The notes beneath the pieces were generated by a model. The model worked only from the letters and a program-made list of their open reading frames with translations. It ran no database searches and was not told the DNA's origin. The translations under genes were made by a program, and so were the position numbers. 64,000 nucleotides of DNA from Gammaproteobacteria bacterium (GTDB lineage: Bacteria > Pseudomonadota > Gammaproteobacteria > Pseudomonadales > Azotimanducaceae): contig JAPOVK010000020.1 in assembly GCA_026708185.1 (NCBI GenBank), positions 1 to 64,000 on the forward strand, read 5' to 3'. How positions within the stretch are numbered: position 1 is the stretch's first letter; each line of letters begins with the position of its first letter. Of this stretch, positions 1 to 64,000 are shown piece by piece.

Positions 1-2
1 GG

Positions 3-419
3 GACGAGATCGATCTTGCGCATGACGTCTGGATCATCCCCGACACGCGCATGAAAGCAGGAGCGGAACACCGTGTTCCGCTAAGTTCCACAGCCATGGC
101 TGTTCTCACCGAAGCACGCCAGATCGCCGACCACACCGGGCTTCTCTTCCCCAGCGTTACGGGGAAGGCAATGAGTGACGCAACACTGAGCAAGCTCCTG
201 AAGGAGAACCATGTGGGCGCCGTGCCGCACGGATTCCGGTCCTCGTTCCGAGACTGGGCGGCAGAGAAGACGGGGTACCACCGCGACGTCATCGAAGCGG
301 CGCTCGCCCACCAAGTCGCCAACAAGGTCGAGGCCGCGTACTTCCGGACTGACCTACTCGAGAAGCGCCGCGAGCTCATGCAGGAGTGGGCCGATTACTT
401 GGACCGCGGACCGTGTTAA
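3..419 (+). CDS. Tyrosine recombinase (P4-type integrase), 3' end only
   Basis: C-terminal catalytic part of a phage/island integrase; the 5' end lies outside the window and the frame is open from base 3. The first visible residues (WIIPDTRMK, then HRVPLS) are the typical P4-integrase beta-hairpin before the catalytic box. HGFRSSFRDWAAE supplies the H-x-x-R pair, ALAH the second histidine and AAYFR the nucleophilic tyrosine; the first catalytic arginine should lie upstream. Such enzymes move islands into tRNA genes, which fits the tRNA-Leu at the other end of this gene-poor, defence-rich stretch. It reads toward the island interior. Whether it is intact cannot be told from this fragment. Confidence 0.88.
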   Translation, partial: DEIDLAHDVWIIPDTRMKAGAEHRVPLSSTAMAVLTEARQIADHTGLLFPSVTGKAMSDATLSKLLKENHVGAVPHGFRSSFRDWAAEKTGYHRDVIEAALAHQVANKVEAAYFRTDLLEKRRELMQEWADYLDRGPC

Positions 420-950
420 GCGACTGTCGCCAACGCCCCTCCCATGGCGGACCACTCGGTCTTCACGAGTTGATCCCGATAGCGTACTGTTTACATATCC
501 AGATTTTGGATGTGTTCGCATGCTCCCCGACGGCACCCCAGCACCGATTCCCCATCTCACTGCCACCCACTCTCGTCCCGCACCACCGCCGACCACGACG
601 CGCATCCCACGAGGGCACACCCCCGAAGCCACGGTATCGGCGACATCTACCGAGCCGCCGCCATCCGCTTGACGCTACGCGCCGCGTCGGCGACACCTCC
701 GATGTCGCCCGTCGAATCCCCCCTGCCTCGCGACGGAGATTCGCGAGCCCCTACCACCCGGTACACGGTTCAATGCGCCGCTGCATGGGCAGGCCACTAT
801 GCCCCGCGGCAGACCACCACTCCATCCCCCTCTCGCGTACACACCGACCGGCATGAAAGTCTCGGTACACATTCGAAGCACGCACACCTGCTGCTCCCCC
901 GAGCAGCACATTTGCCGTGCACTCCTGCCTGACCACGACCCGAACTCGTA
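420..950 (+). other. Intergenic stretch, 531 bp, no gene seen
   Basis: No frame here has convincing coding character; the open frames are short, arginine/proline-rich and mutually overlapping. The only structure noticed is a dyad at 494-514 (CATATCCA, 5-nt loop, TGGATGTG; 8 pairs including one G-T) about 75 bp after the integrase stop. It could be a weak transcription terminator or a recombination-related site. I looked for a copy of the tRNA-Leu 3' end and did not find one. Confidence 0.5.
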
Positions 951-3900
951 ATGACCGCATCGCTCGACACTTGGCTCGAACGGCTTGGCTACACCGACGA
1001 GCCACGATTCCTCCACCGTCGCGGCGACGCGCTATCTACCACGCATCCGTACGCACTCGAAATCCACGCCCTTCTGAAGGACGACGGCTCCGTGCGCGCA
1101 CGTGCCGTGTTCGACGTCGAAGGCGTACCAACGATTGTCTTCCTCGACAACGACGACCACACCGCTTCGGAAGAGCGAGCGCTCGACGAAGCGCGCAAAC
1201 GAATCTGGAACCAGAACCTCGCCTCAGTCGTGATCCATGTTCAGGGCGAGCGCGCGGTAGCCCACCCCGCTCGAAGGCTCGAAACCGCCCAACGCCTCCA
1301 ACTGAGCGACGTCCGGAGGGACGGACCATTTTCTGCATCGGACGTTGTGTCCGCCAGACTGACGAACCGCATGCCCACTTGGTTCGACCAGGATGAACGC
1401 GTCGACCACAAGTTGCTGGGCAACATCTCCGCGACCGTCCGCCAACTCGCCGCAGATGGTTTCGTCGGCATTGCGGATCAGCTTCAACGCAAGCAACTTG
1501 CCGAGTTCCTCATGGGAGAGATCTTCTTTGTCTCCTACCTGGAACATCGCGAAATCGTCGGGGCCACCTACCGGGAACGACGCAACGTGGGTCAACTCCT
1601 CGACCTCGTTGCCAACACCGACCGCCGAGGCGTGCAGTCGCTCATAGATTGCCTCCGCGACGACTTCAATGGAGACTTCCTCGGCGAAGACAGCCACAAC
1701 CCCTGGACGGCCCTCTCTGACCGCGGCTATCAACTACTGCATCATTTCCTCCTGCGAACGGATATGCAGACCGGCCAAGGCGAGTTCTGGAACTACGATT
1801 TCAGCTACATCCCCGTCGAATTACTCTCGGGCCTCTACGAGATGTTCCTTTCGCGCGGAGACCAGACGGAGCTGGGCGCCTTCTACACGCCGAGACATCT
1901 TGCCGCTCTCGCAGTCGACCAGGCTTTAGGCTACTCACCCGACCCTCTTGCCGAAAAGGTGTTCGACGGTGCCTGCGGGTCCGGGATCCTGCTGACGACC
2001 GCCTACCGGCGGCTCTTGGCCATCGCCGAAGAACGGGCAGGAGTGCCCCTCGCATTTGCCGACCGATGCGCACTGCTTCAACGATCGATCTTCGGCGGCG
2101 ACATCAACCCCATGGCCTGCCGCGTCACCGCATTTAGCCTGTATCTCTCCATCTTTGAGGGCCTCGATCCCGCCGACATCCTAGAGACCCAAGAACGCGA
2201 CGAAGCCAACCTCCCTTCGCTCGACGGCCCCAACCTCGCAGTTGGTCCGGAAGCCGGCGACTTCTTCAGCGACGCACACGCATTCGCGACAACCCGTTTT
2301 TCCCTCGTCATCTCGAACCCACCTTGGCGGGAACCCGAGCGAGACGAACAGACCACAGCAGACCGATGGCGCGCACGGTCCAAACAGCCGTGCCCGAGAC
2401 GGCAGATCGCTGGTGCCTACGCGCTACGCGCATTGGATTTCCTCGATCACGGTGGCCTCATCTCTCTGATCCTTCCCGTCGCCCTCTTGCTCGGCCACAC
2501 CAGCGCCGCCTTCGTTACGCACCTTCTCCGCCGCTATCAGCCGTTCCGTGTCACTAATTTCGGCGACCTGCAGGAGCTACTTTTCCCAACCGCAAGGCAC
2601 GCCTGCCATCTTTTCGTGGGACGACGCCGAGCCGGCGACCCCAAAGCAACCGCCGACTTTCGCGAAGCCTTCGAGTATTGCGTCCCCAAAGCCGATCTGA
2701 CGCTCACCCTCGGCCACCTAACGATGCAGTCCGCCGACCTCCATCGCCTCCAGACAGTCTCCGTGTCAGAAGATCCGCAACAGCTCGTGTCACGCATGTG
2801 GGGAGATGGCAACGACCTCGCGATTTGGACAAGGCTTTGCGCCCGTGGGACTCTCGCCAGTTTTGCCCGGCCCTCGCGTGCCCCTTTCAACCGCGCCCTG
2901 CGGAAGGGCATCCATTTGAACGACAGCGCACAAACCGCCGTGTCCGCAGAGCCCCTCCGCCTTCTGCCGCACCTGCGTCCAGAAGCGCTGAAAACGGTCT
3001 CTCCGGTCCTTCACCCAGACCTCCTTGAGTCGTGGCCCCGAGATCAACGTACCGTCGTTGGCCTAAGTGACGCCGTAACCCGCGTCTTCGATGGCCCCAG
3101 GGTCGTCTTCCCCGACGGTGTCTCTCAGAGAGAACTGAATATCCGCGCCTACTACTACGATGCCCCCGCCACATTCACCCACAGCATCGGGGTCCTGGCA
3201 GGCAGAGGGGTCAACGACGCCGCTCTCCTCAAGTTTCTGGCCGTCTACCTCCGATCCAGCCTCGCACAGTACTTCCTCATGTTGCGTGCGTGGAAGATGC
3301 TCGGCGCGCGCGGCGGCTTCCACTTGCGAGAGATCAGGACGTTCCCGTTTTTCGAGCCACCCGACGCGCCCAACCCTGACGCTGCCCAGGGCGCCATGGC
3401 TACCGCGTGCGGCCACATGGACGAGATTGCCGAGCTACCGCTTCTTGAGCAGCGCGCCCGTTACCAGAAACTGCGCCAAGAACTCGATCACCTAGTCTAT
3501 GCGTACTTCGACTTGTCGTCCGCCGAGCGGGATCTCGTCCGCGAAACCACTACCGTTCTCCTCCCGTCGATACGGCCGGCGAGCTTGAGTGCCCTCCGCA
3601 AGGGCCACGCTCGGCGCACCGCCCACCTCAACGACTACAGGGCCTACGCAAAGTCGCTTCTGCGTGCACTCACCCTTTGGCGAACCAGAATGGACGGCGA
3701 GGGAACCTTCACGGTAACCGTCACCGGTAGCAGCAACGTCCGCGACGCGCCGTGTGGCATCGTCCGTATCGACTACTCGCCGACCGGCACACACGACCCC
3801 GTCAACCAGGCGCACATCGACGACGACATCGTCCACCAGACCCTTGAGCAACTTCACGACGCCGGCCTTCGCCGCATTCAGTCCGGCCCTTCGCTGAGCC

Positions 3901-4040
3901 TCGTCCCGGACACGCACGTTTGGCTCGACGGATCGCTCTACCTCGTCAGGCCAGCAACCAAGCGAAGCTGGACCATCCGTCAGGCGCTGCGCGACGCCGA
4001 GCACATCGTCCGCATCGTCCAGTCCGGCACTCCCACCTAA
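951..4040 (+). CDS. Class I N6-adenine DNA methyltransferase, large (Eco57I/type IIG-like)
   Basis: A 1029-residue protein predicted to transfer a methyl group from S-adenosylmethionine to adenine in DNA. The N-terminal ~300 residues are unassigned. ELGAFYTPRHLA (about 308-319) is the usual lead-in of gamma-class methyltransferases, FDGACGSG (338-345) is the SAM-binding motif I, and SNPPW (455-459) is the catalytic motif IV. The ~500-residue C-terminal part probably holds target recognition and helical domains, as in type IIG or PglX-like enzymes. It starts with ATG and is followed 16 bp later by a PD-(D/E)XK-like gene, so the two look like a modification/cleavage pair. No nuclease motif was recognised inside this protein itself. 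Confidence 0.85.
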   Translation: MTASLDTWLERLGYTDEPRFLHRRGDALSTTHPYALEIHALLKDDGSVRARAVFDVEGVPTIVFLDNDDHTASEERALDEARKRIWNQNLASVVIHVQGERAVAHPARRLETAQRLQLSDVRRDGPFSASDVVSARLTNRMPTWFDQDERVDHKLLGNISATVRQLAADGFVGIADQLQRKQLAEFLMGEIFFVSYLEHREIVGATYRERRNVGQLLDLVANTDRRGVQSLIDCLRDDFNGDFLGEDSHNPWTALSDRGYQLLHHFLLRTDMQTGQGEFWNYDFSYIPVELLSGLYEMFLSRGDQTELGAFYTPRHLAALAVDQALGYSPDPLAEKVFDGACGSGILLTTAYRRLLAIAEERAGVPLAFADRCALLQRSIFGGDINPMACRVTAFSLYLSIFEGLDPADILETQERDEANLPSLDGPNLAVGPEAGDFFSDAHAFATTRFSLVISNPPWREPERDEQTTADRWRARSKQPCPRRQIAGAYALRALDFLDHGGLISLILPVALLLGHTSAAFVTHLLRRYQPFRVTNFGDLQELLFPTARHACHLFVGRRRAGDPKATADFREAFEYCVPKADLTLTLGHLTMQSADLHRLQTVSVSEDPQQLVSRMWGDGNDLAIWTRLCARGTLASFARPSRAPFNRALRKGIHLNDSAQTAVSAEPLRLLPHLRPEALKTVSPVLHPDLLESWPRDQRTVVGLSDAVTRVFDGPRVVFPDGVSQRELNIRAYYYDAPATFTHSIGVLAGRGVNDAALLKFLAVYLRSSLAQYFLMLRAWKMLGARGGFHLREIRTFPFFEPPDAPNPDAAQGAMATACGHMDEIAELPLLEQRARYQKLRQELDHLVYAYFDLSSAERDLVRETTTVLLPSIRPASLSALRKGHARRTAHLNDYRAYAKSLLRALTLWRTRMDGEGTFTVTVTGSSNVRDAPCGIVRIDYSPTGTHDPVNQAHIDDDIVHQTLEQLHDAGLRRIQSGPSLSLVPDTHVWLDGSLYLVRPATKRSWTIRQALRDAEHIVRIVQSGTPT

Positions 4041-4056
4041 GTCCCCAATATCTACG

Positions 4057-4734
4057 GTGACCGCCCCATCCGACTGGCGGAGCGCGTTTCCGCTCCGATC
4101 TGCCGAAGACGCGGTCGATGCGCTCCTAGATGCGTGGAATAGGCTTGTCGCGAAACCACCTCCCGGAATCAGTGCGAGAACCCACGAACCCAAGCTCACG
4201 AAACACCTCAAGGTCTCCCTAGAGAATGTCGTCTCCCGAGAACACGGCCTCCTCGGTAACTGGACGGCAGAGGACGTCATCGGACAGCTCGACCCCAACA
4301 CTGGCGAACTCGCCGAAACCCGCCGCACTGACATCGCCTACTGCTGGAACAACGAGACGCAATCCCTCAAGCTCGTCTTCGAGTTCAAGCGCCTTGGCAA
4401 ACAGAAACGACACCGGGACGAGTACCTCGGGGCACGCGGACTCGCTCGCTACGTCACCGGCATCTATGCGTCCGAGCAGCCCGTCGGGGCGATGGTCGGC
4501 ATCCTCCTAGCCCCCACCGCCGACATCGTGCCCCAGCTTCAAGCCGTCCTCGCTGACAACGACTTCGCCACCGCACTCCGATTGCGGAACAACGACGCGG
4601 ACTCGCCTTACACCCAACCTTCGACTCTATTCGCCCAAGCCCTTTTTGACACCGAGCACGACCGAGACCCGCCACACGCGCCACCCCACGGTTACATACG
4701 AGTAGCGCACTTTTTCGTCTCGTTCAAAGAATGA
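4057..4734 (+). CDS. PD-(D/E)XK nuclease-like protein, partner of the methyltransferase
   Basis: A 225-residue protein from a GTG start. Residues TDIAY (D92) followed by LVFEFKR (E109, K111) have the spacing and strand character of the D...ExK catalytic core of restriction-type nucleases, and an acidic helix (EPKLTKHLKVSLE, ~44-56) precedes them. This suggests the cleavage arm of a restriction system whose modification arm is the preceding gene, 16 bp upstream on the same strand. Family membership is inferred from the motif only; a function as a specificity or regulatory subunit is possible. Confidence 0.55.
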   Translation: MTAPSDWRSAFPLRSAEDAVDALLDAWNRLVAKPPPGISARTHEPKLTKHLKVSLENVVSREHGLLGNWTAEDVIGQLDPNTGELAETRRTDIAYCWNNETQSLKLVFEFKRLGKQKRHRDEYLGARGLARYVTGIYASEQPVGAMVGILLAPTADIVPQLQAVLADNDFATALRLRNNDADSPYTQPSTLFAQALFDTEHDRDPPHAPPHGYIRVAHFFVSFKE

Positions 4735-5130
4735 CACCACCGACCAACGGACCGACTAAGCTCGTCCCCGACTCCGTCGCTCCGTCGCTGGCCGACCTCC
4801 TAGGTCACGCCAGTCCCGCTTTTTACCCACCTCGCCATCGGCGCCGTCGACTGCCACTCCGCACTTGGGCTGTTGCGTCCAAACCGTTCGCCCAGACCCA
4901 AACGCCGCCGGGTGTCGCGCTCGGCCCACCGACGGCCCGGACCAAGAGCCCCCGACCGCGTCGGCCAGCGCACCGAGATCGTCCGTGACGACCTCGACAT
5001 CGCCGCTACCGTTGCCGAACCGTTCTGCCGCAATTGTCGCCGGTTCCCGCCCCACCCCCGAAGTCAGCGAGTGCCGCGCCGGAGGCTGGCCGCTACGCCG
5101 GAGACGCCTTGTGCATCGTCGTGCGCTACG
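4735..5130 (+). other. Intergenic stretch, ~396 bp, no supported gene
   Basis: A short frame beginning with an ATG that overlaps the stop of the nuclease-like gene (4731-4988) would encode an 85-residue Pro/Arg-rich peptide. Another frame is simply the upstream extension of the next gene. Neither shows a recognisable domain, so I treat this stretch as spacer, probably holding the promoter of the 5131 gene. Confidence 0.45.
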
Positions 5131-6873
5131 ATGAACCTACCCATGCCGCACGAGATCAAAACCACCGTTCGACAGCATCCACGACCCGAGCAAGACCCCG
5201 CCGGCGCCAAACCTGCACGCTTCTTACGCAACCTCACTTCATTGCCCGACGCCGACTTCGCTTCGACCTACTCCCCCGCGATCGCCGCTGTCTTCGGCGA
5301 CTACGTTGACCTTCCCGACCCCGCCGCCGCCAGGCGCGCGCTGCTCCACGCACTTAAGGCCGCGCTCAAGCGACGACGCGCCTACATCCTCCCCCGTTTC
5401 ACCCAGGCCGAGGACAGCTGGCGCATCCGCGAGTGCGCCAGCTACGCGGTCGCCATCGCCATCCTCGTCGAGCACGCCTGCGCCCTACTCGGGCACGCTG
5501 ATCGCTCGGAGGACGCCGGCGACTGGGCTCGGATCCTCCGGGATCCGCAGGCCGACCCCGACAGCTCCAGCGCCCGGGCCTCGCTCTTCCACGCCATCGT
5601 ACCTGCCCAAGGCCGCCGCTGGATCGCCCGCGAGCCGCTGGTCCAGACGCTGATCTCCGGCTACTTCACCGACACCGCTCCCAACGAACTCCGCGACACC
5701 GTCGGTCCCGTGGTGGCCGGGTTCGGTCGTGATCGCCAGCCAACCCGTACCCCTCCCGACGATGATCGTCCGACATGCCTCGAGCCCGTTCCGCCCGATC
5801 CAGCCAGGCCATCGACGCAGAACCAGCCAGGGGTCCTCCTCCGCACGGTCACTCGGATCCGGGAGTTAGTCGATCGCCGTCCCCAACCACACCGCGACCC
5901 CGCCCGTCGCCGGGCAAGCGACCCCAAAGTCACCGAAACGGTCCATGCGGACCACGGCCCCCGCTACGAAGATGCGCCACCTCCAGTGGCCACGTCCAAG
6001 GAGTCACGCCCCCAGACCAACCGCTTCTCCGAAGATGAACCCGCGCTCGCCATGCCAGCGCCGCCCCTTCCAGACGCCGCCTCGTCTTCGCCGCCCCCCG
6101 CGGCCTCCCGCAGCATGCACCTCCGGAGCGCCCCGGCGTCCAAGCGGTCCCGCCACCGCCGGACCGGATCGCGCGTCGCCGACCTTCTCGATGGTCTCCC
6201 CGCTGCCACACTTACAAACGGCACCGGCCACAACTGTCCGACACCAGCGCCCGCGGGACGCCCCGACATCGGCGACCACGGAGCTACGGCCGCCCGTATC
6301 GGTCACGCTCCGGATTACGCCCGCTGGCTCGTCACCGAGAACCGTTCACGCGCCTCACAGCGAAACATCCCGTTCCCCCTTCCCGGACCTGCGCCCGACG
6401 TCATCGGTGAACCTCTCCAGATCGCCGCCCTGTTCCCCGCTGCAGCGCATGCCACGAACATCGACCCTGGAGAGATCGCCGCCTGGACCGCCTTCCGCGC
6501 CCACATCGTCGAAGCACTACGCTCCGACGCGCAGAGCGCCAACGAGGAACGCTCGCTCATCCACCTGCTGGACGTCGGAGCCTTCCTCGTCTGGCCCCAA
6601 GTTGCACTGCCCTTCGCCGACGAGCGCCGCATCACCTCGCCCGCCATCAAATCCGCCATGCGCGCCGCCCGAGTGCTCGCCGTCAACCGCGCCGACCGGC
6701 AAGAGGATCGCCACGCATTTCCCGCCCTCACCGGCGACCCGACCCGCACTTGCCACGGCTTGATCACCCTCCCCGAATACCTCTGGCCGGACGCGTCCAT
6801 GCGCCCAACCAGCCCCTCCACGTTCGTGCGCCCGCCCGCAATCTACGGCCAACGCTACCGCCGTCCACACTGA
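5131..6873 (+). CDS. TraI_2/MobH relaxase-like protein (ICE remnant?)
   Basis: A 580-residue protein; the frame is open from 4873 but real sequence character begins near ATG 5131 (a second ATG is at 5143). The segment RFLRNLTSLPDADFASTY through VEHACALLG resembles the N-terminal TraI_2 domain of MobH relaxases from integrative conjugative elements, and the last ~120 residues (LIHLLDVGAFLVWPQVALPF) resemble their C-terminal domain. The histidine/aspartate metal motifs that make MobH an HD-type nuclease are not visible. It could therefore be a catalytically dead derivative with a DNA-binding role. The middle is low-complexity and Pro/Arg-rich. The next gene also looks ICE-derived, which supports the assignment. 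Confidence 0.45.
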   Translation: MNLPMPHEIKTTVRQHPRPEQDPAGAKPARFLRNLTSLPDADFASTYSPAIAAVFGDYVDLPDPAAARRALLHALKAALKRRRAYILPRFTQAEDSWRIRECASYAVAIAILVEHACALLGHADRSEDAGDWARILRDPQADPDSSSARASLFHAIVPAQGRRWIAREPLVQTLISGYFTDTAPNELRDTVGPVVAGFGRDRQPTRTPPDDDRPTCLEPVPPDPARPSTQNQPGVLLRTVTRIRELVDRRPQPHRDPARRRASDPKVTETVHADHGPRYEDAPPPVATSKESRPQTNRFSEDEPALAMPAPPLPDAASSSPPPAASRSMHLRSAPASKRSRHRRTGSRVADLLDGLPAATLTNGTGHNCPTPAPAGRPDIGDHGATAARIGHAPDYARWLVTENRSRASQRNIPFPLPGPAPDVIGEPLQIAALFPAAAHATNIDPGEIAAWTAFRAHIVEALRSDAQSANEERSLIHLLDVGAFLVWPQVALPFADERRITSPAIKSAMRAARVLAVNRADRQEDRHAFPALTGDPTRTCHGLITLPEYLWPDASMRPTSPSTFVRPPAIYGQRYRRPH

Positions 6874-6964
6874 CATTGCACCGATCCGCACTCGTCCGCA
6901 CGCTCATGCGCACGTTGGCCAGATCATCCCAAAAGGCTATTATTTTCATACGCTTAAGAATCAG

Positions 6965-7789
6965 ATGCGCCCCGGAGAAACGGACGCTCCGAGTGACCAC
7001 CAACACCTCCCTCACCACATTGCCCGATGCCGTCGACCCCGACGACAATCAGGTCTTCGAGTCGAGCCGCGGAGTGCGCTTCCTCTCCTCCCCCGAGGCG
7101 AAGTTCGCAAACGTCCCCGCCCCACTCCCGATGAGATCGAACGGGAATTCCGGAATGTGACACCGAAGACGGGCGCCCGCGTCTTCGTACTTCGCACGAT
7201 GCAGGCTAGGCAGCTCTGGCTCGGGCGCCTCCCACCGACTCGCCCGGGCGACGGCGTCCGCATCCCCGGCATCCCGTTCGCGCACTTCATCCTCACCGGC
7301 CTGCTGCGCCGCCGCGCCGAGCGGCTCGACGTCTGCCTCGACAACCTTGCCCGCCACGCCGACGCGGTGGTCCGTGGCATCAACGGCTGGCGGCGCAAGA
7401 ACGACCGTTTCGTCCAGCGAGCAATCCCGGACGGAGCCAAGCCGCTCGCCGACCCGGCGACTACCGCCCGTTTCTTCCTCGAGACTCAGTTCCCCGCCTT
7501 GATGAAACTCGCCACCGCGATCGCGCACTTCGACAGCGTCTTCGCCGAGGTCGCTGCCGCCACGGAAGTCGCCAAGGACGTCCGTGTGTGGAATCCCAAT
7601 CTCCGCTACTACCGCGTCCACTTCGGTGCAATTCGCACGATCCTCTACGCCACTCAAGCGTCTCGGAAGCTCGACCTGCCGCGACCGGCCGATGCCCCGA
7701 CCCGGTTCGATCTGTTGAATCCCGGGCCCTTGCCTGCCCGGCAAGTCACCAACGATCCTCAAGCCACATCCACCCAACGGAATCCCTGA
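6965..7789 (+). CDS. ICE accessory protein, TIGR03761-like; 5' end possibly frameshifted
   Basis: The core reads VFVLRTMQARQLWLGR followed by an aromatic/basic helical region. It resembles the LHT-x-A-x-x-L-x-x-GR opening of TIGR03761 / PFL_4669-type integrating-conjugative-element proteins, whose function is not established. The open frame gives 274 residues, but its first ~45 codons look non-coding. Over 6993-7125 the neighbouring frame, from a GTG at 6993, has nearly uniform G/C third positions and a natural-looking N-terminus (TTNTSLTTLPDAVDPDDNQV). A one-base shift somewhere in about 7060-7125 would join the two. The alternative is a short 55-residue gene overlapping this one. It lies just before a ribbon-helix-helix gene. 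Confidence 0.5.
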   Translation: MRPGETDAPSDHQHLPHHIARCRRPRRQSGLRVEPRSALPLLPRGEVRKRPRPTPDEIEREFRNVTPKTGARVFVLRTMQARQLWLGRLPPTRPGDGVRIPGIPFAHFILTGLLRRRAERLDVCLDNLARHADAVVRGINGWRRKNDRFVQRAIPDGAKPLADPATTARFFLETQFPALMKLATAIAHFDSVFAEVAAATEVAKDVRVWNPNLRYYRVHFGAIRTILYATQASRKLDLPRPADAPTRFDLLNPGPLPARQVTNDPQATSTQRNP

Positions 7790-7791
7790 TC

Positions 7792-8055
7792 GTGCCCGTT
7801 GTCAGCAAGACCACCGTCCGCCTTTACCCGCCTGACATCAAGATCATCGACGCCTGGGCGGCCGCCAATCCCGATCCGGACACGGGGACCACGCCCTCCC
7901 GTCCAACCGCCATTCGCCGCATGATCCGTGCGGCGAGCGTCACCACACCGCACCGCACGCGCAGTTCGGACGATCTGCCCGTCACCCGCGCCGACCTCCG
8001 TGAAGCCGTTTCGCGTATCCTCGCCAACCAGGAACCGGACGACGGCTCCGCCTAG
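7792..8055 (+). CDS. Small ribbon-helix-helix-like DNA-binding protein
   Basis: An 87-residue protein from a GTG start 2 bp after the previous stop, so probably co-translated. The N-terminal strand KTTVRLYPPDIKIID and the following helix ending TAIRRMIRAA match the strand-helix-helix layout of CopG/Arc-type repressors, where the strand contacts DNA as a dimer. It may regulate the island genes or be a plasmid/ICE maintenance factor. The C-terminal 30 residues are unassigned. Confidence 0.5.
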   Translation: MPVVSKTTVRLYPPDIKIIDAWAAANPDPDTGTTPSRPTAIRRMIRAASVTTPHRTRSSDDLPVTRADLREAVSRILANQEPDDGSA

Positions 8056-8364
8056 ATTCCCGCGCAAGACCCCTTCCTCACTCCACTTCGACCGTCCGGA
8101 CCGCAGCTCTGCCAGCTGCCGCTGCCTCTCTCCCGCCGCGCGGCAAACGCTGGCGCTTTCAAGGGCACCTCCTAGCGCGTGGGGCCCTCTCGAGCCACTC
8201 TAGGGCTAACTCAAGCGGTCATAGTGCGTTAAGCTAGGAACCATGTCCCGTCGACAATGCCACGGAGACCAACTAGCTAGCCACCCAGCGACTACGCAAA
8301 TCGGCTTGGGAGCCACAGCACACACCGGACGTTCGCGTACCGCAGACCAAGCTCCCACTGTCAG
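8056..8364 (+). other. Intergenic stretch, ~309 bp, upstream of the phosphatase-kinase operon
   Basis: No coding frame is supported. The right half (about 8200-8360) is visibly less G/C-rich than its surroundings and should hold the promoter of the PP2C-kinase operon, but I could not pick a clear -35/-10 pair or operator. The composition change also marks a boundary between differently sourced modules. Confidence 0.4.
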
Positions 8365-9600
8365 ATGAGAGCGCCGCCAATGGACACCCGAAGCCTCTGC
8401 AATCTGCTATTCCGCGACCTCACTCGCGAACCGAGCGGCACCGGACGTGCCATCCCACCGATTGCTTGGGCGTCAACACGAGGCCCCATTCGCAATGAGA
8501 ATCAGGACCGAGTACTCGTAGCCCGTTCTCCAAATGGTTTGGTCATTGCGGTTGTTGCCGACGGCATGGGGGGCATGCGCGATGGCTCTCGAGCGGCCGC
8601 GTTGTCCACGGCCGCTGTGGCGGCCCATTGCATGTTGTCGCGACGCTCTAAGCCGGAAGCCATGCTCGCCGACGCGCTTAACTTTGCCAACGAACAGGTC
8701 TTCAAGGATCTACACGGCGATGGTGGAGCTGCGCTCGCAGTCGTTGCGTCCTCCGCTGCCGGTCGCCACATCGCTCACGCAGGAGATACGCGAGTCTACC
8801 AACTCGGCAATGACGGTATTCTGTCCCAACTCACCGTGGACGACACCTTCGCAGGCCAACTAGAGTGTCTCGGTCGATCCTCTAAGCCCCCCCGACACCC
8901 AGATAGCCGACTAATTCAGTTTGTCGGTCTAGGTCCTGACCTTGAACCCCACGTTCGCAGTGTGCCTCCTGACGGCCGCGCACTCTTGATGGCTACCGAT
9001 GGGATCTACGGAGTCCCATCGCCAGTCTTGGAGTGGGTTATCGAAGCAGCGGACGGCCTTCAATCACTCACCCAACGGTTGATACTTCTGAGCGAGTGGA
9101 GTGGGGGACACGACAATGCGACCGCGGTGGCGTTCAGCTTGGGCGACGAAACTCAAGAGCCACCTCGCCAGCTCGAATTTTGGATGCCTCACAAGCACCT
9201 AGTCCTCGTTCCGACACCAGGCCCAATCGTGCCCCCTGCTAAAGAAGACCCGCGCGTGCACGATCAACCAAGTTCAACCATCAGAAAGCACCGCCGCAAG
9301 AAGAGTCGTCGAACGCCCCGCAAAGCTCCCCCGGCTTCCCCCAGCCCCCCCGTCTGTGACCTTCCTATCGTCACGTTTGGCGACACCGCCACAACAAACG
9401 ACACGCTCGCAACGGGCGACACCCCCGCACCAGAGGACACTCTGCCGACCGAGGAACGTTCCACGACCGAGGACATCTCCACAACGGAGGAGCATTCCAC
9501 AGCCGGAGACATTCCCACCACAGACGATTCTCCATCGTTAGGACAGCATGTCGACACCCGCACACAGGCCGACGACGGTGACGAGCCTCCACCCAAATGA
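8365..9600 (+). CDS. PP2C-family serine/threonine phosphatase with repeat tail
   Basis: A 411-residue protein phosphatase that removes phosphate from Ser/Thr in a Mn/Mg-dependent reaction. Motifs in order: RNENQD (43-48), ADGMGG (65-70), AHAGDTRVY, MATDGIYG and SGGHDNATAV, i.e. all main metal-binding PP2C motifs. After about residue 300 there is a basic linker and then a Thr/Glu-rich hexapeptide repeat tail. The stop overlaps the ATG of a kinase gene (ATGA), and a second kinase overlaps that one, so all three are translationally coupled. The most likely job is to hold the two kinases or a shared substrate dephosphorylated. ATG 8380 is an alternative start. Codon third positions are richer in A/T than in the chromosomal part of the window. 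Confidence 0.9.
   Translation: MRAPPMDTRSLCNLLFRDLTREPSGTGRAIPPIAWASTRGPIRNENQDRVLVARSPNGLVIAVVADGMGGMRDGSRAAALSTAAVAAHCMLSRRSKPEAMLADALNFANEQVFKDLHGDGGAALAVVASSAAGRHIAHAGDTRVYQLGNDGILSQLTVDDTFAGQLECLGRSSKPPRHPDSRLIQFVGLGPDLEPHVRSVPPDGRALLMATDGIYGVPSPVLEWVIEAADGLQSLTQRLILLSEWSGGHDNATAVAFSLGDETQEPPRQLEFWMPHKHLVLVPTPGPIVPPAKEDPRVHDQPSSTIRKHRRKKSRRTPRKAPPASPSPPVCDLPIVTFGDTATTNDTLATGDTPAPEDTLPTEERSTTEDISTTEEHSTAGDIPTTDDSPSLGQHVDTRTQADDGDEPPPK
9382..9543 (+). repeat. 18-bp tandem repeat encoding Thr-rich hexapeptides
   Basis: Nine in-frame 18-bp units (the last degenerate) at the end of the PP2C gene encode hexapeptides of the form D/E-x-x-T/A-T/P-E/G, for example DTLATG, DTPAPE, DTLPTE, ERSTTE, DISTTE and EHSTAG. 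The units are diverged at the DNA level. The threonines sit next to acidic residues, so the tail could be a flexible multi-phosphorylation region for the adjacent kinases. That role is inference. Confidence 0.75.
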
Positions 9601-10658
9601 AGAAGCGCTATGTTCCTACTGGCAACAGCGCCAGCGGCGGCCTTGGCCAAGTGGTTTTCTGCACGGACCAGAATCTTGATCGCCAGGTCGTCATAAAGTA
9701 CGGAAACCAACCACGACGGCTACTAGATGAACTCGCTGCACTGCAGCGGATTCGATCTAAGCATGTCGTCGAGGTTTTCGACGTTGTTTCTGACAGTCAC
9801 GGTACGAGCGATGGCATCGTCGAAGAGTTCATAGACGGCGCTGAATTGACTTCGCAACTCGGCAACATTGGCTCCAACGACGAGTACGTACGGCTGCTAT
9901 ATCAGCTCGCAAGCGGATTGGCTGACATCCACGAAGTCGGAATCGTCCATCGTGACGTCAAACCATCAAACGTCTTCATAGACGCCGACCAGATCCTAAA
10001 GATCATCGACTTCAACTTGGCCCGGCTGCTAGACGACGCAAACACCACCGGATTCGTCGGCACACCCGGATATGCGGCACCCGAACTTTACTCAGGCACA
10101 GACGTCGCCTTCGGCAAGAAGGTCGACGTCTATGCTATGGGCGTCACCGCCCTCGCTGTCGTCGCCGGCCACCTATTGCCTACTCCCCTACTCAAGAGAC
10201 CACCCAAACCCAAGAAATGGAAGGCTACCACCGGTGGCTTTGGTGCCCTTCTGCCGCAGCTCGACCAAACGTTGGTCGGTCTCCTTGATGCCTGCCTCAA
10301 TGAAGACCCCGCCAAGAGACCCAGCGCGCGAAAAGTTCGCGACCGGGCAGAAAGAATGATGCTCCGTGGAAAACACCGAGCGGTTTTCGTTATGAACCGT
10401 AGGCGGTTCGAACTGCACGCCGGAAACCGCCGTGTGGATCTACGACATCCCTCTCTCGGAACGTTATCCATCGCCTACGATGGCCTCGAGTTCAAAGTCC
10501 GCAAGGTTGATGGAGAAATCTGGGCCAACAACATGCCTGTATCCAAAGGTACTCCTCTACCAGAGTCCTGCGTACTCGCTTTCGGTGCTCCCACTCGGCC
10601 CCCGAGGGAACGGACATTCGTTACGATGGACGTTTCGCATCCCGAGGTCGTCCTGTGA
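9597..10658 (+). CDS. Serine/threonine protein kinase with FHA-like C-terminus
   Basis: A 353-residue cytoplasmic kinase. The glycine loop (SASGGLGQVV, 11-20), ATP-anchoring lysine K34, HRDVKPSN (118-125) and GTPGYAAPE are present. The metal-binding DFG is DFN (138-140), a substitution that may alter but does not necessarily abolish activity. The last ~90 residues are beta-rich and end SKGTPLPESCVLAFG, resembling the NG-x-x-L-x-x-G-x-x-L-x-F-G end of FHA phosphothreonine-binding domains, although the GR motif is unclear. An FHA module would suit binding to the Thr-rich phosphatase tail. It starts with an ATG overlapping the PP2C stop and its own stop overlaps the next kinase start. Confidence 0.85.
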   Translation: MKKRYVPTGNSASGGLGQVVFCTDQNLDRQVVIKYGNQPRRLLDELAALQRIRSKHVVEVFDVVSDSHGTSDGIVEEFIDGAELTSQLGNIGSNDEYVRLLYQLASGLADIHEVGIVHRDVKPSNVFIDADQILKIIDFNLARLLDDANTTGFVGTPGYAAPELYSGTDVAFGKKVDVYAMGVTALAVVAGHLLPTPLLKRPPKPKKWKATTGGFGALLPQLDQTLVGLLDACLNEDPAKRPSARKVRDRAERMMLRGKHRAVFVMNRRRFELHAGNRRVDLRHPSLGTLSIAYDGLEFKVRKVDGEIWANNMPVSKGTPLPESCVLAFGAPTRPPRERTFVTMDVSHPEVVL

Positions 10659-11731
10659 GCTTACTCATGCCAAGCGAAACCGTCGGAGGACGCTATACCA
10701 TAGAGACTGAGATCGGCCGTGGCGGCATGCAGGTGGTCTATCGAGCAGTCGATGAGACTCTTCGACGTACAGTAGCCGTCAAGGTCCCTCAGGACGCTCA
10801 AAACACTCGACGCTTCCGCGAAAGCGCCGTCCTCTCGGCGAAGGTAAACCACCCGAACGTCGCGAAGACGCTCGACTACTTCGAGGATGCCGACGGACGT
10901 TTCTACATGGTTGAGGAGTACGTCGATGGCTTGAACCTACGGCTCGTAACCTCCCGGTTCAAGCGCTCCGATCCACACACCGCCGTCCACATCTTGCATC
11001 ATCTTGCCCGTGGTCTGAGTGCATCGCATCGCGTCGGCGTGGTACACCGTGATTTGAAACCTAGCAACGTCATGATCGTGGGAGGTCTGAAACTCCTGGG
11101 CGTAAAGGTCACAGACTTCGGCATAGCGAAAATGGCGGAACGGGAGGTAGACGACGCGGTCGCGGGGGGCGAGGAGACTACACGCCGATCCTCAACCGTG
11201 ATGGGTGCGTTGGCTTATCTCGCTCCTGAAGTCGTTGATCTACCGCACAGCCCCTCGAAGCCAGCAGACGTGTGGTCTATTGCAGCAATGGCCTGGGAGC
11301 TTTTGACCGGCAAACCACCTTTTGGGACCGGCCTGAGGGCAATTAGGGAAATTGTTTCCGAAAAGGACCCAGCCCTCCCTAGTAGTGTGGCGAATCACGA
11401 TCAGTTCGGGTTGCTCTCACGTCAATTGGCCGATCTCATCCTCTCCTGCCTCCGGCGCAATCCTGACGAACGCCCGACTGCCGCCGACTTGGCTTCCCGT
11501 TGCGACGAGCTTTGCTATGTCACTCCTGTTCGCGAGACTGGCATCGTGACCAACTATCCAGCCCGGTCGTTCGGCTTCATCGCACGCGAGAACGGCGGCT
11601 CGGTCTTCTTCCACGTTCGGAGCGTCATCGGGCCCCGTCCCGAACTCGGGGCACAGGTATGGTTCACCTCTTTTGATGGTATGCCACGCCCTCGTGCGAT
11701 TCCGGTCGTCCCGCTCCTTCCCGAGCAATAG
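10655..11731 (+). CDS. Serine/threonine protein kinase fused to a cold-shock domain
   Basis: A 358-residue protein starting at a GTG that overlaps the previous stop (GTGA). The kinase domain has IGRGGMQVVYR (20-30), lysine K43, VVHRDLKPSN, TDFGIAK and a longer activation loop (EVDDAVAGGEETTRRSST) followed by LAYLAPE. From about residue 292 the chain becomes a cold-shock/OB fold: GIVTNYPARSFGFIA carries the RNP1-like aromatic strand, VFFHV the RNP2 strand, and LGAQVWFTSF the closing strand. Cold-shock domains bind single-stranded RNA or DNA, so nucleic acid may gate or target this kinase, much as eukaryotic PKR couples RNA binding to a kinase. No transmembrane segment is seen, unlike most PknB-type kinases. 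Confidence 0.88.
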   Translation: MSLLMPSETVGGRYTIETEIGRGGMQVVYRAVDETLRRTVAVKVPQDAQNTRRFRESAVLSAKVNHPNVAKTLDYFEDADGRFYMVEEYVDGLNLRLVTSRFKRSDPHTAVHILHHLARGLSASHRVGVVHRDLKPSNVMIVGGLKLLGVKVTDFGIAKMAEREVDDAVAGGEETTRRSSTVMGALAYLAPEVVDLPHSPSKPADVWSIAAMAWELLTGKPPFGTGLRAIREIVSEKDPALPSSVANHDQFGLLSRQLADLILSCLRRNPDERPTAADLASRCDELCYVTPVRETGIVTNYPARSFGFIARENGGSVFFHVRSVIGPRPELGAQVWFTSFDGMPRPRAIPVVPLLPEQ

Positions 11732-11756
11732 ATTTAGCGCGCATACGCTCGTCCAC

Positions 11757-12380
11757 CTATTCACGTTCCAATACACGCCTGCCGCTGTCCCGCAGTTCGC
11801 CCCTCGCGTCCACGTACCGGTAGAGCGTCACCCGCCCGATACCCAGCTCCCGGCACAGCTCCGCCACCGAGGTGTCCCGGTAGGCCATCGCCGCCTGCGC
11901 GAGCCGCACCTTGGGCCTTCGACAGCGCAAACTTGCGACCACCCCTGCGACCCCGCGCCCGCGCCGCCTTCAGTCCGGCCACCGTACGCTCGCGAATGAG
12001 CTCGCGCTCGAACTCGGCCAGCGCCGCGAAGATGCGAAGATGCCGAACACCAGACGGCCGCCCGGCGTCGTGGTGTCAATCTGCGCACCCTGACCGGCCA
12101 GTACGCGAAGCCCCACTCCGCGGTCCGACAGGTCCTGCACGGTGCCGACGAGGTGCGCGAGGTTGCGCCCCAGACGGTCGAGCTTCCGGACGACGAGCAC
12201 GTCGCCGTCACGCAAGGCGCGCACGCACGCCTCCAGGCCGGGCCGATCCTCCTTCGCCCCGGAGGCCCGATCCTCGTAGATCCCGTCAGGGTCGACACCC
12301 GCGGCTACGAGCGCGTCGCGCTGCAGGTCGAGCGACTGCGAACCGTCCGCCTTCGACACGCGGGCATAGCCGAGCAGCAT
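11757..12380 (-). pseudogene. Serine recombinase/resolvase, broken by two frameshifts
   Basis: The first frame (12,380 leftward) gives a clear Tn3-type resolvase: LLGYARVSKADGSQSLDLQ with the catalytic serine, then LVVRKLDRLGRNLAHL. After VFGIFA the frame is lost because the 8-bp GCGAAGAT at 12026-12033 is duplicated at 12034-12041. The natural continuation (FERELIRERTVAGLKAARA) runs in another frame to about 11911, where a one-base insertion shifts it again. The third frame then encodes the helix-turn-helix tail (VAELCRELGIGRVTLYRYV). Such recombinases resolve transposon cointegrates or invert DNA. No terminal inverted repeats were seen, so it is a dead remnant of an earlier element between the kinase operon and the next module. 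Confidence 0.85.
12026..12041 (+). repeat. 8-bp tandem duplication inactivating the resolvase
   Basis: GCGAAGAT occurs twice head to tail inside the resolvase reading frame. Removing one copy restores the canonical GIFAALAEFERELI resolvase sequence. This is a slippage-type mutation and a single reversible step as far as this lesion is concerned. Confidence 0.85.
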
Positions 12381-12551
12381 GGTTGTTCCTTAAACGCTGC
12401 TTTGCGATACGCGGTTGGCCGACCGCGTTTCACCGCGATACTACGTACCTCAACCCGTTCCGAAAACAACGCTCCACAAACACTCTACCCCTGATAACGA
12501 GACACGCCGCCAACACGTCTCGTCCGCGCCGTTGCTCCAGCGTCCCGCGGC

Positions 12552-13448
12552 CTAGCCCATCCAGGCCAACCGCACGGCGGCGGCAGTTGCCCTCAGCACG
12601 AATTCGGCTTCAGCGCGCGTAAAGTTGATCTCGCCACCGTCGCCAGGCGCGTGGTGCGCCAGGTGCGTGTAGTGCCGCACGGCGGCGCAGACAGCTTCCT
12701 CGCGTTGTGCTTTCGTCATCTTCCCGCCGCCATCTTCCGCCAGCCGATTGAACGCCAGGGACCACTTCCGACCCAGCAGCCCGCCAAGCTCGTCGATCAC
12801 GATCCGGCACGAGGCTATGCAACTACGGTAGTTGCCGTTCCCGTACTCCTCCTCCGCAGACCGCAGGCTCGAGGCAACCTCACGCCACCCATCGTCCCCG
12901 TCCGCACCGAGCGGCAGCGGCACTTCGAGCAACATCACGTCCCGGGCACCCGCACCCCGAAGCGTCTGCAGCCATTCGGAGCGTGGCACGCGAATACCTC
13001 CGTCTCCGAGCAGGTACTGCTCGCCGTGCTCATCGGCACCATCGCCCGTGAACGACAGGTCGAACGTCAGGTCGCCCGCGTCGCGCAACGCCTCCAACCT
13101 AGCGACCTCGTTCGCTTGCAGACGCAGGTGCAACGTCGCCGAGAGCGGCGCGACGAAGTCCTTGCAAACGACCTCGAACGGCTGCTCGGGTCGGGCGAAC
13201 CCCAACGGACTTGGTTCGCCGCCGCCCGGCCGCACCGCGATGCGGGCGCCGAGGACCGAAGCGCGCCGCAGTCCGCCGCGCCCCGTCGAGACCGACAGCC
13301 GCAGCGCGAACACCATTTCGTACGCCCCCACGACAGGCCGAAGTCCCACGCTCTGAACGCTGCCCTCCGCAATCCCGCGACTCCCTACCGTCAATCTCAC
13401 GTCGTCCTCCAGTGTCGTCGACGGGAACCGGGTGCTCGAACCCGACAC
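12552..13448 (-). CDS. Unknown protein, last gene of a three-gene island operon
   Basis: A 298-residue protein from a GTG start, not recognised. The first ~190 residues are beta-rich with an alternating hydrophobic pattern (YEMVFALRLSV, TLHLRLQANEV, LTFDLSFTG). The last ~100 are helical, with YGNGNYRSCIASCRIVIDEL, a VRHYTHLAHH segment and TRAEAEFVLRATAAAVRLA. That helical layout resembles HEPN-type or abortive-infection C-terminal domains, but no firm R-x(4-6)-H motif can be claimed. It lies 48 bp downstream of the 446-residue gene in the same direction and probably shares its transcript. A defence role is inferred from context only. Confidence 0.6.
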   Translation of the reverse strand: MSGSSTRFPSTTLEDDVRLTVGSRGIAEGSVQSVGLRPVVGAYEMVFALRLSVSTGRGGLRRASVLGARIAVRPGGGEPSPLGFARPEQPFEVVCKDFVAPLSATLHLRLQANEVARLEALRDAGDLTFDLSFTGDGADEHGEQYLLGDGGIRVPRSEWLQTLRGAGARDVMLLEVPLPLGADGDDGWREVASSLRSAEEEYGNGNYRSCIASCRIVIDELGGLLGRKWSLAFNRLAEDGGGKMTKAQREEAVCAAVRHYTHLAHHAPGDGGEINFTRAEAEFVLRATAAAVRLAWMG

Positions 13449-13496
13449 CGCCGGGGTGCACGCGGGCTACCGGTCCGTCGGATGGACGCGGCTCGG

Positions 13497-14837
13497 TCAT
13501 CCGCCCGGTTCTAGGTCCGACTCCACAATGTACGCGCCTTCTCCGCGCGTGTTCTCGCTCTCAACCCGCAGCACTTCACGCACGAACCGTCCTTCCTTCG
13601 TATCCTCGCACCCGTCCACCTCTACGTAGAAGCCATCCTCATCGTCCGGGTTCTCCCAGAAACGCACCGTTAGCTCTCCGTTCGGCACGTCGGCTTTCTG
13701 CCCGCACAGCGTGCACAGCCACTTGCCCGCAGGCATGGCCTCCCTCGCGGGGTGGTTCTCCACGACCCGGAATCCGCGCCGGTAGACCAACCTCTGTTGG
13801 TATACCCGCTCCGTACCGCGACGGTCGTCCTCGAATCGATACGCCCCCGGCGGCGGCTCGTCGGCAAGCGTCTCGCAGAGGCCCCACGGCACGTCCTCGA
13901 ATCCTGCGGTATCCCGGTTCCAGCGCACCCCCTGAGCAGGCCCGCGGTACCCCGCCGCCCTGTCCACGAACACGTCCACGTCCGCCCGTGCCTGCACCGC
14001 GCGCCGTTCGCCCGCCGCCAGCCAGCGCCTCAGACATTCCGCCAAGGGCGCCGACACCCCATCCTCGTCCGCGCCGGGCATCCGTCGCCGATGAGCTCGA
14101 TGCACCAACTTCGCATACGCGTTCAGCAGGCCGCCGTGAGCTCGCATCCAATCCCTCGCCTCGCCTCGGAAGTCGTGGTACGCGTCCGCACTGTCCGCGC
14201 TGTTCATCCGCTCCTCGTTGAGCTTGCCCATGATCTCTTCGAGGCTCCACCCGAAACCCTCGCTCAACTGCTCGTACACCCCCCTCAACCGCCACCCTTC
14301 GCGATCCGTGTCGCAGAGCTGCACGGCGACGTCCCAGATGGACAGCAAGGCGTCGGCGCTGTTGGTCGGAATCTTCGCCTCCGGCGCCGTCAACGAGTAG
14401 CGCCAACGCTCGTATCCCCGCCCGTCCTCGGCCGACACCGAGTCCAGGAATGCCGCCAACGTGGCCGGCTCGATGTACTGGTGGAGGGTCCTGAACCTGC
14501 GGTATTCCTCCGCCAGGGCCTCACGGAGCGAATCGCCGAGAAACCGGAACAACGTCGCCAGGTTGTGGTGGCGGTACGGGAACCGCGCCTCGCCTTTCGC
14601 TCCCTTGGGCCTGGGCGTCGCCACCAGTTCCTCGACGGTCTTTCCTTCCGCTTCCGCGATCAGGAACTTGAAAGTCTGCTCGATGCCGCTGTAGGCGGCC
14701 GTGATGAACGGCCACGCACCCGCGATGTCCGTCCCCGGATGCAGGTCGTGTCCCTTGAACGTCCGCTCGTACGCCTCGCGGGTGCGCTCCTGGGCGATCT
14801 TCAGGCGTTGGACGATTTCAACGCGTCGGCCGAGCAT
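13497..14837 (-). CDS. Unknown protein with HEPN-like N-terminal helical region
   Basis: A 446-residue protein starting 4 bp after the stop of the HsdR_N-like gene. The N-terminal ~130 residues are helical (ITAAYSGIEQTFKFLIAEAEG, then RFPYRHHNLATLFRFL), reminiscent of HEPN domains found in toxin and abortive-infection proteins. A middle helical region and a C-terminal beta-rich part follow, the latter with a single CTLC pair that might be half of a zinc site. I do not recognise the family. Tight spacing to both neighbours marks it as the second gene of a three-gene operon with an HsdR-type nuclease-domain relative, so a defence function is plausible but unproven. Confidence 0.6.
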   Translation of the reverse strand: MLGRRVEIVQRLKIAQERTREAYERTFKGHDLHPGTDIAGAWPFITAAYSGIEQTFKFLIAEAEGKTVEELVATPRPKGAKGEARFPYRHHNLATLFRFLGDSLREALAEEYRRFRTLHQYIEPATLAAFLDSVSAEDGRGYERWRYSLTAPEAKIPTNSADALLSIWDVAVQLCDTDREGWRLRGVYEQLSEGFGWSLEEIMGKLNEERMNSADSADAYHDFRGEARDWMRAHGGLLNAYAKLVHRAHRRRMPGADEDGVSAPLAECLRRWLAAGERRAVQARADVDVFVDRAAGYRGPAQGVRWNRDTAGFEDVPWGLCETLADEPPPGAYRFEDDRRGTERVYQQRLVYRRGFRVVENHPAREAMPAGKWLCTLCGQKADVPNGELTVRFWENPDDEDGFYVEVDGCEDTKEGRFVREVLRVESENTRGEGAYIVESDLEPGG

Positions 14838-14841
14838 GCCG

Positions 14842-15822
14842 TCAGCGCCCGCGCGCCTTCACCGCGTCCCGCAGGTTCGTGCGGATCAGGCCGTAGTGCA
14901 GCAGGTTCGCGAAGAACGCCTTCGAGTTGTCCCAGTCGGCAGTCCCGGCACAATGCATGTCGCCGAGATAGAGATACCCCTCGTAGCCGTGCGGGTTCTC
15001 CAGCCATGCCCCGGCGCCGGACTCCGCAACGGCCTCGAAGGCCGTCTCGTTGCTGATCCGCGACATCCTGCCGACGTGGTACACCTCCCGGCACTGCCTC
15101 TCCTCGACCCACTCGCAGTCCCCCATGTCCATCTGCAGCGCATGGTGGGTGCGCCCGGCCTTCTCGACGCCCACGCACAGCCGGATGCCCCCCTGCGACC
15201 CGCCCCAGGTGCTTACGGCCACCGACATCGCCACGACCCTCCCCGACGTCGCGGCGACGTAGTCCGCGTACAGACCCCGCCACCTGCCTCCGCCGGCATT
15301 GCCGAACTCGTGCAGGTTCGGGCCGCGGTCCTCGAGGACATGAACGCCATCGAACGAGAACGGCAGTTCCTTCTCCTTCCGCACATCGAACAGCAGCTTG
15401 TGGACCGACAGCACCATCCGCCTGTCGTTCTCGTCCAGCGCCTGGTGCGCCTCGTAGACCGCATCCCCCTCCTCCTCGTCTCCCGCGTCGTTCCGATAGA
15501 ACGCAGCGAAGTACCGGTCCGCCGCGTCAGCGTCGTCCGGGTCCGGGAAGTCGACGTCGACGCCGGGCGGCGCGTAGGTGGCCGCCAGGGGTTCCAGCGA
15601 CGAGGTCGGTTCCCACCGCGCCTTCGCCGACCGCACCAGGAACCCGTGCCGGTCCCCGTTCGACACCCAGACGTGCCTGGCCTGCGACTTGATCGCGTAC
15701 TCCTTCGCCTGCCGTGCCACCGCCGGTCCGAGCGGAATGCCCGGGGCCTTGCATTCCACGACCGTGCCACGCCGAGGTGCTCGCCCGCGCCGCCGCCTGG
15801 GCCGCGCCGTCCCGCCGGGCAC
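14842..15822 (-). CDS. HsdR N-terminal (HSDR_N_2-like) protein, 5'-truncated at the tRNA
   Basis: Residues 21-63 (VVECKAPGIPLG, VARQAKEYAI, RHVWVSNGDRHGFLVR) match the second half of the type I restriction HsdR N-terminal nuclease domain: the E-x-K strand, the Q-x-x-x-Y helix and the NG turn. The first half of that fold, with the aspartate-bearing strand, normally occupies about 60 residues upstream. Here it is replaced by ~20 Arg/Gly/Pro-rich residues, and the frame ends only ~38 bp from the tRNA-Leu. The remaining ~260 residues are unassigned. It heads an operon with the next two minus-strand genes. The simplest reading is loss of the 5' end when the island border formed; expression might then come from read-through of the co-directional tRNA promoter. 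Confidence 0.6.
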   Translation of the reverse strand: MPGGTARPRRRRGRAPRRGTVVECKAPGIPLGPAVARQAKEYAIKSQARHVWVSNGDRHGFLVRSAKARWEPTSSLEPLAATYAPPGVDVDFPDPDDADAADRYFAAFYRNDAGDEEEGDAVYEAHQALDENDRRMVLSVHKLLFDVRKEKELPFSFDGVHVLEDRGPNLHEFGNAGGGRWRGLYADYVAATSGRVVAMSVAVSTWGGSQGGIRLCVGVEKAGRTHHALQMDMGDCEWVEERQCREVYHVGRMSRISNETAFEAVAESGAGAWLENPHGYEGYLYLGDMHCAGTADWDNSKAFFANLLHYGLIRTNLRDAVKARGR

Positions 15823-15859
15823 CCTGAACTTTTCAACTCAATGGGTCATGTGGACCGTT

Positions 15860-15946
15860 TGGTGCCGAGGAGAGGACTTGAACCTCCACGGGGTTACCCC
15901 CACTAGCACCTGAAGCTAGCGTGTCTACCGATTTCACCACCTCGGC
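15860..15946 (-). tRNA. tRNA-Leu (anticodon CAG)
   Basis: An 87-nt class II tRNA read on the minus strand. It starts GCCGAGGTGG, has the D-arm GTAGACAC, an anticodon stem GCTAG/CTAGC around a 7-nt loop with CAG, a long variable arm (GGGGGTAACCCC), the T-arm GGTTCAAGTCC and an encoded CCA. The acceptor stem GCCGAGG pairs with CCTCGGC. Its 3' end faces the defence-gene island, the usual geometry for integrase targets. Confidence 0.96.
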
Positions 15947-15959
15947 GTGGGGGCGCGAC

Positions 15960-15987
15960 TCTACATCAACGCGCCGCCAGTGGACAA
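15960..15987 (-). promoter_or_regulatory. Candidate sigma70 promoter of tRNA-Leu
   Basis: On the minus strand TTGTCC (15987-15982) and TGTAGA (15965-15960) are separated by 16 bp. They are followed by a very G/C-rich discriminator before the tRNA 5' end at 15946, as is common for stringently controlled tRNA promoters. No experimental support. Confidence 0.5.
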
Positions 15988-16029
15988 TGCCGGGCGCGCA
16001 CCTTGACCTCGTCGGCGCGGCAAAGGACG

Positions 16030-18216
16030 ATGCCGCCGAACGCGAGGCTGGGCGGGAGCTTAAGCCGGTACGCGAACTCGGAAATCGACCTGAAGCCATA
16101 CGCGCGGCGGCGACGCCAATCTCGAACCGGCCGCACCGGCGCGCGGTTCTCGGCGCGCGACGTGCGCGAGGCGCTCGCGACGATCGGGCCCGCGCCCCTG
16201 TCGCAACTGATCAGCCACCTAGGGCCTCGCCGCGGGAACGAGTCGCGCGCGTTTCGCCAACTCGTCGAGGGCATGCTCCGCGCGGGTGACTTGGCGTTGA
16301 ACCGGCACGGCGTCTACCGGCTGGTGGCGGACGACAGCGTCGCGGGCAAGGTGGTTCGCGACGACCGGGCTCTCGTACTGCAATGTGACGACGGCGAGCG
16401 CCTGACCGTGGCCGGCGGCGTGCCGGTTCGTCCCGGGGACCGGGCGACCGGAACTGTCCAAGCGCGCGAGGTGCGCATCGCGACCGTGGTGCAGCCGGCG
16501 TCCGAGACCCTAGTCGGCCTGCTGTACGTGCGCCCACGTGCCGCGTATGTGGACTCGCTGGATCCGGACCTCAAGGGGCGCATCGACCTCGTCACACCCA
16601 CCGCGGCGCGCACCGGCGCCGTCGTCGAGGTCGAGGTCCTCGCCGTGACGACCAGAGAAGTCCAAGGGCGGGTCGTGCGCGTGATCGAGGCCGGAAACGA
16701 AGCGGCTCGCGCAGCGGAAGCGCTCCTCGCTGCGCATCGGATTCCGCGCGCGTGGCGCACCGACCCGACTCGCCTGAACCTACCCCAGGCCGTGAGCCAG
16801 GACGAGATAAACACGCGCCAGGACCTCCGCGACCTCCCTCTCGTGACTATCGACGGCGCCGACGCGCGCGACTTCGACGACGCCGTGTTTGCCGAACCGA
16901 AGCCGCGCGGCGGCTGGCGGCTCGTCGTGGCCATCGCCGACGTGGCCCACTACGTCAAGGCGCACTCGGGGCTTGATCGGGACGCGCGGGAACGCGGCAA
17001 CTCGGTCTACCTGCCGGACCGCGTCGTGCCCATGCTGCCCGAGGCGCTGTCCAACGGCATCTGCTCGCTGGTACCGAACGAGGACCGCCTGGCGGTCGTG
17101 TGCGACATGCAGGTGTCGGCGCGCGGGCACGTATCGAGTTACGCGTTCTACGACGCCGTCATCCATTCCCATGCGCGGCTGACCTACCAGGCCGTGCAAG
17201 CACTCCTAAGCAAAAGCACGTCGGACGTCCCCGACAACGTGGCCGGGTCCGTGAAGGTCCTTCACGACGTGTACCGCGCGCTGCGAACGCAGCGCGACGA
17301 GCGCGGTGCGCTGGATTTCGACGCGCACGAGACCACGCTCCGCCTGAAAGACGGGCGGCCGGTGGGCGTCGAGCCCGTCGAACGCACGGACGCCCACCGG
17401 CTGATCGAAGAAGCGATGATTGCCGCCAATGTCGCGGCCGCACGCCACCTCGAGGCCGTGGGCCGCGATCACCCCGAGCAACCACCTCCCGTCTACCGGG
17501 TCCACGAACCCCCGGCGCAGGACAAGCTCGAGGTGTTGGCCATGGCGCTCGGCCTCGTCGGGGAAAGACTGCCCCAAGGGCCCGTGACGCCGGGCGATCT
17601 CGCGGCCGTGGCCACGAGGGCTCGCGCGAAGTCGCGCTGGCCGGCCTGGGTCTGGGACGCGCTCGTCCTACGGGCGCTCGCCCAGGCGCGCTACGAACCG
17701 ACTCGGCTCGGGCACTTCGGCCTGGCGCTACCCACTTACGTCCACTTCACATCGCCGATCCGCCGTTATGCCGACTTGCTCGTGCACCGGGCCATCAAGG
17801 GCGAGGCCATGCCCGCAGACGAGTTGCACGTCGCCGCTCGACACATCTCGATGACCGAGCGCCGCGCGGAAGACGTCGAACGCGCCGTCGACGCCTGGCT
17901 GAAGTGCGCCCTACTCGAAGATCGCATCGGCGAGACCTTCCGCGGCATCGTCGCGGGTGTCGCGCCGTTCGGCCTGTTCGTGGAACTCGACGGCTTGTAC
18001 ATCCAAGGCCTTGTCCACGTCTCCAAGCTCGGTCGCGACTACTACGACTACAAGCCGGAGACGATGAGCCTGGTCGCGGAACGATCCGGCGCCCGATTCA
18101 CGCTGGCGGACCCCGTCGAGGTCGTCGTCGAAGACGTCTCCGTGGCCACCGGACGCATCGATCTGGCCTTGGCCGGCCGACGGACGGGCGGGCGAAGGCG
18201 GCGGCGACAGCCATGA
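16030..18216 (+). CDS. rnr: Ribonuclease R
   Basis: A 3'-5' exoribonuclease that degrades structured RNA and helps mature rRNA and tmRNA. The layout is an N-terminal winged-helix region (FSARDVREALATIGPAPLSQ), cold-shock domains, the RNB catalytic domain with TIDGADARDFDDAV holding the metal-binding aspartates, YLPDRVVPMLPEALSNGICSL, FTSPIRRYADLLVHR, and a C-terminal S1 domain (FRGIVAGVAPFGLFVEL). The frame opens at a TTG (16003), but ATG 16030 is the more natural start, giving 728 residues, close to the usual RNase R length. The stop overlaps the rlmB start (ATGA), the same order as in many gammaproteobacteria. Confidence 0.96.
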   Translation: MPPNARLGGSLSRYANSEIDLKPYARRRRQSRTGRTGARFSARDVREALATIGPAPLSQLISHLGPRRGNESRAFRQLVEGMLRAGDLALNRHGVYRLVADDSVAGKVVRDDRALVLQCDDGERLTVAGGVPVRPGDRATGTVQAREVRIATVVQPASETLVGLLYVRPRAAYVDSLDPDLKGRIDLVTPTAARTGAVVEVEVLAVTTREVQGRVVRVIEAGNEAARAAEALLAAHRIPRAWRTDPTRLNLPQAVSQDEINTRQDLRDLPLVTIDGADARDFDDAVFAEPKPRGGWRLVVAIADVAHYVKAHSGLDRDARERGNSVYLPDRVVPMLPEALSNGICSLVPNEDRLAVVCDMQVSARGHVSSYAFYDAVIHSHARLTYQAVQALLSKSTSDVPDNVAGSVKVLHDVYRALRTQRDERGALDFDAHETTLRLKDGRPVGVEPVERTDAHRLIEEAMIAANVAAARHLEAVGRDHPEQPPPVYRVHEPPAQDKLEVLAMALGLVGERLPQGPVTPGDLAAVATRARAKSRWPAWVWDALVLRALAQARYEPTRLGHFGLALPTYVHFTSPIRRYADLLVHRAIKGEAMPADELHVAARHISMTERRAEDVERAVDAWLKCALLEDRIGETFRGIVAGVAPFGLFVELDGLYIQGLVHVSKLGRDYYDYKPETMSLVAERSGARFTLADPVEVVVEDVSVATGRIDLALAGRRTGGRRRRRQP

Positions 18217-18968
18217 CCGAGTCGGCCACGGACTGGGTGTTCGGGATCCACGGCGTACGCGCGCTGCTCTCAGCGGAGGACGACAGCGTCCGTCGGCTGG
18301 TCATCGCCTTCGGTCGTCGCAACCCCGACATCGAAGCGCTCGCCACGATGGCGAAGGCACGCGGCATCCGCGTGGAACGGATGCCGCGACCGGCGCTCGC
18401 GCGAATCACCGACGGCGGGAATCACCAAGGCGTTGCGGCCGAACGCCGGGCCTTCGTGCCGGCCACCGAGCGCGACCTAGCGACTCGCCTGCCGGGCTTC
18501 GACGATCCGTTGCTCGTGATCCTCGACGGCATCGAGGACCCCCGCAACCTGGGCGCGTGCCTGCGCACGGCCGAGGCCGCCGGCGCCGACGCGGTGCTAG
18601 TCCCGAAACGTGGATCCGCACCGCTGTCCAGTACCGTCGCCAAGACCGCCAGCGGGGCTCTCGAACACTTGTTCGTGGTCGAGGTCGGCAACCTGGCGCG
18701 ATGCCTCAAGTGGCTCCGCGACGAAGGAGTTTGGCTGGCGGGCGGCGTCGAGGGAAGCGACGGCGTGCCGTACACCGAGGTCGATTACCGCGGTGCACTC
18801 GGGGTCGTCGTCGGCAGCGAGCACCGCGGACTGCGCCGTCTGACGCGCGAGAGTTGCGACTACCTTGTCACCATCCCCATGGCCGGCGCGACCACCAGCC
18901 TCAACGTGTCCGTGGCACTCGGCGTACTGCTGTTCGAGGTGCGCAGACAACGCGACCGCGCCGGCTGA
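18213..18968 (+). CDS. rlmB: 23S rRNA 2'-O-methyltransferase RlmB (TrmH family)
   Basis: A 251-residue SpoU/TrmH methyltransferase predicted to methylate the ribose of G2251 in 23S rRNA. The N-terminal substrate-binding part begins FGIHGVRALL. The knotted SAM-binding domain shows LDGIEDPRNLGACLRTAEAAG (motif 1), VVVGSEHRGLRRL (motif 2) and IPMAGATTSLNVSVALGVLLFE (motif 3). It begins at an ATG inside the rnr stop region and is almost certainly translated with it. It ends 2 bp before the convergent minus-strand gene. Confidence 0.95.
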   Translation: MTESATDWVFGIHGVRALLSAEDDSVRRLVIAFGRRNPDIEALATMAKARGIRVERMPRPALARITDGGNHQGVAAERRAFVPATERDLATRLPGFDDPLLVILDGIEDPRNLGACLRTAEAAGADAVLVPKRGSAPLSSTVAKTASGALEHLFVVEVGNLARCLKWLRDEGVWLAGGVEGSDGVPYTEVDYRGALGVVVGSEHRGLRRLTRESCDYLVTIPMAGATTSLNVSVALGVLLFEVRRQRDRAG

Positions 18969-18970
18969 CG

Positions 18971-19471
18971 CTATTGCCGGACCGACCAGCCGGCGTCCGC
19001 GGTGGCCTTCGCCATCAAAGTGGCATGGGTCGAATACAGGGTCGATTGCGCGTCGTTGATCACGGCGCACGCCGCGGCGATGTCCTCATCGTAGTCCCGG
19101 GTGACCGGCCGACTGCCGAGGGAACTCAGGAAGTTCCCGCAAAGCTCGGCTTCATAGCAGCAGGCCGCGTATTCGCCGTCGAAGGCTTGCTGGGCCAACT
19201 CCGCGGTCCACGACGAACTGATAGCTATTCCGCGCGTACACTGGCGGAACTCCTGCATGCACTGATAGCGCAGACCGTGCGACGCCTGCAGCGCCGAGAG
19301 ATTGCGGTTGAAGTCGATGTCGGCCGCCGCCGAGCTCTCCACTTGCGTCCAAGCCGAGTCGGTGCCGGCGCTGGTCGGGGCTGCAAACGCGACGAATGCG
19401 ATCACCGCCAGCGCGGCGGCGCCGAGCGTCAGCGCGAAACCCGCGCCCTTGTTTGCGAGGCTCGCGATCAT
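18971..19471 (-). CDS. Small exported Cys-containing protein of unknown function
   Basis: A 166-residue protein; the start at 19471 is chosen because AAGGAGA lies 6 bp upstream, although the frame extends further. The N-terminus (MIASLANKGAGF then LTLGAAALAVIAFVAFAAPTSAG) is a signal peptide or membrane anchor. The mature part contains several cysteines (YQCMQEFRQC, YAACCYEAELC, AACAVI), consistent with periplasmic disulfides. No family recognised. It converges on rlmB and lies back to back with the PhyH gene. Confidence 0.6.
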   Translation of the reverse strand: MIASLANKGAGFALTLGAAALAVIAFVAFAAPTSAGTDSAWTQVESSAAADIDFNRNLSALQASHGLRYQCMQEFRQCTRGIAISSSWTAELAQQAFDGEYAACCYEAELCGNFLSSLGSRPVTRDYDEDIAAACAVINDAQSTLYSTHATLMAKATADAGWSVRQ

Positions 19472-19580
19472 GGCTGTTCTCCTTAGCTGCGAGTCTTTGA
19501 AGGAGCGTGCAGCTTCGGCCATGCGGGCTGAACCGGAACTGAATAGCATTGCTCCTAGACCGGAGACCCGGGACCGCGCC

Positions 19581-20351
19581 ATGAACATCGACACGTCAAC
19601 CGCACGGGAAGCCTTCGCCCGCGACGGTTTCGCCAATCTCGGTCGCGTACTCGACCCCGCCGAGGTCGCCCACTTCCGCGATCTGTTCGAGACCGACCGG
19701 CGGGACTACCCGTACTTCTGGCACCCCTACGGCTTCCACCAACAGGCGAACTACGATGCGCTGATCACCACGCCCGCCTTCGACGGCCTGATCCGCCATC
19801 CGAGAATCCTGCCGGTGGTCGAATCGCTCATGGGCGGGCCCGTCTGCTTCGGCGAGATCGGCCTGCGGCGCATGCGCGCCTACGACGGTACGCCGCACCA
19901 GCAGTGGCACCGCGACCGCGCGCATCTACCCGACCACCCGTTGCGCCTCGACTACATGCAGCTCATGGTCTATCTGACCGACGTCGACTCTACGACGCAC
20001 TGCTTTTCGATGTCGCCCGAACCGGTCGACGAGCCGGTGCTGACCGACAACGCCGCCCAACTGCGCCGCGGCGTCTACGACCTGCATGGCCCGGCCGGCA
20101 CCTGTGCGTTGTGCAACGCCGCCATTCTGCACACCGCGACGACGCGTCCCACCAGGGCCGAACGCAAGACCGCCCAGATCTACTTCGGTCACCGGGACCG
20201 CGCACCGCTCGCCAACGACTCGGCGATTCCAGCGACGCTGTGGCGCGACCACGAAGACGCCGAAACCCGCGGTTTCTACGGCGTGCTGAACGATCGCACA
20301 CGTCTCTTGATGACCGCGTTCGGCGCCGAATCCCGGCGTCGGAACCGGTGA
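19581..20351 (+). CDS. Phytanoyl-CoA dioxygenase (PhyH) family protein
   Basis: A 256-residue Fe(II)/2-oxoglutarate oxygenase. It opens REAFARDGFANLGRVLDPAEV, the standard PhyH beginning. The facial triad is likely H110 and D112 (QWHRDRAHL) with a distal histidine in AILHTATTRP, and an arginine follows for 2-oxoglutarate. The substrate is unknown; in bacteria these enzymes hydroxylate diverse small molecules and lipids. ATG 19581 is preferred to the upstream extension of the frame because the family N-terminus begins there. It lies 25 bp before ppc. It is one of three PhyH genes in the window. Confidence 0.85.
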   Translation: MNIDTSTAREAFARDGFANLGRVLDPAEVAHFRDLFETDRRDYPYFWHPYGFHQQANYDALITTPAFDGLIRHPRILPVVESLMGGPVCFGEIGLRRMRAYDGTPHQQWHRDRAHLPDHPLRLDYMQLMVYLTDVDSTTHCFSMSPEPVDEPVLTDNAAQLRRGVYDLHGPAGTCALCNAAILHTATTRPTRAERKTAQIYFGHRDRAPLANDSAIPATLWRDHEDAETRGFYGVLNDRTRLLMTAFGAESRRRNR

Positions 20352-20376
20352 CGATGGCGTTGGTATAGTCCAACCG

Positions 20377-22956
20377 ATGCCACCCAAACCGTCTCCTCCG
20401 CCCGCTCGGGAACTCTCCGGCCTACCCCGCGCGCTGCGCCAGGACGTGCGGCTCCTCGGCGGACTGCTCGGTCGCGTCATAGCCGAACACCGCGGCGAGG
20501 CGTTCGTCGACCGCATCGAGACCATCCGGGCATTGGCCAAGCGCGCCCGCGCAGGCCGCGCCGCCGACTGGGAACGTCTTTCTGCGGCTCTCGCCGCGCT
20601 GCCCGAGGACGCGCTCGCCGACATCGCGCGGGCGTTCAACCAGTTTTTGAACCTTGCAAACATCGCCGACCAGCGGCAAGCGGCCCGGCAGACGACGTGG
20701 CCGCCGCGTATCGAAGTCGACGCGCTGGCCGACGTGCGCGTGGAACTCGTGCTCACCGCCCACCCCACCGAAGTGCTCCGTCGGACGCTGATCCAGAAGT
20801 ACGACGCCGTCGCCGCCCTGCTCGAAGGCCTAAGCCGCGCACCGCGTGAAGAACGCCCGGCGGTGCAGGAACAGCTTGAACGGGTGATCGCCGAGGCCTG
20901 GCACACCGACGAGATCCGCCACGAGCGCCCGAGCCCGGCGGACGAGTCGCGATGGGGGTTCGCGGTGATCGAAAGCTCGCTCTGGGAGGCCGTGCCCGCC
21001 GCCATGCGCGACATGGATCGCTGCCACGGCGGAACCCTGCCGCCCGACGTGATGCCTTTCGCCTTCGCGTCTTGGATGGGGGGTGACCGGGACGGCAATC
21101 CGAGCGTCACCGCTTCGGTCACCCGGGAAGTCCGCCTCTTGGCTCGTTGGATGGCAGCCGATCTGTTCCTCCGCGACGTGACCATGCTCTCCGCAGCCCT
21201 GTCCATGTCCGCCTGCACGCCCGCCCTGCGGGACTTTGCTGGCGATGCGCCCGAGCCGTACAGGGCCGTGTTGAGAGCGCTGCGCGACCGCCTGATCGCC
21301 ACTCGCAATTGGGCTGAGCAGGGCGGACCGCCCGGGCCGGACGTCATCCTCGACGCGGCGGATCTCCGGGAGCCGCTCAAGCTCTGCTACGACTCGCTCG
21401 GCGCGGTAGGCTTAAAGCGCATCGCCGACGGCCCGTTGCTCGACACCCTGCGACGCACGCACTGCTTCGGCGTTCACCTCGTGGACATCGACGTCCGCCA
21501 GCACGCCGACCGCCACAGCGAGGTCTTCGACGAGCTAACCCGCTACCTCTATCCCGACAGTCCAGGCGGGAGCTTCGCCACTTGGTCCGAGCAGGCGCGC
21601 TGCAATTGGCTGCTCGAGCAACTTTCCAGTCGGCGGCCGCTGTTCCCGATCGACTGGCCCGCTGGGGCCGATGTGCGGGAAGTGGTCGATACGTGTGCGG
21701 CGATTGCGGAACACGGCAGCGCCGGAATCTCGGCCTACGTCGTGTCGATGGCGTGCGCGCCGAGCGATGTGCTCGCTGTCGCGCTGTTGCTGAAGGAGGC
21801 CCGGGTGCCACGCGCGCTTCCGATCGTGCCGCTATTCGAAACCCTTGCCGACCTCGATCAAGCCGGAACCACCATCGACGCGCTGTTGTCTATTGGCTGG
21901 TATCGCAACTATGTCCGCGGACACGATGACCGGCTGCAGGTGATGATCGGCTATTCCGACTCCGCGAAGGACGCGGGCCAGCTTGCCGCCGCGTGGGCCC
22001 AGTATCGTGCGCAAGAGGCGCTTACGGAAGTTGCGGCTCGACACGGCATCCGGCTGACCCTGTTCCACGGTCGCGGTGGTGCGGTCGGCCGCGGCGGCGG
22101 GCCGTCCGCACAGGCCATCGAGTCGCAGCCGCCCGGCGCGGTCAGCGGTTCGTTCCGGGTCACCGAGCAAGGCGAGATGATCCGCTTCAAGCTGGGTACG
22201 CCGGCCATCGCCAAGGCGACGTTGAGCCACTATCTGACCGCGACCTTGAACGCAACCGCCGAGCCCCCGCTCAAGCCCACGGCGGCCATGCGCGAGCGGA
22301 TGGGGAACCTGGCGCATTGCTCCTTAAACGCCTATCGCGACTGCGTACGCGCCGCCGACTTCGTCGACTTCTTCCAGGCCATCACGCCCGAAGCGGAACT
22401 GGCGGCGCTCGCGCTCGGCAGCCGTCCGGCCAGACGCAAGCCCGTGGACGGGCTCGACAGCCTGCGGGCGATTCCCTGGGTCTTCGCGTGGACACAGGTT
22501 CGCCTGATGCTTCCCGCCTGGCTCGGCGCCGAGTCGGCGACCGCCGAACTCGTTGCCGACCGGGCCGGGTTCGATGAGTTGCGGCGCTGGCCGTTCTTCG
22601 CCATGCAGGCGGACATGCTCGAGATGGTGCTCGCCAAGGCCGATTCCGCGTTGGCCCGCTACTATGCCCGGCGGCTGACGAGCCCGGAACAGCAGGCGAT
22701 GGCGGAGGCGTTGTTCGCCCGGCTGGACGACGTGCGCTCGGACCTCCTGGCGCTGACGGGCAAGGACGAGTTGCTGAGCCACTTGAGCGATGTTCGCGAC
22801 TCCATAACCGTGCGCAACACGTACCTCGATCCGCTGCACCTGCTGCAAGCGGAGCTACTCGCGCGGCGCCGCGCGGGCAATGATTCGCAAGCCGTGAACC
22901 AAGCGTTGAAAGTGACCATGGCCGGCATCTCCAGCGGGCTGCGCAACACCGGGTGA
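20377..22956 (+). CDS. ppc: Phosphoenolpyruvate carboxylase
   Basis: An 859-residue enzyme converting PEP and bicarbonate to oxaloacetate, replenishing the TCA cycle. It carries the catalytic-histidine motif LVLTAHPTEVLRRTL, GGDRDGNPSVT, the substrate-binding IGYSDSAKDAG, and the glycine-rich active-site loop FHGRGGAVGRGGGP. The C-terminus AGISSGLRNTG has R in place of the usual Q of the terminal QNTG. Length is typical. Near the stop, CGGGTG (22950-22955) and CACCCG (22962-22967) can pair. Confidence 0.97.
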   Translation: MPPKPSPPPARELSGLPRALRQDVRLLGGLLGRVIAEHRGEAFVDRIETIRALAKRARAGRAADWERLSAALAALPEDALADIARAFNQFLNLANIADQRQAARQTTWPPRIEVDALADVRVELVLTAHPTEVLRRTLIQKYDAVAALLEGLSRAPREERPAVQEQLERVIAEAWHTDEIRHERPSPADESRWGFAVIESSLWEAVPAAMRDMDRCHGGTLPPDVMPFAFASWMGGDRDGNPSVTASVTREVRLLARWMAADLFLRDVTMLSAALSMSACTPALRDFAGDAPEPYRAVLRALRDRLIATRNWAEQGGPPGPDVILDAADLREPLKLCYDSLGAVGLKRIADGPLLDTLRRTHCFGVHLVDIDVRQHADRHSEVFDELTRYLYPDSPGGSFATWSEQARCNWLLEQLSSRRPLFPIDWPAGADVREVVDTCAAIAEHGSAGISAYVVSMACAPSDVLAVALLLKEARVPRALPIVPLFETLADLDQAGTTIDALLSIGWYRNYVRGHDDRLQVMIGYSDSAKDAGQLAAAWAQYRAQEALTEVAARHGIRLTLFHGRGGAVGRGGGPSAQAIESQPPGAVSGSFRVTEQGEMIRFKLGTPAIAKATLSHYLTATLNATAEPPLKPTAAMRERMGNLAHCSLNAYRDCVRAADFVDFFQAITPEAELAALALGSRPARRKPVDGLDSLRAIPWVFAWTQVRLMLPAWLGAESATAELVADRAGFDELRRWPFFAMQADMLEMVLAKADSALARYYARRLTSPEQQAMAEALFARLDDVRSDLLALTGKDELLSHLSDVRDSITVRNTYLDPLHLLQAELLARRRAGNDSQAVNQALKVTMAGISSGLRNTG

Positions 22957-22969
22957 CCGGCCACCCGCC

Positions 22970-24643
22970 ATGCGTTCCGTAGCGTTTCTGCTCGCTGCCA
23001 TTTCGCTACTCGCCGACGCTGCGGCCGACACGTGCGGCAAACGCTACACCCCGGCGCAACTCCGCACGGCCCCGGTCGACGAAATCCTCGGCGTCCCCCT
23101 TGCGGCCGAGGCGGCCTATCGCGTCGCGACCATCGACGTCGTTCGCCAGGACATCTTCAACAGCGACGATCCAGCCGAGAGCAAGGCGCTGTTCCGGCTC
23201 GCTAACCTGTGGCACATCAACACCCGCGAAGACGTCATCCGCACGCTGCTCCTGTTCGAAGAGGGCGACGCCGTCACCGCGGCACGCATCGACGAGAGCG
23301 AACGCCTACTACGGCGCAAGCGCTTCCTCTACGACGGCCGGGTGATCGCCAATCGCCAATGCGACGGCGACATCGACGTCGCCGTGGTGACCCGCGACGT
23401 CTGGTCGCTCTTGCTCACGGCCGGCGTCACGCGGACCGGGGGCAAGCAGGAGTTCGAGATCGGTGCATCGGAAATCAACCTGCTCGGCACCGGTGCCGAC
23501 CTCGATTTCGAGGTGTTCGAAAACCTCGACCGGGACGGATTGAGCCTCGGTTTCGCCGACACCAACGTCAGGAACAGCCGCGTAGGCGTGCGCTTCCGCT
23601 ACGAAGACACCGACGATGGGCAGAGCCTGCTCGCGCGAGTCGGACAGCCGTTCTACGCCTACGACGCACGTCGCTCCTGGGACCTGCGCGCGCAGGAGTC
23701 GACGCGCAACCGCCGGCTCTACCGCCGCGGCCAGGAGATCGCGACGTTCGCGGTCGACTACAAGCTCGCACAGGCCTCCGTCGGCTGGTCGAAGGGCCTG
23801 GTGGACGGCTACGCCAACCGGTTCAACGTCGGGTTCACCATCGAAGAGCAACGTCTCGACCCGATCTCGGGAATCGAGGGCTTGCGTGATCGTGCCTTCG
23901 CGTACCCGTGGGTGTCCTTCGAGCGCATCGAGGACGAGTACGCGAAGACCCGCAACCTGGACCGCGTGCAAACCACCGAGGACGTATTCCTCGGCAAGCA
24001 GTTCACCGCCTTGCTCGGATACTCGCCCCGGGGCGACGGCTTCCTGGTGGGCAGCACGTCGTGGCGCGACGGCTGGCGATTTCCGAAGGACGAGCCCTCA
24101 GCCGGGGAGCGCGAGGGGCTTGCCCCTCGCATGAATGTGCTGCTTTACGGCTTGCAGGCGTCCGGCTACTGGAACGCGCACACCAAGCGCGCCGAGAACG
24201 TGGTTGGGAGCGCATGGGCCCGTTACCGCCATCGCCACACGCCGCGCCTCGCGCTGCACCTGGACGCCCAGGCCACCGTCACCGACCAACTCGACCCCGA
24301 CCAGCAGATACTCGCCGGCGGCGACTCCGGTTTACGCGGCTATCCGAACCGGTTCCAGGCGGGCAGTCGCCGGTTCCGCCTGACCGCCGAGGAACGCTTC
24401 TACACCGACTGGTACCTGGCCCGGGTGCTGCGTGTTGCTGCGGCCGCGTTCGTCGACGTCGGGCGGGCGTGGGACTCGAAGCACGACAACGACGTGCTAG
24501 CGAACGTCGGCGTGGGCTTACGCTTCGAATCCACGCGGACCGATCGCAGCCTGGTCTACCACATCGACCTGGCGTTCCCGCTGGTGGATGGTCCGGGGGT
24601 CGGAGGGGCCGAGATCACGTTGACCAGCAAGCGGAATCTCTAG
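22970..24643 (+). CDS. BamA/TamA-family outer-membrane protein
   Basis: A 557-residue protein with a signal peptide (MRSVAFLLAAISLLADAAA). It has a POTRA-like segment (REDVIRTLLLFEEGDAVTAARIDESERLLRRKRFLYD) and then alternating amphipathic strands of a 16-stranded barrel. GGDSGLRGYPNRF corresponds to the conserved (V/L)RGF/Y loop of Omp85 proteins. It probably inserts or passes proteins or lipids at the outer membrane, but a single POTRA and unusual length separate it from BamA and TamA. In the barrel region residues 375-387 (EPSAGEREGLAPR) are encoded by a palindromic repeat also found in the cupin gene at 60.4-61.2 kb. It starts 13 bp after ppc. Confidence 0.8.
   Translation: MRSVAFLLAAISLLADAAADTCGKRYTPAQLRTAPVDEILGVPLAAEAAYRVATIDVVRQDIFNSDDPAESKALFRLANLWHINTREDVIRTLLLFEEGDAVTAARIDESERLLRRKRFLYDGRVIANRQCDGDIDVAVVTRDVWSLLLTAGVTRTGGKQEFEIGASEINLLGTGADLDFEVFENLDRDGLSLGFADTNVRNSRVGVRFRYEDTDDGQSLLARVGQPFYAYDARRSWDLRAQESTRNRRLYRRGQEIATFAVDYKLAQASVGWSKGLVDGYANRFNVGFTIEEQRLDPISGIEGLRDRAFAYPWVSFERIEDEYAKTRNLDRVQTTEDVFLGKQFTALLGYSPRGDGFLVGSTSWRDGWRFPKDEPSAGEREGLAPRMNVLLYGLQASGYWNAHTKRAENVVGSAWARYRHRHTPRLALHLDAQATVTDQLDPDQQILAGGDSGLRGYPNRFQAGSRRFRLTAEERFYTDWYLARVLRVAAAAFVDVGRAWDSKHDNDVLANVGVGLRFESTRTDRSLVYHIDLAFPLVDGPGVGGAEITLTSKRNL
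24092..24131 (+). repeat. Palindromic dispersed element, copy A
   Basis: A 40-bp unit inside the outer-membrane-protein gene. GAGCCCTCAGCCGGGGAGC leads into a perfect hairpin GCGAGGGG / CTTG / CCCCTCGC (24111-24130). The same unit occurs at 61,085-61,123 with a GAA loop. Here it is in frame and adds about 13 residues without breaking the gene. Confidence 0.85.
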
Positions 24644-24688
24644 CGGGGTTCTGTTACGGTGGTCTGCTTTGGCCACGGCCACGCGGGC

Positions 24689-25222
24689 ATGCGCATCGGC
24701 CTCATCTCGGACACGCACGTTACCAAGCGCGGGCAGCTTTGGCCGCAGGTATTCGACGCATTCGACGGCGTCGACGCCATCCTGCATGCCGGGGATCTTT
24801 GGTCGCTGCAGCTTGTCGACGAACTCGAGGAGATCGCGCCGGTGCAGGTCGTTCGCGGCAACGGCGACATGGGCCTGGAGCACGAGCACCTGCATGACCG
24901 CTACACGGTCGAGGTCAACGGTGCGCGCATCGCCATGATCCACGACTTCCCAAGCCCGGCCTACCGACCGGCCGACATCGTCCTGCAACGCGCCGAGCAG
25001 CGCTTTCCCGAAGCGGCACCCGACGTCATCGTCTACGGGCATACGCACATCGAGGAGATCCACCGCCTCGGAGGTCTCCTCTGCGTGAACCCGGGCTCGC
25101 CGACCTTGCCGCACAACAAGTCACTGCGGCTCGGGACGATCGGTTTCCTGAACGTCAACGATGGCGAGGTGAGCGCCGAGCTTTGGCAGTTGACGGACGG
25201 CGGGGCGCAGGCGCTCGGGTAG
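24689..25222 (+). CDS. YfcE/MJ0936-type phosphodiesterase
   Basis: A 177-residue calcineurin-like metallophosphoesterase. Metal-binding motifs in order: LISDTHV (D-x-H), LHAGDLW (GD), VRGNGDM (GN-x-D), IHDF and VYGHTHI (GH-x-H). Family members hydrolyse phosphodiester bonds in small molecules; the substrate here is unknown. ATG 24689 is chosen because the first beta-strand MRIGLISDTH starts there. It is followed 23 bp later by the BBOX-type gene. Confidence 0.9.
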   Translation: MRIGLISDTHVTKRGQLWPQVFDAFDGVDAILHAGDLWSLQLVDELEEIAPVQVVRGNGDMGLEHEHLHDRYTVEVNGARIAMIHDFPSPAYRPADIVLQRAEQRFPEAAPDVIVYGHTHIEEIHRLGGLLCVNPGSPTLPHNKSLRLGTIGFLNVNDGEVSAELWQLTDGGAQALG

Positions 25223-25245
25223 CGTTCTCGAGCGGCGACCACGCC

Positions 25246-26415
25246 ATGGGATGCGAACACGCGCCCCCGCGGGTTCCCGGCGTTGAGGCCCGAACCGACG
25301 ACGTCCAGGTGACTTGGCCCGACGGCCACGCTGGTCGTTTCCCCTACTTCTGGCTGCGAGAGAACTGCCCTTGCCAGCAGTGCACTCATCCCGAGGCCTG
25401 GGAGCGGATCGTCGACTTCATGGCCCTACCCCTCACCGTCAAGCCCGATTCCGTCGACGCGGATCGGGCAGGGCTGCACCTGACTTGGCCGTCCCACGAC
25501 GCTCCCTGCGACGGCACCCATTACAGTTGGGAGTGGCTGGACGACCATCGCTTGGAACGACATGCCCGCCTTGCGCGCAAGCGCCGGATTCGGGGCTGGA
25601 CCGGCTCGATGGTCGACAAGGACAGCCTCGCGGTATCGCACGATGCCATGATGGCCCGCGACGACGACCTCGAGCGGCTGCTGAGGCACGTCGACTCGAC
25701 TGGCGTCGGCTTCGTGGTCGGCGTCCCCACAGACCGGCTCGCGGTCACCGAGATCGCGCAACGCATCGCCTTCGTCGAGGAGTCGCACTTCGGGCGCCAC
25801 TTCGACGTGCTGTCCAAGGTGGACCCCGAGAACCTGGCGTATACGCCGAACGCCTTGCAGCCGCACAACGACCTGCCGAGCCGCCAGCACTTGCCGGGCG
25901 TGCAGCTACTGCACTGTCGCCGCAACGATGTCGCCGGCGGCGACAGCGTCTTCGTCGACGGCATCGCGGTTGCCTGCCGACTGCGCGAGCAGAATCCCGC
26001 GGCCTTCGACCTGTTGAGCAGCTTGAGCGTCATGTTTCGGTCGGTCGCGGCCGATTGGGAGATCGCGAACCGCGCACCGATCATTGCGGTGGACGAAGAC
26101 GGTGACGTCGTCGGCACACGCGTGCATCCGGCCTTACTCGGGCCGGTCGATATCGAGCCTGACGAACAGCCGGCCTTCTACCGCGCCCATCGGGAACTGC
26201 TCAGCATCGCGCTCGAGCCGGAGATGCAGTTCTCCTTCCGGTTCGAAGAGGGCGACTGCGTCATCTTCGACAACGCTCGCATCCTGCACGCGCGGACCGC
26301 GTTCGACTCAACGACCGGCTATCGGCACTTGCAGGGCTGCTACGTCGGTCGCGACGACTTGCGAAGCCGATTGATGGTCTTGCGCCGCAGGGGCGCGGAC
26401 TACCGGATCCGCTGA
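25246..26415 (+). CDS. Gamma-butyrobetaine dioxygenase-like (BBOX/TauD) oxygenase
   Basis: A 389-residue Fe(II)/2OG oxygenase with the two-domain layout of carnitine-synthesis enzymes. The N-terminal domain has the zinc-binding RENCPCQQCTHPE (C41, C43, C46, plus a histidine). The catalytic jelly roll has the iron-binding QPHNDLPSR (H-x-D) and distal ARILHARTAF, with arginine near RHLQGCYVGRDDL. The likely reaction is hydroxylation of gamma-butyrobetaine to carnitine or of a related trimethylammonium compound. Start ATG 25246 matches family N-termini. It converges on the minus-strand PLP gene with a 15-bp gap. Confidence 0.85.
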   Translation: MGCEHAPPRVPGVEARTDDVQVTWPDGHAGRFPYFWLRENCPCQQCTHPEAWERIVDFMALPLTVKPDSVDADRAGLHLTWPSHDAPCDGTHYSWEWLDDHRLERHARLARKRRIRGWTGSMVDKDSLAVSHDAMMARDDDLERLLRHVDSTGVGFVVGVPTDRLAVTEIAQRIAFVEESHFGRHFDVLSKVDPENLAYTPNALQPHNDLPSRQHLPGVQLLHCRRNDVAGGDSVFVDGIAVACRLREQNPAAFDLLSSLSVMFRSVAADWEIANRAPIIAVDEDGDVVGTRVHPALLGPVDIEPDEQPAFYRAHRELLSIALEPEMQFSFRFEEGDCVIFDNARILHARTAFDSTTGYRHLQGCYVGRDDLRSRLMVLRRRGADYRIR

Positions 26416-26430
26416 GGTCCGTGGCCGGGC

Positions 26431-27618
26431 CTACAGCACGCGGTCCAGGTCGGCGCAGATATCGGTCGCGTCTTCCAGTCCGACCGACAGCCGGAACAAG
26501 CCCTCGCCGGCGAATTCCCGATAGCGCGCGGCTTGCGTCCCCGTGAGCTTGAAGGACGTCGCAAGCATGTCGTCCGTGTCGATCCAGTAGATGAGACTGC
26601 GGTGGTGGCCTAGCGACACGGCGAAGTGGATGACCTCGAGCGACTCGGCCATCCGCTTGGCAACGACCGCACCATCATCGACCTGGAACGACAGCATCCC
26701 CGAGCAGTTGGCCATTTGGCGCACCGCCAGCTCGTGCTGCGGATGGGATTCCAGGCCAGGATAGTTGACGCGCTTCACGGCCGGATGGTCTTCAAGGAAC
26801 GCCGCCACGAGCCGCGCACCTTCCTCGTGCGCCTGCATCCGGATCGGCAGCGTTGCCGCACCGCGCGCGATCAGCCAGGCGTTGAACGGACTCAACACGC
26901 CGCCGAAGTAGACCAGCGCGTGGGTCCGCAGCGGCTCGATGTGATCTCGGCTCCCGAGCACCGCGCCGCCGAGAGCGTCGCCGTGGCCGCCGATGTACTT
27001 GGTCAGGGAATGCACAACGTAGTCGGCACCCAACTCGATCGGCCGCGTGGCGATGGGTGTTGCGAAGGTCGAGTCGACCGCGAGCGTCAGATCGTGGCGC
27101 TTGGCGATCTCCGACACGGCCGCGATGTCCGTCAGGCGCAGGATCGGGTTGGCCGGTGTCTCGATCCAGATCATCCGCGTCGCGGGCGTGATCGCCGACT
27201 CCACGGCGCCCAGGTCGCTCGTGTCAACCGCCGTGGACCTGATGCGGTAGTTCGCCAACGTGTCGCGAACCAGTTCGGCAGTGCCGGGATAGTTCACGTC
27301 GCTGATCACCAGGTGGTCGCCGGCCTTGAGCGATGCCAGCAAGAGCGCAGACGTCGCGGCCATGCCGGAACCGAACGCCACGCAGTCTTCGGCACCCTCC
27401 AACGCCGCCAGCTTGCCCTCGAGCATCTTGATCGTGGGATTGCCCCAGCGCGTGTAGATGTACGGGACTTCTCCTTCGAAAGCGTTGATCGAGAAGCCCG
27501 CCGGTTCGTCCATCGCGAACGTGGTGGACATCACCAGATCGGGGGCCGAGGCGCCCGTGATCGGGTTCGGTCGTTCGCCGCCGTGGACGGCGCGCGTCTT
27601 GGAGCCTGGGTTGGGCAT
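26431..27618 (-). CDS. Trans-sulfuration enzyme (cystathionine gamma-synthase / methionine gamma-lyase family)
   Basis: A 395-residue PLP enzyme. It opens KTRAVHGGERPNP and shows YIYTRWGNPTIKMLE (the Tyr-Thr-Arg phosphate contacts), GSGMAATSAL, VDSTFATP and the PLP lysine in HSLTKYIGGHGD. Members act on sulfur amino acids by gamma-replacement or gamma-elimination; sequence alone does not separate cystathionine gamma-synthase, O-succinylhomoserine sulfhydrylase and methionine gamma-lyase. Length is normal. It is divergent from the MBL gene, with 84 bp between starts for both promoters. Confidence 0.9.
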   Translation of the reverse strand: MPNPGSKTRAVHGGERPNPITGASAPDLVMSTTFAMDEPAGFSINAFEGEVPYIYTRWGNPTIKMLEGKLAALEGAEDCVAFGSGMAATSALLLASLKAGDHLVISDVNYPGTAELVRDTLANYRIRSTAVDTSDLGAVESAITPATRMIWIETPANPILRLTDIAAVSEIAKRHDLTLAVDSTFATPIATRPIELGADYVVHSLTKYIGGHGDALGGAVLGSRDHIEPLRTHALVYFGGVLSPFNAWLIARGAATLPIRMQAHEEGARLVAAFLEDHPAVKRVNYPGLESHPQHELAVRQMANCSGMLSFQVDDGAVVAKRMAESLEVIHFAVSLGHHRSLIYWIDTDDMLATSFKLTGTQAARYREFAGEGLFRLSVGLEDATDICADLDRVL

Positions 27619-27702
27619 TGCGGAGTCCTAACGAGGCGGGTGGCTATACTAAGGCCACCGGGCGCGGTGGGACGCCGCCCGATCAGGCGCCGGAGGGGCA
27701 CC

Positions 27703-28764
27703 GTGACCGCAGGAAGAGCGTGGCTGATCGCCATCGCCGTCGTCGTCGTGCTGGCTGGAGCCACGTGGTTCGCGCTGCGCAGCGAGACCATGGCTTTCGC
27801 CCTTCTCGATCGCACGGTTGCGCAAAACCTGACCAGCGATGCCCTGGCGGAACTGCCGGATGGCCTTCACGTGCTGGTGTGCGGCGCCGGTGGCCCGTTG
27901 ACGGACATTTCACGCTCCGGATCCTGCGTGGCCGTCCAGGCCGGGGAGCATCTGTACGTCGTGGACGCCGGCACCAACGGTGCGCGCAACATCGGCCGCT
28001 TCGGCGTGAACGTCGGACGTGTCGAGGCTGTGCTGGTGACCCATGCCCATTCCGACCACATCGACGGCCTGGGGGAGCTCGGCGTGCTGCGCTGGGCCGG
28101 CGGTGGCCATGCCGCTCCGCTACCCGTTCACGGTCCGCCTGTGGTCTCCGATGTCGTGGCGGGATTCAACCTGGCGTATACCGCCGACGCCGCCTATCGC
28201 GTTGCCCATCACGGCGAGGCGGTCGTTCCGGCGAGCGGCGGCGGGCTGCTGGCGTTCCCGTTTCCGCTGCCCGCGGACGGCGAACTCACGACGGTGCTCG
28301 AGTCCGGCGATGGCGTCCGAATCAGCGCCTTCCGCGTCTCCCACCCGCCGGTAAGCCAAGCGGTCGGTTACCGCATCGACTACCGGGACCGCGCCGTCGT
28401 GGTGAGCGGCGATACGGCCAAGTCCGCCAACCTGATCCACCACGCCCAGGGCGTCGACCTGTTGCTGCACGAGGCGCTCGCCAGCCGCATGACCGCACGC
28501 ATTGCCGAGGCCGCCGACGCTGTCGATGCCGGTGGGCCGGCAAAGATCATGCGCGACGTGCCGTCCTACCACAGCACGCCCGTGGAGGCCGCCGAATCGG
28601 CGGCAGAGGCCGAAGTCGGACACCTTGTGCTGTACCACATCATCCCGCCCCTGCCGATCGCGCCGATGGAGCACGTCTTCCTGTCGGGCGTCGCCGACGC
28701 CTACACCGGGCCCGTGACTCTTGCCACGGACGGCACACTCATTTCACTACCGGCGGGAACCTAA
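27703..28764 (+). CDS. Membrane-anchored metallo-beta-lactamase-fold hydrolase
   Basis: A 353-residue protein from a GTG start with GGAGGGG 4-10 bp upstream. One N-terminal transmembrane helix (WLIAIAVVVVLAGATWFAL) should place the enzyme in the periplasm. The MBL motif is THAHSDHIDGLGE, followed by VVVSGDTAKS (metal-bridging Asp) and a late histidine in LVLYHIIPP. The layout resembles RNase Z/AtsA-type hydrolases. The substrate is unknown. A UMF1-family transporter follows 36 bp later, so the two may act on one compound. Confidence 0.85.
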   Translation: MTAGRAWLIAIAVVVVLAGATWFALRSETMAFALLDRTVAQNLTSDALAELPDGLHVLVCGAGGPLTDISRSGSCVAVQAGEHLYVVDAGTNGARNIGRFGVNVGRVEAVLVTHAHSDHIDGLGELGVLRWAGGGHAAPLPVHGPPVVSDVVAGFNLAYTADAAYRVAHHGEAVVPASGGGLLAFPFPLPADGELTTVLESGDGVRISAFRVSHPPVSQAVGYRIDYRDRAVVVSGDTAKSANLIHHAQGVDLLLHEALASRMTARIAEAADAVDAGGPAKIMRDVPSYHSTPVEAAESAAEAEVGHLVLYHIIPPLPIAPMEHVFLSGVADAYTGPVTLATDGTLISLPAGT

Positions 28765-28800
28765 GCGAAACTCCGCCACCCACGAGAAGAACAACAACAC

Positions 28801-30213
28801 ATGGCGAACATTCCACCCCTTTCCTTGGCCGGGACGCCGGCCGCGAAACCCCTCGGCTACTACAGCTGGACGCTCGGGCAGTGCGCGCGGGATCCGCTGT
28901 ACATCATGGTCATCATCTACATCTTCTTCCCGTACTTCAGCAACGTCGTGGTCGGAGATCCCGTGCGCGGACAGACGCTGATCGGCTATCTGAACGCCAC
29001 CGCGGGCGCGTTCATGGCCCTGACGATTCCTTTCATGGGTGCGATCGCCGACAAGATCGGCCGGCGCAAGCCGTGGATCGTGGCAAGCCACGCCACGCTG
29101 GCAGTCGTCGCGGTGCTCCTATGGTGGATACTGCCCGCCGGAACGGGACTCGGCATCGGTATCGGCTTCGCCCTGCTCCTCGTCCTGCTCATCGCCTTCG
29201 GCTACGCGGAGGTGTTTCACAACGCGATGTTGCCGAGCGTCACTCCGTCCGACAAGGCGGGTGTCGTCTCCGGAATGGCATTTTCGGTCGGCAACATGTC
29301 CGCCATCCTGCTCCTGGTGTTCGTGCTGTTCGCATTCGCGTTGCCGGGCACGCAAAGCTGGTCGTTTCTACCGTCCGCGCCGTTGTTCGGCATCGACCAG
29401 TCCATCCACGAGCACGACCGCATCGTCGGTCCGATCGGCGGCTTCTGGCTCGTATTGGCGACGCTACCGCTCTTGGCCTTCACCCCGGACGGCATCCGCT
29501 CCAAGAAATCGATCGTGGACGACGTCCGCCAAGGGTTGCTCGACGTGGTCAACACGGTCAGGCAACTCAAGCACTACGCCAACATCGGCATCTACCTGCT
29601 CGCGCGCATGTTCTTCAACGACGGCATGGCCGGCGTCCTGATCTTCAACGGCGTCTACGCGTCCGGCACGTTCGGCTGGGGCACCACGACGATGCTGATC
29701 CTCGGCCTGTGCACCAGCGCGTCGGCGATGGTCGGCGCCTACGTCGGCGGACTGCTGGACGACCGGCTCGGCTCGATTCGAACGCTCAAGATCACCATCG
29801 CCATGACCACTGTGATCCTGCTCCTCTTGGTGTCCATGGGGCCGGGCACGGTGCTGTTCGTCATCGATGTCGGCACCCGGCCGCTGTGGCCGTTGCCGTT
29901 CTTCCAGACGCCGGCCGAGCTCATCTATTTCCTGACGTTCCAGGTGTTCGCGCTCTTCTTCGTGACGGCGCTGTCCGCATCGCGCACCTTGATGGCCAAG
30001 CTCTCGCCGCCGACGATGGCCACGCAGTTCTTCGGCTTGTACAGCTTGAGCGGCTCCGTCACGGCGTTCCTCGCCCCGCTCATGGTGGCCACCACGACCG
30101 CCTGGTTCGATTCGCAACGGGCAGGCTTCGCGTCGCTCATCATCCTGATGCTGATCGGTGCGGCGATGCTGTTCAAAGTGCGCGAGGAACAGGCGACCCC
30201 GGCACCGGGTTGA
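28801..30213 (+). CDS. MFS transporter, UMF1/Atg22-like
   Basis: A 470-residue polytopic inner-membrane protein with about 12 hydrophobic helices. The opening GYYSWTLGQCARDPLYIMVIIYIFF resembles the first helix of the UMF1 (vacuole effluxer Atg22-like) branch of the major facilitator superfamily, and GAIADKIGRRKPW is the loop-2-3 signature. A ~65-residue loop between helices 6 and 7 (DGIRSKKSIVDDVRQG) is cytosolic. The substrate is unknown. Confidence 0.88.
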   Translation: MANIPPLSLAGTPAAKPLGYYSWTLGQCARDPLYIMVIIYIFFPYFSNVVVGDPVRGQTLIGYLNATAGAFMALTIPFMGAIADKIGRRKPWIVASHATLAVVAVLLWWILPAGTGLGIGIGFALLLVLLIAFGYAEVFHNAMLPSVTPSDKAGVVSGMAFSVGNMSAILLLVFVLFAFALPGTQSWSFLPSAPLFGIDQSIHEHDRIVGPIGGFWLVLATLPLLAFTPDGIRSKKSIVDDVRQGLLDVVNTVRQLKHYANIGIYLLARMFFNDGMAGVLIFNGVYASGTFGWGTTTMLILGLCTSASAMVGAYVGGLLDDRLGSIRTLKITIAMTTVILLLLVSMGPGTVLFVIDVGTRPLWPLPFFQTPAELIYFLTFQVFALFFVTALSASRTLMAKLSPPTMATQFFGLYSLSGSVTAFLAPLMVATTTAWFDSQRAGFASLIILMLIGAAMLFKVREEQATPAPG

Positions 30214-30295
30214 GACCCTTAGGATCCGACGATCCGCCACGGTGTCGTCGTCTCGGCGTATGATTTGCGGTTCGCGAAATGCCAAGGGAGTGCCA

Positions 30296-31219
30296 ATGCC
30301 CATCACCGTCACGCCTACCGACGCTACTCTGGGTGCGGTTGTCACCGACGTCGACCTCGCCGAACTGGACGACGACACCTGGCAGGAGATCCACGCTGCC
30401 TTTCTCAAGTACGGTCTGCTGGTTTTCCCCGGCCAGAACCTGGACGAGGATTCCCAAGGCGCGTTCGCGCTGCGTTTCGGGAAGATCGAAAGGCTCTCCC
30501 CACGCCAGAACAGCCCGACCGTGCAGTTTTCGAACAGGAGAGCGGACGGCACGATCGCTAAGACCGGCGAAGAGCAGTACAAGCTCTTGAAGGGCAACGA
30601 GGGCTGGCACACCGACAGCACCTACATGCCACTGGCCGCCAAGGCCGGCATGCTGATGGCGCTGGTTGTTCCGCCCGAAGGCGGCGAGACCGAGTTCGCC
30701 GACATGCGCGCCGCCTACGACGCGCTCGACCCGGATATGCAGGAGCAGCTCGAAGGTCTATCCGCGTATCACTCGCTATACCGTTCGCAGATGCGTGCCG
30801 GTTTTGCGCACAAGACCGATCACTTCTACGGCTTCCACGACAAGGGCGCGCCGCTACGCCCGGTCATCAAGACCCACCCGGAAACCGGGCGCAAGTCCAT
30901 CTACACCGGTCGGCATGCCTACGGCATCGTCGGAATGCCCGAGGAGGAGTCCGAAGCGCTGCTGACGAAGCTCATGGACGACGCCTGCCAGCCTCCACGA
31001 ACCTATAGGCATTCCTGGGAGGTGGGTGACCTGACCGTTTGGGACAACCGCTGCGTGATGCACCGGGCTCGGCCCTACGATACGAAGCATGTTCGCGTGT
31101 TGCGGGCATCGCGAATTGCGGGAGAACCCGAGTCGGAATTGGCCCCGACGTTCGCCGACCCGCGCGCCGATGCCTACAACCCGTCGACCTCCAACGAGTC
31201 CGTGCTGACCGCGAGTTAG
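30296..31219 (+). CDS. TauD/TfdA-family Fe(II)/2OG dioxygenase
   Basis: A 307-residue enzyme from an ATG preceded by AAGGGAG. The opening VTPTDATLGAVVTDVDLAEL and LLVFPGQNLDEDSQ are typical of taurine / 2,4-D dioxygenase relatives. Iron ligands are H105 and D107 (GWHTDSTY) and the histidine in VMHRARPYD; the arginines after it bind 2-oxoglutarate. Substrates in the family include sulfonates, aryloxyacids and other carboxylates; which applies here is open. Its neighbours do not settle the pathway. Confidence 0.9.
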   Translation: MPITVTPTDATLGAVVTDVDLAELDDDTWQEIHAAFLKYGLLVFPGQNLDEDSQGAFALRFGKIERLSPRQNSPTVQFSNRRADGTIAKTGEEQYKLLKGNEGWHTDSTYMPLAAKAGMLMALVVPPEGGETEFADMRAAYDALDPDMQEQLEGLSAYHSLYRSQMRAGFAHKTDHFYGFHDKGAPLRPVIKTHPETGRKSIYTGRHAYGIVGMPEEESEALLTKLMDDACQPPRTYRHSWEVGDLTVWDNRCVMHRARPYDTKHVRVLRASRIAGEPESELAPTFADPRADAYNPSTSNESVLTAS

Positions 31220-31237
31220 AGGAGCCGCCTTTTCGGG

Positions 31238-32446
31238 ATGCCGTTGGCGCAAAAGCCCTTGTTGCCCGCAATCCGCCGACCCCTCGCTTGCCTCGCCGTG
31301 GTCTCTCTCGGCGCAGCACCGCTTGCCGCGGCGGAAGAGGCAGAGCCGGCACCGATCATCGGCGCTCCTGCCCCGGAACCGGGCGAGGTGCCGTCGGCCG
31401 AGTTCATCGCCGATGTCTATGCCGCCGCCGAGCGCGGTGGGCGCCTCTACGATGCGGGTCGCTATGCCGAGGCCGTGCCCTTTCTTGCCGCCGCCGCCGA
31501 GCGGGGGTTCAAGGTTCCGCAAGCATCGCTGGGAGACATCGTCCTGAACGGTCGCGGGGGCGTTCCCCGCGACACGCAAGCCGGCATCGGCTGGCTCGGC
31601 GTGGCGGCCGAGGCCCAGACCCTGCCCCGCATCGAAACCTACTACCGACGCATGCTGGCGCAACTGCCGGCCGACTACAGACCGACGGCGCGCCAGATCG
31701 TCGAAGCCTACCGGTCCGCCTACGGCAGCCGACAGCATCGTGTTGCCTGTCGGCTGCACGGCGACGTCGTCCTAGACCTGCAGTGCCACTTCATCGACGA
31801 GCCGGACGACGATGCGGACTCGCCGACCACCGATGGATACGAGGACGTCGAGGAAATGGTCGTGGTGGCGCCCATCATTACCGCTCCGGCACCGGAGTTC
31901 GGACAGATTCCGAGCGGGGCGTTCATCTCGCAAGTCTACGAGGCGGCCAGTCGTGGCGCCGAACTCTATAGGCAGAAGCGCTACAAGGAAGCGTTGCCGT
32001 TTCTCGTCATCGCCGCGAAGCGTGGCTTCAAGTGGGCACAAGCGTCGGCCGCGGACATCTACCTGCACGGCCGCGGCGGCGCGGCGGTCGACCTCGAGGC
32101 CGGCATCGGCTGGCTGGGCGTGGCGGCGCAACCGAGAACCACGAACTCGATCATGGAGTTCTACAAGGAATCCCGCGCCCTGCTGCCGGAACGCTATACG
32201 CCGGAGGCGGTCGAGGAGATCGTCAGCAACTACCGTAGCGAATACGGCAACCTGAACCATCGGGTCGCCTGTCGGCACCAAGCGATCGATCCCGGCTGGA
32301 GCATGCGCATCAAGAACCTGCGCTGCCATTTCATCGACGAAGCGACCCAGTGCCGCGAGGTATCCCTGGACGGCGAGGAGATCGGTTGGCAGTGGACATG
32401 CCAACCGCTCGAAGGAGCGCAGACAAGGGACGCGCGGCCTTACTAG
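31238..32446 (+). CDS. Exported protein made of a duplicated ~190-residue module (Sel1/TPR-like)
   Basis: A 402-residue protein with a signal peptide (LACLAVVSLGAAPLAAA). Two successive copies of one unit are plain. Each begins PIIGAPAPEPGEVPSAEFI or PIITAPAPEFGQIPSGAFI and continues with Y-x-EA-x-PFL-x-x-A-x-RGFK, then an A-x-I-x-L-x-GRGG segment, AGIGWLGVAA and finally HRVACR-x. The GRGG and GWLGVAA parts resemble Sel1/TPR helices used for protein binding. Function unknown; probably a periplasmic scaffold. It ends 10 bp from the convergent methyltransferase gene. Confidence 0.75.
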   Translation: MPLAQKPLLPAIRRPLACLAVVSLGAAPLAAAEEAEPAPIIGAPAPEPGEVPSAEFIADVYAAAERGGRLYDAGRYAEAVPFLAAAAERGFKVPQASLGDIVLNGRGGVPRDTQAGIGWLGVAAEAQTLPRIETYYRRMLAQLPADYRPTARQIVEAYRSAYGSRQHRVACRLHGDVVLDLQCHFIDEPDDDADSPTTDGYEDVEEMVVVAPIITAPAPEFGQIPSGAFISQVYEAASRGAELYRQKRYKEALPFLVIAAKRGFKWAQASAADIYLHGRGGAAVDLEAGIGWLGVAAQPRTTNSIMEFYKESRALLPERYTPEAVEEIVSNYRSEYGNLNHRVACRHQAIDPGWSMRIKNLRCHFIDEATQCREVSLDGEEIGWQWTCQPLEGAQTRDARPY

Positions 32447-32456
32447 GATCCAGTCC

Positions 32457-33290
32457 TCACCGCTTGCGGATCACGTAGACGATGTTGTCGCCAACATCCA
32501 GCGTGCCGGGCAGCTTCGACCAGGCGAGTTCGCGCTCGACGACCAAGGCCCAGAGTTCGTCGTCCTCACGCACGGCATCCAGCGCGGCCTCCCCGGCCAT
32601 GCCGAGTACACCGGCGGCGCGCCGTTCCACGACGTCGACTGCTTCTCCAGCGAGCAGACCGTCGACGTCCGCGCTGGTCATCATGTGACAGTAGTGCTCG
32701 GTCGCCGGATGGTGCTCGCGGTCCTGAAGGCCCGTCTCGAGCAGCCAGCGCAGATTGTCCAAGCCGATCGCTTCCTTCTCCGCCGGCAGCATGTCCATGA
32801 AAAGCACCACGGTATTGACCAACGACATCACGCCGAGCACGACGATGCCCCCTGGCTTCACCACGCGGAGAACCTGCCGGACGCCGACGGACTCCTTGTC
32901 CAGCAGGTAGCTCAAGGGTCCGCCCACGCAGACCACGGCGTCGAAGGCACTTGGCTCCACCGCACCCAGATCCACCAGGTCGAGAACGCGGTAGTCGGCG
33001 ACGCGATCCAAGACGCCGAGATCCCGCATGTGGTCACGGTTCAGCGCGAGTTGGACCTCCGACAGGTCCGACACCACCAGTCGTCGGGCCATGTGCACCA
33101 ACTCCTTGGTATAGATGCCTGCGCCCGCGCCGACCTCCAAGACGTCCATTTCCGGCGTGATGTGTGTTTTGAGGACATCCATATGGACGAGGAAGTTCAG
33201 CTCGCCGCGGCGGCTCCGCGTTAAGCGCGTCCACTCGGCGTCCGCGAGCCGGTCGTAGTGGGCTCGCGGAAAGTCGGCGTCGTAGCCCAA
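32457..33290 (-). CDS. Class I SAM-dependent methyltransferase
   Basis: A small-molecule or biosynthetic methyltransferase. MDVLEVGAGAGIYTKELVHM is the SAM-binding motif I; a D at the end of strand 2 (VVSDLSEVQL) and AFDAVVCVGGPLSYLL with a glycine-rich post-motif follow. I prefer the TTG at 33290, preceded by GGAGAA, because homologous openings begin near GYDADFPRAHYDRLADAEW. An ATG at 33347 is in frame but would overlap the divergent start codon of the amidohydrolase. Substrate unknown. Confidence 0.75.
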   Translation of the reverse strand: MGYDADFPRAHYDRLADAEWTRLTRSRRGELNFLVHMDVLKTHITPEMDVLEVGAGAGIYTKELVHMARRLVVSDLSEVQLALNRDHMRDLGVLDRVADYRVLDLVDLGAVEPSAFDAVVCVGGPLSYLLDKESVGVRQVLRVVKPGGIVVLGVMSLVNTVVLFMDMLPAEKEAIGLDNLRWLLETGLQDREHHPATEHYCHMMTSADVDGLLAGEAVDVVERRAAGVLGMAGEAALDAVREDDELWALVVERELAWSKLPGTLDVGDNIVYVIRKR

Positions 33291-33345
33291 GGCGGTTCTC
33301 CGAATGCCTATAGTTGGCGCGTAGTGTGCCGCTGTACGGTTCCCC

Positions 33346-34440
33346 ATGCGCCGTCGTTCCGCCATCGCTATCGCCGTCGTCGCCATCGGCGCGCTGTCGG
33401 CAATCGCGTTGGTGGCGAAGACGGTGAGCACGATGCCTTCGCCCCCGGCAACTGCCCAAATCGTGGACCTGCATGTCCACACGGCGGGCATCGGCGCTGG
33501 CGGCAGCGGCGCGTTCGTCAATCGGGAGATGCGGGAGAACTTCCGCTTCCGGTTCTACCTCAGCGCTTTCGGCGTTACGGAGGAGGTGTTGAACGACGCT
33601 GGCGATGGTGTCGTTGTCGCCCGGATCAGCGCGCAGGTCGCCGCCTCGGAACGCGTCGCCAAGGCGATCGTGCTGGCGATGGACGGTGTCGTGGACGGCA
33701 AGGGGGAACTCGACCGCGAGGCGACGCAGATCTACGTGCCCAACGCCTTCGTCGCGAGCCAGACGGCGGCGTACGAGAACCTCTGCTTCGGGGCCAGCGT
33801 GAATCCCTACCGGCACGATGCCCTCAAGCGCCTGCACCAAGCCAAGGCCGACGGGGCCGTGCTCCTCAAGTGGATTCCGAACATCATGCACATCGACCCC
33901 GCCGATCCCGCGATCCGCCCGTTCTACGAGGCCCTGGTTGAACTGCAACTGCCGCTCCTGAGCCACGCCGGGCAGGAACGCTCGTTCGCCGATGCCATCG
34001 ACCGCTTCGGCGACCCGGCGCGGCTGGAACTGCCGCTATCGATGGGCGTGACCGTCATCGCCGCGCACATCGCGACGACCGGCGAGAACGAGGGCGAGTC
34101 CAACTTCGAGCGCATCCTGCCCATGTTCGAGCGCTTCCCCAATTTGTACGCGGACATCTCGAGCCTGACCCAGATCAACAAGCGCAACTACTTGCCTAGG
34201 GCTCTCGACGTGCCGGGCCTGGCCGACCGGCTGGTGTACGGAACCGACTGGCCACTGCAGTTTTTTCCACTGGTCTCGCCGTACTACCATGTGAACCACA
34301 TCGGCATCGGTGCCGCGCGTGCCGTGCAGGGGATCGAAAACGCCTGGGACCGCGACGTGGCGCTCAAGGAGGCGCTCGGCACGCCCGCCGACGTCTTCCC
34401 GCGGGGCGCCGATCTGATCGCCATCGAGCGGTGCCGCTAG
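33346..34440 (+). CDS. Amidohydrolase-family protein, exported
   Basis: A 364-residue TIM-barrel metal hydrolase with an N-terminal signal or anchor (IAIAVVAIGALSAIALVA). Metal-site residues run VDLHVH (H-x-H), LLKW (lysine), LLSHAGQ (His), AAHIAT (His) and YGTDWP (Asp), the order of the Amidohydro_2 type. The substrate is not evident; relatives hydrolyse or decarboxylate lactones and aromatic acids. It lies 25 bp before the sulfatase gene, probably in one operon. Its ATG abuts the divergent methyltransferase start region. Confidence 0.82.
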   Translation: MRRRSAIAIAVVAIGALSAIALVAKTVSTMPSPPATAQIVDLHVHTAGIGAGGSGAFVNREMRENFRFRFYLSAFGVTEEVLNDAGDGVVVARISAQVAASERVAKAIVLAMDGVVDGKGELDREATQIYVPNAFVASQTAAYENLCFGASVNPYRHDALKRLHQAKADGAVLLKWIPNIMHIDPADPAIRPFYEALVELQLPLLSHAGQERSFADAIDRFGDPARLELPLSMGVTVIAAHIATTGENEGESNFERILPMFERFPNLYADISSLTQINKRNYLPRALDVPGLADRLVYGTDWPLQFFPLVSPYYHVNHIGIGAARAVQGIENAWDRDVALKEALGTPADVFPRGADLIAIERCR

Positions 34441-34465
34441 CCGCAACGGCGCTTAAGGGGAACCC

Positions 34466-35812
34466 ATGTCCAACGTCATCGTCTTCATGTCCGACGAGCA
34501 CAATCCGCGCTACGCGTCGCCGTACGGCCATCCGTTCGTCGACACGCCCAGTATGCAGCGCCTCGCCGACAACGGTACCGTGTTCGAGCACGCCTACTGC
34601 CCGTCGCCGCTTTGCGTGCCCAGCCGTTCGGCCTTCCTGACGGGCAAGCGCGCCCACGCCGTGCAAGCCTACGGCAACACCCGCAACGGCATTCCGCCAG
34701 AGACCAACGGCCTTGGCGCCCTACTCGCGGAGCACGGCGTACACACCGCATTCGGCGGGAAGGTCCACGCCTACCGCCCGGTCGACGAACTCGGCTTCTC
34801 GGAGACGCTCGCCGCCAACGACGAGGGGTTCGTCTTCGACCCGGCGCAAGAACGCACTCCCCTGGCTGTGCGAGACGGATCGGCGCAACGGCTAAGCCAG
34901 TACGGGCCACGCGACGAGCCCTGGGGCAGGGACGTCGAATACATGGACGCGGCCGTCGCGTGGCTTACCCGGCGAGCGCCGGAGATCGACCGGCCGTGGG
35001 CGCTCTACGTGAATCTCGTGAAACCGCATTTCCCACACTACTGCACGCAGACGCTGTGGGATCCCTACCGCGACCACGGCGACCTGCCCGAGCACGGCGT
35101 CGAGGCCGACACGGCGCAACACCCGTACGCGGTCGACCTGCGCACGCATTTCGAACTGCACGACGTGCCCGAGGAACACGTCCGTGGTCTGCGCCGGGGC
35201 TACTACGCGTGCGTCACCTTCATCGATCAACAACTCGGCAGGCTGCTGTCGGTGCTCGAAACGTCCGGACTCGCTGACACCACCAACCTGATCTACACCT
35301 CCGACCACGGCGAGATGCTCGGCAAGTTCGGCCTGTGGTGGAAGTGCAACCTGCTGGAGGACGCCGCGCGGATTCCCTGCATCGCTGCCGGCCCCGACTT
35401 CCCGGCTGGTCAACGCATCGCCACGCCGGTCGACCTGCACGACGTGCAGGCGAGCGTTTTCTCAGTCACCGGCGCCGCGCGCCCCGCCGAGTGGAACGGT
35501 ACCACGCTCGCCAGCATTGCGCCCAACGACACCGAGCGTGTCGTGTTTTCCGAGTATCACGGACACGGCACGCGCGCTGGTTCATTCATGGTCCGGCGTG
35601 GAAACTGGAAGCTGATCCACAACATCGCGGCGCCGGATCAACTGTTCGATCTGGCTGCGGACCCGGAGGAACTCGAGAGCCGGCTCACGACGAATCCCGA
35701 GATCGCGGCGGACCTGTCAGGCGTGCTGACCGACATCTGCGATCCCGTCGCGGTGCAGCAGCAAGCCGAGGCGTTCTGGCAGATGCAGGTTGCGCAGTTC
35801 GGGCCTCGGTAG
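34466..35812 (+). CDS. Sulfatase (formylglycine type)
   Basis: A 448-residue sulfatase; the Cys-type signature LCVPSRSAFLTGKR has C50, which a formylglycine-generating enzyme would oxidise. Metal ligands are suggested by MSDEHN (residues 8-13) and YTSDHGEMLG. The opening with an acidic pair and the C-terminal NWKLIHN recall choline-sulfatase-like enzymes, but the substrate is open. No signal peptide is visible, so it is probably cytoplasmic, acting on imported sulfate esters. The GGGGAA upstream of the ATG is a good ribosome site. Confidence 0.92.
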   Translation: MSNVIVFMSDEHNPRYASPYGHPFVDTPSMQRLADNGTVFEHAYCPSPLCVPSRSAFLTGKRAHAVQAYGNTRNGIPPETNGLGALLAEHGVHTAFGGKVHAYRPVDELGFSETLAANDEGFVFDPAQERTPLAVRDGSAQRLSQYGPRDEPWGRDVEYMDAAVAWLTRRAPEIDRPWALYVNLVKPHFPHYCTQTLWDPYRDHGDLPEHGVEADTAQHPYAVDLRTHFELHDVPEEHVRGLRRGYYACVTFIDQQLGRLLSVLETSGLADTTNLIYTSDHGEMLGKFGLWWKCNLLEDAARIPCIAAGPDFPAGQRIATPVDLHDVQASVFSVTGAARPAEWNGTTLASIAPNDTERVVFSEYHGHGTRAGSFMVRRGNWKLIHNIAAPDQLFDLAADPEELESRLTTNPEIAADLSGVLTDICDPVAVQQQAEAFWQMQVAQFGPR

Positions 35813-35869
35813 GTCGCAATGCGGGCGTGGACGCGGCGGACCTGCCGGTCCGCGCGCACCTTGGAAACG

Positions 35870-36784
35870 CTATCCCAGGATGTCGCCCGGCTTGAGTCCG
35901 GCGGACGCCGCAAACTCGCCAGCCGGGATCTTGCCGCTGCCTTTCGGGCGAACCCGTAGCACCTCGATGCTGCCGCCGGCCGCCGCCACCTCTACGCTCT
36001 TCTCGTCAACGCTCAAGACTTCGCCTGGACGACCATCGCCGTCGCCGCCTCGCTGGGCATCGAAGAGCTGCAACTGGTCCCCGTCGCACAGCGTCCAGGC
36101 GCCGGGCTGCGGATTGCAGCCGCGAATCAGGTTGTAGACGTCGCCAACGGGCTTCGACCAGTCGATCTCGCCCTGTTCGGCGCGGCACCAGCCCTCGTAG
36201 GTCCCGGCGTCGGGATCCTGGGCGATCTTCGGCGCCTTGCCATCGCGCACCAAGTCCACCGACTCGATCATGGCATCGACGCCCATCGGGAAGAGGTGGT
36301 TGAAGTAGACGCTCCCCAACGTGTCGTCCGGTCCGATGTCCACTTCCTTCTGCAACAGGATCGGGCCCGTGTCGAGACCGTTGTCCGGCCAGAAGATGCT
36401 CAAGCCGGTCTTGGTCTCCCCGAAGATGATCGGCCAGTTGATGGAACTCGGCCCCTTGTGCAACGGCAGCAGCGAGGGGTGGTACTGGATGGTGCCCAAG
36501 GTCGGGATGTTCAGCGCCTCCTCGGGCACGAACAGCGTGACGTAGGCCATCACGCCCAGGTCCGGTTTGAGTTCGCGCATCTGCTCCCAGACCCTCGGGC
36601 GACGGAACGACCTCGGCTGGAACACCGGCAAGCCGCGCTCCACCGCGCATTCCTTCAACGGATCCGGCGGCGCGCCGTCGGCATCCGGCGCGGTGAAGAC
36701 GCCCACCACGTCTTCGCCGCGGTCGAGGAGCGCTTCCAACACCGAGCGCCCGAACGCCTGCTGACCGTTGACGATGATCCTCAT
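35870..36784 (-). CDS. 10-formyltetrahydrofolate hydrolase/formyltransferase-like protein
   Basis: A 304-residue protein strongly resembling the N-terminal hydrolase domain of 10-formyltetrahydrofolate dehydrogenase (ALDH1L). It has TIQYHPSLLPLHKGPSSINW with the catalytic histidine, SIFWPDNGLDTGPILLQ with the catalytic aspartate, GTYEGWC, and a C-terminal OB-like domain (NLIRGCNPQPGAWT). The carrier-protein and aldehyde dehydrogenase domains of the animal enzyme are absent. It either releases formate from 10-formyl-THF or transfers formyl to an unknown acceptor. It follows the PhyH gene by 22 bp on the same strand, so the two probably act together. Confidence 0.82.
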   Translation of the reverse strand: MRIIVNGQQAFGRSVLEALLDRGEDVVGVFTAPDADGAPPDPLKECAVERGLPVFQPRSFRRPRVWEQMRELKPDLGVMAYVTLFVPEEALNIPTLGTIQYHPSLLPLHKGPSSINWPIIFGETKTGLSIFWPDNGLDTGPILLQKEVDIGPDDTLGSVYFNHLFPMGVDAMIESVDLVRDGKAPKIAQDPDAGTYEGWCRAEQGEIDWSKPVGDVYNLIRGCNPQPGAWTLCDGDQLQLFDAQRGGDGDGRPGEVLSVDEKSVEVAAAGGSIEVLRVRPKGSGKIPAGEFAASAGLKPGDILG

Positions 36785-36806
36785 GGTTCCCTCCCGTATC
36801 GACTCG

Positions 36807-37790
36807 TTATTCCGCGCCGCGTTGTTCGGCGACCACCGTCGCCATTCCGGGCCACTCGTGCCAGATGTCGCACAACGCCTCGGGGTAGATGGAACGGTTC
36901 GCCGACGGCCGGCGCTCCGGCATGATGCGGAAATAGGCCATCAGCCGCGGTTCCGACCCTTCCACCCTTGTCGCACAGTGCGGGACGGCATGAAGGACTA
37001 GAACAGCATCCCCGGCCGCCATGCGCACCAGCGTGGGCTTCGGCCAGAACCGGCCGTCGGCCGTCTCCACGCCATGCGGTCGAAAGGCCTCGCGCACCGC
37101 GTCCGGATAGTGGCGCAGTCCCGAGGCGTTGGGCGCGCCGGTGTCGACCCGTGGCCAGCCAGGGCCATCGGGACCCAACGGGCCGCCCGCTTCGCGCTGG
37201 CCGCGGAAGAACCTCTCCATCTCGTGGTGGGCGCCCTTCAGCACGCCCACGTTGCCGACGCCCTCCTCGGTCTGGTCGGACAGCGCCACCCCGACCAACG
37301 CGGCGAAGTTCATGATGTTGACGTTGCGTTCCGGATGACACTTCAAGCAGCCGTTGCGCGACGGGTCGCCGTGCCAGGCGTCATGTTCCTCCGCCGTCAT
37401 GGCGCGGCTCACATCCTGGTGCATCGGGGCGGCCCCGTTCCACAAGCCGTCGAGATGGCCGTGCCAGCCGAAGAAGGGCGTGTCCCGGTCCGGGTAGCCG
37501 GACTCGTTGATCCTCTCGGATGGGTCCCTCGGGAATTGCGACGCCAACTGCACGCCGCGATGGCGCACGATCGGCCCCAATGCCTCGGCGATGATCGCCG
37601 CGATGTCCGTGCGGTTGTAGAGGTCCATGAACACCGCGTCGGTGCCCCGGGCGGGCTCGCCGCCACCGAGCCCGACGAAGATCCGCCGCCGCGCGGCGGC
37701 CACCATCTCCGGCGGGACGACGCCCGGCAGCACGACGAAGCCGTCCCGGTAGAACGACCGCTTCTGCTCGAGGGTCAGGGCTTGTGGCAC
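36807..37790 (-). CDS. Phytanoyl-CoA dioxygenase family protein
   Basis: A 327-residue Fe/2OG oxygenase that opens QKRSFYRDGFVVLPGVVPPEMV. Likely iron ligands are H112 and D114 (WHGHLDG) with a distal histidine in LHAVPHCATRVEG; the R after it would bind 2-oxoglutarate. A cysteine/histidine stretch (GCLKCHPERNVN) is unusual and might be a structural metal site. It heads a two-gene operon with the formyl-THF hydrolase-like gene. Substrate unknown. Confidence 0.85.
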   Translation of the reverse strand: MPQALTLEQKRSFYRDGFVVLPGVVPPEMVAAARRRIFVGLGGGEPARGTDAVFMDLYNRTDIAAIIAEALGPIVRHRGVQLASQFPRDPSERINESGYPDRDTPFFGWHGHLDGLWNGAAPMHQDVSRAMTAEEHDAWHGDPSRNGCLKCHPERNVNIMNFAALVGVALSDQTEEGVGNVGVLKGAHHEMERFFRGQREAGGPLGPDGPGWPRVDTGAPNASGLRHYPDAVREAFRPHGVETADGRFWPKPTLVRMAAGDAVLVLHAVPHCATRVEGSEPRLMAYFRIMPERRPSANRSIYPEALCDIWHEWPGMATVVAEQRGAE

Positions 37791-37970
37791 AAGCTACGCC
37801 TCGAAGACGGCCCGCCGCGCCAGTCTTCGTTGGAGGTACCGTCTTGGGAGGTGACCATAAGCGCTCAAGTGTAGCGAGGCCCTGTGCGACTTGATAGCGC
37901 GCAGTAGTTGACCGTGCCACCATAGCGGGTCAGGCCACACCTCGATGTGGCCCGAGAGTTGGAGAACCGC

Positions 37971-38393
37971 ATGCCCATCAAGAGAATCTTCGGCATCGTC
38001 GAGGACGTGAAGAAACACATCGAGAACCTGTCCATCGAGCAGTTGAAGGCGGAACTCGGGGACCCCGAGACGCTCGTCGCCGACATCCGCGAGATCCAGG
38101 AGCGCGTCGACCTCGGCACCATACCGGGCTCGAAACACGCCCCCCGCGGCATGCTGGAGTTCTGGGCCGATCCGCAGAGCCCGTACTACCGGGACTGGTT
38201 CGAACAGGACAAGCGGATCGTGCTGTTCTGCGCCGGCGGCGGTCGTTCAGCGCTGGCCGCGAGAGCGCTGATGGACATGGGCTTCACCAACGTCGCCCAC
38301 GTCGAGCCGGGCTTCACCGGCTGGCAGGAAGCGGGGGAGGAGATCGAGGACGTGAGCGCGACGAGCCGCTGGGTTCGACGCGAGAACCGCTAG
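37971..38393 (+). CDS. Single-domain rhodanese (sulfurtransferase)
   Basis: A 140-residue rhodanese transferring sulfane sulfur through an active-site persulfide. The catalytic loop is LFCAGGGRSALAA with the nucleophilic cysteine first. VADIREIQERVDLGTIPGSKHAPRG is the substrate-side signature. The ATG at 37971 has GGAGAAC upstream. It converges with the glutaredoxin-like selenoprotein candidate, overlapping it by 4 bp at the 3' ends, so two thiol-redox proteins lie tail to tail. Confidence 0.9.
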   Translation: MPIKRIFGIVEDVKKHIENLSIEQLKAELGDPETLVADIREIQERVDLGTIPGSKHAPRGMLEFWADPQSPYYRDWFEQDKRIVLFCAGGGRSALAARALMDMGFTNVAHVEPGFTGWQEAGEEIEDVSATSRWVRRENR

Positions 38394-39124
38394 CCGTCCC
38401 AGACGCCCGACGGCAGCGGCAGGCCGTCGAAATCCCCCGTCGCCAATGGTCGGTCGGGCGTGATGCCAAGCCGCTCAAGCAGCATGGCTTGTTGGCGGAC
38501 ATGTTGAGCCACGTGCCAGGTGCATCGTTCGAGCACCGCATGAAGCGTGGACGGGCCGAAGAACGTCGCCACCTCGTCGCCGGGGGACAACGGCGACTCG
38601 CCCACCAAAGCAGCGACGACCGTGTCAGATCGCGCGACCAATGCCTTGCGACCGACCTCGGCGTCCGGAATCGCTGCGGAGACGCCGTGGTCGAAATCCG
38701 CGCCCGCAGCCACCTTCACGTATCCTGCGGCGATCTCGACGATGTGGTTCGCCAGCGCCAAGTTCGTCCGGTCGCGGTTGGGCAGTCGGTCGCTTAGGTT
38801 CACGGCCGGGAACTGGGCGGTGAGCCGCTTCGACGTCGCCAGAGCGTGCCGCAGCCGGTCAACGAGCATATCCGGAGACAGTGCCGGGGTCGCCTCGTAG
38901 TCGACTCCGAGCAACTCGGCAACCTGCCCGAGGTCGACGCCCGGCACCCACCGCTCGCCGTCGGCGACTACGGGAACGGCGTCGGCACCGAGATTGCGTA
39001 GCCGAGCGAACGCGTCGCCGTCGTTGGCGATGTCCCTGGAGGCGAAGTCGATCCCACGGACCGACAGGAATTCCTTAATCCTTAGGCAACTGGTTCAGCC
39101 GGGTTGCCAGAAGACTTCGATCAT
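38390..39124 (-). CDS. Glutaredoxin-DinB-like protein with in-frame TGA: candidate selenoprotein
   Basis: Read through TGA at 39097-39095, this is a 244-residue protein. It opens MIEVFWQPG, then U10, then TSCLRIKEFL, i.e. a UxxC in place of the glutaredoxin CxxC. RGIDFASRDIANDGDAF and ADAVPVVADGERWVPG complete the thioredoxin fold with its cis-proline. The rest is a DinB-like helical bundle with TLHAVLERCTWHVAQHVRQQ. The ATG overlaps the TGA stop of the upstream PhyH gene (ATGA at 39124-39121), and codons after the TGA stay open with normal codon bias to 38390. A conventional gene call would begin at the GTG at 38947 and miss the redox domain. A weak hairpin follows the TGA (AGGA/TCCT plus ACC/GGT, loop holding GG). 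The alternative is a recent TGC-to-TGA mutation or sequencing error. Confidence 0.75.
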
Positions 39125-40050
39125 TCGAATTGGGACTCCGTTGTCGGCGTCAATGCCAGCGTGGCCGGCGGCCCGTCCGTCAACCAGGGGTAGGCCGAGT
39201 AGAGCCCCATCAACGCGCAGAACCGGCTGTTGTTGCGCTCGATCATCTCCGGGGTCGTGCTGGCCCAGTAGAGTTCCTGCGCCTGCACATGATCCCGCAC
39301 GTGCGGTAGCACGAGTGTCACGCGCTCGCCGGCGGACGTACGCGGCACGGCGCCGTGCCACAGGCTGCCGTGCCAGACGATGACCGAACCCTTCGGCATC
39401 TCCAGAACTTCGACCTCCGGATGGTCGTGCGCCATCGCGAGATCCGGCGGCACCGGCCGGCAGAAACGATGGCTGCCCGGCCAGACGCACACCGCCCCGT
39501 TCTCGCGCGTGTAGTCGGTCGTCACCCACGTGACGTTGCAGTACTGCGCCACGCTCGGCCACGGCGCCGGGATCTTGCCGCTGTGGTCGGCGTGGAGGCG
39601 AAGGGGCTTGGTGCCTGCCGCCTTCACGAGGCCAGTGGATTGGCTGAGCTTGGCCCGGTAGCCAAGCAGGTAGGTAACGAGTGCACCCGGCGCCCGGGCA
39701 AGCAAGGCTTCCTCGATGATGCGTGCGCGTGGAAGCAGGTGGAAGAGCGTGTTGCCGAGGCCCGACTGAGGTCCGAGATTGCGCGATGCGTCGTCTTCGG
39801 CAAGGGCAAGCAGCGTCTCCCGGAGGTCGTCGAAGAAGTCGACGGGCTTGGCCTTGCCGGGCGGCAGCACGGTGTAGCCGTTGGTCTCGAGGTCGGCAAT
39901 GTGGGCCTTGAGGTCCAGGGCCTCGACTTCCCGCTCGAGCGCGGCGCGGGCCGCATCCCCCTTCGGCAGCGGCTCCGCCTCGTACTTCGCCATCGCCATG
40001 GCGCGCAACTTGGCGAGGTGCGCAATCAAGGGTTTCGTGTCCAAGGCCAT
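39121..40050 (-). CDS. Phytanoyl-CoA dioxygenase family protein
   Basis: A 309-residue Fe/2OG oxygenase starting at ATG 40050 (the frame continues upstream without family-like sequence). A long N-terminal helical part with charged repeats precedes NGYTVLPPG, the beginning of the oxygenase fold. H153 and D155 (LRLHADHSG) and a distal histidine in LWHGAVPRTSAGER form the expected metal and co-substrate site. Its stop overlaps the start of the glutaredoxin-like gene, so the two are co-translated. It is divergent, with only 22 bp to the short aldolase-like gene. Confidence 0.85.
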   Translation of the reverse strand: MALDTKPLIAHLAKLRAMAMAKYEAEPLPKGDAARAALEREVEALDLKAHIADLETNGYTVLPPGKAKPVDFFDDLRETLLALAEDDASRNLGPQSGLGNTLFHLLPRARIIEEALLARAPGALVTYLLGYRAKLSQSTGLVKAAGTKPLRLHADHSGKIPAPWPSVAQYCNVTWVTTDYTRENGAVCVWPGSHRFCRPVPPDLAMAHDHPEVEVLEMPKGSVIVWHGSLWHGAVPRTSAGERVTLVLPHVRDHVQAQELYWASTTPEMIERNNSRFCALMGLYSAYPWLTDGPPATLALTPTTESQFE

Positions 40051-40072
40051 CCCGGTAACTTTACACGAGCAG

Positions 40073-40762
40073 ATGCAACGAGCGATCGAAAAGCCCGTCG
40101 GCACGCCCGTGCGAGACATCGACACGCCGGCGTTGCTGGTCGACTTAGAGCGCCTCGACGCCAACGTCGGCGTCGTTCAAGGCCCGGCTCGCGCCGAGGC
40201 CTGGGTGCACAAGACGCCCGCAATAGCCCGCCGCCAGACCGCCGGTAGCAATGTCGTCGGCATCGCCGTGCGCAGCATCGCCGAAGCCGAGGCGTTCGCC
40301 AACGCCGGTTTCGACGACATTCGCGTACTCCGCCCGTTGGTGACGCCGGCGTCGCAACGGCGCGCCGCGGCGCTCGGCAGGTCGATCCGACTGTGCCTAG
40401 CGGACGACGGCGTTCCGCTCACAGGCGCCGATGCGCTCGACGACGCGGTCACCGTGTCGTCCCACGTGACCAGCGCTCCCGAACCGGGTCGTGCGATCCT
40501 GGATTGCGGACAGAAGGCCATCGGCCGCGACTTCGGCGACCCGACGGTCGTCGGCTACGAGGGCTGGCGCGCATCGGCCGGAAGCGCCGAACACGGCGGG
40601 ATCGCCTATCCCGCCGACGCGCCGCAACTGGCCATCGGCGACTGGCTCGAGCTGCGACCCGCGGACGTGGCCAGCGTGTTCTCCCTGCACGACGTCGCCT
40701 ACGGCGTTCGTGACGGCGTACTGGAAGTCGTCTGGGCGATCACCGCGAGAGGCGCGTTTTGA
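40073..40762 (+). CDS. Shortened DSD1/D-threonine-aldolase-like paralogue, probably inactive
   Basis: A 229-residue protein sharing both ends with the DSD1-like alanine-racemase-fold family: IDTPALLVDLERLDANVG at the start and GRAILDCGQKAIGRDFG through LHDVAYGVRDG at the end. About 130 residues of the central TIM barrel are missing. In the family motif R-P-H-x-K-x-H-K, the PLP-binding lysine aligns with W44 here; only the downstream HK (46-47) remains. The C-terminal zinc motif H-x-C is also replaced (RPADVASVFSLHD). The family otherwise cleaves or dehydrates D-beta-hydroxy amino acids. Its stop overlaps the TTG start of the full-length paralogue, so it may serve as a partner or regulator. 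Confidence 0.75.
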   Translation: MQRAIEKPVGTPVRDIDTPALLVDLERLDANVGVVQGPARAEAWVHKTPAIARRQTAGSNVVGIAVRSIAEAEAFANAGFDDIRVLRPLVTPASQRRAAALGRSIRLCLADDGVPLTGADALDDAVTVSSHVTSAPEPGRAILDCGQKAIGRDFGDPTVVGYEGWRASAGSAEHGGIAYPADAPQLAIGDWLELRPADVASVFSLHDVAYGVRDGVLEVVWAITARGAF

Positions 40763-41844
40763 AGATCGGCACGTCCGTCGAGGAACTCGATACGCCGGTC
40801 GCGTTGATCGACCTGGATCGACTAGAACACAACATCGGCGTCATCGCGGCACATTATCGCGACAAGACGATCCGCCTGCGCCCGCACGGCAAGAACCACA
40901 AGTCGCCACAGATCCTCGGTATGCAGATCGCCGCCGGCGGCACCGTGGGCGGCGTATGCGCCGCCAAGGTCTCCGAGGCCGAGGTGTTCGTGAACAACGG
41001 TGCCGACAACGTGCTGATCGCCAATCAGGTGGTCGACGCGGACAAGATTCTGCGCGTGGCGGCGCTCGCGAGACGGGTAGAAACGACCGTCGCCATCGAC
41101 AACGAGGTCCACATCGAACGGCTCGCCGCCGGGGCCCGCGCCCTCGACACGACGCTCGGCGTTGTCGTCGAAATCGACACCATGATGGGCCGCGGCGGCG
41201 TTCGTACGATCGAGCATGCCGTTACGCTCGCTCGGATCGTGACCGCGACACCGCACCTGCGCTTTCGCGGTGTCATGAGCCACCAAGTGCCCACGCAAAG
41301 ACCGCCGACCCGGGCCCAGCGCTTCGAAGAAGGCGGTCGTTACATCGAACACGTGCTCGCCGCCAAACGCGCCATCGAGGCCGCCCGCATCCCGGTGGAC
41401 ATCGTGTCCACGGGCGAGACATGGACCTACGACGTCGCGGCGACATTTCCAGAGGTCACCGAAATCGAAGGTGGCTCGTACATCGTTATGGAGGTGCCCT
41501 ACGCGTACATGGACGAGTTCCGCTATGCGCTGCGCATCATGGGCCGCGTGGTCGCCCGCCCGGATGGGCGCACGGCCATCGGCGACGTTCCCATCGACGC
41601 CATCGCCGCACCGAACGGACTGCCGACTCTCAAGGGCGTCGACGGCGTGGCGGTGAGCGCTATCGACCACCACGGGATCACGCTGTCGAGCGAAACCGAG
41701 GTCCCACTCGGTATTGGCGAGGCGTTCACCTTGCTGACCCACCAGCAGGACATGACGGTCAATCGCTGGGACCGCTTCGCTGGCGTCCGCAACGGCGTGG
41801 TGGAGACGATCATCGAGGCACTGGCGCGCGGCTGCACAAACTGA
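40759..41844 (+). CDS. DSD1-type PLP enzyme (D-threonine aldolase / D-serine dehydratase family)
   Basis: A 361-residue alanine-racemase-fold enzyme. LDTPVALIDLDRLEHNIG opens it, and RPHGKNHKSPQI (41-52) carries the PLP lysine K45; EIDTMMGRGG, FRGVMSHQVP and STGETWTY line the barrel. The C-terminal beta domain ends WDRFAGVRNGVVE. The expected metal site there reads LLTHQQDMTVN, so metal ligands may differ from the H-x-C of D-serine dehydratase. It probably cleaves a D-3-hydroxy amino acid. It starts at a TTG overlapping the short paralogue's stop (TTGA). Confidence 0.82.
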   Translation: MKIGTSVEELDTPVALIDLDRLEHNIGVIAAHYRDKTIRLRPHGKNHKSPQILGMQIAAGGTVGGVCAAKVSEAEVFVNNGADNVLIANQVVDADKILRVAALARRVETTVAIDNEVHIERLAAGARALDTTLGVVVEIDTMMGRGGVRTIEHAVTLARIVTATPHLRFRGVMSHQVPTQRPPTRAQRFEEGGRYIEHVLAAKRAIEAARIPVDIVSTGETWTYDVAATFPEVTEIEGGSYIVMEVPYAYMDEFRYALRIMGRVVARPDGRTAIGDVPIDAIAAPNGLPTLKGVDGVAVSAIDHHGITLSSETEVPLGIGEAFTLLTHQQDMTVNRWDRFAGVRNGVVETIIEALARGCTN

Positions 41845-41857
41845 GCTGTCCGGTTCT

Positions 41858-41886
41858 TTGACAACGTTGTCTTTTTCATCTATAAC
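41858..41886 (+). promoter_or_regulatory. Sigma70-type promoter of the TonB receptor gene
   Basis: TTGACA (41858-41863) and TATAAC (41881-41886) with a 17-bp spacer form a near-consensus promoter 78 bp before the receptor ATG. The -35 box lies inside the first LacI-type operator. Confidence 0.8.
41860..41871 (+). promoter_or_regulatory. LacI-family operator O1
   Basis: A perfect 12-bp palindrome GACAACGTTGTC overlapping the -35 element of the receptor promoter. The central C-G step and flanking half-sites are typical of LacI/GalR binding sites; the likely binder is the LacI-family protein encoded at 50,141. Confidence 0.82.
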
Positions 41887-41893
41887 GCCCCAC

Positions 41894-41905
41894 GACAACG
41901 TTGTC
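41894..41905 (+). promoter_or_regulatory. LacI-family operator O2
   Basis: A second identical palindrome GACAACGTTGTC, 34 bp centre to centre from O1 and just after the -10 box, about at the transcription start. Two sites on either side of the core promoter allow occlusion of RNA polymerase by a repressor bound at both. Confidence 0.82.
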
Positions 41906-41963
41906 ATCGCCCTGCCAAGAAGCCGGGAACGACAGCAGTGTGCGTGTTCGACGGAGGGCCGCA

Positions 41964-44930
41964 ATGTCGCACGAGAGTTTCAGGAAGACGCCGGTCGCGG
42001 CCGCCGTCTCACTCGCCTTGGCCAGTGGCACGGCATCGGGCCAGGAGATCCAGTCGGCCGCGGCGGATCCGACCATGGTCGAAGAGGTGATCGTCGTCGG
42101 CATCCGTCAGAGCTTGAAGCAGTCCATGGACTTGAAGCGCGCCCGCGACGGCATCGTCGATGCCATCACCGCCGAGGACATCGGGGACTTCCCGGACAGC
42201 AACCTCGCCGAGTCGCTGCAGCGCATCACCGGCGTCTCCATCGACAGGGAGCGCGGCGAGGGTGCGCGCGTCACCGTGCGCGGGTTCGGGCCGGACTTCA
42301 ACCTCGTGCTCCTGAATGGTCGCCAGATGCCGACCAGCAGCGGTCTCGGCCGCTCCTTTGATTTCGGCAACCTCGCATCCGAAGGCATAAGCGCCGTCGA
42401 GATCTACAAGACAGGTCAAGCGGACGTCCCCACTGGCGGCATCGGCGCCACCATGAACATCCGCACGACGCGACCGCTCGATGCGCCCGGCATGACGTTC
42501 ACCGCCGCCGGCAGCGGACTGCACGACCGCTCCACCGAGGACGGAAGCGGCTTCACGCCGGAAATCTCGGCGCTTTTCTCGAACACCTTCGCCGACGATC
42601 GCGCCGGCATCGCGCTGAGCGTTGTGCGCCAAGACCGCAACAACGGCGCAAACACGGCGAGCGTCGGCGGCTGGCGCACGTTCCCTGGCGACGTCAACAA
42701 CTGCTGGTGCGGCGTCGGGCGTTCGGAATGGGGCGGCATCCCCCCGCAAGGCGATCCCAATCAGCAGAATCGCCCGGGCGACAACGACTTCTATTCCGTG
42801 CCGCAGAGCATTGGTTACGAGTTGGCGGAGTACGCCCGCCTGCGTACGAATGGCCAGCTCACGCTGCAGTGGCAGGCGTCCGAAACCCTGACCGCCACGC
42901 TCGACTACACCTATTCGGAGGTGGAACTCGAGCGCACCTACAGCAACCTCTCCGCGTGGTTCAACTTCGGCGGCCAAGAGACCCTGTGGTCGGATGGTCC
43001 GCAAGCCTCGCCGCTGACCTACACGGAGAACTCGGCCAACAGCGACTACTCGATGGGCGGCGGCCAGGACGCGTGGCGCGCGCAGAACGGCGCTACCGGC
43101 TTCAACTTGCTCTGGGATGCCACGAATCACCTGTCGTTCGAGTTCGACTACCACGACTCCACGGCAGACCGCCAACCCAACAGTCCCTACGGCGATTCGG
43201 CGCTGCTGTCGACGGCAGCGTTCTCGCGCAACAAGACGACGGGCTACTTCGGCACCGAACTGCCCGTGCTCGAGCTGACGCTCGGCGACCCGCTGTCCCC
43301 GGACGACATGATCGTGACCGGCAGCGTGTTCACGAACAACTTCTCGAAGATGGGGATCGAACAGACCAGGGTCGGCGGCACCTACAGCTTCGACACCGGA
43401 TTCGTCGAGAGCATCGACTTCGGCATCCAGCTTACGGAAGTGAACAACCGTTCGGCGGGTTCCGTCGTGCAGCGCGATGCGTGGGGCGGGGTTACCCAAC
43501 CCGGCGCGATCGCCGATCTCCTGACGCCGGCTTCGTCCGCCGACGCGTTCGACCAAGTACCGGGCGGTGAGGACTCTCGCCGGCAAACGGAGTTCTACCG
43601 TTTCGACATGGGCGCCTTGGTCGCAAGGACCGAGCAGCTCATGGCGTCCGGCGAGGCGACCACGTTCATGCTCACGGACATGGGCGACTGCGGCACGGGC
43701 CTTTGCACCTCGAGCCGATTCACCGCCGACCGGCGTACGATCGAAGAATCCGACGCGCTGCACGTGCAGTTGAACATGGGCTCGAACTGGGGAACCGCCG
43801 CCGTCGACCTTCGCCTCGGCCTGCGTTACGAGAGCACGGACATCGATTCCGAGGCGCTGTCGCCGTCCTACACCCGCATCAACTGGATCGCCGGCAACGA
43901 GTTGACGGCTGTCCAGGCCGGCCCGGACTTCACTTCGCTCACCGGCAGCTACGATCTCCTGCTGCCGAGTTTCGATTTCAAGATCGACCTGACCGAGGAA
44001 CTCGTCGGCCGCTTCTCCTATACCGAGACCATGACGCGCCCCAACTACGGCGACATCCAAGGCGGCCAGACCATCAACTCCCTGGTCCGCGTGGACGGCG
44101 GCACGGGCAACCGCGGCAACCCGAACCTGTTGCCGTTCGAGGCGCAGAACTACGACTTTTCCGTGGAGTACTACTACGGCACGGACAGTTACGCCGCGGT
44201 GGGCTACTTCATCAAGGACGTGGACAACTTCATCGGCACCTCCTCGGTCGTGGAGACGACCTTCGACCTGCCGCACCCGGCTCTCGGCCCCCTAGCCGAC
44301 GAGGCTCGCGCGGCCACTGGCAGCGTTGACTCGGGTGCCTTGTACACCTGGATCCTGGCCAACCGGGCCGACCAGCCCGGCGTGGACGCGGCGAACGGCA
44401 TCATCTCAGGTGTCGCAGGCCGCGACCCGGCTTCACCGTTCAACCTGACGGTGCCGGTGAACATCGAACAGGCGACCATGAAGGGCTGGGAAGTCGTCCT
44501 GCAGCACAACTTCGGCGACAGCGGCTACGGCGTCATCGCCAACGCCACGATCGTCGATGCCGACGTCGGGTACGACAACCTGAGCCTCGAGCAGCAGTTC
44601 GTCCTGACGGGCTTAAGCGACTCCGCCAACGTCATCGGCTTCTACGACAAGGACGGGTTAAGCGTCCGCGTCGCCTACAATTGGCGCGACGACTTCCTGG
44701 CGGGGACAGGACAGGCCAACGTCGGTGCCGGGCCGCCGACCTACGTGGCCGCTTACCAGCAGGTGGACATCAGCGCGAGCTACTGGTTCACCGACATGAT
44801 GCAGGCGTACGTCGATGTACTCAATCTCACCGACGAAACGACGCATGTGTACGGGCGGGACAGGCTGCAGACGCTGTTCGCCGGGCAAGCCGGCCCGCGG
44901 TACAACCTAGGCTTCAGGTACAAGTTCTGA
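41964..44930 (+). CDS. TonB-dependent receptor (Xanthomonas/Caulobacter type)
   Basis: A 988-residue outer-membrane receptor starting at ATG 41964 after GGAGGG. The signal peptide (VAAAVSLALASGTASGQ) is followed by EEVIVVGIRQSLKQSMDLKR, the start of the TIGR01782-type plug. NLAESLQRITGVSIDRERGEG and VTVRGFGPDFNLVLLNGRQMP complete the plug. The 22-stranded barrel ends YNLGFRYKF with a terminal aromatic. Such receptors import oligosaccharides by TonB energy, and the GH3 and LacI genes downstream point to a carbohydrate. Control by O1/O2 is visible upstream. Confidence 0.93.
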   Translation: MSHESFRKTPVAAAVSLALASGTASGQEIQSAAADPTMVEEVIVVGIRQSLKQSMDLKRARDGIVDAITAEDIGDFPDSNLAESLQRITGVSIDRERGEGARVTVRGFGPDFNLVLLNGRQMPTSSGLGRSFDFGNLASEGISAVEIYKTGQADVPTGGIGATMNIRTTRPLDAPGMTFTAAGSGLHDRSTEDGSGFTPEISALFSNTFADDRAGIALSVVRQDRNNGANTASVGGWRTFPGDVNNCWCGVGRSEWGGIPPQGDPNQQNRPGDNDFYSVPQSIGYELAEYARLRTNGQLTLQWQASETLTATLDYTYSEVELERTYSNLSAWFNFGGQETLWSDGPQASPLTYTENSANSDYSMGGGQDAWRAQNGATGFNLLWDATNHLSFEFDYHDSTADRQPNSPYGDSALLSTAAFSRNKTTGYFGTELPVLELTLGDPLSPDDMIVTGSVFTNNFSKMGIEQTRVGGTYSFDTGFVESIDFGIQLTEVNNRSAGSVVQRDAWGGVTQPGAIADLLTPASSADAFDQVPGGEDSRRQTEFYRFDMGALVARTEQLMASGEATTFMLTDMGDCGTGLCTSSRFTADRRTIEESDALHVQLNMGSNWGTAAVDLRLGLRYESTDIDSEALSPSYTRINWIAGNELTAVQAGPDFTSLTGSYDLLLPSFDFKIDLTEELVGRFSYTETMTRPNYGDIQGGQTINSLVRVDGGTGNRGNPNLLPFEAQNYDFSVEYYYGTDSYAAVGYFIKDVDNFIGTSSVVETTFDLPHPALGPLADEARAATGSVDSGALYTWILANRADQPGVDAANGIISGVAGRDPASPFNLTVPVNIEQATMKGWEVVLQHNFGDSGYGVIANATIVDADVGYDNLSLEQQFVLTGLSDSANVIGFYDKDGLSVRVAYNWRDDFLAGTGQANVGAGPPTYVAAYQQVDISASYWFTDMMQAYVDVLNLTDETTHVYGRDRLQTLFAGQAGPRYNLGFRYKF

Positions 44931-44954
44931 CCGAGGGCGGAAGCGCATCGCCCC

Positions 44955-44982
44955 GGAAGGCTGCGCGCCCGCGCGGCTTTCC
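44955..44982 (+). terminator. Strong hairpin after the receptor gene (terminator or attenuator)
   Basis: A 13-pair stem, GGAAGGCTGCGCG (44955-44967) with CGCGCGGCTTTCC (44970-44982), including two G-T pairs, starts 25 bp after the receptor stop. Only a TTT lies in the descending arm and there is no U-run after it, so it may act as an mRNA-stabilising or partially terminating structure. Confidence 0.5.
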
Positions 44983-45034
44983 ATGGTACAAACGCCACAG
45001 GAAGCGCTGCGACCGACGGCGTCTTGTACCGTGG
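44981..45034 (+). repeat. Imperfect inverted repeat in the receptor-halogenase gap
   Basis: Left arm CCATGGTACAAACGCC (44981-44996) pairs with right arm GGCGTCTTGTACCGTGG (45018-45034), with one mismatch and one bulge, around a 21-nt loop. It directly abuts the preceding hairpin. It might be part of a processing or attenuation region, or the footprint of a small mobile element. The remaining ~150 bp to the halogenase start shows no gene. Confidence 0.6.
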
Positions 45035-45183
45035 ACAGTCGGCGTGGCCTTGGGCCGGAGGCGTACCCGGCGCACAGCGTGAGCGAAGCGCCGTGTCGGC
45101 CATGGGGCGATTCCGTAGTATCGACGCCTTGGTTCCATCGTGCGGGCGGAATGGCCTTCCGCGACTCACGCGACGAGGTGGTG

Positions 45184-46755
45184 ATGAACCGGCCAACCAC
45201 GAGGGTCGTGATCGTCGGCGGCGGCACGGCCGGCTGGATCACCGCCAACGCCATCGCCGCCGAACACCGCCCGGACAGCCCGTCCGGCGTCCAAGTCGTC
45301 CTCGTCGAGTCGCCCGACATCCCGACCATCGGCGTCGGCGAGGGGACCTGGCCGTCGATGCGCATGACGCTCCAGCGCATCGGGCTCTCCGAAGACCGCA
45401 TGATCCGTGCGTGCAACGCGAGCTTCAAGCAAGGCACCCGCTTCCGAGGCTGGTCGGGGCGCGACGGCGACGACGGGTACATCCACCCCTTCAGCCTGCC
45501 CACTGACTACGCCACGGACAATCCCGCCACGTCCTGGCTCGCGAGCAAGGTGAGCGTACCCTTCGCCCACTCCGTCACCCCCCAAGCGACCCTCATCGAG
45601 GGCGGCCTTGCGCCCAAGCAGGCCACCACGCCGCAGTACGCGTTCGCGTTCAACTACGGCTATCACCTGGACGCCGGCGCGTTCGCCGACCTGCTCCGCC
45701 AACACGCCGTCGAGGGGTTGGGAGTCGTGCATATCGAAGGCAACGTCGAGCGGATCGAGGCTGGCCCGAGCGGCGACCTCGCAGCCGTGCTGCTGAGCAC
45801 AGGCGAGCGCATCGACGGCGAGCTGTTCGTCGACTGCACCGGTCAACGGGCACTGCTCATAGGGCAGCACTACGGTGTCGGATTCACGTCGGTCAAGGAT
45901 GTGCTGTTCAACGACACCGCCCTCGCGGTACAGGTCCCCTACGCGAACCCGGACGATGCCATTGCGTCGGCAACCCAAGCGACCGCCGAGACGGCGGGAT
46001 GGATCTGGGACATCGGTCTGCAGACGCGCCGCGGTGTCGGCCACGTCTATTCCGCGGCGCACGCCGACCAATCGGCCGCCATGGCGGCACTCGAGCGCTA
46101 CGTCGCCCGCACATCACCCGGTGTTGACTTCGCCAACCTCGATGTCCGCACGATCTCCTTCGAGCCGGGCTACCGGCAGACCTTCTGGTTTCGAAACTGC
46201 GTTGCCGTCGGCCTTTCGGCTGGCTTCGTCGAGCCGCTCGAGGCGTCCGCGCTGGCGCTGATCGAGCAGTCGGCCAGCGCTATCGCGACGCAGTTGCCGC
46301 GCGACCGCAAGGTCATGGACGTGGTCGCCAAGCGTTTCAACGCCAAGCTCTGCTATCACTGGGAACGCATCGTCGAGTTCCTCAAGCTGCACTACGTCGT
46401 CAGCGAGCGGGATGACGCGTATTGGCGGGACCACCGCACCCCGGCGTCCCGCTGCGCCGGCTTGAACGACAAGCTCACCCTTTGGCAGCAGCAGCCGCCA
46501 TGGCATGACGATGCACCCAGGATCGACGAGTTGTTCCCGTCGGCCAGCTACCAGTACGTGCTCTACGGCCTCGGCTTCCGACCAGCCGACATGGTCGCGG
46601 ACCAAGCATCCGTCGACCGGGCGCGCGAGCGCACTCGAAAGCTGCTCTACGCTACGCATTCCAAGGCAAGCCAAGCGGCCAGGATGCTGCCCACCAACCG
46701 GGCTTTGCTGCGCCAGGTTGCCGAACGGACCACCGGCGCAAACTGCCATGGCTGA
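45184..46755 (+). CDS. Tryptophan-halogenase-family flavoprotein, first copy
   Basis: A 523-residue flavin-dependent enzyme from ATG 45184. The FAD-binding VVIVGGGTAGWITANAIA opens it; SFKQGTRFRGW corresponds to the active-site lysine region, and GLSAGFVEPLEASALALIEQS is the conserved FAD-side motif. The diagnostic W-x-W-x-I-P of true halogenases is only partly kept (GWIWDIGLQTRRG lacks the proline). In TonB-receptor loci these proteins are common and their substrate is usually unknown, so halogenation should not be assumed. It overlaps the sapC start by 8 bp. Confidence 0.85.
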   Translation: MNRPTTRVVIVGGGTAGWITANAIAAEHRPDSPSGVQVVLVESPDIPTIGVGEGTWPSMRMTLQRIGLSEDRMIRACNASFKQGTRFRGWSGRDGDDGYIHPFSLPTDYATDNPATSWLASKVSVPFAHSVTPQATLIEGGLAPKQATTPQYAFAFNYGYHLDAGAFADLLRQHAVEGLGVVHIEGNVERIEAGPSGDLAAVLLSTGERIDGELFVDCTGQRALLIGQHYGVGFTSVKDVLFNDTALAVQVPYANPDDAIASATQATAETAGWIWDIGLQTRRGVGHVYSAAHADQSAAMAALERYVARTSPGVDFANLDVRTISFEPGYRQTFWFRNCVAVGLSAGFVEPLEASALALIEQSASAIATQLPRDRKVMDVVAKRFNAKLCYHWERIVEFLKLHYVVSERDDAYWRDHRTPASRCAGLNDKLTLWQQQPPWHDDAPRIDELFPSASYQYVLYGLGFRPADMVADQASVDRARERTRKLLYATHSKASQAARMLPTNRALLRQVAERTTGANCHG

Positions 46756-47482
46756 GTTCGTCCTACTCAACGAGCAAGACCACCAGGACGTGAAGATCAT
46801 CACGGAGCGGTCGGCGCGGTACGGCGACGACGTCATGATGGCGTTGACGTTCCCGTTCGAGTTTCGCAACGTCCAGGCGCACTACCCGATCCTGTTCCAG
46901 CGCGATGGCCAGGGCACGCTCTATCCGGTGGCACTGTTCGGTTTCGAGGAGCATGAGAACCTATTCTTAAGCGAGACGGGTTGGCGCGCCTCGTACATTC
47001 CGGCGATGGTACGGCGGGCACCGTTCCTGATCGGCTTCACCGAGTCGTCCACGGCGAGCGACGGGCCAACGCGCATGATGTCCCTCGACATGGCGCACCC
47101 CCGCGTGAACACCGAACTCGGCGAGCCACTCTTCAAGCCGTTCGGCGGCCGGACACCGTTCCTCGAAAACGCGGCCAATCTCCTGGAGGCGATCTATGGG
47201 GGCACCGAGCACAACGCCGCTTTCGTCGCCGCTTTGCAGGAGCACGATCTGATCGAGTCGGTGACCTTCGAGATCGTGCTGAACGACGGCTCGCGCAACG
47301 AGTTGATCGGCTTCTCCACGATCGCCGAGGAGAAAGTCCAAGCGTTGCCCGGCACGATCCTGGGCGAGTTCAACGACAAGGGCTACCTGATGCCGCTGTT
47401 CATGGCGCTGGCGTCCATGGCCAACGTCCAGAGCCTGGTCGAGTTGAAGAACGAGAAACTCGCGCAAGGCCTCCGCGGATGA
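46748..47482 (+). CDS. SapC-family protein
   Basis: A 244-residue protein starting inside the end of the halogenase-like gene. The start MAEFVLLNEQDHQDVKII and the middle FPFEFRNVQAHYPILFQRD, then YPVALFGFEEHENLFL, are typical of SapC proteins, named after a Campylobacter S-layer locus. They regularly accompany Caulobacter/Xanthomonas TonB receptors and halogenase-like enzymes. The biochemical function is not known. No signal peptide. Confidence 0.85.
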   Translation: MAEFVLLNEQDHQDVKIITERSARYGDDVMMALTFPFEFRNVQAHYPILFQRDGQGTLYPVALFGFEEHENLFLSETGWRASYIPAMVRRAPFLIGFTESSTASDGPTRMMSLDMAHPRVNTELGEPLFKPFGGRTPFLENAANLLEAIYGGTEHNAAFVAALQEHDLIESVTFEIVLNDGSRNELIGFSTIAEEKVQALPGTILGEFNDKGYLMPLFMALASMANVQSLVELKNEKLAQGLRG

Positions 47483-47495
47483 AGGGCATCCGGGA

Positions 47496-48512
47496 ATGAA
47501 GTGGCAGGATCAGCTAGCCCCCGTGCGCTCAATCGCCAGTGCGGATGGAACCGTGCCGGACGCTGTCTGGGACTCGGACGAGCCGGTCAAGATCGACGGC
47601 CTGGTCAGGAACTGGCCCGCCGTGCGCAAGTGCAGCCCATCGATCGAATCCGCGTCACGCTACCTGTCCCGGTTCTGGACGGCCAAACCGCTGACAGCCT
47701 ATGCGGGCGACTCGTCCATCGGCGGCCGGTTCTTCTACGACGGCGACTTCACCGGCTTCAACTTCACCCGCGGCAAGGCCACCCTGGCGCAGATCCTCGC
47801 CAAGCTCGCGGTGACCGAGCGCGAGGATCGGCTGACGACGCTCTACGTCGGGTCCACGCCGGTGGACGCCTGGCTGCCACGTTTCCGGGACGAAAACGAC
47901 GTGCGGTTGCCCACCTCGGACGCCCTCGCAAGCTTTTGGCTAGGCACGCAGGCGCGGATCTCCGCACACTTCGACTTTCCCGACAACCTGGCCTGCGTCG
48001 TGGCCGGCCGACGACGGTTCACCCTGTTTCCGCCGGACCAGATCGGCAACCTCTACGTCGGCCCCGTGGACCACACGCCCGCCGGCCAAGCCATCAGCCT
48101 GGTGGACTTCTCGAACCCCGACTTCGACCGCCACCCGAGATTCGCGGACGCCGTCGAACACGCGCGCGGCGCGGGACTGCAACCCGGGGACGCCATCTTC
48201 ATACCGAGCATGTGGTGGCACCATGTCGAGTCGCTCGCCGCGTTCAACCTGCTGATCAACTACTGGTGGCGCACGACACCCGCGTCCATGGGCGCGCCAA
48301 CCGATGCGTTGCTGCATGCAATCCTGGCGCTTCGGGATTTGCCGCCGAGGCAGCGGCAAGCTTGGCGAGGCGTGTTCAATCACTACGTATTCGACGCCGA
48401 CGAGTCAGTCTACGCGCACATCCCCGAGGGGGGCCGCGGACCGTTGGCGCCTCTCGATGACGCAACGGCGAAGCAGCTACGCGCCACGATAGTCAGCAAG
48501 CTGAACCGTTAG
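47496..48512 (+). CDS. JmjC/cupin_8-type Fe/2OG oxygenase-like protein
   Basis: A 338-residue cupin_8 protein related to hypoxia-inhibitor/JmjC hydroxylases. Probable iron ligands are the H and D of ISAHFDFPDN and a late histidine in PSMWWHHVES, with GRRRFTLFPP between them. The usual place is beside SapC and halogenase-like genes in TonB loci, as here (13 bp after sapC). It may hydroxylate a protein or small molecule tied to uptake. Confidence 0.85.
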   Translation: MKWQDQLAPVRSIASADGTVPDAVWDSDEPVKIDGLVRNWPAVRKCSPSIESASRYLSRFWTAKPLTAYAGDSSIGGRFFYDGDFTGFNFTRGKATLAQILAKLAVTEREDRLTTLYVGSTPVDAWLPRFRDENDVRLPTSDALASFWLGTQARISAHFDFPDNLACVVAGRRRFTLFPPDQIGNLYVGPVDHTPAGQAISLVDFSNPDFDRHPRFADAVEHARGAGLQPGDAIFIPSMWWHHVESLAAFNLLINYWWRTTPASMGAPTDALLHAILALRDLPPRQRQAWRGVFNHYVFDADESVYAHIPEGGRGPLAPLDDATAKQLRATIVSKLNR

Positions 48513-48538
48513 GCTAGGTAACCACGGGAGGCAGGAAG

Positions 48539-50029
48539 TTGGAACACAGGAAAGTCCACAAGGTCGTGATCGCCGGTGGCGGCACTGCGGGCTGGATGGC
48601 TGCCGCGTCGCTGGCGAAGCTCTTGGGCAAGACTTTGGATATCACCCTGGTGGAGTCCGACGAGATCGGTACCGTCGGCGTCGGCGAAGCCACGATCCCC
48701 ACGTTGCTCACGCTGCACGAACTCTTAAAGATCAAGGAGCAGGACTTCGTGCGCGCCGTGCAAGGCACGTTCAAGCTAGGGATCTCGTTCGAGAATTGGC
48801 GTGACATCGGCCGCAACTACATCCACTCCTTCGGCTGGACCGGTCAGGACAGTTGGGCCGCTGGTTTTCAGCACTTCTGGCTGAAAGGCCGCAAGATGGG
48901 CATCAGCCGGGAGTTCGGCGAGTACTGCAAGGAGTGGGTGGCGGCCAAACAGAGACGGTTCGCGGTACTGCCGAACCACGGGCTGAACTACGCATACCAT
49001 TTCGACGCCTCGCTCTATGCACGGTTTCTGCGCGCGATGGCGGAGGAGCACGGCGCGGTGCGGCAGGAGGGGCGGATCGAGACGGTCGAGCAGGATCCTG
49101 TCACCGGCTTCATCACCGGCCTTCGCCTCCAGTCCGGGCAGATGGTGCCCGGCGACCTGTTCATAGATTGCACGGGTTTCCGGGGCTTGCTCATCGAGCA
49201 GACACTCAGCGCCGGGTACGAGGACTGGACGCATTGGCTCCCCTGCGACAGCGCCGTCGCCCTGCAAACCGAATCGCTGTCGCCTCCCCTGCCGTATACC
49301 CGGTCCATCGCCCGTGATGCCGGGTGGCAGTGGCGCATCCCGCTGCAGCACCGGGTCGGCAACGGCGTGGTGTTCAGCGGCGAGCACTGGTCCGACGACG
49401 AGGCGGTCAACCGTCTGCTGGAGAATGTCGAGGGCGAAGCGCTGACTGAACCGCGTGTGATCAAGTTCAACACCGGTCAACGTCGTCGGCATTGGCACAA
49501 GAACTGCGTGGCCATGGGCTTGGCCTCGGGCTTCATCGAGCCGCTGGAGTCGACGAGCATCCACCTGATCCAGCGCAGCGTGATCCGTCTGATACAGATG
49601 TTCCCGTACGACGGCATCCGCGAACCCGATGTCAACGAGTTCAACAACCAGATGAAGTTCGAGATCGAAAACGTCCGCGACTTCATCGTTCTCCACTACC
49701 ACGTGACGGATCGAACCGACAAGGCCTTCTGGCGGCAATGCCGCGAAATGGACATTCCCGACAGCCTGGAGCACCGCATTGAGCTCTTCAGGCAGGCCGG
49801 CCGGGTGTTCAAGATCCCCACGGAACTGTTCGGCGAGAACTCGTGGATCCAAGTGATGCTCGGACAAGGGCTGGTTCCCGAGCAGTACCACCCGATCGTC
49901 AACATGATGAGCGATGAGGAACTCGGCAAGTTCCTCACCGGCATCCACGACGCGGTCGACAAGATCACCAGCCAACTCCCGGACCACCAGCGCTTCATCG
50001 ACCACTACTGCAAAGCGGAACCGGTCTGA
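48539..50029 (+). CDS. Tryptophan-halogenase-family flavoprotein, second copy
   Basis: A 496-residue protein starting at a TTG with GGGAGG 8 bp upstream. VVIAGGGTAGWMAAASLAKL binds FAD. GTFKLGISFENW contains the catalytic-lysine position and AGWQWRIPLQHRVG is the complete W-x-W-x-I-P motif, unlike the first copy. GLASGFIEPLESTSIHLIQRS follows. This copy keeps the motif set of flavin-dependent halogenases. A LacI-type operator lies 12 bp after its stop. Confidence 0.88.
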   Translation: MEHRKVHKVVIAGGGTAGWMAAASLAKLLGKTLDITLVESDEIGTVGVGEATIPTLLTLHELLKIKEQDFVRAVQGTFKLGISFENWRDIGRNYIHSFGWTGQDSWAAGFQHFWLKGRKMGISREFGEYCKEWVAAKQRRFAVLPNHGLNYAYHFDASLYARFLRAMAEEHGAVRQEGRIETVEQDPVTGFITGLRLQSGQMVPGDLFIDCTGFRGLLIEQTLSAGYEDWTHWLPCDSAVALQTESLSPPLPYTRSIARDAGWQWRIPLQHRVGNGVVFSGEHWSDDEAVNRLLENVEGEALTEPRVIKFNTGQRRRHWHKNCVAMGLASGFIEPLESTSIHLIQRSVIRLIQMFPYDGIREPDVNEFNNQMKFEIENVRDFIVLHYHVTDRTDKAFWRQCREMDIPDSLEHRIELFRQAGRVFKIPTELFGENSWIQVMLGQGLVPEQYHPIVNMMSDEELGKFLTGIHDAVDKITSQLPDHQRFIDHYCKAEPV

Positions 50030-50040
50030 CCGTATTAGAA

Positions 50041-50054
50041 TGACACCGTTGTCA
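50041..50054 (+). promoter_or_regulatory. LacI-family operator O3 before the lacI-type gene
   Basis: TGACACCGTTGTCA differs from the O1/O2 palindrome (with the same flanking T/A) at one position. It lies between the second halogenase-like gene and the LacI regulator, which suggests autoregulation or a separate regulator/GH3 transcript. Confidence 0.72.
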
Positions 50055-50140
50055 ATGCACGACTCGTGCATACTCGGGCCATCGGGGGAGATCATGCCGC
50101 TGTCGGCAAACCAATACCGCGCCAAACGCGCGCCGTTGTC

Positions 50141-51172
50141 GTGAGCGAGCCACAAGCTACGCGTCGGATCACGATACGCGACGTCGCGCGTCATGCCGGG
50201 GTGTCGATCAAGACGGTCTCACGAGTGGTCAACCGCGAGGCTAACGTCCGCCCGGAGACGCGGACCCGGGTCGAAGACGCGATCCGGGATCTGGATTTCG
50301 AGCCGAACCCCGCGGCCAGGGGGCTCGCCGGACGACGCACGTTCTCGATCGGCCTGCTGTACGAGATTCCGCATGAATTCAGCTACATCCAACAGCTTCT
50401 CGAAGGCGTTTTCGCGGTCTGCGAGACCCACGGCTATACCTTGCTGCTGCGGCCCGTCAACGAGTCTCCCGACGCCGCAGACATTGTCCGGTTCATCGCC
50501 CAGACGCGCGTGGACGGCGTCGTGCTGACGGCCCCCATCGGCGATCGCCGCGAAGTCACGGACGCGCTCACCACCCGGCGCACGCCGTTCGTGCAAATCT
50601 CGCCGGGGATCACCGACGCCCGCTGGACCTCGGTCGGCCCGGACGACTTCGCCGGCAGCCGAGTGCTCACCGAGCACCTTCTCGGCCTCGGCCACGAACG
50701 CATAGCCTTCATCAAGGGCGACCCGCGGCACGGCGCCACCGAGCAACGTCTCAACGGCCACACACAGTCCTTGAACGATCACGGGATCGACGTCGACCAG
50801 GCGCTGATCGTTCCCGGCCGATTCGATTTCGAATCGGGGAAGAGCGCAGCCCATCGCCTGTTCGCGCTTCGCGAGCGCCCGACCGCCATCATCGCCAGCA
50901 ATGACGACATGGCCGCAGGTGTGATCGTCGCTGCCCGCGAGGCGGGAATCGCGCTTCCAGCAGGACTGTCGGTTGCCGGCTTCGACGACTCGCCGACGGC
51001 CTCGCACACCTGGCCGCCGTTGACAACGGTCCGCCAACCGACCGCCGACATCGCCTCGCACGCCGCAGAACTGCTGCTCGAGTGGATTCGCGGGGAACGC
51101 TCAAGCCACACCCGAAAGACCTTCGACTGCCGGCTGGTCGTCCGCCAGTCGACGGCCGCCCTAGAGGGATAG
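50141..51172 (+). CDS. LacI-family transcriptional regulator
   Basis: A 343-residue repressor from GTG 50141 (an upstream GTG at 50066 is in frame but adds non-family sequence). The helix-turn-helix and hinge ITIRDVARHAGVSIKTVSRV through NPAARGLAGRRT are classical. The periplasmic-binding-protein-like effector domain runs from IGLLYEIPHEFSYIQQ to LSVAGFDDSPTASHTWPPLTTVRQP. It probably binds the GACAACGTTGTC sites at 41,860 and 41,894 and the variant at 50,041, and releases them on binding a sugar. It is followed 3 bp later by GH3, whose product may make the inducer. Confidence 0.93.
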   Translation: MSEPQATRRITIRDVARHAGVSIKTVSRVVNREANVRPETRTRVEDAIRDLDFEPNPAARGLAGRRTFSIGLLYEIPHEFSYIQQLLEGVFAVCETHGYTLLLRPVNESPDAADIVRFIAQTRVDGVVLTAPIGDRREVTDALTTRRTPFVQISPGITDARWTSVGPDDFAGSRVLTEHLLGLGHERIAFIKGDPRHGATEQRLNGHTQSLNDHGIDVDQALIVPGRFDFESGKSAAHRLFALRERPTAIIASNDDMAAGVIVAAREAGIALPAGLSVAGFDDSPTASHTWPPLTTVRQPTADIASHAAELLLEWIRGERSSHTRKTFDCRLVVRQSTAALEG

Positions 51173-51175
51173 GCG

Positions 51176-53119
51176 ATGTCCCGAGCCCGAGCGCGCTGGC
51201 CGGCGCGATCGTCCCCTTTCGACCATACGAAGCCCGCGGAAAGGACCGTTGCGGAAACCGTCGCGAAGTGCCTCGGACGGATGTCCATCGAACGGAAGGT
51301 CGGCCAGATGATCCAGGCGGAGATAGCCAATGTCACGCCGGCCGACGTTGGGCAGTTCGGCCTAGGCTCCGTGCTCAACGGCGGCGGAAGCTCCCCAGGC
51401 GGCTATAAGCGCGCTAGCGTCGAGGACTGGCTTGCTCTCGCGGACGCCCACTACGACGCCTCTGTGGCCGCCGCTGAGCCGGGCTCGGCTGTACCGTCGC
51501 TCTGGGGTACGGATGCCGTACACGGCCACTCCAACGTCTACGGCGCCACGGTGTTCCCGCACAACATCGGCCTTGGCGCAGCCGGCGACGCCGACTTGGT
51601 GGCAGCGATCGCTCGCGCGACGGCCAGCGAAGTGTCCGCCACGGGCATCGACTGGACGTTCGCGCCCACGCTTGCCGTCGTGCGCGACGACCGCTGGGGG
51701 CGGTCCTACGAAGGCTATGCCGAACACCCCGACGTCGTCCGCGAGTTCGCCGGGCGGATGATCCGCGGGCTGCAGGGCGCGCCGGGGGACGACGACTTCC
51801 TTAGTCCCGGTCGCGTGCTCGCGACATCCAAGCACTTCGTCGGCGAAGGTCAGACGACGGGTGGCAGGGACCAGGGCGATGCCGCCTGTTCGGAGGAGGT
51901 GCTGCGCGACGTCCATGCCGCCGGGCATCTGGCCGCCATCGACGCCGGCGCGCTAACAGTGATGGCGGCGTACAACAGCTGGCTCGGCAACAGGGTCCAC
52001 GGCAGCCATTACCTCCTAACGGAGGTCTTGAAAGGCGCCCTCGGGTTCGGCGGTTTCGTGGTGAGCGACTGGAACGGCTACCAGCATGTGGCGGACGACC
52101 ACGGTGAAGCAATCGCGCTCACCGTGAAAGCGGGCGTCGACATGCTCATGGTGGGCGAGGACTGGCCCCGCGCGTACCACGATCTACTTCAGCAGGTCCG
52201 CACGGGCGCCGTGCCCCGCGAGCGCATCGACGACGCTGTGACCAGGATTCTCCGGGTGAAGGCGCGCGCGGGGAAGTTCCGCCGTGGGAGGCCATCGACA
52301 CGCGCCGGCAACGCCGACATTGTCGGCACCGGAGCCCATCGCGAGCTTGCACGACGCGCAGTCCGCCAATCGCTGGTTCTGCTCAAGAACGACGGCCTGC
52401 TCCCGCTTCCACGCAACGCCTCGGTGCTCGTCGCCGGCGATGCGGCACACAACATCGGCAAGCAGTGCGGCGGCTGGACGTTGACATGGCAGGGGACGGG
52501 CAACGACAACGAGGATTTCCCCAACGGGACTTCGATCTATGAAGGAATCGCGCAAGTCGTCGCCGACGGCGGCGCGGCCGTGCTCCGCCCGGATGGAGCC
52601 TGGGACGACGCGGAACCGGACGTGGCCATCGTGGTCTTCGGCGAGGAACCCTACGCCGAGGGCGACGGCGATCGGCACCACTTGAGCCATTCGGCCGACA
52701 ACGCCGAGCCCCTCGCGATCCTGCGCCGCTTGAAGGCGCGCGGCATCCCCACCGTCTCGGTCTTCGTCACGGGGCGGCCGATGTGGGTGAATCCCGAACT
52801 GAACGCCTCCGACGCTTTCGTGGTCGCGTGGCTGCCCGGCACCGAGGGGGCCGGTATCGCCGATGTCATCTTCCGCGGCGTCGACGGGAACGCCGCCTAC
52901 GACTTCTCCGGCCGACTCACGTTCTCTTGGCCTCGGGATCCGCTGCAGACGCCGTTGAACGTCGGCGACCCCGGCTACGAGCCGCTGTATCCGTACGGGT
53001 TCGGACTGCGCTACGGCGATGCTCCCTTACCAGCCCCTCGACTCGACGAAGCGGACCCGGCCCGGGACATGCCGACGCCTTCCGCGTTGCCGCGCACCAA
53101 CACGACCTATCCTCGATGA
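51176..53119 (+). CDS. Glycoside hydrolase family 3 (beta-glucosidase-like)
   Basis: A 647-residue GH3 enzyme. The N-terminal barrel begins MSIERKVGQMIQAEI; the nucleophile aspartate is in GFGGFVVSDWNGYQHV, preceded by ATSKHFVGEGQTTGG (K-H substrate residues). The C-terminal domain has SLVLLKNDGLLPLPR and ends with the YPYGFGLRY barrel-side motif. It removes terminal beta-linked glucose or a related sugar. No signal peptide is obvious at the N-terminus, so it may act inside the cell on imported oligosaccharides. It is translated directly after lacI. Confidence 0.92.
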   Translation: MSRARARWPARSSPFDHTKPAERTVAETVAKCLGRMSIERKVGQMIQAEIANVTPADVGQFGLGSVLNGGGSSPGGYKRASVEDWLALADAHYDASVAAAEPGSAVPSLWGTDAVHGHSNVYGATVFPHNIGLGAAGDADLVAAIARATASEVSATGIDWTFAPTLAVVRDDRWGRSYEGYAEHPDVVREFAGRMIRGLQGAPGDDDFLSPGRVLATSKHFVGEGQTTGGRDQGDAACSEEVLRDVHAAGHLAAIDAGALTVMAAYNSWLGNRVHGSHYLLTEVLKGALGFGGFVVSDWNGYQHVADDHGEAIALTVKAGVDMLMVGEDWPRAYHDLLQQVRTGAVPRERIDDAVTRILRVKARAGKFRRGRPSTRAGNADIVGTGAHRELARRAVRQSLVLLKNDGLLPLPRNASVLVAGDAAHNIGKQCGGWTLTWQGTGNDNEDFPNGTSIYEGIAQVVADGGAAVLRPDGAWDDAEPDVAIVVFGEEPYAEGDGDRHHLSHSADNAEPLAILRRLKARGIPTVSVFVTGRPMWVNPELNASDAFVVAWLPGTEGAGIADVIFRGVDGNAAYDFSGRLTFSWPRDPLQTPLNVGDPGYEPLYPYGFGLRYGDAPLPAPRLDEADPARDMPTPSALPRTNTTYPR

Positions 53120-53190
53120 CTCCCCGCCGGCACGAATGCCGACTCACGCATATCGGAGCGTACGGTGCTCGGACAAGCGTTGACACGCTC

Positions 53191-53219
53191 CAAGGCGACC
53201 GCGAAGCGGTCGCGCCTTG
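53191..53219 (+). terminator. Hairpin between GH3 and serine hydrolase genes
   Basis: CAAGGCGACCGC (53191-53202) and GCGGTCGCGCCTTG (53206-53219) pair over 12 bp with a 2-nt bulge and a GAA loop. It lies 72 bp after the GH3 stop. No U-run follows, so termination is plausible but not certain. Confidence 0.5.
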
Positions 53220-53295
53220 ACCGATGGGTTTCGAGCCATCATTGTGCGCAACTTTCCCGGCGTGCCGTCGCCGACCACAACCTCAAGGGGCTTCC

Positions 53296-54558
53296 ATGAA
53301 AACAAGCTTGGCCAGCATCGCGCTGGTAATGACCGCCAGCGCCGGTGCCGCCGACCTAACCGAGCAGGATCCCGCAAGTGTCGGGATGTCCGCCGAGCGA
53401 CTCGACCGAGTCACCGCGCTGTCGCAACGCTACGTCGACGAAGGCAAGCTCGCCGGCGTCGTCAGCGTCGTGGCGCGGGACGGCGCCATCGTCCACTTCG
53501 AGGCCGTCGGACAACGCGGTGCCGACGACGACCGGCCGCTCACGAAGGACGCCCTGTTCCGGATCTTCTCGATGACCAAGCCCATCACGGCGGTCGCCGC
53601 GATGATCCTCTACGAAGAAGGCCTGTTCCAACTGACGGACCCGGTGGACAAGTTCGTCCCGGAATTCGCCGAGATGACCGTGCTCGGCGAGGACGGCGTG
53701 ATCCGGCCCGCCGAGAACAAGATGAACATGCAGCAACTGCTGAGCCACACGACGGGACTATCGTACGGCTTCAATCCCAACGACGCCGTCGACCGCCTCT
53801 ACAACGAGGCCAATCTCTGGCAATCGGAGGATCTCGACGAGCTGACGGAGAAGATCGCCAAGATCCCGCTCAAGTTCGAGCCGGGCGCGCAGTGGCACTA
53901 CAGCGTCGCGGTGGACATCACGGGAGTCGTCGTGGAGCGCCTGTCAGGGCTCTCCTTCGATGCGTTCTTGAAGGAGCGACTATTCGATCCTCTCGGCATG
54001 AAGGACACCTTCTTCAACGTACCGCCGGAGAAGATGGACCGCTTCCTGCCGAACCACACGTGGGATCCCGAGAACGAAAAACTCGTCCAGCTCGCGAGCG
54101 ACGACTTCGTCCAATACACGGACGAGACGCTGTTCTCCGGCGGCGGCGGACTGGTCTCGACGGCCATGGACTACCTGCGGTTCTGCGAGATGATGCGCCG
54201 CGGCGGCGACCTCGACGGCGTGCGCATCCTGAGCCCGAAGACCGTCGACTACATGGCCATGGACCACCTTCCCGGCGCGCTGACCGCCGGCGGCGTCGGC
54301 GAGAACCCGACGTCGACATTGATGGGCGGCGGCTTCGGCTTCGGACTGGGCTTCGGGGTGCTGACGGACACCGTGGCCAGCGGCGTGCTGAGTTCCGAAG
54401 GCGAATACAACTGGGGCGGCGCGGCCGGAACGCTGTTCTGGATCGACCCGTTGGAGGAGGTGATCACCATCGGCATGATCCAGTTGCTGGGGTCGCCGTG
54501 GCCGCTACGGTCGGAGATGAAGGTGTTGACGTACCAGGCTTTGACGGAGACAAAGTAG
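53296..54558 (+). CDS. Serine hydrolase, class C beta-lactamase fold (EstB-like)
   Basis: A 420-residue exported protein with signal peptide MKTSLASIALVMTASAGAA. The catalytic S-x-x-K is SMTK in RIFSMTKPITAVAAM, the Y-x-N/Y-S motif is HYSVAVDITG, and GGAAGTLFWIDP is the third (HxG-like) motif. Members are esterases, transesterases or D-amino-acid peptidases rather than true beta-lactamases. ATG 53296 is chosen for the signal peptide. The frame continues upstream but without coding character. Confidence 0.9.
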   Translation: MKTSLASIALVMTASAGAADLTEQDPASVGMSAERLDRVTALSQRYVDEGKLAGVVSVVARDGAIVHFEAVGQRGADDDRPLTKDALFRIFSMTKPITAVAAMILYEEGLFQLTDPVDKFVPEFAEMTVLGEDGVIRPAENKMNMQQLLSHTTGLSYGFNPNDAVDRLYNEANLWQSEDLDELTEKIAKIPLKFEPGAQWHYSVAVDITGVVVERLSGLSFDAFLKERLFDPLGMKDTFFNVPPEKMDRFLPNHTWDPENEKLVQLASDDFVQYTDETLFSGGGGLVSTAMDYLRFCEMMRRGGDLDGVRILSPKTVDYMAMDHLPGALTAGGVGENPTSTLMGGGFGFGLGFGVLTDTVASGVLSSEGEYNWGGAAGTLFWIDPLEEVITIGMIQLLGSPWPLRSEMKVLTYQALTETK

Positions 54559-54618
54559 CGCATTGGTGCGCGGACCTCCGGCGCGCAGATCGCGTCGAAG
54601 TCTCGGAGTGCATACCCC

Positions 54619-55521
54619 ATGAGCAAAGCCAGCTTGGACCGGGTCACCGACTCAGAGCTTCGAGATGCGTGGCCGGACGAAGCCAGAGATTTCACTCCTT
54701 GGCTTTTCGAGAATATCGACCACCTCTCGGATGCCTTGGGGCTCAATCTCGAACCCATCGAGAAGGAAGCAGCGGTCGACGAGTTTTCGGCAGACATCGT
54801 GGCGACGGAGGCCGGCAGCGGTCACCGCGTTCTGATCGAGAACCAACTCGAGGGATCGGACCACAAACACTTGGGGCAGATTCTGACGTATCTGGCCGGC
54901 GTGGACGCTCGGTTCGTAGTCTGGGTCGCGAGCGCGTTCCGGGAAGCGCATCTGTCAGCGCTCCGTTGGCTGAACGAAAACACCAGGGAAGATCTCGCTT
55001 TTTTCGCAGTGCGCCTCAGGGTCATCCGTATTGCCGACAGCCCGATGGCACCTTTATTCGAGGTGGTCGAAAGTCCCAACGCGTGGAATCGGGACCTCGC
55101 GGCCACCGTCGTTAGAGCCGAGTCGGAGCTCACGAAACGCCGCGGTGCGTTCTGGCGCCGATACCTTAAGCGGCACCCAGGTGTTTTCGAGCCATCGCGT
55201 GGGTCCAATGTCTGGGTTCCGATGTTGCCAGATGGCTCGGTCGTTTTGTCCATGTATGCTGCGACAAGGACGTCCGGTGTTTTCCTGCGGGGACCGCTCC
55301 GGGGCGACCCAAGGGACTTCATGGAGAGACACGCCGCGCAACTTGACGAAGCGTTAGGACCCTCGAAGTCGACCACCGATGGGCACTACTACGGCATCGA
55401 TACCCCGATTGCCATCTCGGAAACCGCGCGTTGGGACGAGCTGATCGACTGGCTCGACGAGCAACGCTGTCGTTACGCTGAGACGATCCTCAAAGTGGTA
55501 GCACCGACGGAGAGCGACTGA
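54619..55521 (+). CDS. PD-(D/E)XK-like protein of the DUF4268 type
   Basis: A 300-residue protein. VDEFSADIVATEAG and RVLIENQLEGSDHKHLGQILTYLAGVDA give the D...E-x-Q nuclease-like core of a family known only as DUF4268-containing proteins; VVWVASAFREAHLSALRWLNE follows. The C-terminal part (SGVFLRGPLRGDPR, YYGIDTPIAI) is the DUF4268-like domain. Such genes are scattered in accessory regions and probably act in DNA metabolism or defence, but no activity is established. It overlaps the next small frame by one base. Confidence 0.72.
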   Translation: MSKASLDRVTDSELRDAWPDEARDFTPWLFENIDHLSDALGLNLEPIEKEAAVDEFSADIVATEAGSGHRVLIENQLEGSDHKHLGQILTYLAGVDARFVVWVASAFREAHLSALRWLNENTREDLAFFAVRLRVIRIADSPMAPLFEVVESPNAWNRDLAATVVRAESELTKRRGAFWRRYLKRHPGVFEPSRGSNVWVPMLPDGSVVLSMYAATRTSGVFLRGPLRGDPRDFMERHAAQLDEALGPSKSTTDGHYYGIDTPIAISETARWDELIDWLDEQRCRYAETILKVVAPTESD

Positions 55522-55661
55522 TGTGTTCCTGTGTTCACGCCATGGTCGAGCCGTTACCGCGCCCACCGTCGCTCGCCGAAGTCATAGGAACGCTCGAAGA
55601 CCTAGACGAGAGTTTTCCGGAGATTGACGACCCGCCGGTGACGCCGGAACAGCCGCTGTGA
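55521..55661 (+). CDS. Very small acidic protein, antitoxin-like tail
   Basis: A 46-residue frame whose ATG overlaps the previous stop by one base. The end EVIGTLEDLDESFPEIDDPP looks like the C-terminal toxin-binding tail of AbrB/VapB antitoxins, without the DNA-binding N-terminus. It could be a coupled small partner of the DUF4268-type protein or a remnant. No toxin gene follows; the next gene is convergent. Confidence 0.35.
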   Translation: MCSCVHAMVEPLPRPPSLAEVIGTLEDLDESFPEIDDPPVTPEQPL

Positions 55662-55690
55662 CGTGTATCAAACCGGACACGTCGTGTCGG

Positions 55691-57373
55691 TTACTCCAGC
55701 GCGAACACCCAGAGCACGCCGCCTTGCGGCACGACGAGGTCGCTGCGCCCGAGGATGCGCAGCGCGTCCTGCTCCCGCTCCGCGTCCACGCCGTAGCCTG
55801 AGAGCACGGCGATGTACTGCTTGCCGTTGACCGAGTAGGTCGACGGCACCCCCGTGACGCCGGAGTTCGTGCGCTGCTCCCAGAGCGTCTCGCCCGTCTT
55901 GGCGTCAAAGGCGCGGAAGTAGCGGTCGTTGGTTCCGCCCATGAATACGAGATCGCCGCCCGTGGCGAGGACCGGACCCCAGTTGTGGTGCTCGAACTGC
56001 ACGCTCCAGACCTCTTCGACGGTGTCCACGTTCCACGCTTGGAGTTCGCCGATGAATGTCGCCTCGGGGTCAACGCGCAACTCGGCTTCCGCGCCCATGA
56101 ACGTGCGGCCTTTGCGATAGTCCTCCTCGACACCCGTCATGTACGAGCAGACGTTGTCGTTCGCCGGGATGTAGAGCAGCCGCGTCCTAGGCGAGAACGC
56201 CGCCGGCGGCCAGTCCTTGCCGCCCCAAAGCGAAGGGCAGAACGTCGCAGGCTTGCCGATACCCGGTTTCTTCTCCTCGTCGTAGGTCGGGCGACCCGTT
56301 TCCGGGTCGAGCGACGTGAAGACGTCCTGCTCGACGTACGGTTGCGCGTCCACGAAGCCGATGCCGTCGGCGGAGCGGGACAGGAACCAGAGGTAGCCGT
56401 TGCGGCCCGGGTGCACAAGGCCTGGCACCGTCTCGCCGTCGCGCATGAAATCGATCAGGAGCGGGGCGGACACCTCGTCCCAGTCCCAAGAGTCGTTCCA
56501 ATGGTACTGGTGGTGTCCCCGCAGCTTGCCGGTGTCCACTTCCAGCGCGAGCACCGACGTGGCGTAGAGGTTGTCGCCGTCGCGGATGTCGCCCGTCCAA
56601 GGGCCGCCGTTGCCAGTGCCCCAGTAGGTGAGTTCCGTCGCGGGGTCGTACGATCCGGTGATCCACACCGGCACGCCGCCGGTCTTCCACGTATCTCCCG
56701 GCCAAGACTCGCTGCCGGGTTCTCCCGGCGCCGGGATGGTATAGGTCTTCCACACCGCATCCCCGGTCTGCGCATCCAGGGCGGCGACGAAGCCGCGGAT
56801 GCCCCATTCGCCGCCCGACACGCCGACCATCACCTTGCCAGCCGCGACCAGCGGCGCCAATGTCATGTAGTAGCCGGCGCCGTAGTCCTCGATCTCGGTC
56901 TCCCAGACCACCTCGCCGGTGTTGGCGTCCAAGGCGACGACGAAGCAGTCGGCCGTCGCCATGTAGACCAGGTTGCCGTAAAGGCCGACGCCGCGGTTGG
57001 TCGGATGCATCTGCTGCAAGTCGCTGGGCAGTTCGCGCTCGTACCGCCAAAGCTGCTCGCCGGTTTCGGCGTCGAGGGCCAGCAGGTGGTTGTTGGGCGT
57101 GGTCACGAACATGAAGCCGTTGTTGACCACCGGCGGCGCCTGGTGGCCCTCGCGCATGCCCGTGGAGAACGACCAGACCGGTTTGAGACCGGCGACGTTC
57201 TCGGTGTTGATCTGATCGAGTGGGCTGTAGCCCTGGGAATCGTAGGTACCCCGGTACATCAGCCAGTTCTCGGGCTCCGGACTGAGCAGCCGCTCGTCCG
57301 TCACCGGCGAGTACTCGGCCGCAAATCCCGTCGCGGCCACGCCAGCAAGCAACGCACCCAGAACATGTCGCAT
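55691..57373 (-). CDS. PQQ-dependent alcohol dehydrogenase, lanthanide-type signature
   Basis: A 560-residue periplasmic quinoprotein with signal peptide (LGALLAGVAATGFA) and repeated W-motif propeller blades (LDAETGEQLWRYE, LDANTGEVVWE, LDAQTGDAVWK). PQQ/metal residues are E189 (SGGEWG), N255 (WGTGNGGPW) and the catalytic D297, with a second aspartate at D299 (SWDWDEVSAP). That Asp-x-Asp is the mark of lanthanide-dependent XoxF/ExaF enzymes; calcium enzymes have alanine at the second position. The vicinal Cys-Cys of methanol dehydrogenases is absent (ADCFVV). There is no heme domain, so an external cytochrome is needed, possibly the one at 58.8 kb. Confidence 0.88.
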   Translation of the reverse strand: MRHVLGALLAGVAATGFAAEYSPVTDERLLSPEPENWLMYRGTYDSQGYSPLDQINTENVAGLKPVWSFSTGMREGHQAPPVVNNGFMFVTTPNNHLLALDAETGEQLWRYERELPSDLQQMHPTNRGVGLYGNLVYMATADCFVVALDANTGEVVWETEIEDYGAGYYMTLAPLVAAGKVMVGVSGGEWGIRGFVAALDAQTGDAVWKTYTIPAPGEPGSESWPGDTWKTGGVPVWITGSYDPATELTYWGTGNGGPWTGDIRDGDNLYATSVLALEVDTGKLRGHHQYHWNDSWDWDEVSAPLLIDFMRDGETVPGLVHPGRNGYLWFLSRSADGIGFVDAQPYVEQDVFTSLDPETGRPTYDEEKKPGIGKPATFCPSLWGGKDWPPAAFSPRTRLLYIPANDNVCSYMTGVEEDYRKGRTFMGAEAELRVDPEATFIGELQAWNVDTVEEVWSVQFEHHNWGPVLATGGDLVFMGGTNDRYFRAFDAKTGETLWEQRTNSGVTGVPSTYSVNGKQYIAVLSGYGVDAEREQDALRILGRSDLVVPQGGVLWVFALE

Positions 57374-57521
57374 GGTTCACCCTCGATCTAATGGCCACGA
57401 ACGGCGTCGAGTCTATCAGTCGTGATAAGGTATTGGCCGTCTCAGGCGCTGTTTCAAGCGCCACGCGACGCTCACAAGCACCCCTCGGGGATCCGCCCTC
57501 ATATCCGCGGTGGAGGAATCC

Positions 57522-58793
57522 ATGCGTAGTCCATCCGGCCGATCATTGCTCGAAGCCAACGACCCCGAGATCCACGCGGCCCTCGTCGGCGAGGAAGCGC
57601 GACAGAGCGCCGGCATCGAACTCATTCCGTCGGAGAACTACACCTACCCGGAAGTGCTTGTCGCGCTCGGCTCCGTGTTCACCAACAAGTACTCCGAAGG
57701 CTATCCGGGCCGGCGCTACTACGGCGGCCAGGAGTACACCGACGTGATCGAGCGCCTGGCGAGAAACCGGGCCCGCAAGCTCTTCGGCGCCGAACACGCC
57801 AACGTGCAGCCGCTTTCCGGCGCTCCGATGAATGCTGCCGTCTATCTCAGCATGCTCGAACCCGGTGATACCGTGCTCGGCATGGACCTGTCCCACGGCG
57901 GACACCTGACCCACGGCGCGCCGGTGTCCCACATGGGTACGCTCTACAATTGGATCCGCTACAAGTCGGAACCGGACAACCAAGGGCGAATCGACTTCGA
58001 CGCGCTGCGCGAAACGGCACGCCAACATCGCCCGAAGATGATCGTGTGCGGCTATTCGTCCTATCCGCGCGATTACGACTACGCCGAGTTCAAGGCCATC
58101 GCCGACGAGGTCGGAGCACTCACCATGGCGGATGTCTCGCACATCGGCGGACTGATCGCCGGGGGCGTCATGCGCAACCCTTGCGACTACGGCTTCGACT
58201 TCGTGACCACGACGACCCACAAGTCACTACGGGGGCCCAGGGGCGGGATGATCCTCACGAAAAAGGCGTTCCGACGGGACATCGACCGCTCGGTCTTCCC
58301 GGGTCTTCAAGGCGGTCCGCACATGAACCAGGTGGCCGGGACCGCCATCGCGCTAGGCAAGGCGCTCGAACCGGCCTTCGCGGACTACGCCCAGCGCGTG
58401 CTCGACAATGCCCAGACCCTGGCGTCGGCACTCATGCAAGGCGGCGCCAATCTCGTCACCGGAGGCACCGACAACCACATGATGGTGCTCGACTGCGTGC
58501 AGAGCTTCGGCATCGACGGCCGCGTCGCCGAGGAGACGCTGGACAGCATCTCCATCACCACCAATAAGCAGGTCATCCCGGACGATCCCAACCCGCCCCT
58601 TCGGCCAAGCGGCATCCGCCTCGGAACACCCGCCGCCACGACGCGCGGCATGGGCGATGCCGAAATGGCGCGATTGGCCGGGTGGATCATCGACGCATTG
58701 CGCAACCACGAGGATTCGGCGGCGCTCGCACGACTCAAGGGTGAGGTGGAAGAGACCTGCTCCGGGTTCCCCGTACCTGGCGTCGAGCCCTGA
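57522..58793 (+). CDS. glyA: Serine hydroxymethyltransferase
   Basis: A 423-residue PLP enzyme interconverting serine and glycine with tetrahydrofolate. SAGIELIPSENYTYPEV, GYPGRRYYGGQEY, the PLP-lysine motif TTTTHKSLRGPRGG and RLGTPAATTRGM are all standard. ATG 57522 follows TGGAGGA. The 148 bp between this and the divergent PQQ dehydrogenase should hold both promoters; no glycine riboswitch was recognised there. Confidence 0.96.
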   Translation: MRSPSGRSLLEANDPEIHAALVGEEARQSAGIELIPSENYTYPEVLVALGSVFTNKYSEGYPGRRYYGGQEYTDVIERLARNRARKLFGAEHANVQPLSGAPMNAAVYLSMLEPGDTVLGMDLSHGGHLTHGAPVSHMGTLYNWIRYKSEPDNQGRIDFDALRETARQHRPKMIVCGYSSYPRDYDYAEFKAIADEVGALTMADVSHIGGLIAGGVMRNPCDYGFDFVTTTTHKSLRGPRGGMILTKKAFRRDIDRSVFPGLQGGPHMNQVAGTAIALGKALEPAFADYAQRVLDNAQTLASALMQGGANLVTGGTDNHMMVLDCVQSFGIDGRVAEETLDSISITTNKQVIPDDPNPPLRPSGIRLGTPAATTRGMGDAEMARLAGWIIDALRNHEDSAALARLKGEVEETCSGFPVPGVEP

Positions 58794-58807
58794 CCTACGG
58801 GAGTCGG

Positions 58808-59263
58808 CTAGGGCGAGTCCGTCACCGGCGGACCGCAATCCTGACGCCGCCAAGTCTCCGCCGTTTGACGTAACCCGGTTCTCTCCTCTTCAGCAACCGA
58901 TGGGATCCTCGGCCGGGGCATGAGCCCCGCAGGGATCGGCGCGCGACGGTGCCCGCGCGGCTGTGGCGCGTAGTGCGTAGCCAGGTAGTCGACGATCCTT
59001 GCCTCGGTCGGCACGGGCAAGTCGGCCATGTTGTGCGAGCGCTGCATGGTGCGGATGGTCTCCTGCCAACCCGTCGCGCTGTTGTGTTGGCTGGTCACTA
59101 GGTCCACGGAGTGGCAACTGCCGCAGTACGCCCTAACTTCCTCCCAGGCTCCGACCTTCACCAGACCGGTGGTTAAGTCGATCTCGGCATCCGGGGTTGC
59201 GGCAAGCGCGCCCCCTGCGAGCAGGCCAAGCACCGCCATCGGGCACCGCAACCAGGGCCTCAT
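58808..59263 (-). CDS. Small c-type cytochrome
   Basis: A 151-residue exported protein (signal peptide PMAVLGLLAGGALAA) with one heme-c site, YCGSCHSVDLV, and methionines (MQRSHNM) that could be the sixth ligand. The C-terminal ~50 residues are Pro/Arg-rich. Its ATG overlaps the stop of the molybdenum oxidoreductase gene (ATGA), as in sulfite-dehydrogenase SorA-SorB pairs. It probably takes electrons from that enzyme and may also serve the PQQ dehydrogenase nearby. Confidence 0.85.
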   Translation of the reverse strand: MRPWLRCPMAVLGLLAGGALAATPDAEIDLTTGLVKVGAWEEVRAYCGSCHSVDLVTSQHNSATGWQETIRTMQRSHNMADLPVPTEARIVDYLATHYAPQPRGHRRAPIPAGLMPRPRIPSVAEEERTGLRQTAETWRRQDCGPPVTDSP

Positions 59264-60444
59264 ACGACCTCTAGCGCGATGCGATGGCAGGCATTGTTCA
59301 GGTAGCCGCGCGGGTTCCAGGCGGGCATGACAACCGGCTGCGATACGCCCTCGTCGTCTACCGCACGCGCCCAAAGCTCGTAGTAGCCCGCGCGCGACGG
59401 CGAGACCCACGTCGACCACTGCTGCCATGCGAGCCGGTTCGCGGGCGGTTCGATCGCGGTCCTCTGCCATGTGGCGCCGTAGTCGATGGAGGTGAAGACG
59501 TCGCGGACGGCGCGGTCGCCGGCCCACGCGTGACCCCGGACGGTGATCGGTTCGCTGATCGGCCGGCAGGCGCCGGACTCCGGGAACGTGATGAGGGACT
59601 TCACGGGCATCGAACCGATGATGCACATGTCCTGATCGGGCACGGTCGCACCCGGTGCCACCGGATTGCAGGGCACGCGGTAGGACTGCCCACCCATCTT
59701 GGCGCCATCGTGAACGCGGTCGCGAACCAGGATCCGCGTCAGCCACTTGCCGCTGACCGAGCCGGGCCAACCCCCGATCACCAGGCGCAACGGGAAGCCG
59801 TGCAACGGCGCCAACGGCTCACCGTTCATGGCCCAGGCAATCATCGACTCGCCTTCCAGCGCCTTCGCCACGGGCACGCCACGGGAGATCGGCCGCCTCG
59901 TCGGATCACCCGAGAGGTGGGCGTCGGCGGACTCGTAGGCGACATACATGGCGTTGCGCGCCACACCGCACGAGTCGAGCACGTCGCGTAAGCGGACTCC
60001 GGTCCACTCCGGGCAGGCCACGGCACCGGTGGTCCATTGGTTGCCGGTGACCGGCGGATGGAACTCGGCACGGCCGTTGCCGCCGCACTCCAACTGCAGC
60101 CTCAGCGTGACGTGGTCGTAGCCCGCCTTCAGGTCGCGCAACGTGAAACGCGTCGGGCGCATGCAGGCCTCCCCCGATACATCGAGCGCCCACTCGAGAG
60201 GGTCGATCGCGCGAGTGTCCGGTGGGATGCCGTTGTTGCGGACGAACATCCTCGCGGTCGGGGTGACCGCGTCGTCGAGCAGGTGGGCTGGGGTTTCCGC
60301 GTTGAGCGGGCGTTCACTGAGAATGCGCAGATCGGGTTTACCCGGGATCGACGACCGCCTCGCCTGCCCGGCGGTCAGCGGCGCCACCGCCGCCATGGCG
60401 GCGACGGTGGCCGATCCTTGGAGGACCTGTCGTCGGGTGGTCAA
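59260..60444 (-). CDS. Molybdopterin oxidoreductase, sulfite-oxidase family (SorA-like)
   Basis: A 394-residue enzyme starting at a TTG that overlaps the stop of the cupin gene (TTGA), with AGAAGGA just before it. The twin-arginine signal (TTRRQVLQGSATVAAMAAVA) sends it folded to the periplasm. LRLQLECGGNGRAEFHP contains the molybdenum-ligand cysteine. GYDHVTLRLQ, GFPLRLVIGGWPGSVSGKWL and a C-terminal dimerisation domain with FTSIDYGATWQRT complete the fold. It probably oxidises sulfite or a related small anion and passes electrons to the cytochrome encoded right after. Confidence 0.88.
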   Translation of the reverse strand: MTTRRQVLQGSATVAAMAAVAPLTAGQARRSSIPGKPDLRILSERPLNAETPAHLLDDAVTPTARMFVRNNGIPPDTRAIDPLEWALDVSGEACMRPTRFTLRDLKAGYDHVTLRLQLECGGNGRAEFHPPVTGNQWTTGAVACPEWTGVRLRDVLDSCGVARNAMYVAYESADAHLSGDPTRRPISRGVPVAKALEGESMIAWAMNGEPLAPLHGFPLRLVIGGWPGSVSGKWLTRILVRDRVHDGAKMGGQSYRVPCNPVAPGATVPDQDMCIIGSMPVKSLITFPESGACRPISEPITVRGHAWAGDRAVRDVFTSIDYGATWQRTAIEPPANRLAWQQWSTWVSPSRAGYYELWARAVDDEGVSQPVVMPAWNPRGYLNNACHRIALEVV

Positions 60445-61154
60445 TCCTTCTCGTCGATCTCGGCTTGCCGCAGCGCCGTGTCGCCGATGTTGTCGGGCAG
60501 CTTCCACTCGGCTTGATGCGCGTGCGCACCGTCGATGATCCGCTGGACGGCATCGAGCGAGTGCTCGTCGAACTTCATACCCGGCGCGTCGCTTTTCCCC
60601 CCGCCGGCGCGGAATTCTAGGACTTCGACGCCCGCCGGCCCGGCCGTGTACTTGTACGGCATGCCGTTGGGGACGAAGAAGCCCGAACCCGGTCCCAGGC
60701 GGCGTCGCCCCAGGATGATCTCGCCCGCGACGACGTAGTACAGGCAGTCGCCGTAGCGCGGGTGGCTGTGCCGAAACAGGGGCAGATTGGGCCCGAACCA
60801 GACGTGCACCAAGCTCATGCCGTTGGGGCCGGACTGGCTGAACAGGGGCGTCGTGCTCGTGCCGTGGCCATAGGACTGGATCATCTCGCCGATCTTCCGG
60901 CGCACCGGCTCTTCGCCGTACTCCTCGGCGAGTTCGCCGTACTCAAAGCCATCGGCCGCCTTGTCGACGTCGATCGCCTCGGGCGGGAACGTCGGGCGCA
61001 ACTTGGGGTTCTCCCAGATTTCGAACGGACCCCGTTCGGAGATATGCAGCTTGCTGTCGGCCTCTGTCTGCTGCTCTTCTTCAGTGCGAGGGGTTCCCCC
61101 TCGCGCTCCCCGGCTGAGGGCTCCTTCGCTGGTGTCGTATGCGGGCTGTGCCAT
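60441..61154 (-). CDS. Cupin-domain protein
   Basis: A 237-residue single cupin. Metal ligands are visible as LFRHSHPRYGDCLYYVVAGEI (two histidines and a glutamate), with GSGFFVPNGMPYKYTAG as the second half of the barrel. Function is unknown; it heads the operon with the molybdenum enzyme. The N-terminal stretch SEGALSRGARGGTPRTEE is encoded by copy B of the palindromic element, in a different frame than copy A. The family core begins only at about residue 33. Confidence 0.78.
   Translation of the reverse strand: MAQPAYDTSEGALSRGARGGTPRTEEEQQTEADSKLHISERGPFEIWENPKLRPTFPPEAIDVDKAADGFEYGELAEEYGEEPVRRKIGEMIQSYGHGTSTTPLFSQSGPNGMSLVHVWFGPNLPLFRHSHPRYGDCLYYVVAGEIILGRRRLGPGSGFFVPNGMPYKYTAGPAGVEVLEFRAGGGKSDAPGMKFDEHSLDAVQRIIDGAHAHQAEWKLPDNIGDTALRQAEIDEKD
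61085..61123 (-). repeat. Palindromic dispersed element, copy B
   Basis: A 39-bp unit on the minus strand inside the cupin gene, identical to copy A over 27 bp and differing in the hairpin loop (GAA instead of CTTG). The hairpin is GCGAGGGG / GAA / CCCCTCGC read on the coding strand. The reading frame is kept but the encoded peptide differs from copy A. Confidence 0.85.
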
Positions 61155-61227
61155 GGCGGTGTTTCCATTGCCGTTACCGATGCCTTAGCGTAGCAGACAC
61201 CCGATTCCGTGCACGAGGCCAAGCGCC

Positions 61228-63480
61228 ATGGATCAAGCCCTCCACATCCCAAACCGCGACGACGCGTTCGACATCTGCTGGGACGACCTCGGCATCCCGC
61301 ACGTCTACGCGACCACGGTCGCCGACGCGTTCCGCGGCATGGGATACGTCGAGGGCTACGAGCGACTCTGGCAGATCCACCTGTCCTGCCTGTATGCCAA
61401 CGGCAACGCGGCGGAAGTGTTCGGCGAGCGCTTCGTACGCCAGGACGTGCTGCACCGCGCCTTCGACGTTCCCGCGCGACGCCTCGGCATTCCTGAGAGC
61501 GAGGGCGATTGGATCGTCGACGCCTATCTCGAGGGCCTTAACGCCTACGTGGCGACACTCGCCGAGCCGCCTCCCGAGTTTGCCGGAATCAATGCAACCC
61601 CGCGGCCGTTCACCCGCGCGGACATCGCGGCCCGGTACCGCTTCAGCAGTTGGTTCCAGGCACGCAGTTGGCCGGAGAAGATGTTCCTCGGAAGGACCAT
61701 GGTCCGGCATGGCGTCGATCGCTTCCGCGACCATGCGCCGACCTTCTCCGAGGCGGACGCGCAAGCCGTGGCCACCCTCGGCGAGCCCTTGGGCGAACTG
61801 GACCTGACGCCAATCGCGCTGATCAATCCAGCGCTCAACTTCAGCGGCAGCAACAACTGGGCGGTGACCGGGCACCGCACCGCCTCCGGATTGCCGATGC
61901 TCGCGACCGATCCCCATCAGCCCCATTCCATCCCCAACACGTTCTTCTACGTGCATCTCCACGCACCCGGCTGGGACGTCTTCGGCGCGTCGTTTCCGGG
62001 CGTTCCCTACTTCATGATGGGCTACACCCGCGACGTGGCGTGGGGACTGACCACGGGGTTCACCGACAACTACGACGTCTACATCGAAGAGGTCGACGGC
62101 GACCGCGCCCGCACGCCCACTGGCTGGTCGTCGCTCGACAGGCGGACCGAGACCATCGCCGTGCGCGACGAGGATGCGCGCGAATTCGAGATCGTCACCT
62201 CTCGGCACGGACCCGTCCTCGAGAACCTGACCCACGCATTGGGCATGCGCGATGCACCCACCGGGCGGTTCCGCACCGCCTTGCGCTGGGCGCTCGGGCA
62301 CAACCCAACCTCCGCCGGGACCTTGGCCCGGCTGCCGCTCGCCCGAACGGCCGAGGAGTTCGCCGGCACGCTGTTCGAGAACGACGTTACGCCGCTCGTC
62401 AACAACATCATCGCCGTCGACCGTCACAACTCGCTGCGCCGGTTCATCGTCGCAACGCTGCCCAAACGCCGGGACGTGACCGGCGTCGTACCACTGCCGG
62501 GTTGGGATGCGCGCTACGACTTCGAGCAGGCCACGGCCGCCGAACTGACCGTCGAAGTCGACCCGCCCTCGCATTTCGCCGTCACCGCGAACAACGACAC
62601 GCTGGGCGCCGAGGCGCCATTCCCGATCCACACGTTCGCGGCGAACAGCGCGCGAGCCGACCGTGTCGTCGAGCTGGTTGGCGAGGGGGACGCCTTCACG
62701 GCGGCCGATTTCGAGGCCATGCAGGCCGATCTCAAGGATCTGCGGGCCGCCACACTCGTACCCGAGTTCCTACCGTTCATCGAGGACACGGGTGATCCGA
62801 AACTCGACGTCGTGCATCGCGTGCTCGCCGACTGGGACTACCGTGCGGAGGCGTCGTCGCCAGCCGCCGCGGTGCACTACACGTTCCTCGACCGCATGTG
62901 GCACTGCCGCTTCCTAGTGCGCTCGCTCGGCAAGGATTTCGCCGTGCAACCGGCGGCAGCGCCATCGTTGAACCGAGTGGAGCCGCGCTACTACCCGGCA
63001 CCGATCTGGGATCAGGACCTCCTCGCCGAGTCCATCCAAGAGGTGTACCGGGGCGTCTACGACGACCTAGTGCGCGAACTCGGGGCTCCCGAACAGTGGC
63101 GGTACGGCGCGATCCACCAGGTCCATTTCTGGCACACGCTGCGCAAACGCCCGCCGTGGGAAGACATGCAGGTCGGACCCGTGCCCTTCGGTGGCAGCGG
63201 CACGACGCTCGCGATGGCCATGCACATGGGCCGCGGTCCAGGCAAGGAATCGGGGGATGACCGGGTGCCTCAGCGCGTCTTCCACGGCCCTGCGTTCCGG
63301 CTGGTGGTCGACCTGGCGAACCCCGACCACTGCCGGTTCGTGATCGCCTCAGGCAACAGCGGACGCCCCCGCAGCCGCCATGCGACCGACCACTTCGAGA
63401 CGTGGCTGAAGAGCGAGCACTACACCGTTACCTTGCTGCGCGACGAGCTGACGGTCGAGGAGACCTGGCGCATCGCTTGA
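61228..63480 (+). CDS. Penicillin acylase (Ntn-hydrolase) family protein
   Basis: A 750-residue amidase of the penicillin/acyl-homoserine-lactone acylase family. It opens IPHVYATTVADAFRGMGYVEGYERLWQ. The self-cleavage/nucleophile site is NFSGSNNWAVTG, the serine becoming the N-terminus of the beta chain. YTRDVAWGLTTGFTDNYDVY and VTANNDT follow. Substrates in the family are amides of fatty acids or aromatic acids, including AHL signals. Unlike most members no signal peptide is visible at this start, so either it is cytoplasmic or the true start lies elsewhere. Confidence 0.88.
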   Translation: MDQALHIPNRDDAFDICWDDLGIPHVYATTVADAFRGMGYVEGYERLWQIHLSCLYANGNAAEVFGERFVRQDVLHRAFDVPARRLGIPESEGDWIVDAYLEGLNAYVATLAEPPPEFAGINATPRPFTRADIAARYRFSSWFQARSWPEKMFLGRTMVRHGVDRFRDHAPTFSEADAQAVATLGEPLGELDLTPIALINPALNFSGSNNWAVTGHRTASGLPMLATDPHQPHSIPNTFFYVHLHAPGWDVFGASFPGVPYFMMGYTRDVAWGLTTGFTDNYDVYIEEVDGDRARTPTGWSSLDRRTETIAVRDEDAREFEIVTSRHGPVLENLTHALGMRDAPTGRFRTALRWALGHNPTSAGTLARLPLARTAEEFAGTLFENDVTPLVNNIIAVDRHNSLRRFIVATLPKRRDVTGVVPLPGWDARYDFEQATAAELTVEVDPPSHFAVTANNDTLGAEAPFPIHTFAANSARADRVVELVGEGDAFTAADFEAMQADLKDLRAATLVPEFLPFIEDTGDPKLDVVHRVLADWDYRAEASSPAAAVHYTFLDRMWHCRFLVRSLGKDFAVQPAAAPSLNRVEPRYYPAPIWDQDLLAESIQEVYRGVYDDLVRELGAPEQWRYGAIHQVHFWHTLRKRPPWEDMQVGPVPFGGSGTTLAMAMHMGRGPGKESGDDRVPQRVFHGPAFRLVVDLANPDHCRFVIASGNSGRPRSRHATDHFETWLKSEHYTVTLLRDELTVEETWRIA

Positions 63481-63592
63481 CCGCCAATCAGGTAGGTAGC
63501 AAGTTCGTCGCTACACGTGTGGAGGATGTCTTACATGAACTTCAGACATCGCCCCAAGACGTCAGAACCGGGCAGCGCTTACGGTGTTGCCC

Positions 63593-64000
63593 ATGCACGA
63601 TCCGATCTACAGGCGACTGTTCGGTTACCGCCGTATGGTGGCCGACCTGCTACGGGTGGTCGGCGATGCGGAGTTGCTCCAGGAAGTGGACCTCGAGGAG
63701 CTCGACAAGCTACCAGCAGACTACGTCGGCGACAGCGGCCAGCAACGCCGTGGCGATACCGTATGGCGCGTGAGCTATCGCGGCGGGTCCTTGTACCTTC
63801 TGATCCTGTTGGAGTTTCAATCGACGAGCGACTCCCTCATGGCATTGCGCAACCTGGAATACACCACGCTGCTGTACAGGGAGCTTGAGCGCCGCGATGA
63901 ACTCGGGACGCCCGGCGCGTGGCCGCCTGTGCTGCCGGTGGTGCTCTACAACGGCGAGACGCGGTGGACCGCCGAACTGGAGATGCGGGAACTGATCGCG
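63593..64000 (+). CDS. Rpn/YhgA-like recombination-promoting nuclease, cut by window edge
   Basis: The first 136 codons are open to the last base. MHDPIYRRLFGYRRMVADLLR is the standard opening of Rpn (PD-(D/E)XK, formerly transposase_31/YhgA) proteins. The nuclease core appears as DTVWRVSYRGG (D) and LYLLILLEFQSTSD (E-x-Q), then MALRNLEYTTLLYREL and PVVLYNGETRWT. Rpn proteins are DNA endonucleases of accessory regions with proposed roles in recombination and defence. The 3' end is not in the window. Confidence 0.88.
   Translation, partial: MHDPIYRRLFGYRRMVADLLRVVGDAELLQEVDLEELDKLPADYVGDSGQQRRGDTVWRVSYRGGSLYLLILLEFQSTSDSLMALRNLEYTTLLYRELERRDELGTPGAWPPVLPVVLYNGETRWTAELEMRELIA

Follow-up and report, generated by a model that had tools for sequence, protein, structure and literature searches.

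Classical glutaredoxins (Grx) are small, single-domain proteins, and forms that contain selenocysteine (Sec) in a UxxC motif (PF00462) are known. The Sargasso Sea survey recorded 10 Grx selenoprotein sequences with UxxC (PMC1088965), and the GOS survey 42 Grx-like and 2 Grx selenoproteins, a sequence being called Grx-like when its pfam00462 e-value was over 0.001 (PMC2398784). A compilation of 2026 sorts the prokaryotic selenoproteins into 119 families and subfamilies. It tabulates Grx (PF00462, UxxC) together with further Grx-like families, and UXX-star family 1 is given as UxxT and family 2 as GxGU (PMC13188914). The DinB/YfiT-type thiol transferases (BstA, YfiT and MST, of the S-transferase-like superfamily) are four-helix bundles. 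DinB-type S-transferases have been described, most of them with a metal held by three histidines, a site present in YfiT and most DinB members; the thiol of BstA, YfiT and MST is bacillithiol or mycothiol, and the sections on these proteins mention neither a redoxin domain nor Sec (PMC10950700). A 2011 title in the reference list of that article places glutathione S-transferases among the DinB proteins.

Within a window of 64,000 nucleotides (the whole stretch of DNA analysed), we identified a gene on the minus strand (38390..39124, stop TAG) whose product of 244 residues is, on the evidence of sequence, very probably a selenoprotein composed of a UxxC glutaredoxin domain, with Sec at position 10, and a DinB-type bundle. 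The protein has the fold of the Sec-containing Grx and the same Sec position in UxxC, and, like the Grx and Grx-like selenoproteins that the Sargasso Sea and GOS surveys describe, it is glutaredoxin-related and carries UxxC. Unlike the classical Sec-Grx, which are single-domain, it is fused to a DinB bundle of about 160 residues. This C-terminal half is a four-helix bundle as in the DinB/YfiT-type thiol transferases, and its H127, H204 and H208 may be compared with their three-His site.

No family in the table of PMC13188914 contains DinB, and the word is absent from the main text of that article and from that of the GOS survey (PMC2398784); glutaredoxin and DinB are both absent from PMC5322559, on genes near Sec genes. 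Full-text searches of a paper collection gave no paper that pairs a selenoprotein with DinB, or DinB with a glutaredoxin domain, and among the matches listed for selenocysteine with DinB none was, by title, a Grx-DinB selenoprotein. The window protein scored under every curated cut-off of the NCBIfam Grx models listed (highest TIGR02196, 36.4 vs 88.55 bits), and none of the four family members scanned exceeded the cut-off of any NCBIfam model. The NCBIfam UXX-star and HUGP/GUXX-star models (NF041212, NF041211, NF047338, NF045501), which represent Grx-like selenoproteins, match the Grx half weakly, at no more than 27.9 bits with cut-offs of 66-325. We file the UxxC glutaredoxin selenoproteins as known and the Grx-DinB fusion as a new architecture within the Sec-glutaredoxins, lying outside the PMC13188914 table and the NCBIfam models over cut-off; annotation may therefore shorten such genes to an internal start. 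The fusion links selenium to the DinB thiol-transferase superfamily, and the Grx-like group of the GOS survey may include fragments of the Grx-DinB family.

Reading frame and domains

The minus-strand frame starts at an ATG (39124-39122) and reads nine codons (MIEVFWQPG), an in-frame TGA (39097-39095), assigned to Sec as the first residue of UxxC by frame and homologues, and then TSCLRIKEFL and onwards, with 234 sense codons between the TGA and the TAG (38392-38390), just as the earlier note had read it. That note had also pointed to an ATGA overlap of the translational-coupling type with an upstream PhyH gene and to a shortening of the gene by gene callers to GTG 38947. Both are found: the start shares an ATGA (39124-39121) with the TGA stop of a PhyH-type dioxygenase gene (39121..40029, minus strand; start uncertain, the ORF lister giving 39121-40164), and the lister begins the selenoprotein gene exactly at GTG 38947 (185 aa).

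The glutaredoxin domain (38954..39121, minus strand; residues 2-57) matches Pfam PF00462 at 36.1 bits, with a gathering score of 22.9, and the DinB-type helical bundle (38393..38875, minus strand; residues 84-244), which holds the three-His site, falls under the Pfam cut-off in the window protein (18.6 vs 24.8 bits). At E<=0.01, Glutaredoxin was found in all 32 of the sequences scanned and DinB_2 in 30 of them. Six positions are invariant in the 32-sequence alignment: residue 10 (Sec entered as Cys), C13, P51, H127, H204 and H208. In the glutaredoxin fold, a residue of the P51 type serves as the cis-Pro.

An AlphaFold2 model built from this alignment had a pLDDT of 93.8 and a pTM of 0.90. In Foldseek (TM by target length), its N-terminal half matched 3zit and 7c10 (both 0.90) and its C-terminal half the DinB proteins 6iz2 (0.77) and 2f22 (0.74), with a further match to the DinB-fold 1rxq; among the 50 rows listed, no structure matches both halves well. 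The best PDB sequence match of the family profile was likewise 7c10, titled dithiol cGrx1, which we take to be the selenoprotein Grx of Clostridium oremlandii in a Cys form. A PDB sequence search with the DinB part alone gave weak matches only, and H127, H204 and H208 align to histidines of the DinB-fold 2p1a in a weak match (E 0.034). Glutathione S-transferases also join a thioredoxin-type N-terminus to a helical C-terminus, and many of the 50 Foldseek rows listed are such proteins, but with a TM of just 0.25-0.36; in these rows, DinB proteins match the helical half of the window protein far better.

Codon 10 and the downstream hairpin

We investigated codon 10 in 85 loci, namely the best 80 of 341 relatives from a scan of genome contigs and five from an order-level search, own copy included. 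These comprised 44 with TGA, 26 with TGC and 15 with TGT; removal of three duplicates (L088, L096 and L115, the same sequences as L030, L029 and L028) left 82 distinct full-length loci, with TGA in 41, TGC in 26, TGT in 15 and no other codon. The two peptide patterns of the scan, one with Cys at codon 10 and the other downstream, did not favour TGA; the ranking of the best 80, by likeness to the TGA-form query, did favour it, so that 41 TGA to 41 Cys is no estimate of frequency. In the loci read, then, codon 10 is either Cys or TGA, which agrees with the placing of the TGA at the first Cys of the glutaredoxin CxxC, as the earlier note had it.

Other searches extended this distribution. Six of 13 matches on plasmids were read, all with Cys at codon 10 within V[FY]W..GCSSC; the remaining seven are R. 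leguminosarum rows with match statistics identical to those of H6. The order-level search of 390 genomes gave four full-length relatives besides the own copy, with one TGA in each, and among the other matches listed from the 145 matching genomes coverage was of the Grx part only. A class sample of 369 genomes contained two matches at E<=1e-20, the own genome and one Cys form. In the same-family search of 200 genomes, a full-length copy was found in 30 (own included), every one of them with a single TGA, located at codon 10 in the 22 checked for position and scored by TGA count in the other eight. On this ground we rejected a pseudogene and a sequencing error; nor does the result fit the lone TGC-to-TGA change that the earlier note had offered as another explanation. 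A later batch of 17 TGA loci includes several that resemble genes already counted, and hence is no independent test.

The relative L056 is 87% identical to the window gene, with a TGA at the same place, and differs from it by a single base in the first 105 nt. Synonymous-only codon differences between the two number none in the first 35 codons and 42 in the 209 others (Fisher P=0.0012), as would be expected where a coding frame and an RNA signal overlap. The dN/dS is 0.20 over the whole gene and 0.50 over codons 11-59 (TGA to GTG), where there are few synonymous changes (4).

It could be argued that the TGA is a real stop, through nonsense mutation or sequencing error, and that a truncated DinB-like protein is made from GTG 38947. 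The lister does have an ORF from that codon, and solved DinB structures without a redoxin are known. We nevertheless regard this as scarcely credible, given the single TGA of every same-family full-length copy, the TGA at codon 10 in half of the distinct loci, the lack of synonymous-only change in codons 1-35 relative to L056 and a hairpin that covaries.

In bacterial SECIS elements the loop starts 16-37 nt after the UGA, is 3-14 nt long and has a G in its first two positions. The selenoprotein reading is accompanied by a SECIS-like hairpin (39047..39065, minus strand), in which an 8-bp stem, GUCGGUCC/GGAUCGAC, closes a GUG loop (39057-39055) with -10.2 kcal/mol on its own. The earlier note had called a hairpin here weak and not clearly in keeping with the SECIS rule; the hairpin is in fact not weak, and its loop, which starts 37 nt downstream of the UGA, still falls within the spacing range, at the upper limit. 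The loop agrees with the small apical loop containing a guanosine that is described for bacterial SECIS elements (PMC1088965). Minimum-energy folds that begin with the UGA contain the hairpin when 51 or 63 nt are folded, but with 57 nt a different pairing wins. At gathering scores, Rfam returned a tRNA and no SECIS family for the window.

The criteria of our own hairpin scan were fixed first, and a shuffle test was added after its result had been seen. With synonymous-codon shuffles of each gene, P<0.05 was obtained in 40 of the 41 TGA members, including the window gene (P=0.007), and in none of the 41 Cys members; the sole TGA member above this value was L080 (P=0.079).

Covariation was measured in 22 distinct class I segments, from which class II (nine loci), class III (three loci) and the class III-like L144 were excluded because their hairpins lie elsewhere. 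In class I, the CGUG of the stem end and loop is invariant and 89.8% of cells pair, the innermost pair forming in 9 of the 22 segments. Cells changed on both sides numbered 21, against 7.2 in shuffles, the covariation score was 0.451 against 0.252, and the pairing signal is lost on shifting the register by 1-3 columns. There was no excess of pairs with a double change (4 vs 3.2 in shuffles, with 178/500 as high) or of further pair types (10 vs 9.7, with 315/500 as high). Thus two of the five measures do not exceed the shuffles, which themselves ignore the relatedness of the sequences. Among 40 distinct Cys segments, three of the class I pairs form in 30, 33 and 29, but none of the segments has the pair at offsets 7 and 15. 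Overall, the sequences support a SECIS-like hairpin with compensatory changes in TGA members that is absent from Cys members.

The class II hairpin, ACGAAAGA-GUU-UCUUUCGU, has 7-8 bp and a loop 23 nt after the UGA, and is found in nine TGA loci (L064, L065, L087, L089, L099, L103, L106, L110 and L127) about 16-34 nt after the TGA. This hairpin, also SECIS-like, serves the same Sec codon and is non-homologous to class I. The class III hairpin, in three TGA loci, is shifted by four nt.

Selenocysteine machinery and predicted activity

The earlier note had proposed a search of the genome for selA, selB, selC and selD, and family searches of the source assembly (65 contigs, 97% complete) recovered all four over cut-off. 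These were selA (C3:245827-247152, 545 bits), selB (C3:243974-245797, 385 bits) and tRNA-Sec (selC; C3:243822-243911, 68.8 bits, anticodon UCA by ARAGORN), which are consecutive on contig C3, the matches standing 29 and 62 nt apart, and selD (C3:379969-380874, 250 bits). The motif around the SelA lysine is intact. We additionally compared 25 of the 41 distinct TGA loci with 25 of the 41 Cys loci, near copies having been avoided before the result was known: selA was over cut-off in 23 of the 25 TGA genomes, whereas it was so in 7 of the 25 Cys genomes (P=6e-6). In the two TGA genomes in which selA was not found, the loci stand on short MAG contigs (4,336 and 3,540 bases), and genome incompleteness is a possible explanation.

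A rival reading is that a suppressor tRNA or a changed code inserts Cys or Trp at the UGA. In some bacteria, suppressor forms of tRNA-Cys that carry a UCA anticodon have been reported, and Cys would be tolerated at codon 10, where it is found in half of the 82 loci. Against it, the complete selA, selB, selC and selD set with its intact SelA lysine motif, the restriction of a significant hairpin to TGA members, and the neighbouring genes, of which 4 of 9 ORFs end in TGA, together make this reading very unlikely; on the last observation we also rejected a general change of code.

The Grx-like UxxC selenoprotein with a C-terminal DinB-type bundle that the earlier note had proposed is therefore supported by the sel genes, the homologues, the hairpin, the Pfam matches and the model. 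At the level of sequence, the signs are a conserved frame on both sides of the TGA, an exchange of Sec and Cys, the Sec machinery, a covarying hairpin and two domains; that Sec is actually incorporated at residue 10 is what we infer. Translation would begin at ATG 39124 in coupling with the PhyH gene. At codon 10, SelB and tRNA-Sec would decode the UGA as selenocysteine, assisted by the hairpin (39065-39047), with Sec-tRNA made by SelA and SelD of the same genome.

The selenol would then attack disulfides or glutathione adducts, and the DinB domain would bind or activate glutathione at a metal. We tentatively suggest that the protein could be a glutathione-dependent reductase or S-transferase acting, through its selenol and DinB metal, on a small electrophilic or disulfide substrate, on the basis of the three-His site, the DinB S-transferases described in PMC10950700 and a glutathione synthetase found over cut-off in the source genome.

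Gene neighbourhood and evolution of the Sec form

A quick tree of the part after the hairpin requires a minimum of 3 switches between Sec and Cys and of 8 between hairpin classes; in the same tree 31 of the 79 inner forks are open, and the starred branches force only 1 Sec/Cys change. In AU tests, neither Cys as one clade (p 0.27) nor hairpin class II as one clade (p 0.44) was rejected. We thus rejected a repeated origin of Sec as a demonstrated result, and regard repeated gain of Sec as possible. In combination, it is conceivable, if rather doubtful, that a DinB-type thiol transferase recruited a selenol redoxin as a built-in redox partner, that its Sec form is tied to the Sec machinery, that the Sec and SECIS history is a repeated one and that the protein is perhaps a main Sec client. 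If this were true, the hairpins with loops 37 or 23 nt after the UGA would mean that Sec was gained, or the SECIS relocated, more than once, and the Grx-DinB enzyme might, as a main client, maintain the Sec trait in these lineages. For Cys-to-Sec replacement and SECIS origin, a natural test set is offered by the Sec and Cys forms, the differing hairpins and the selA/selB neighbourhood.

In a Rhodospirillales MAG (L071:1480-5842), selA, the Grx-DinB gene, selB and tRNA-Sec follow one another in that order, and in L087, L089, L099, L103, L106 and L127 selA and selB come after the Grx-DinB gene, all three on one strand. Among the flanks examined, selA and selB adjoin the Grx-DinB gene in 7 of 41 TGA loci and in none of 41 Cys loci (P=0.012, which overstates independence because six of the seven loci are one clade). 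These two arrangements would suit a selenoprotein that works in selenium supply and not in general thiol chemistry, for example by reducing selenium-glutathione adducts for SelD. This proposal concerns function alone and is compatible with the selenoprotein claim. We consider it unlikely: in 18 of the 25 Cys-form genomes tested no selA exceeded the cut-off, and the Cys form therefore does without Sec synthesis, and the window neighbours are PhyH, rhodanese and other metabolic genes. The rhodanese-domain gene (37947..38393, plus strand) is convergent, overlaps the 3' end of the selenoprotein gene by 4 nt and has no in-frame TGA.

Neighbouring genes differ between lineages and point to no substrate. 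Nine of the 41 TGA loci, and none of the 41 Cys loci, have flanking ORFs of the same blastp cluster as the PhyH-type gene. They lie upstream in L026, L056 (the same place as in the window), L059, L060 and L062, and downstream in L029, L030, L068 and L078. Upstream in L028, L029, L030, L068, L078 and L094 there are ORFs that by eye look VOC-like and TPP-enzyme-like, and most other loci are unlike these; a substrate read from gene neighbourhood was thus rejected.

In L028, L029, L030, L068, L078 and L094, we also noted a short ORF directly 3' of the gene, by eye of the amidase/peptidoglycan-recognition type. In the window, a second PhyH-type dioxygenase-like ORF was recognised by eye at 36807-37790 on the minus strand, with no Pfam match at E<=0.001. 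On the plus strand, two ORFs overlap in tandem (39881-40762 and 40759-41844), the second matching Ala_racemase_N and the first appearing by eye to be a partial relative of it. Further along the same strand, there is a TonB-dependent-receptor-like ORF, again named by eye (41901-44930), and then a gene of the tryptophan-halogenase type (44983-46755).
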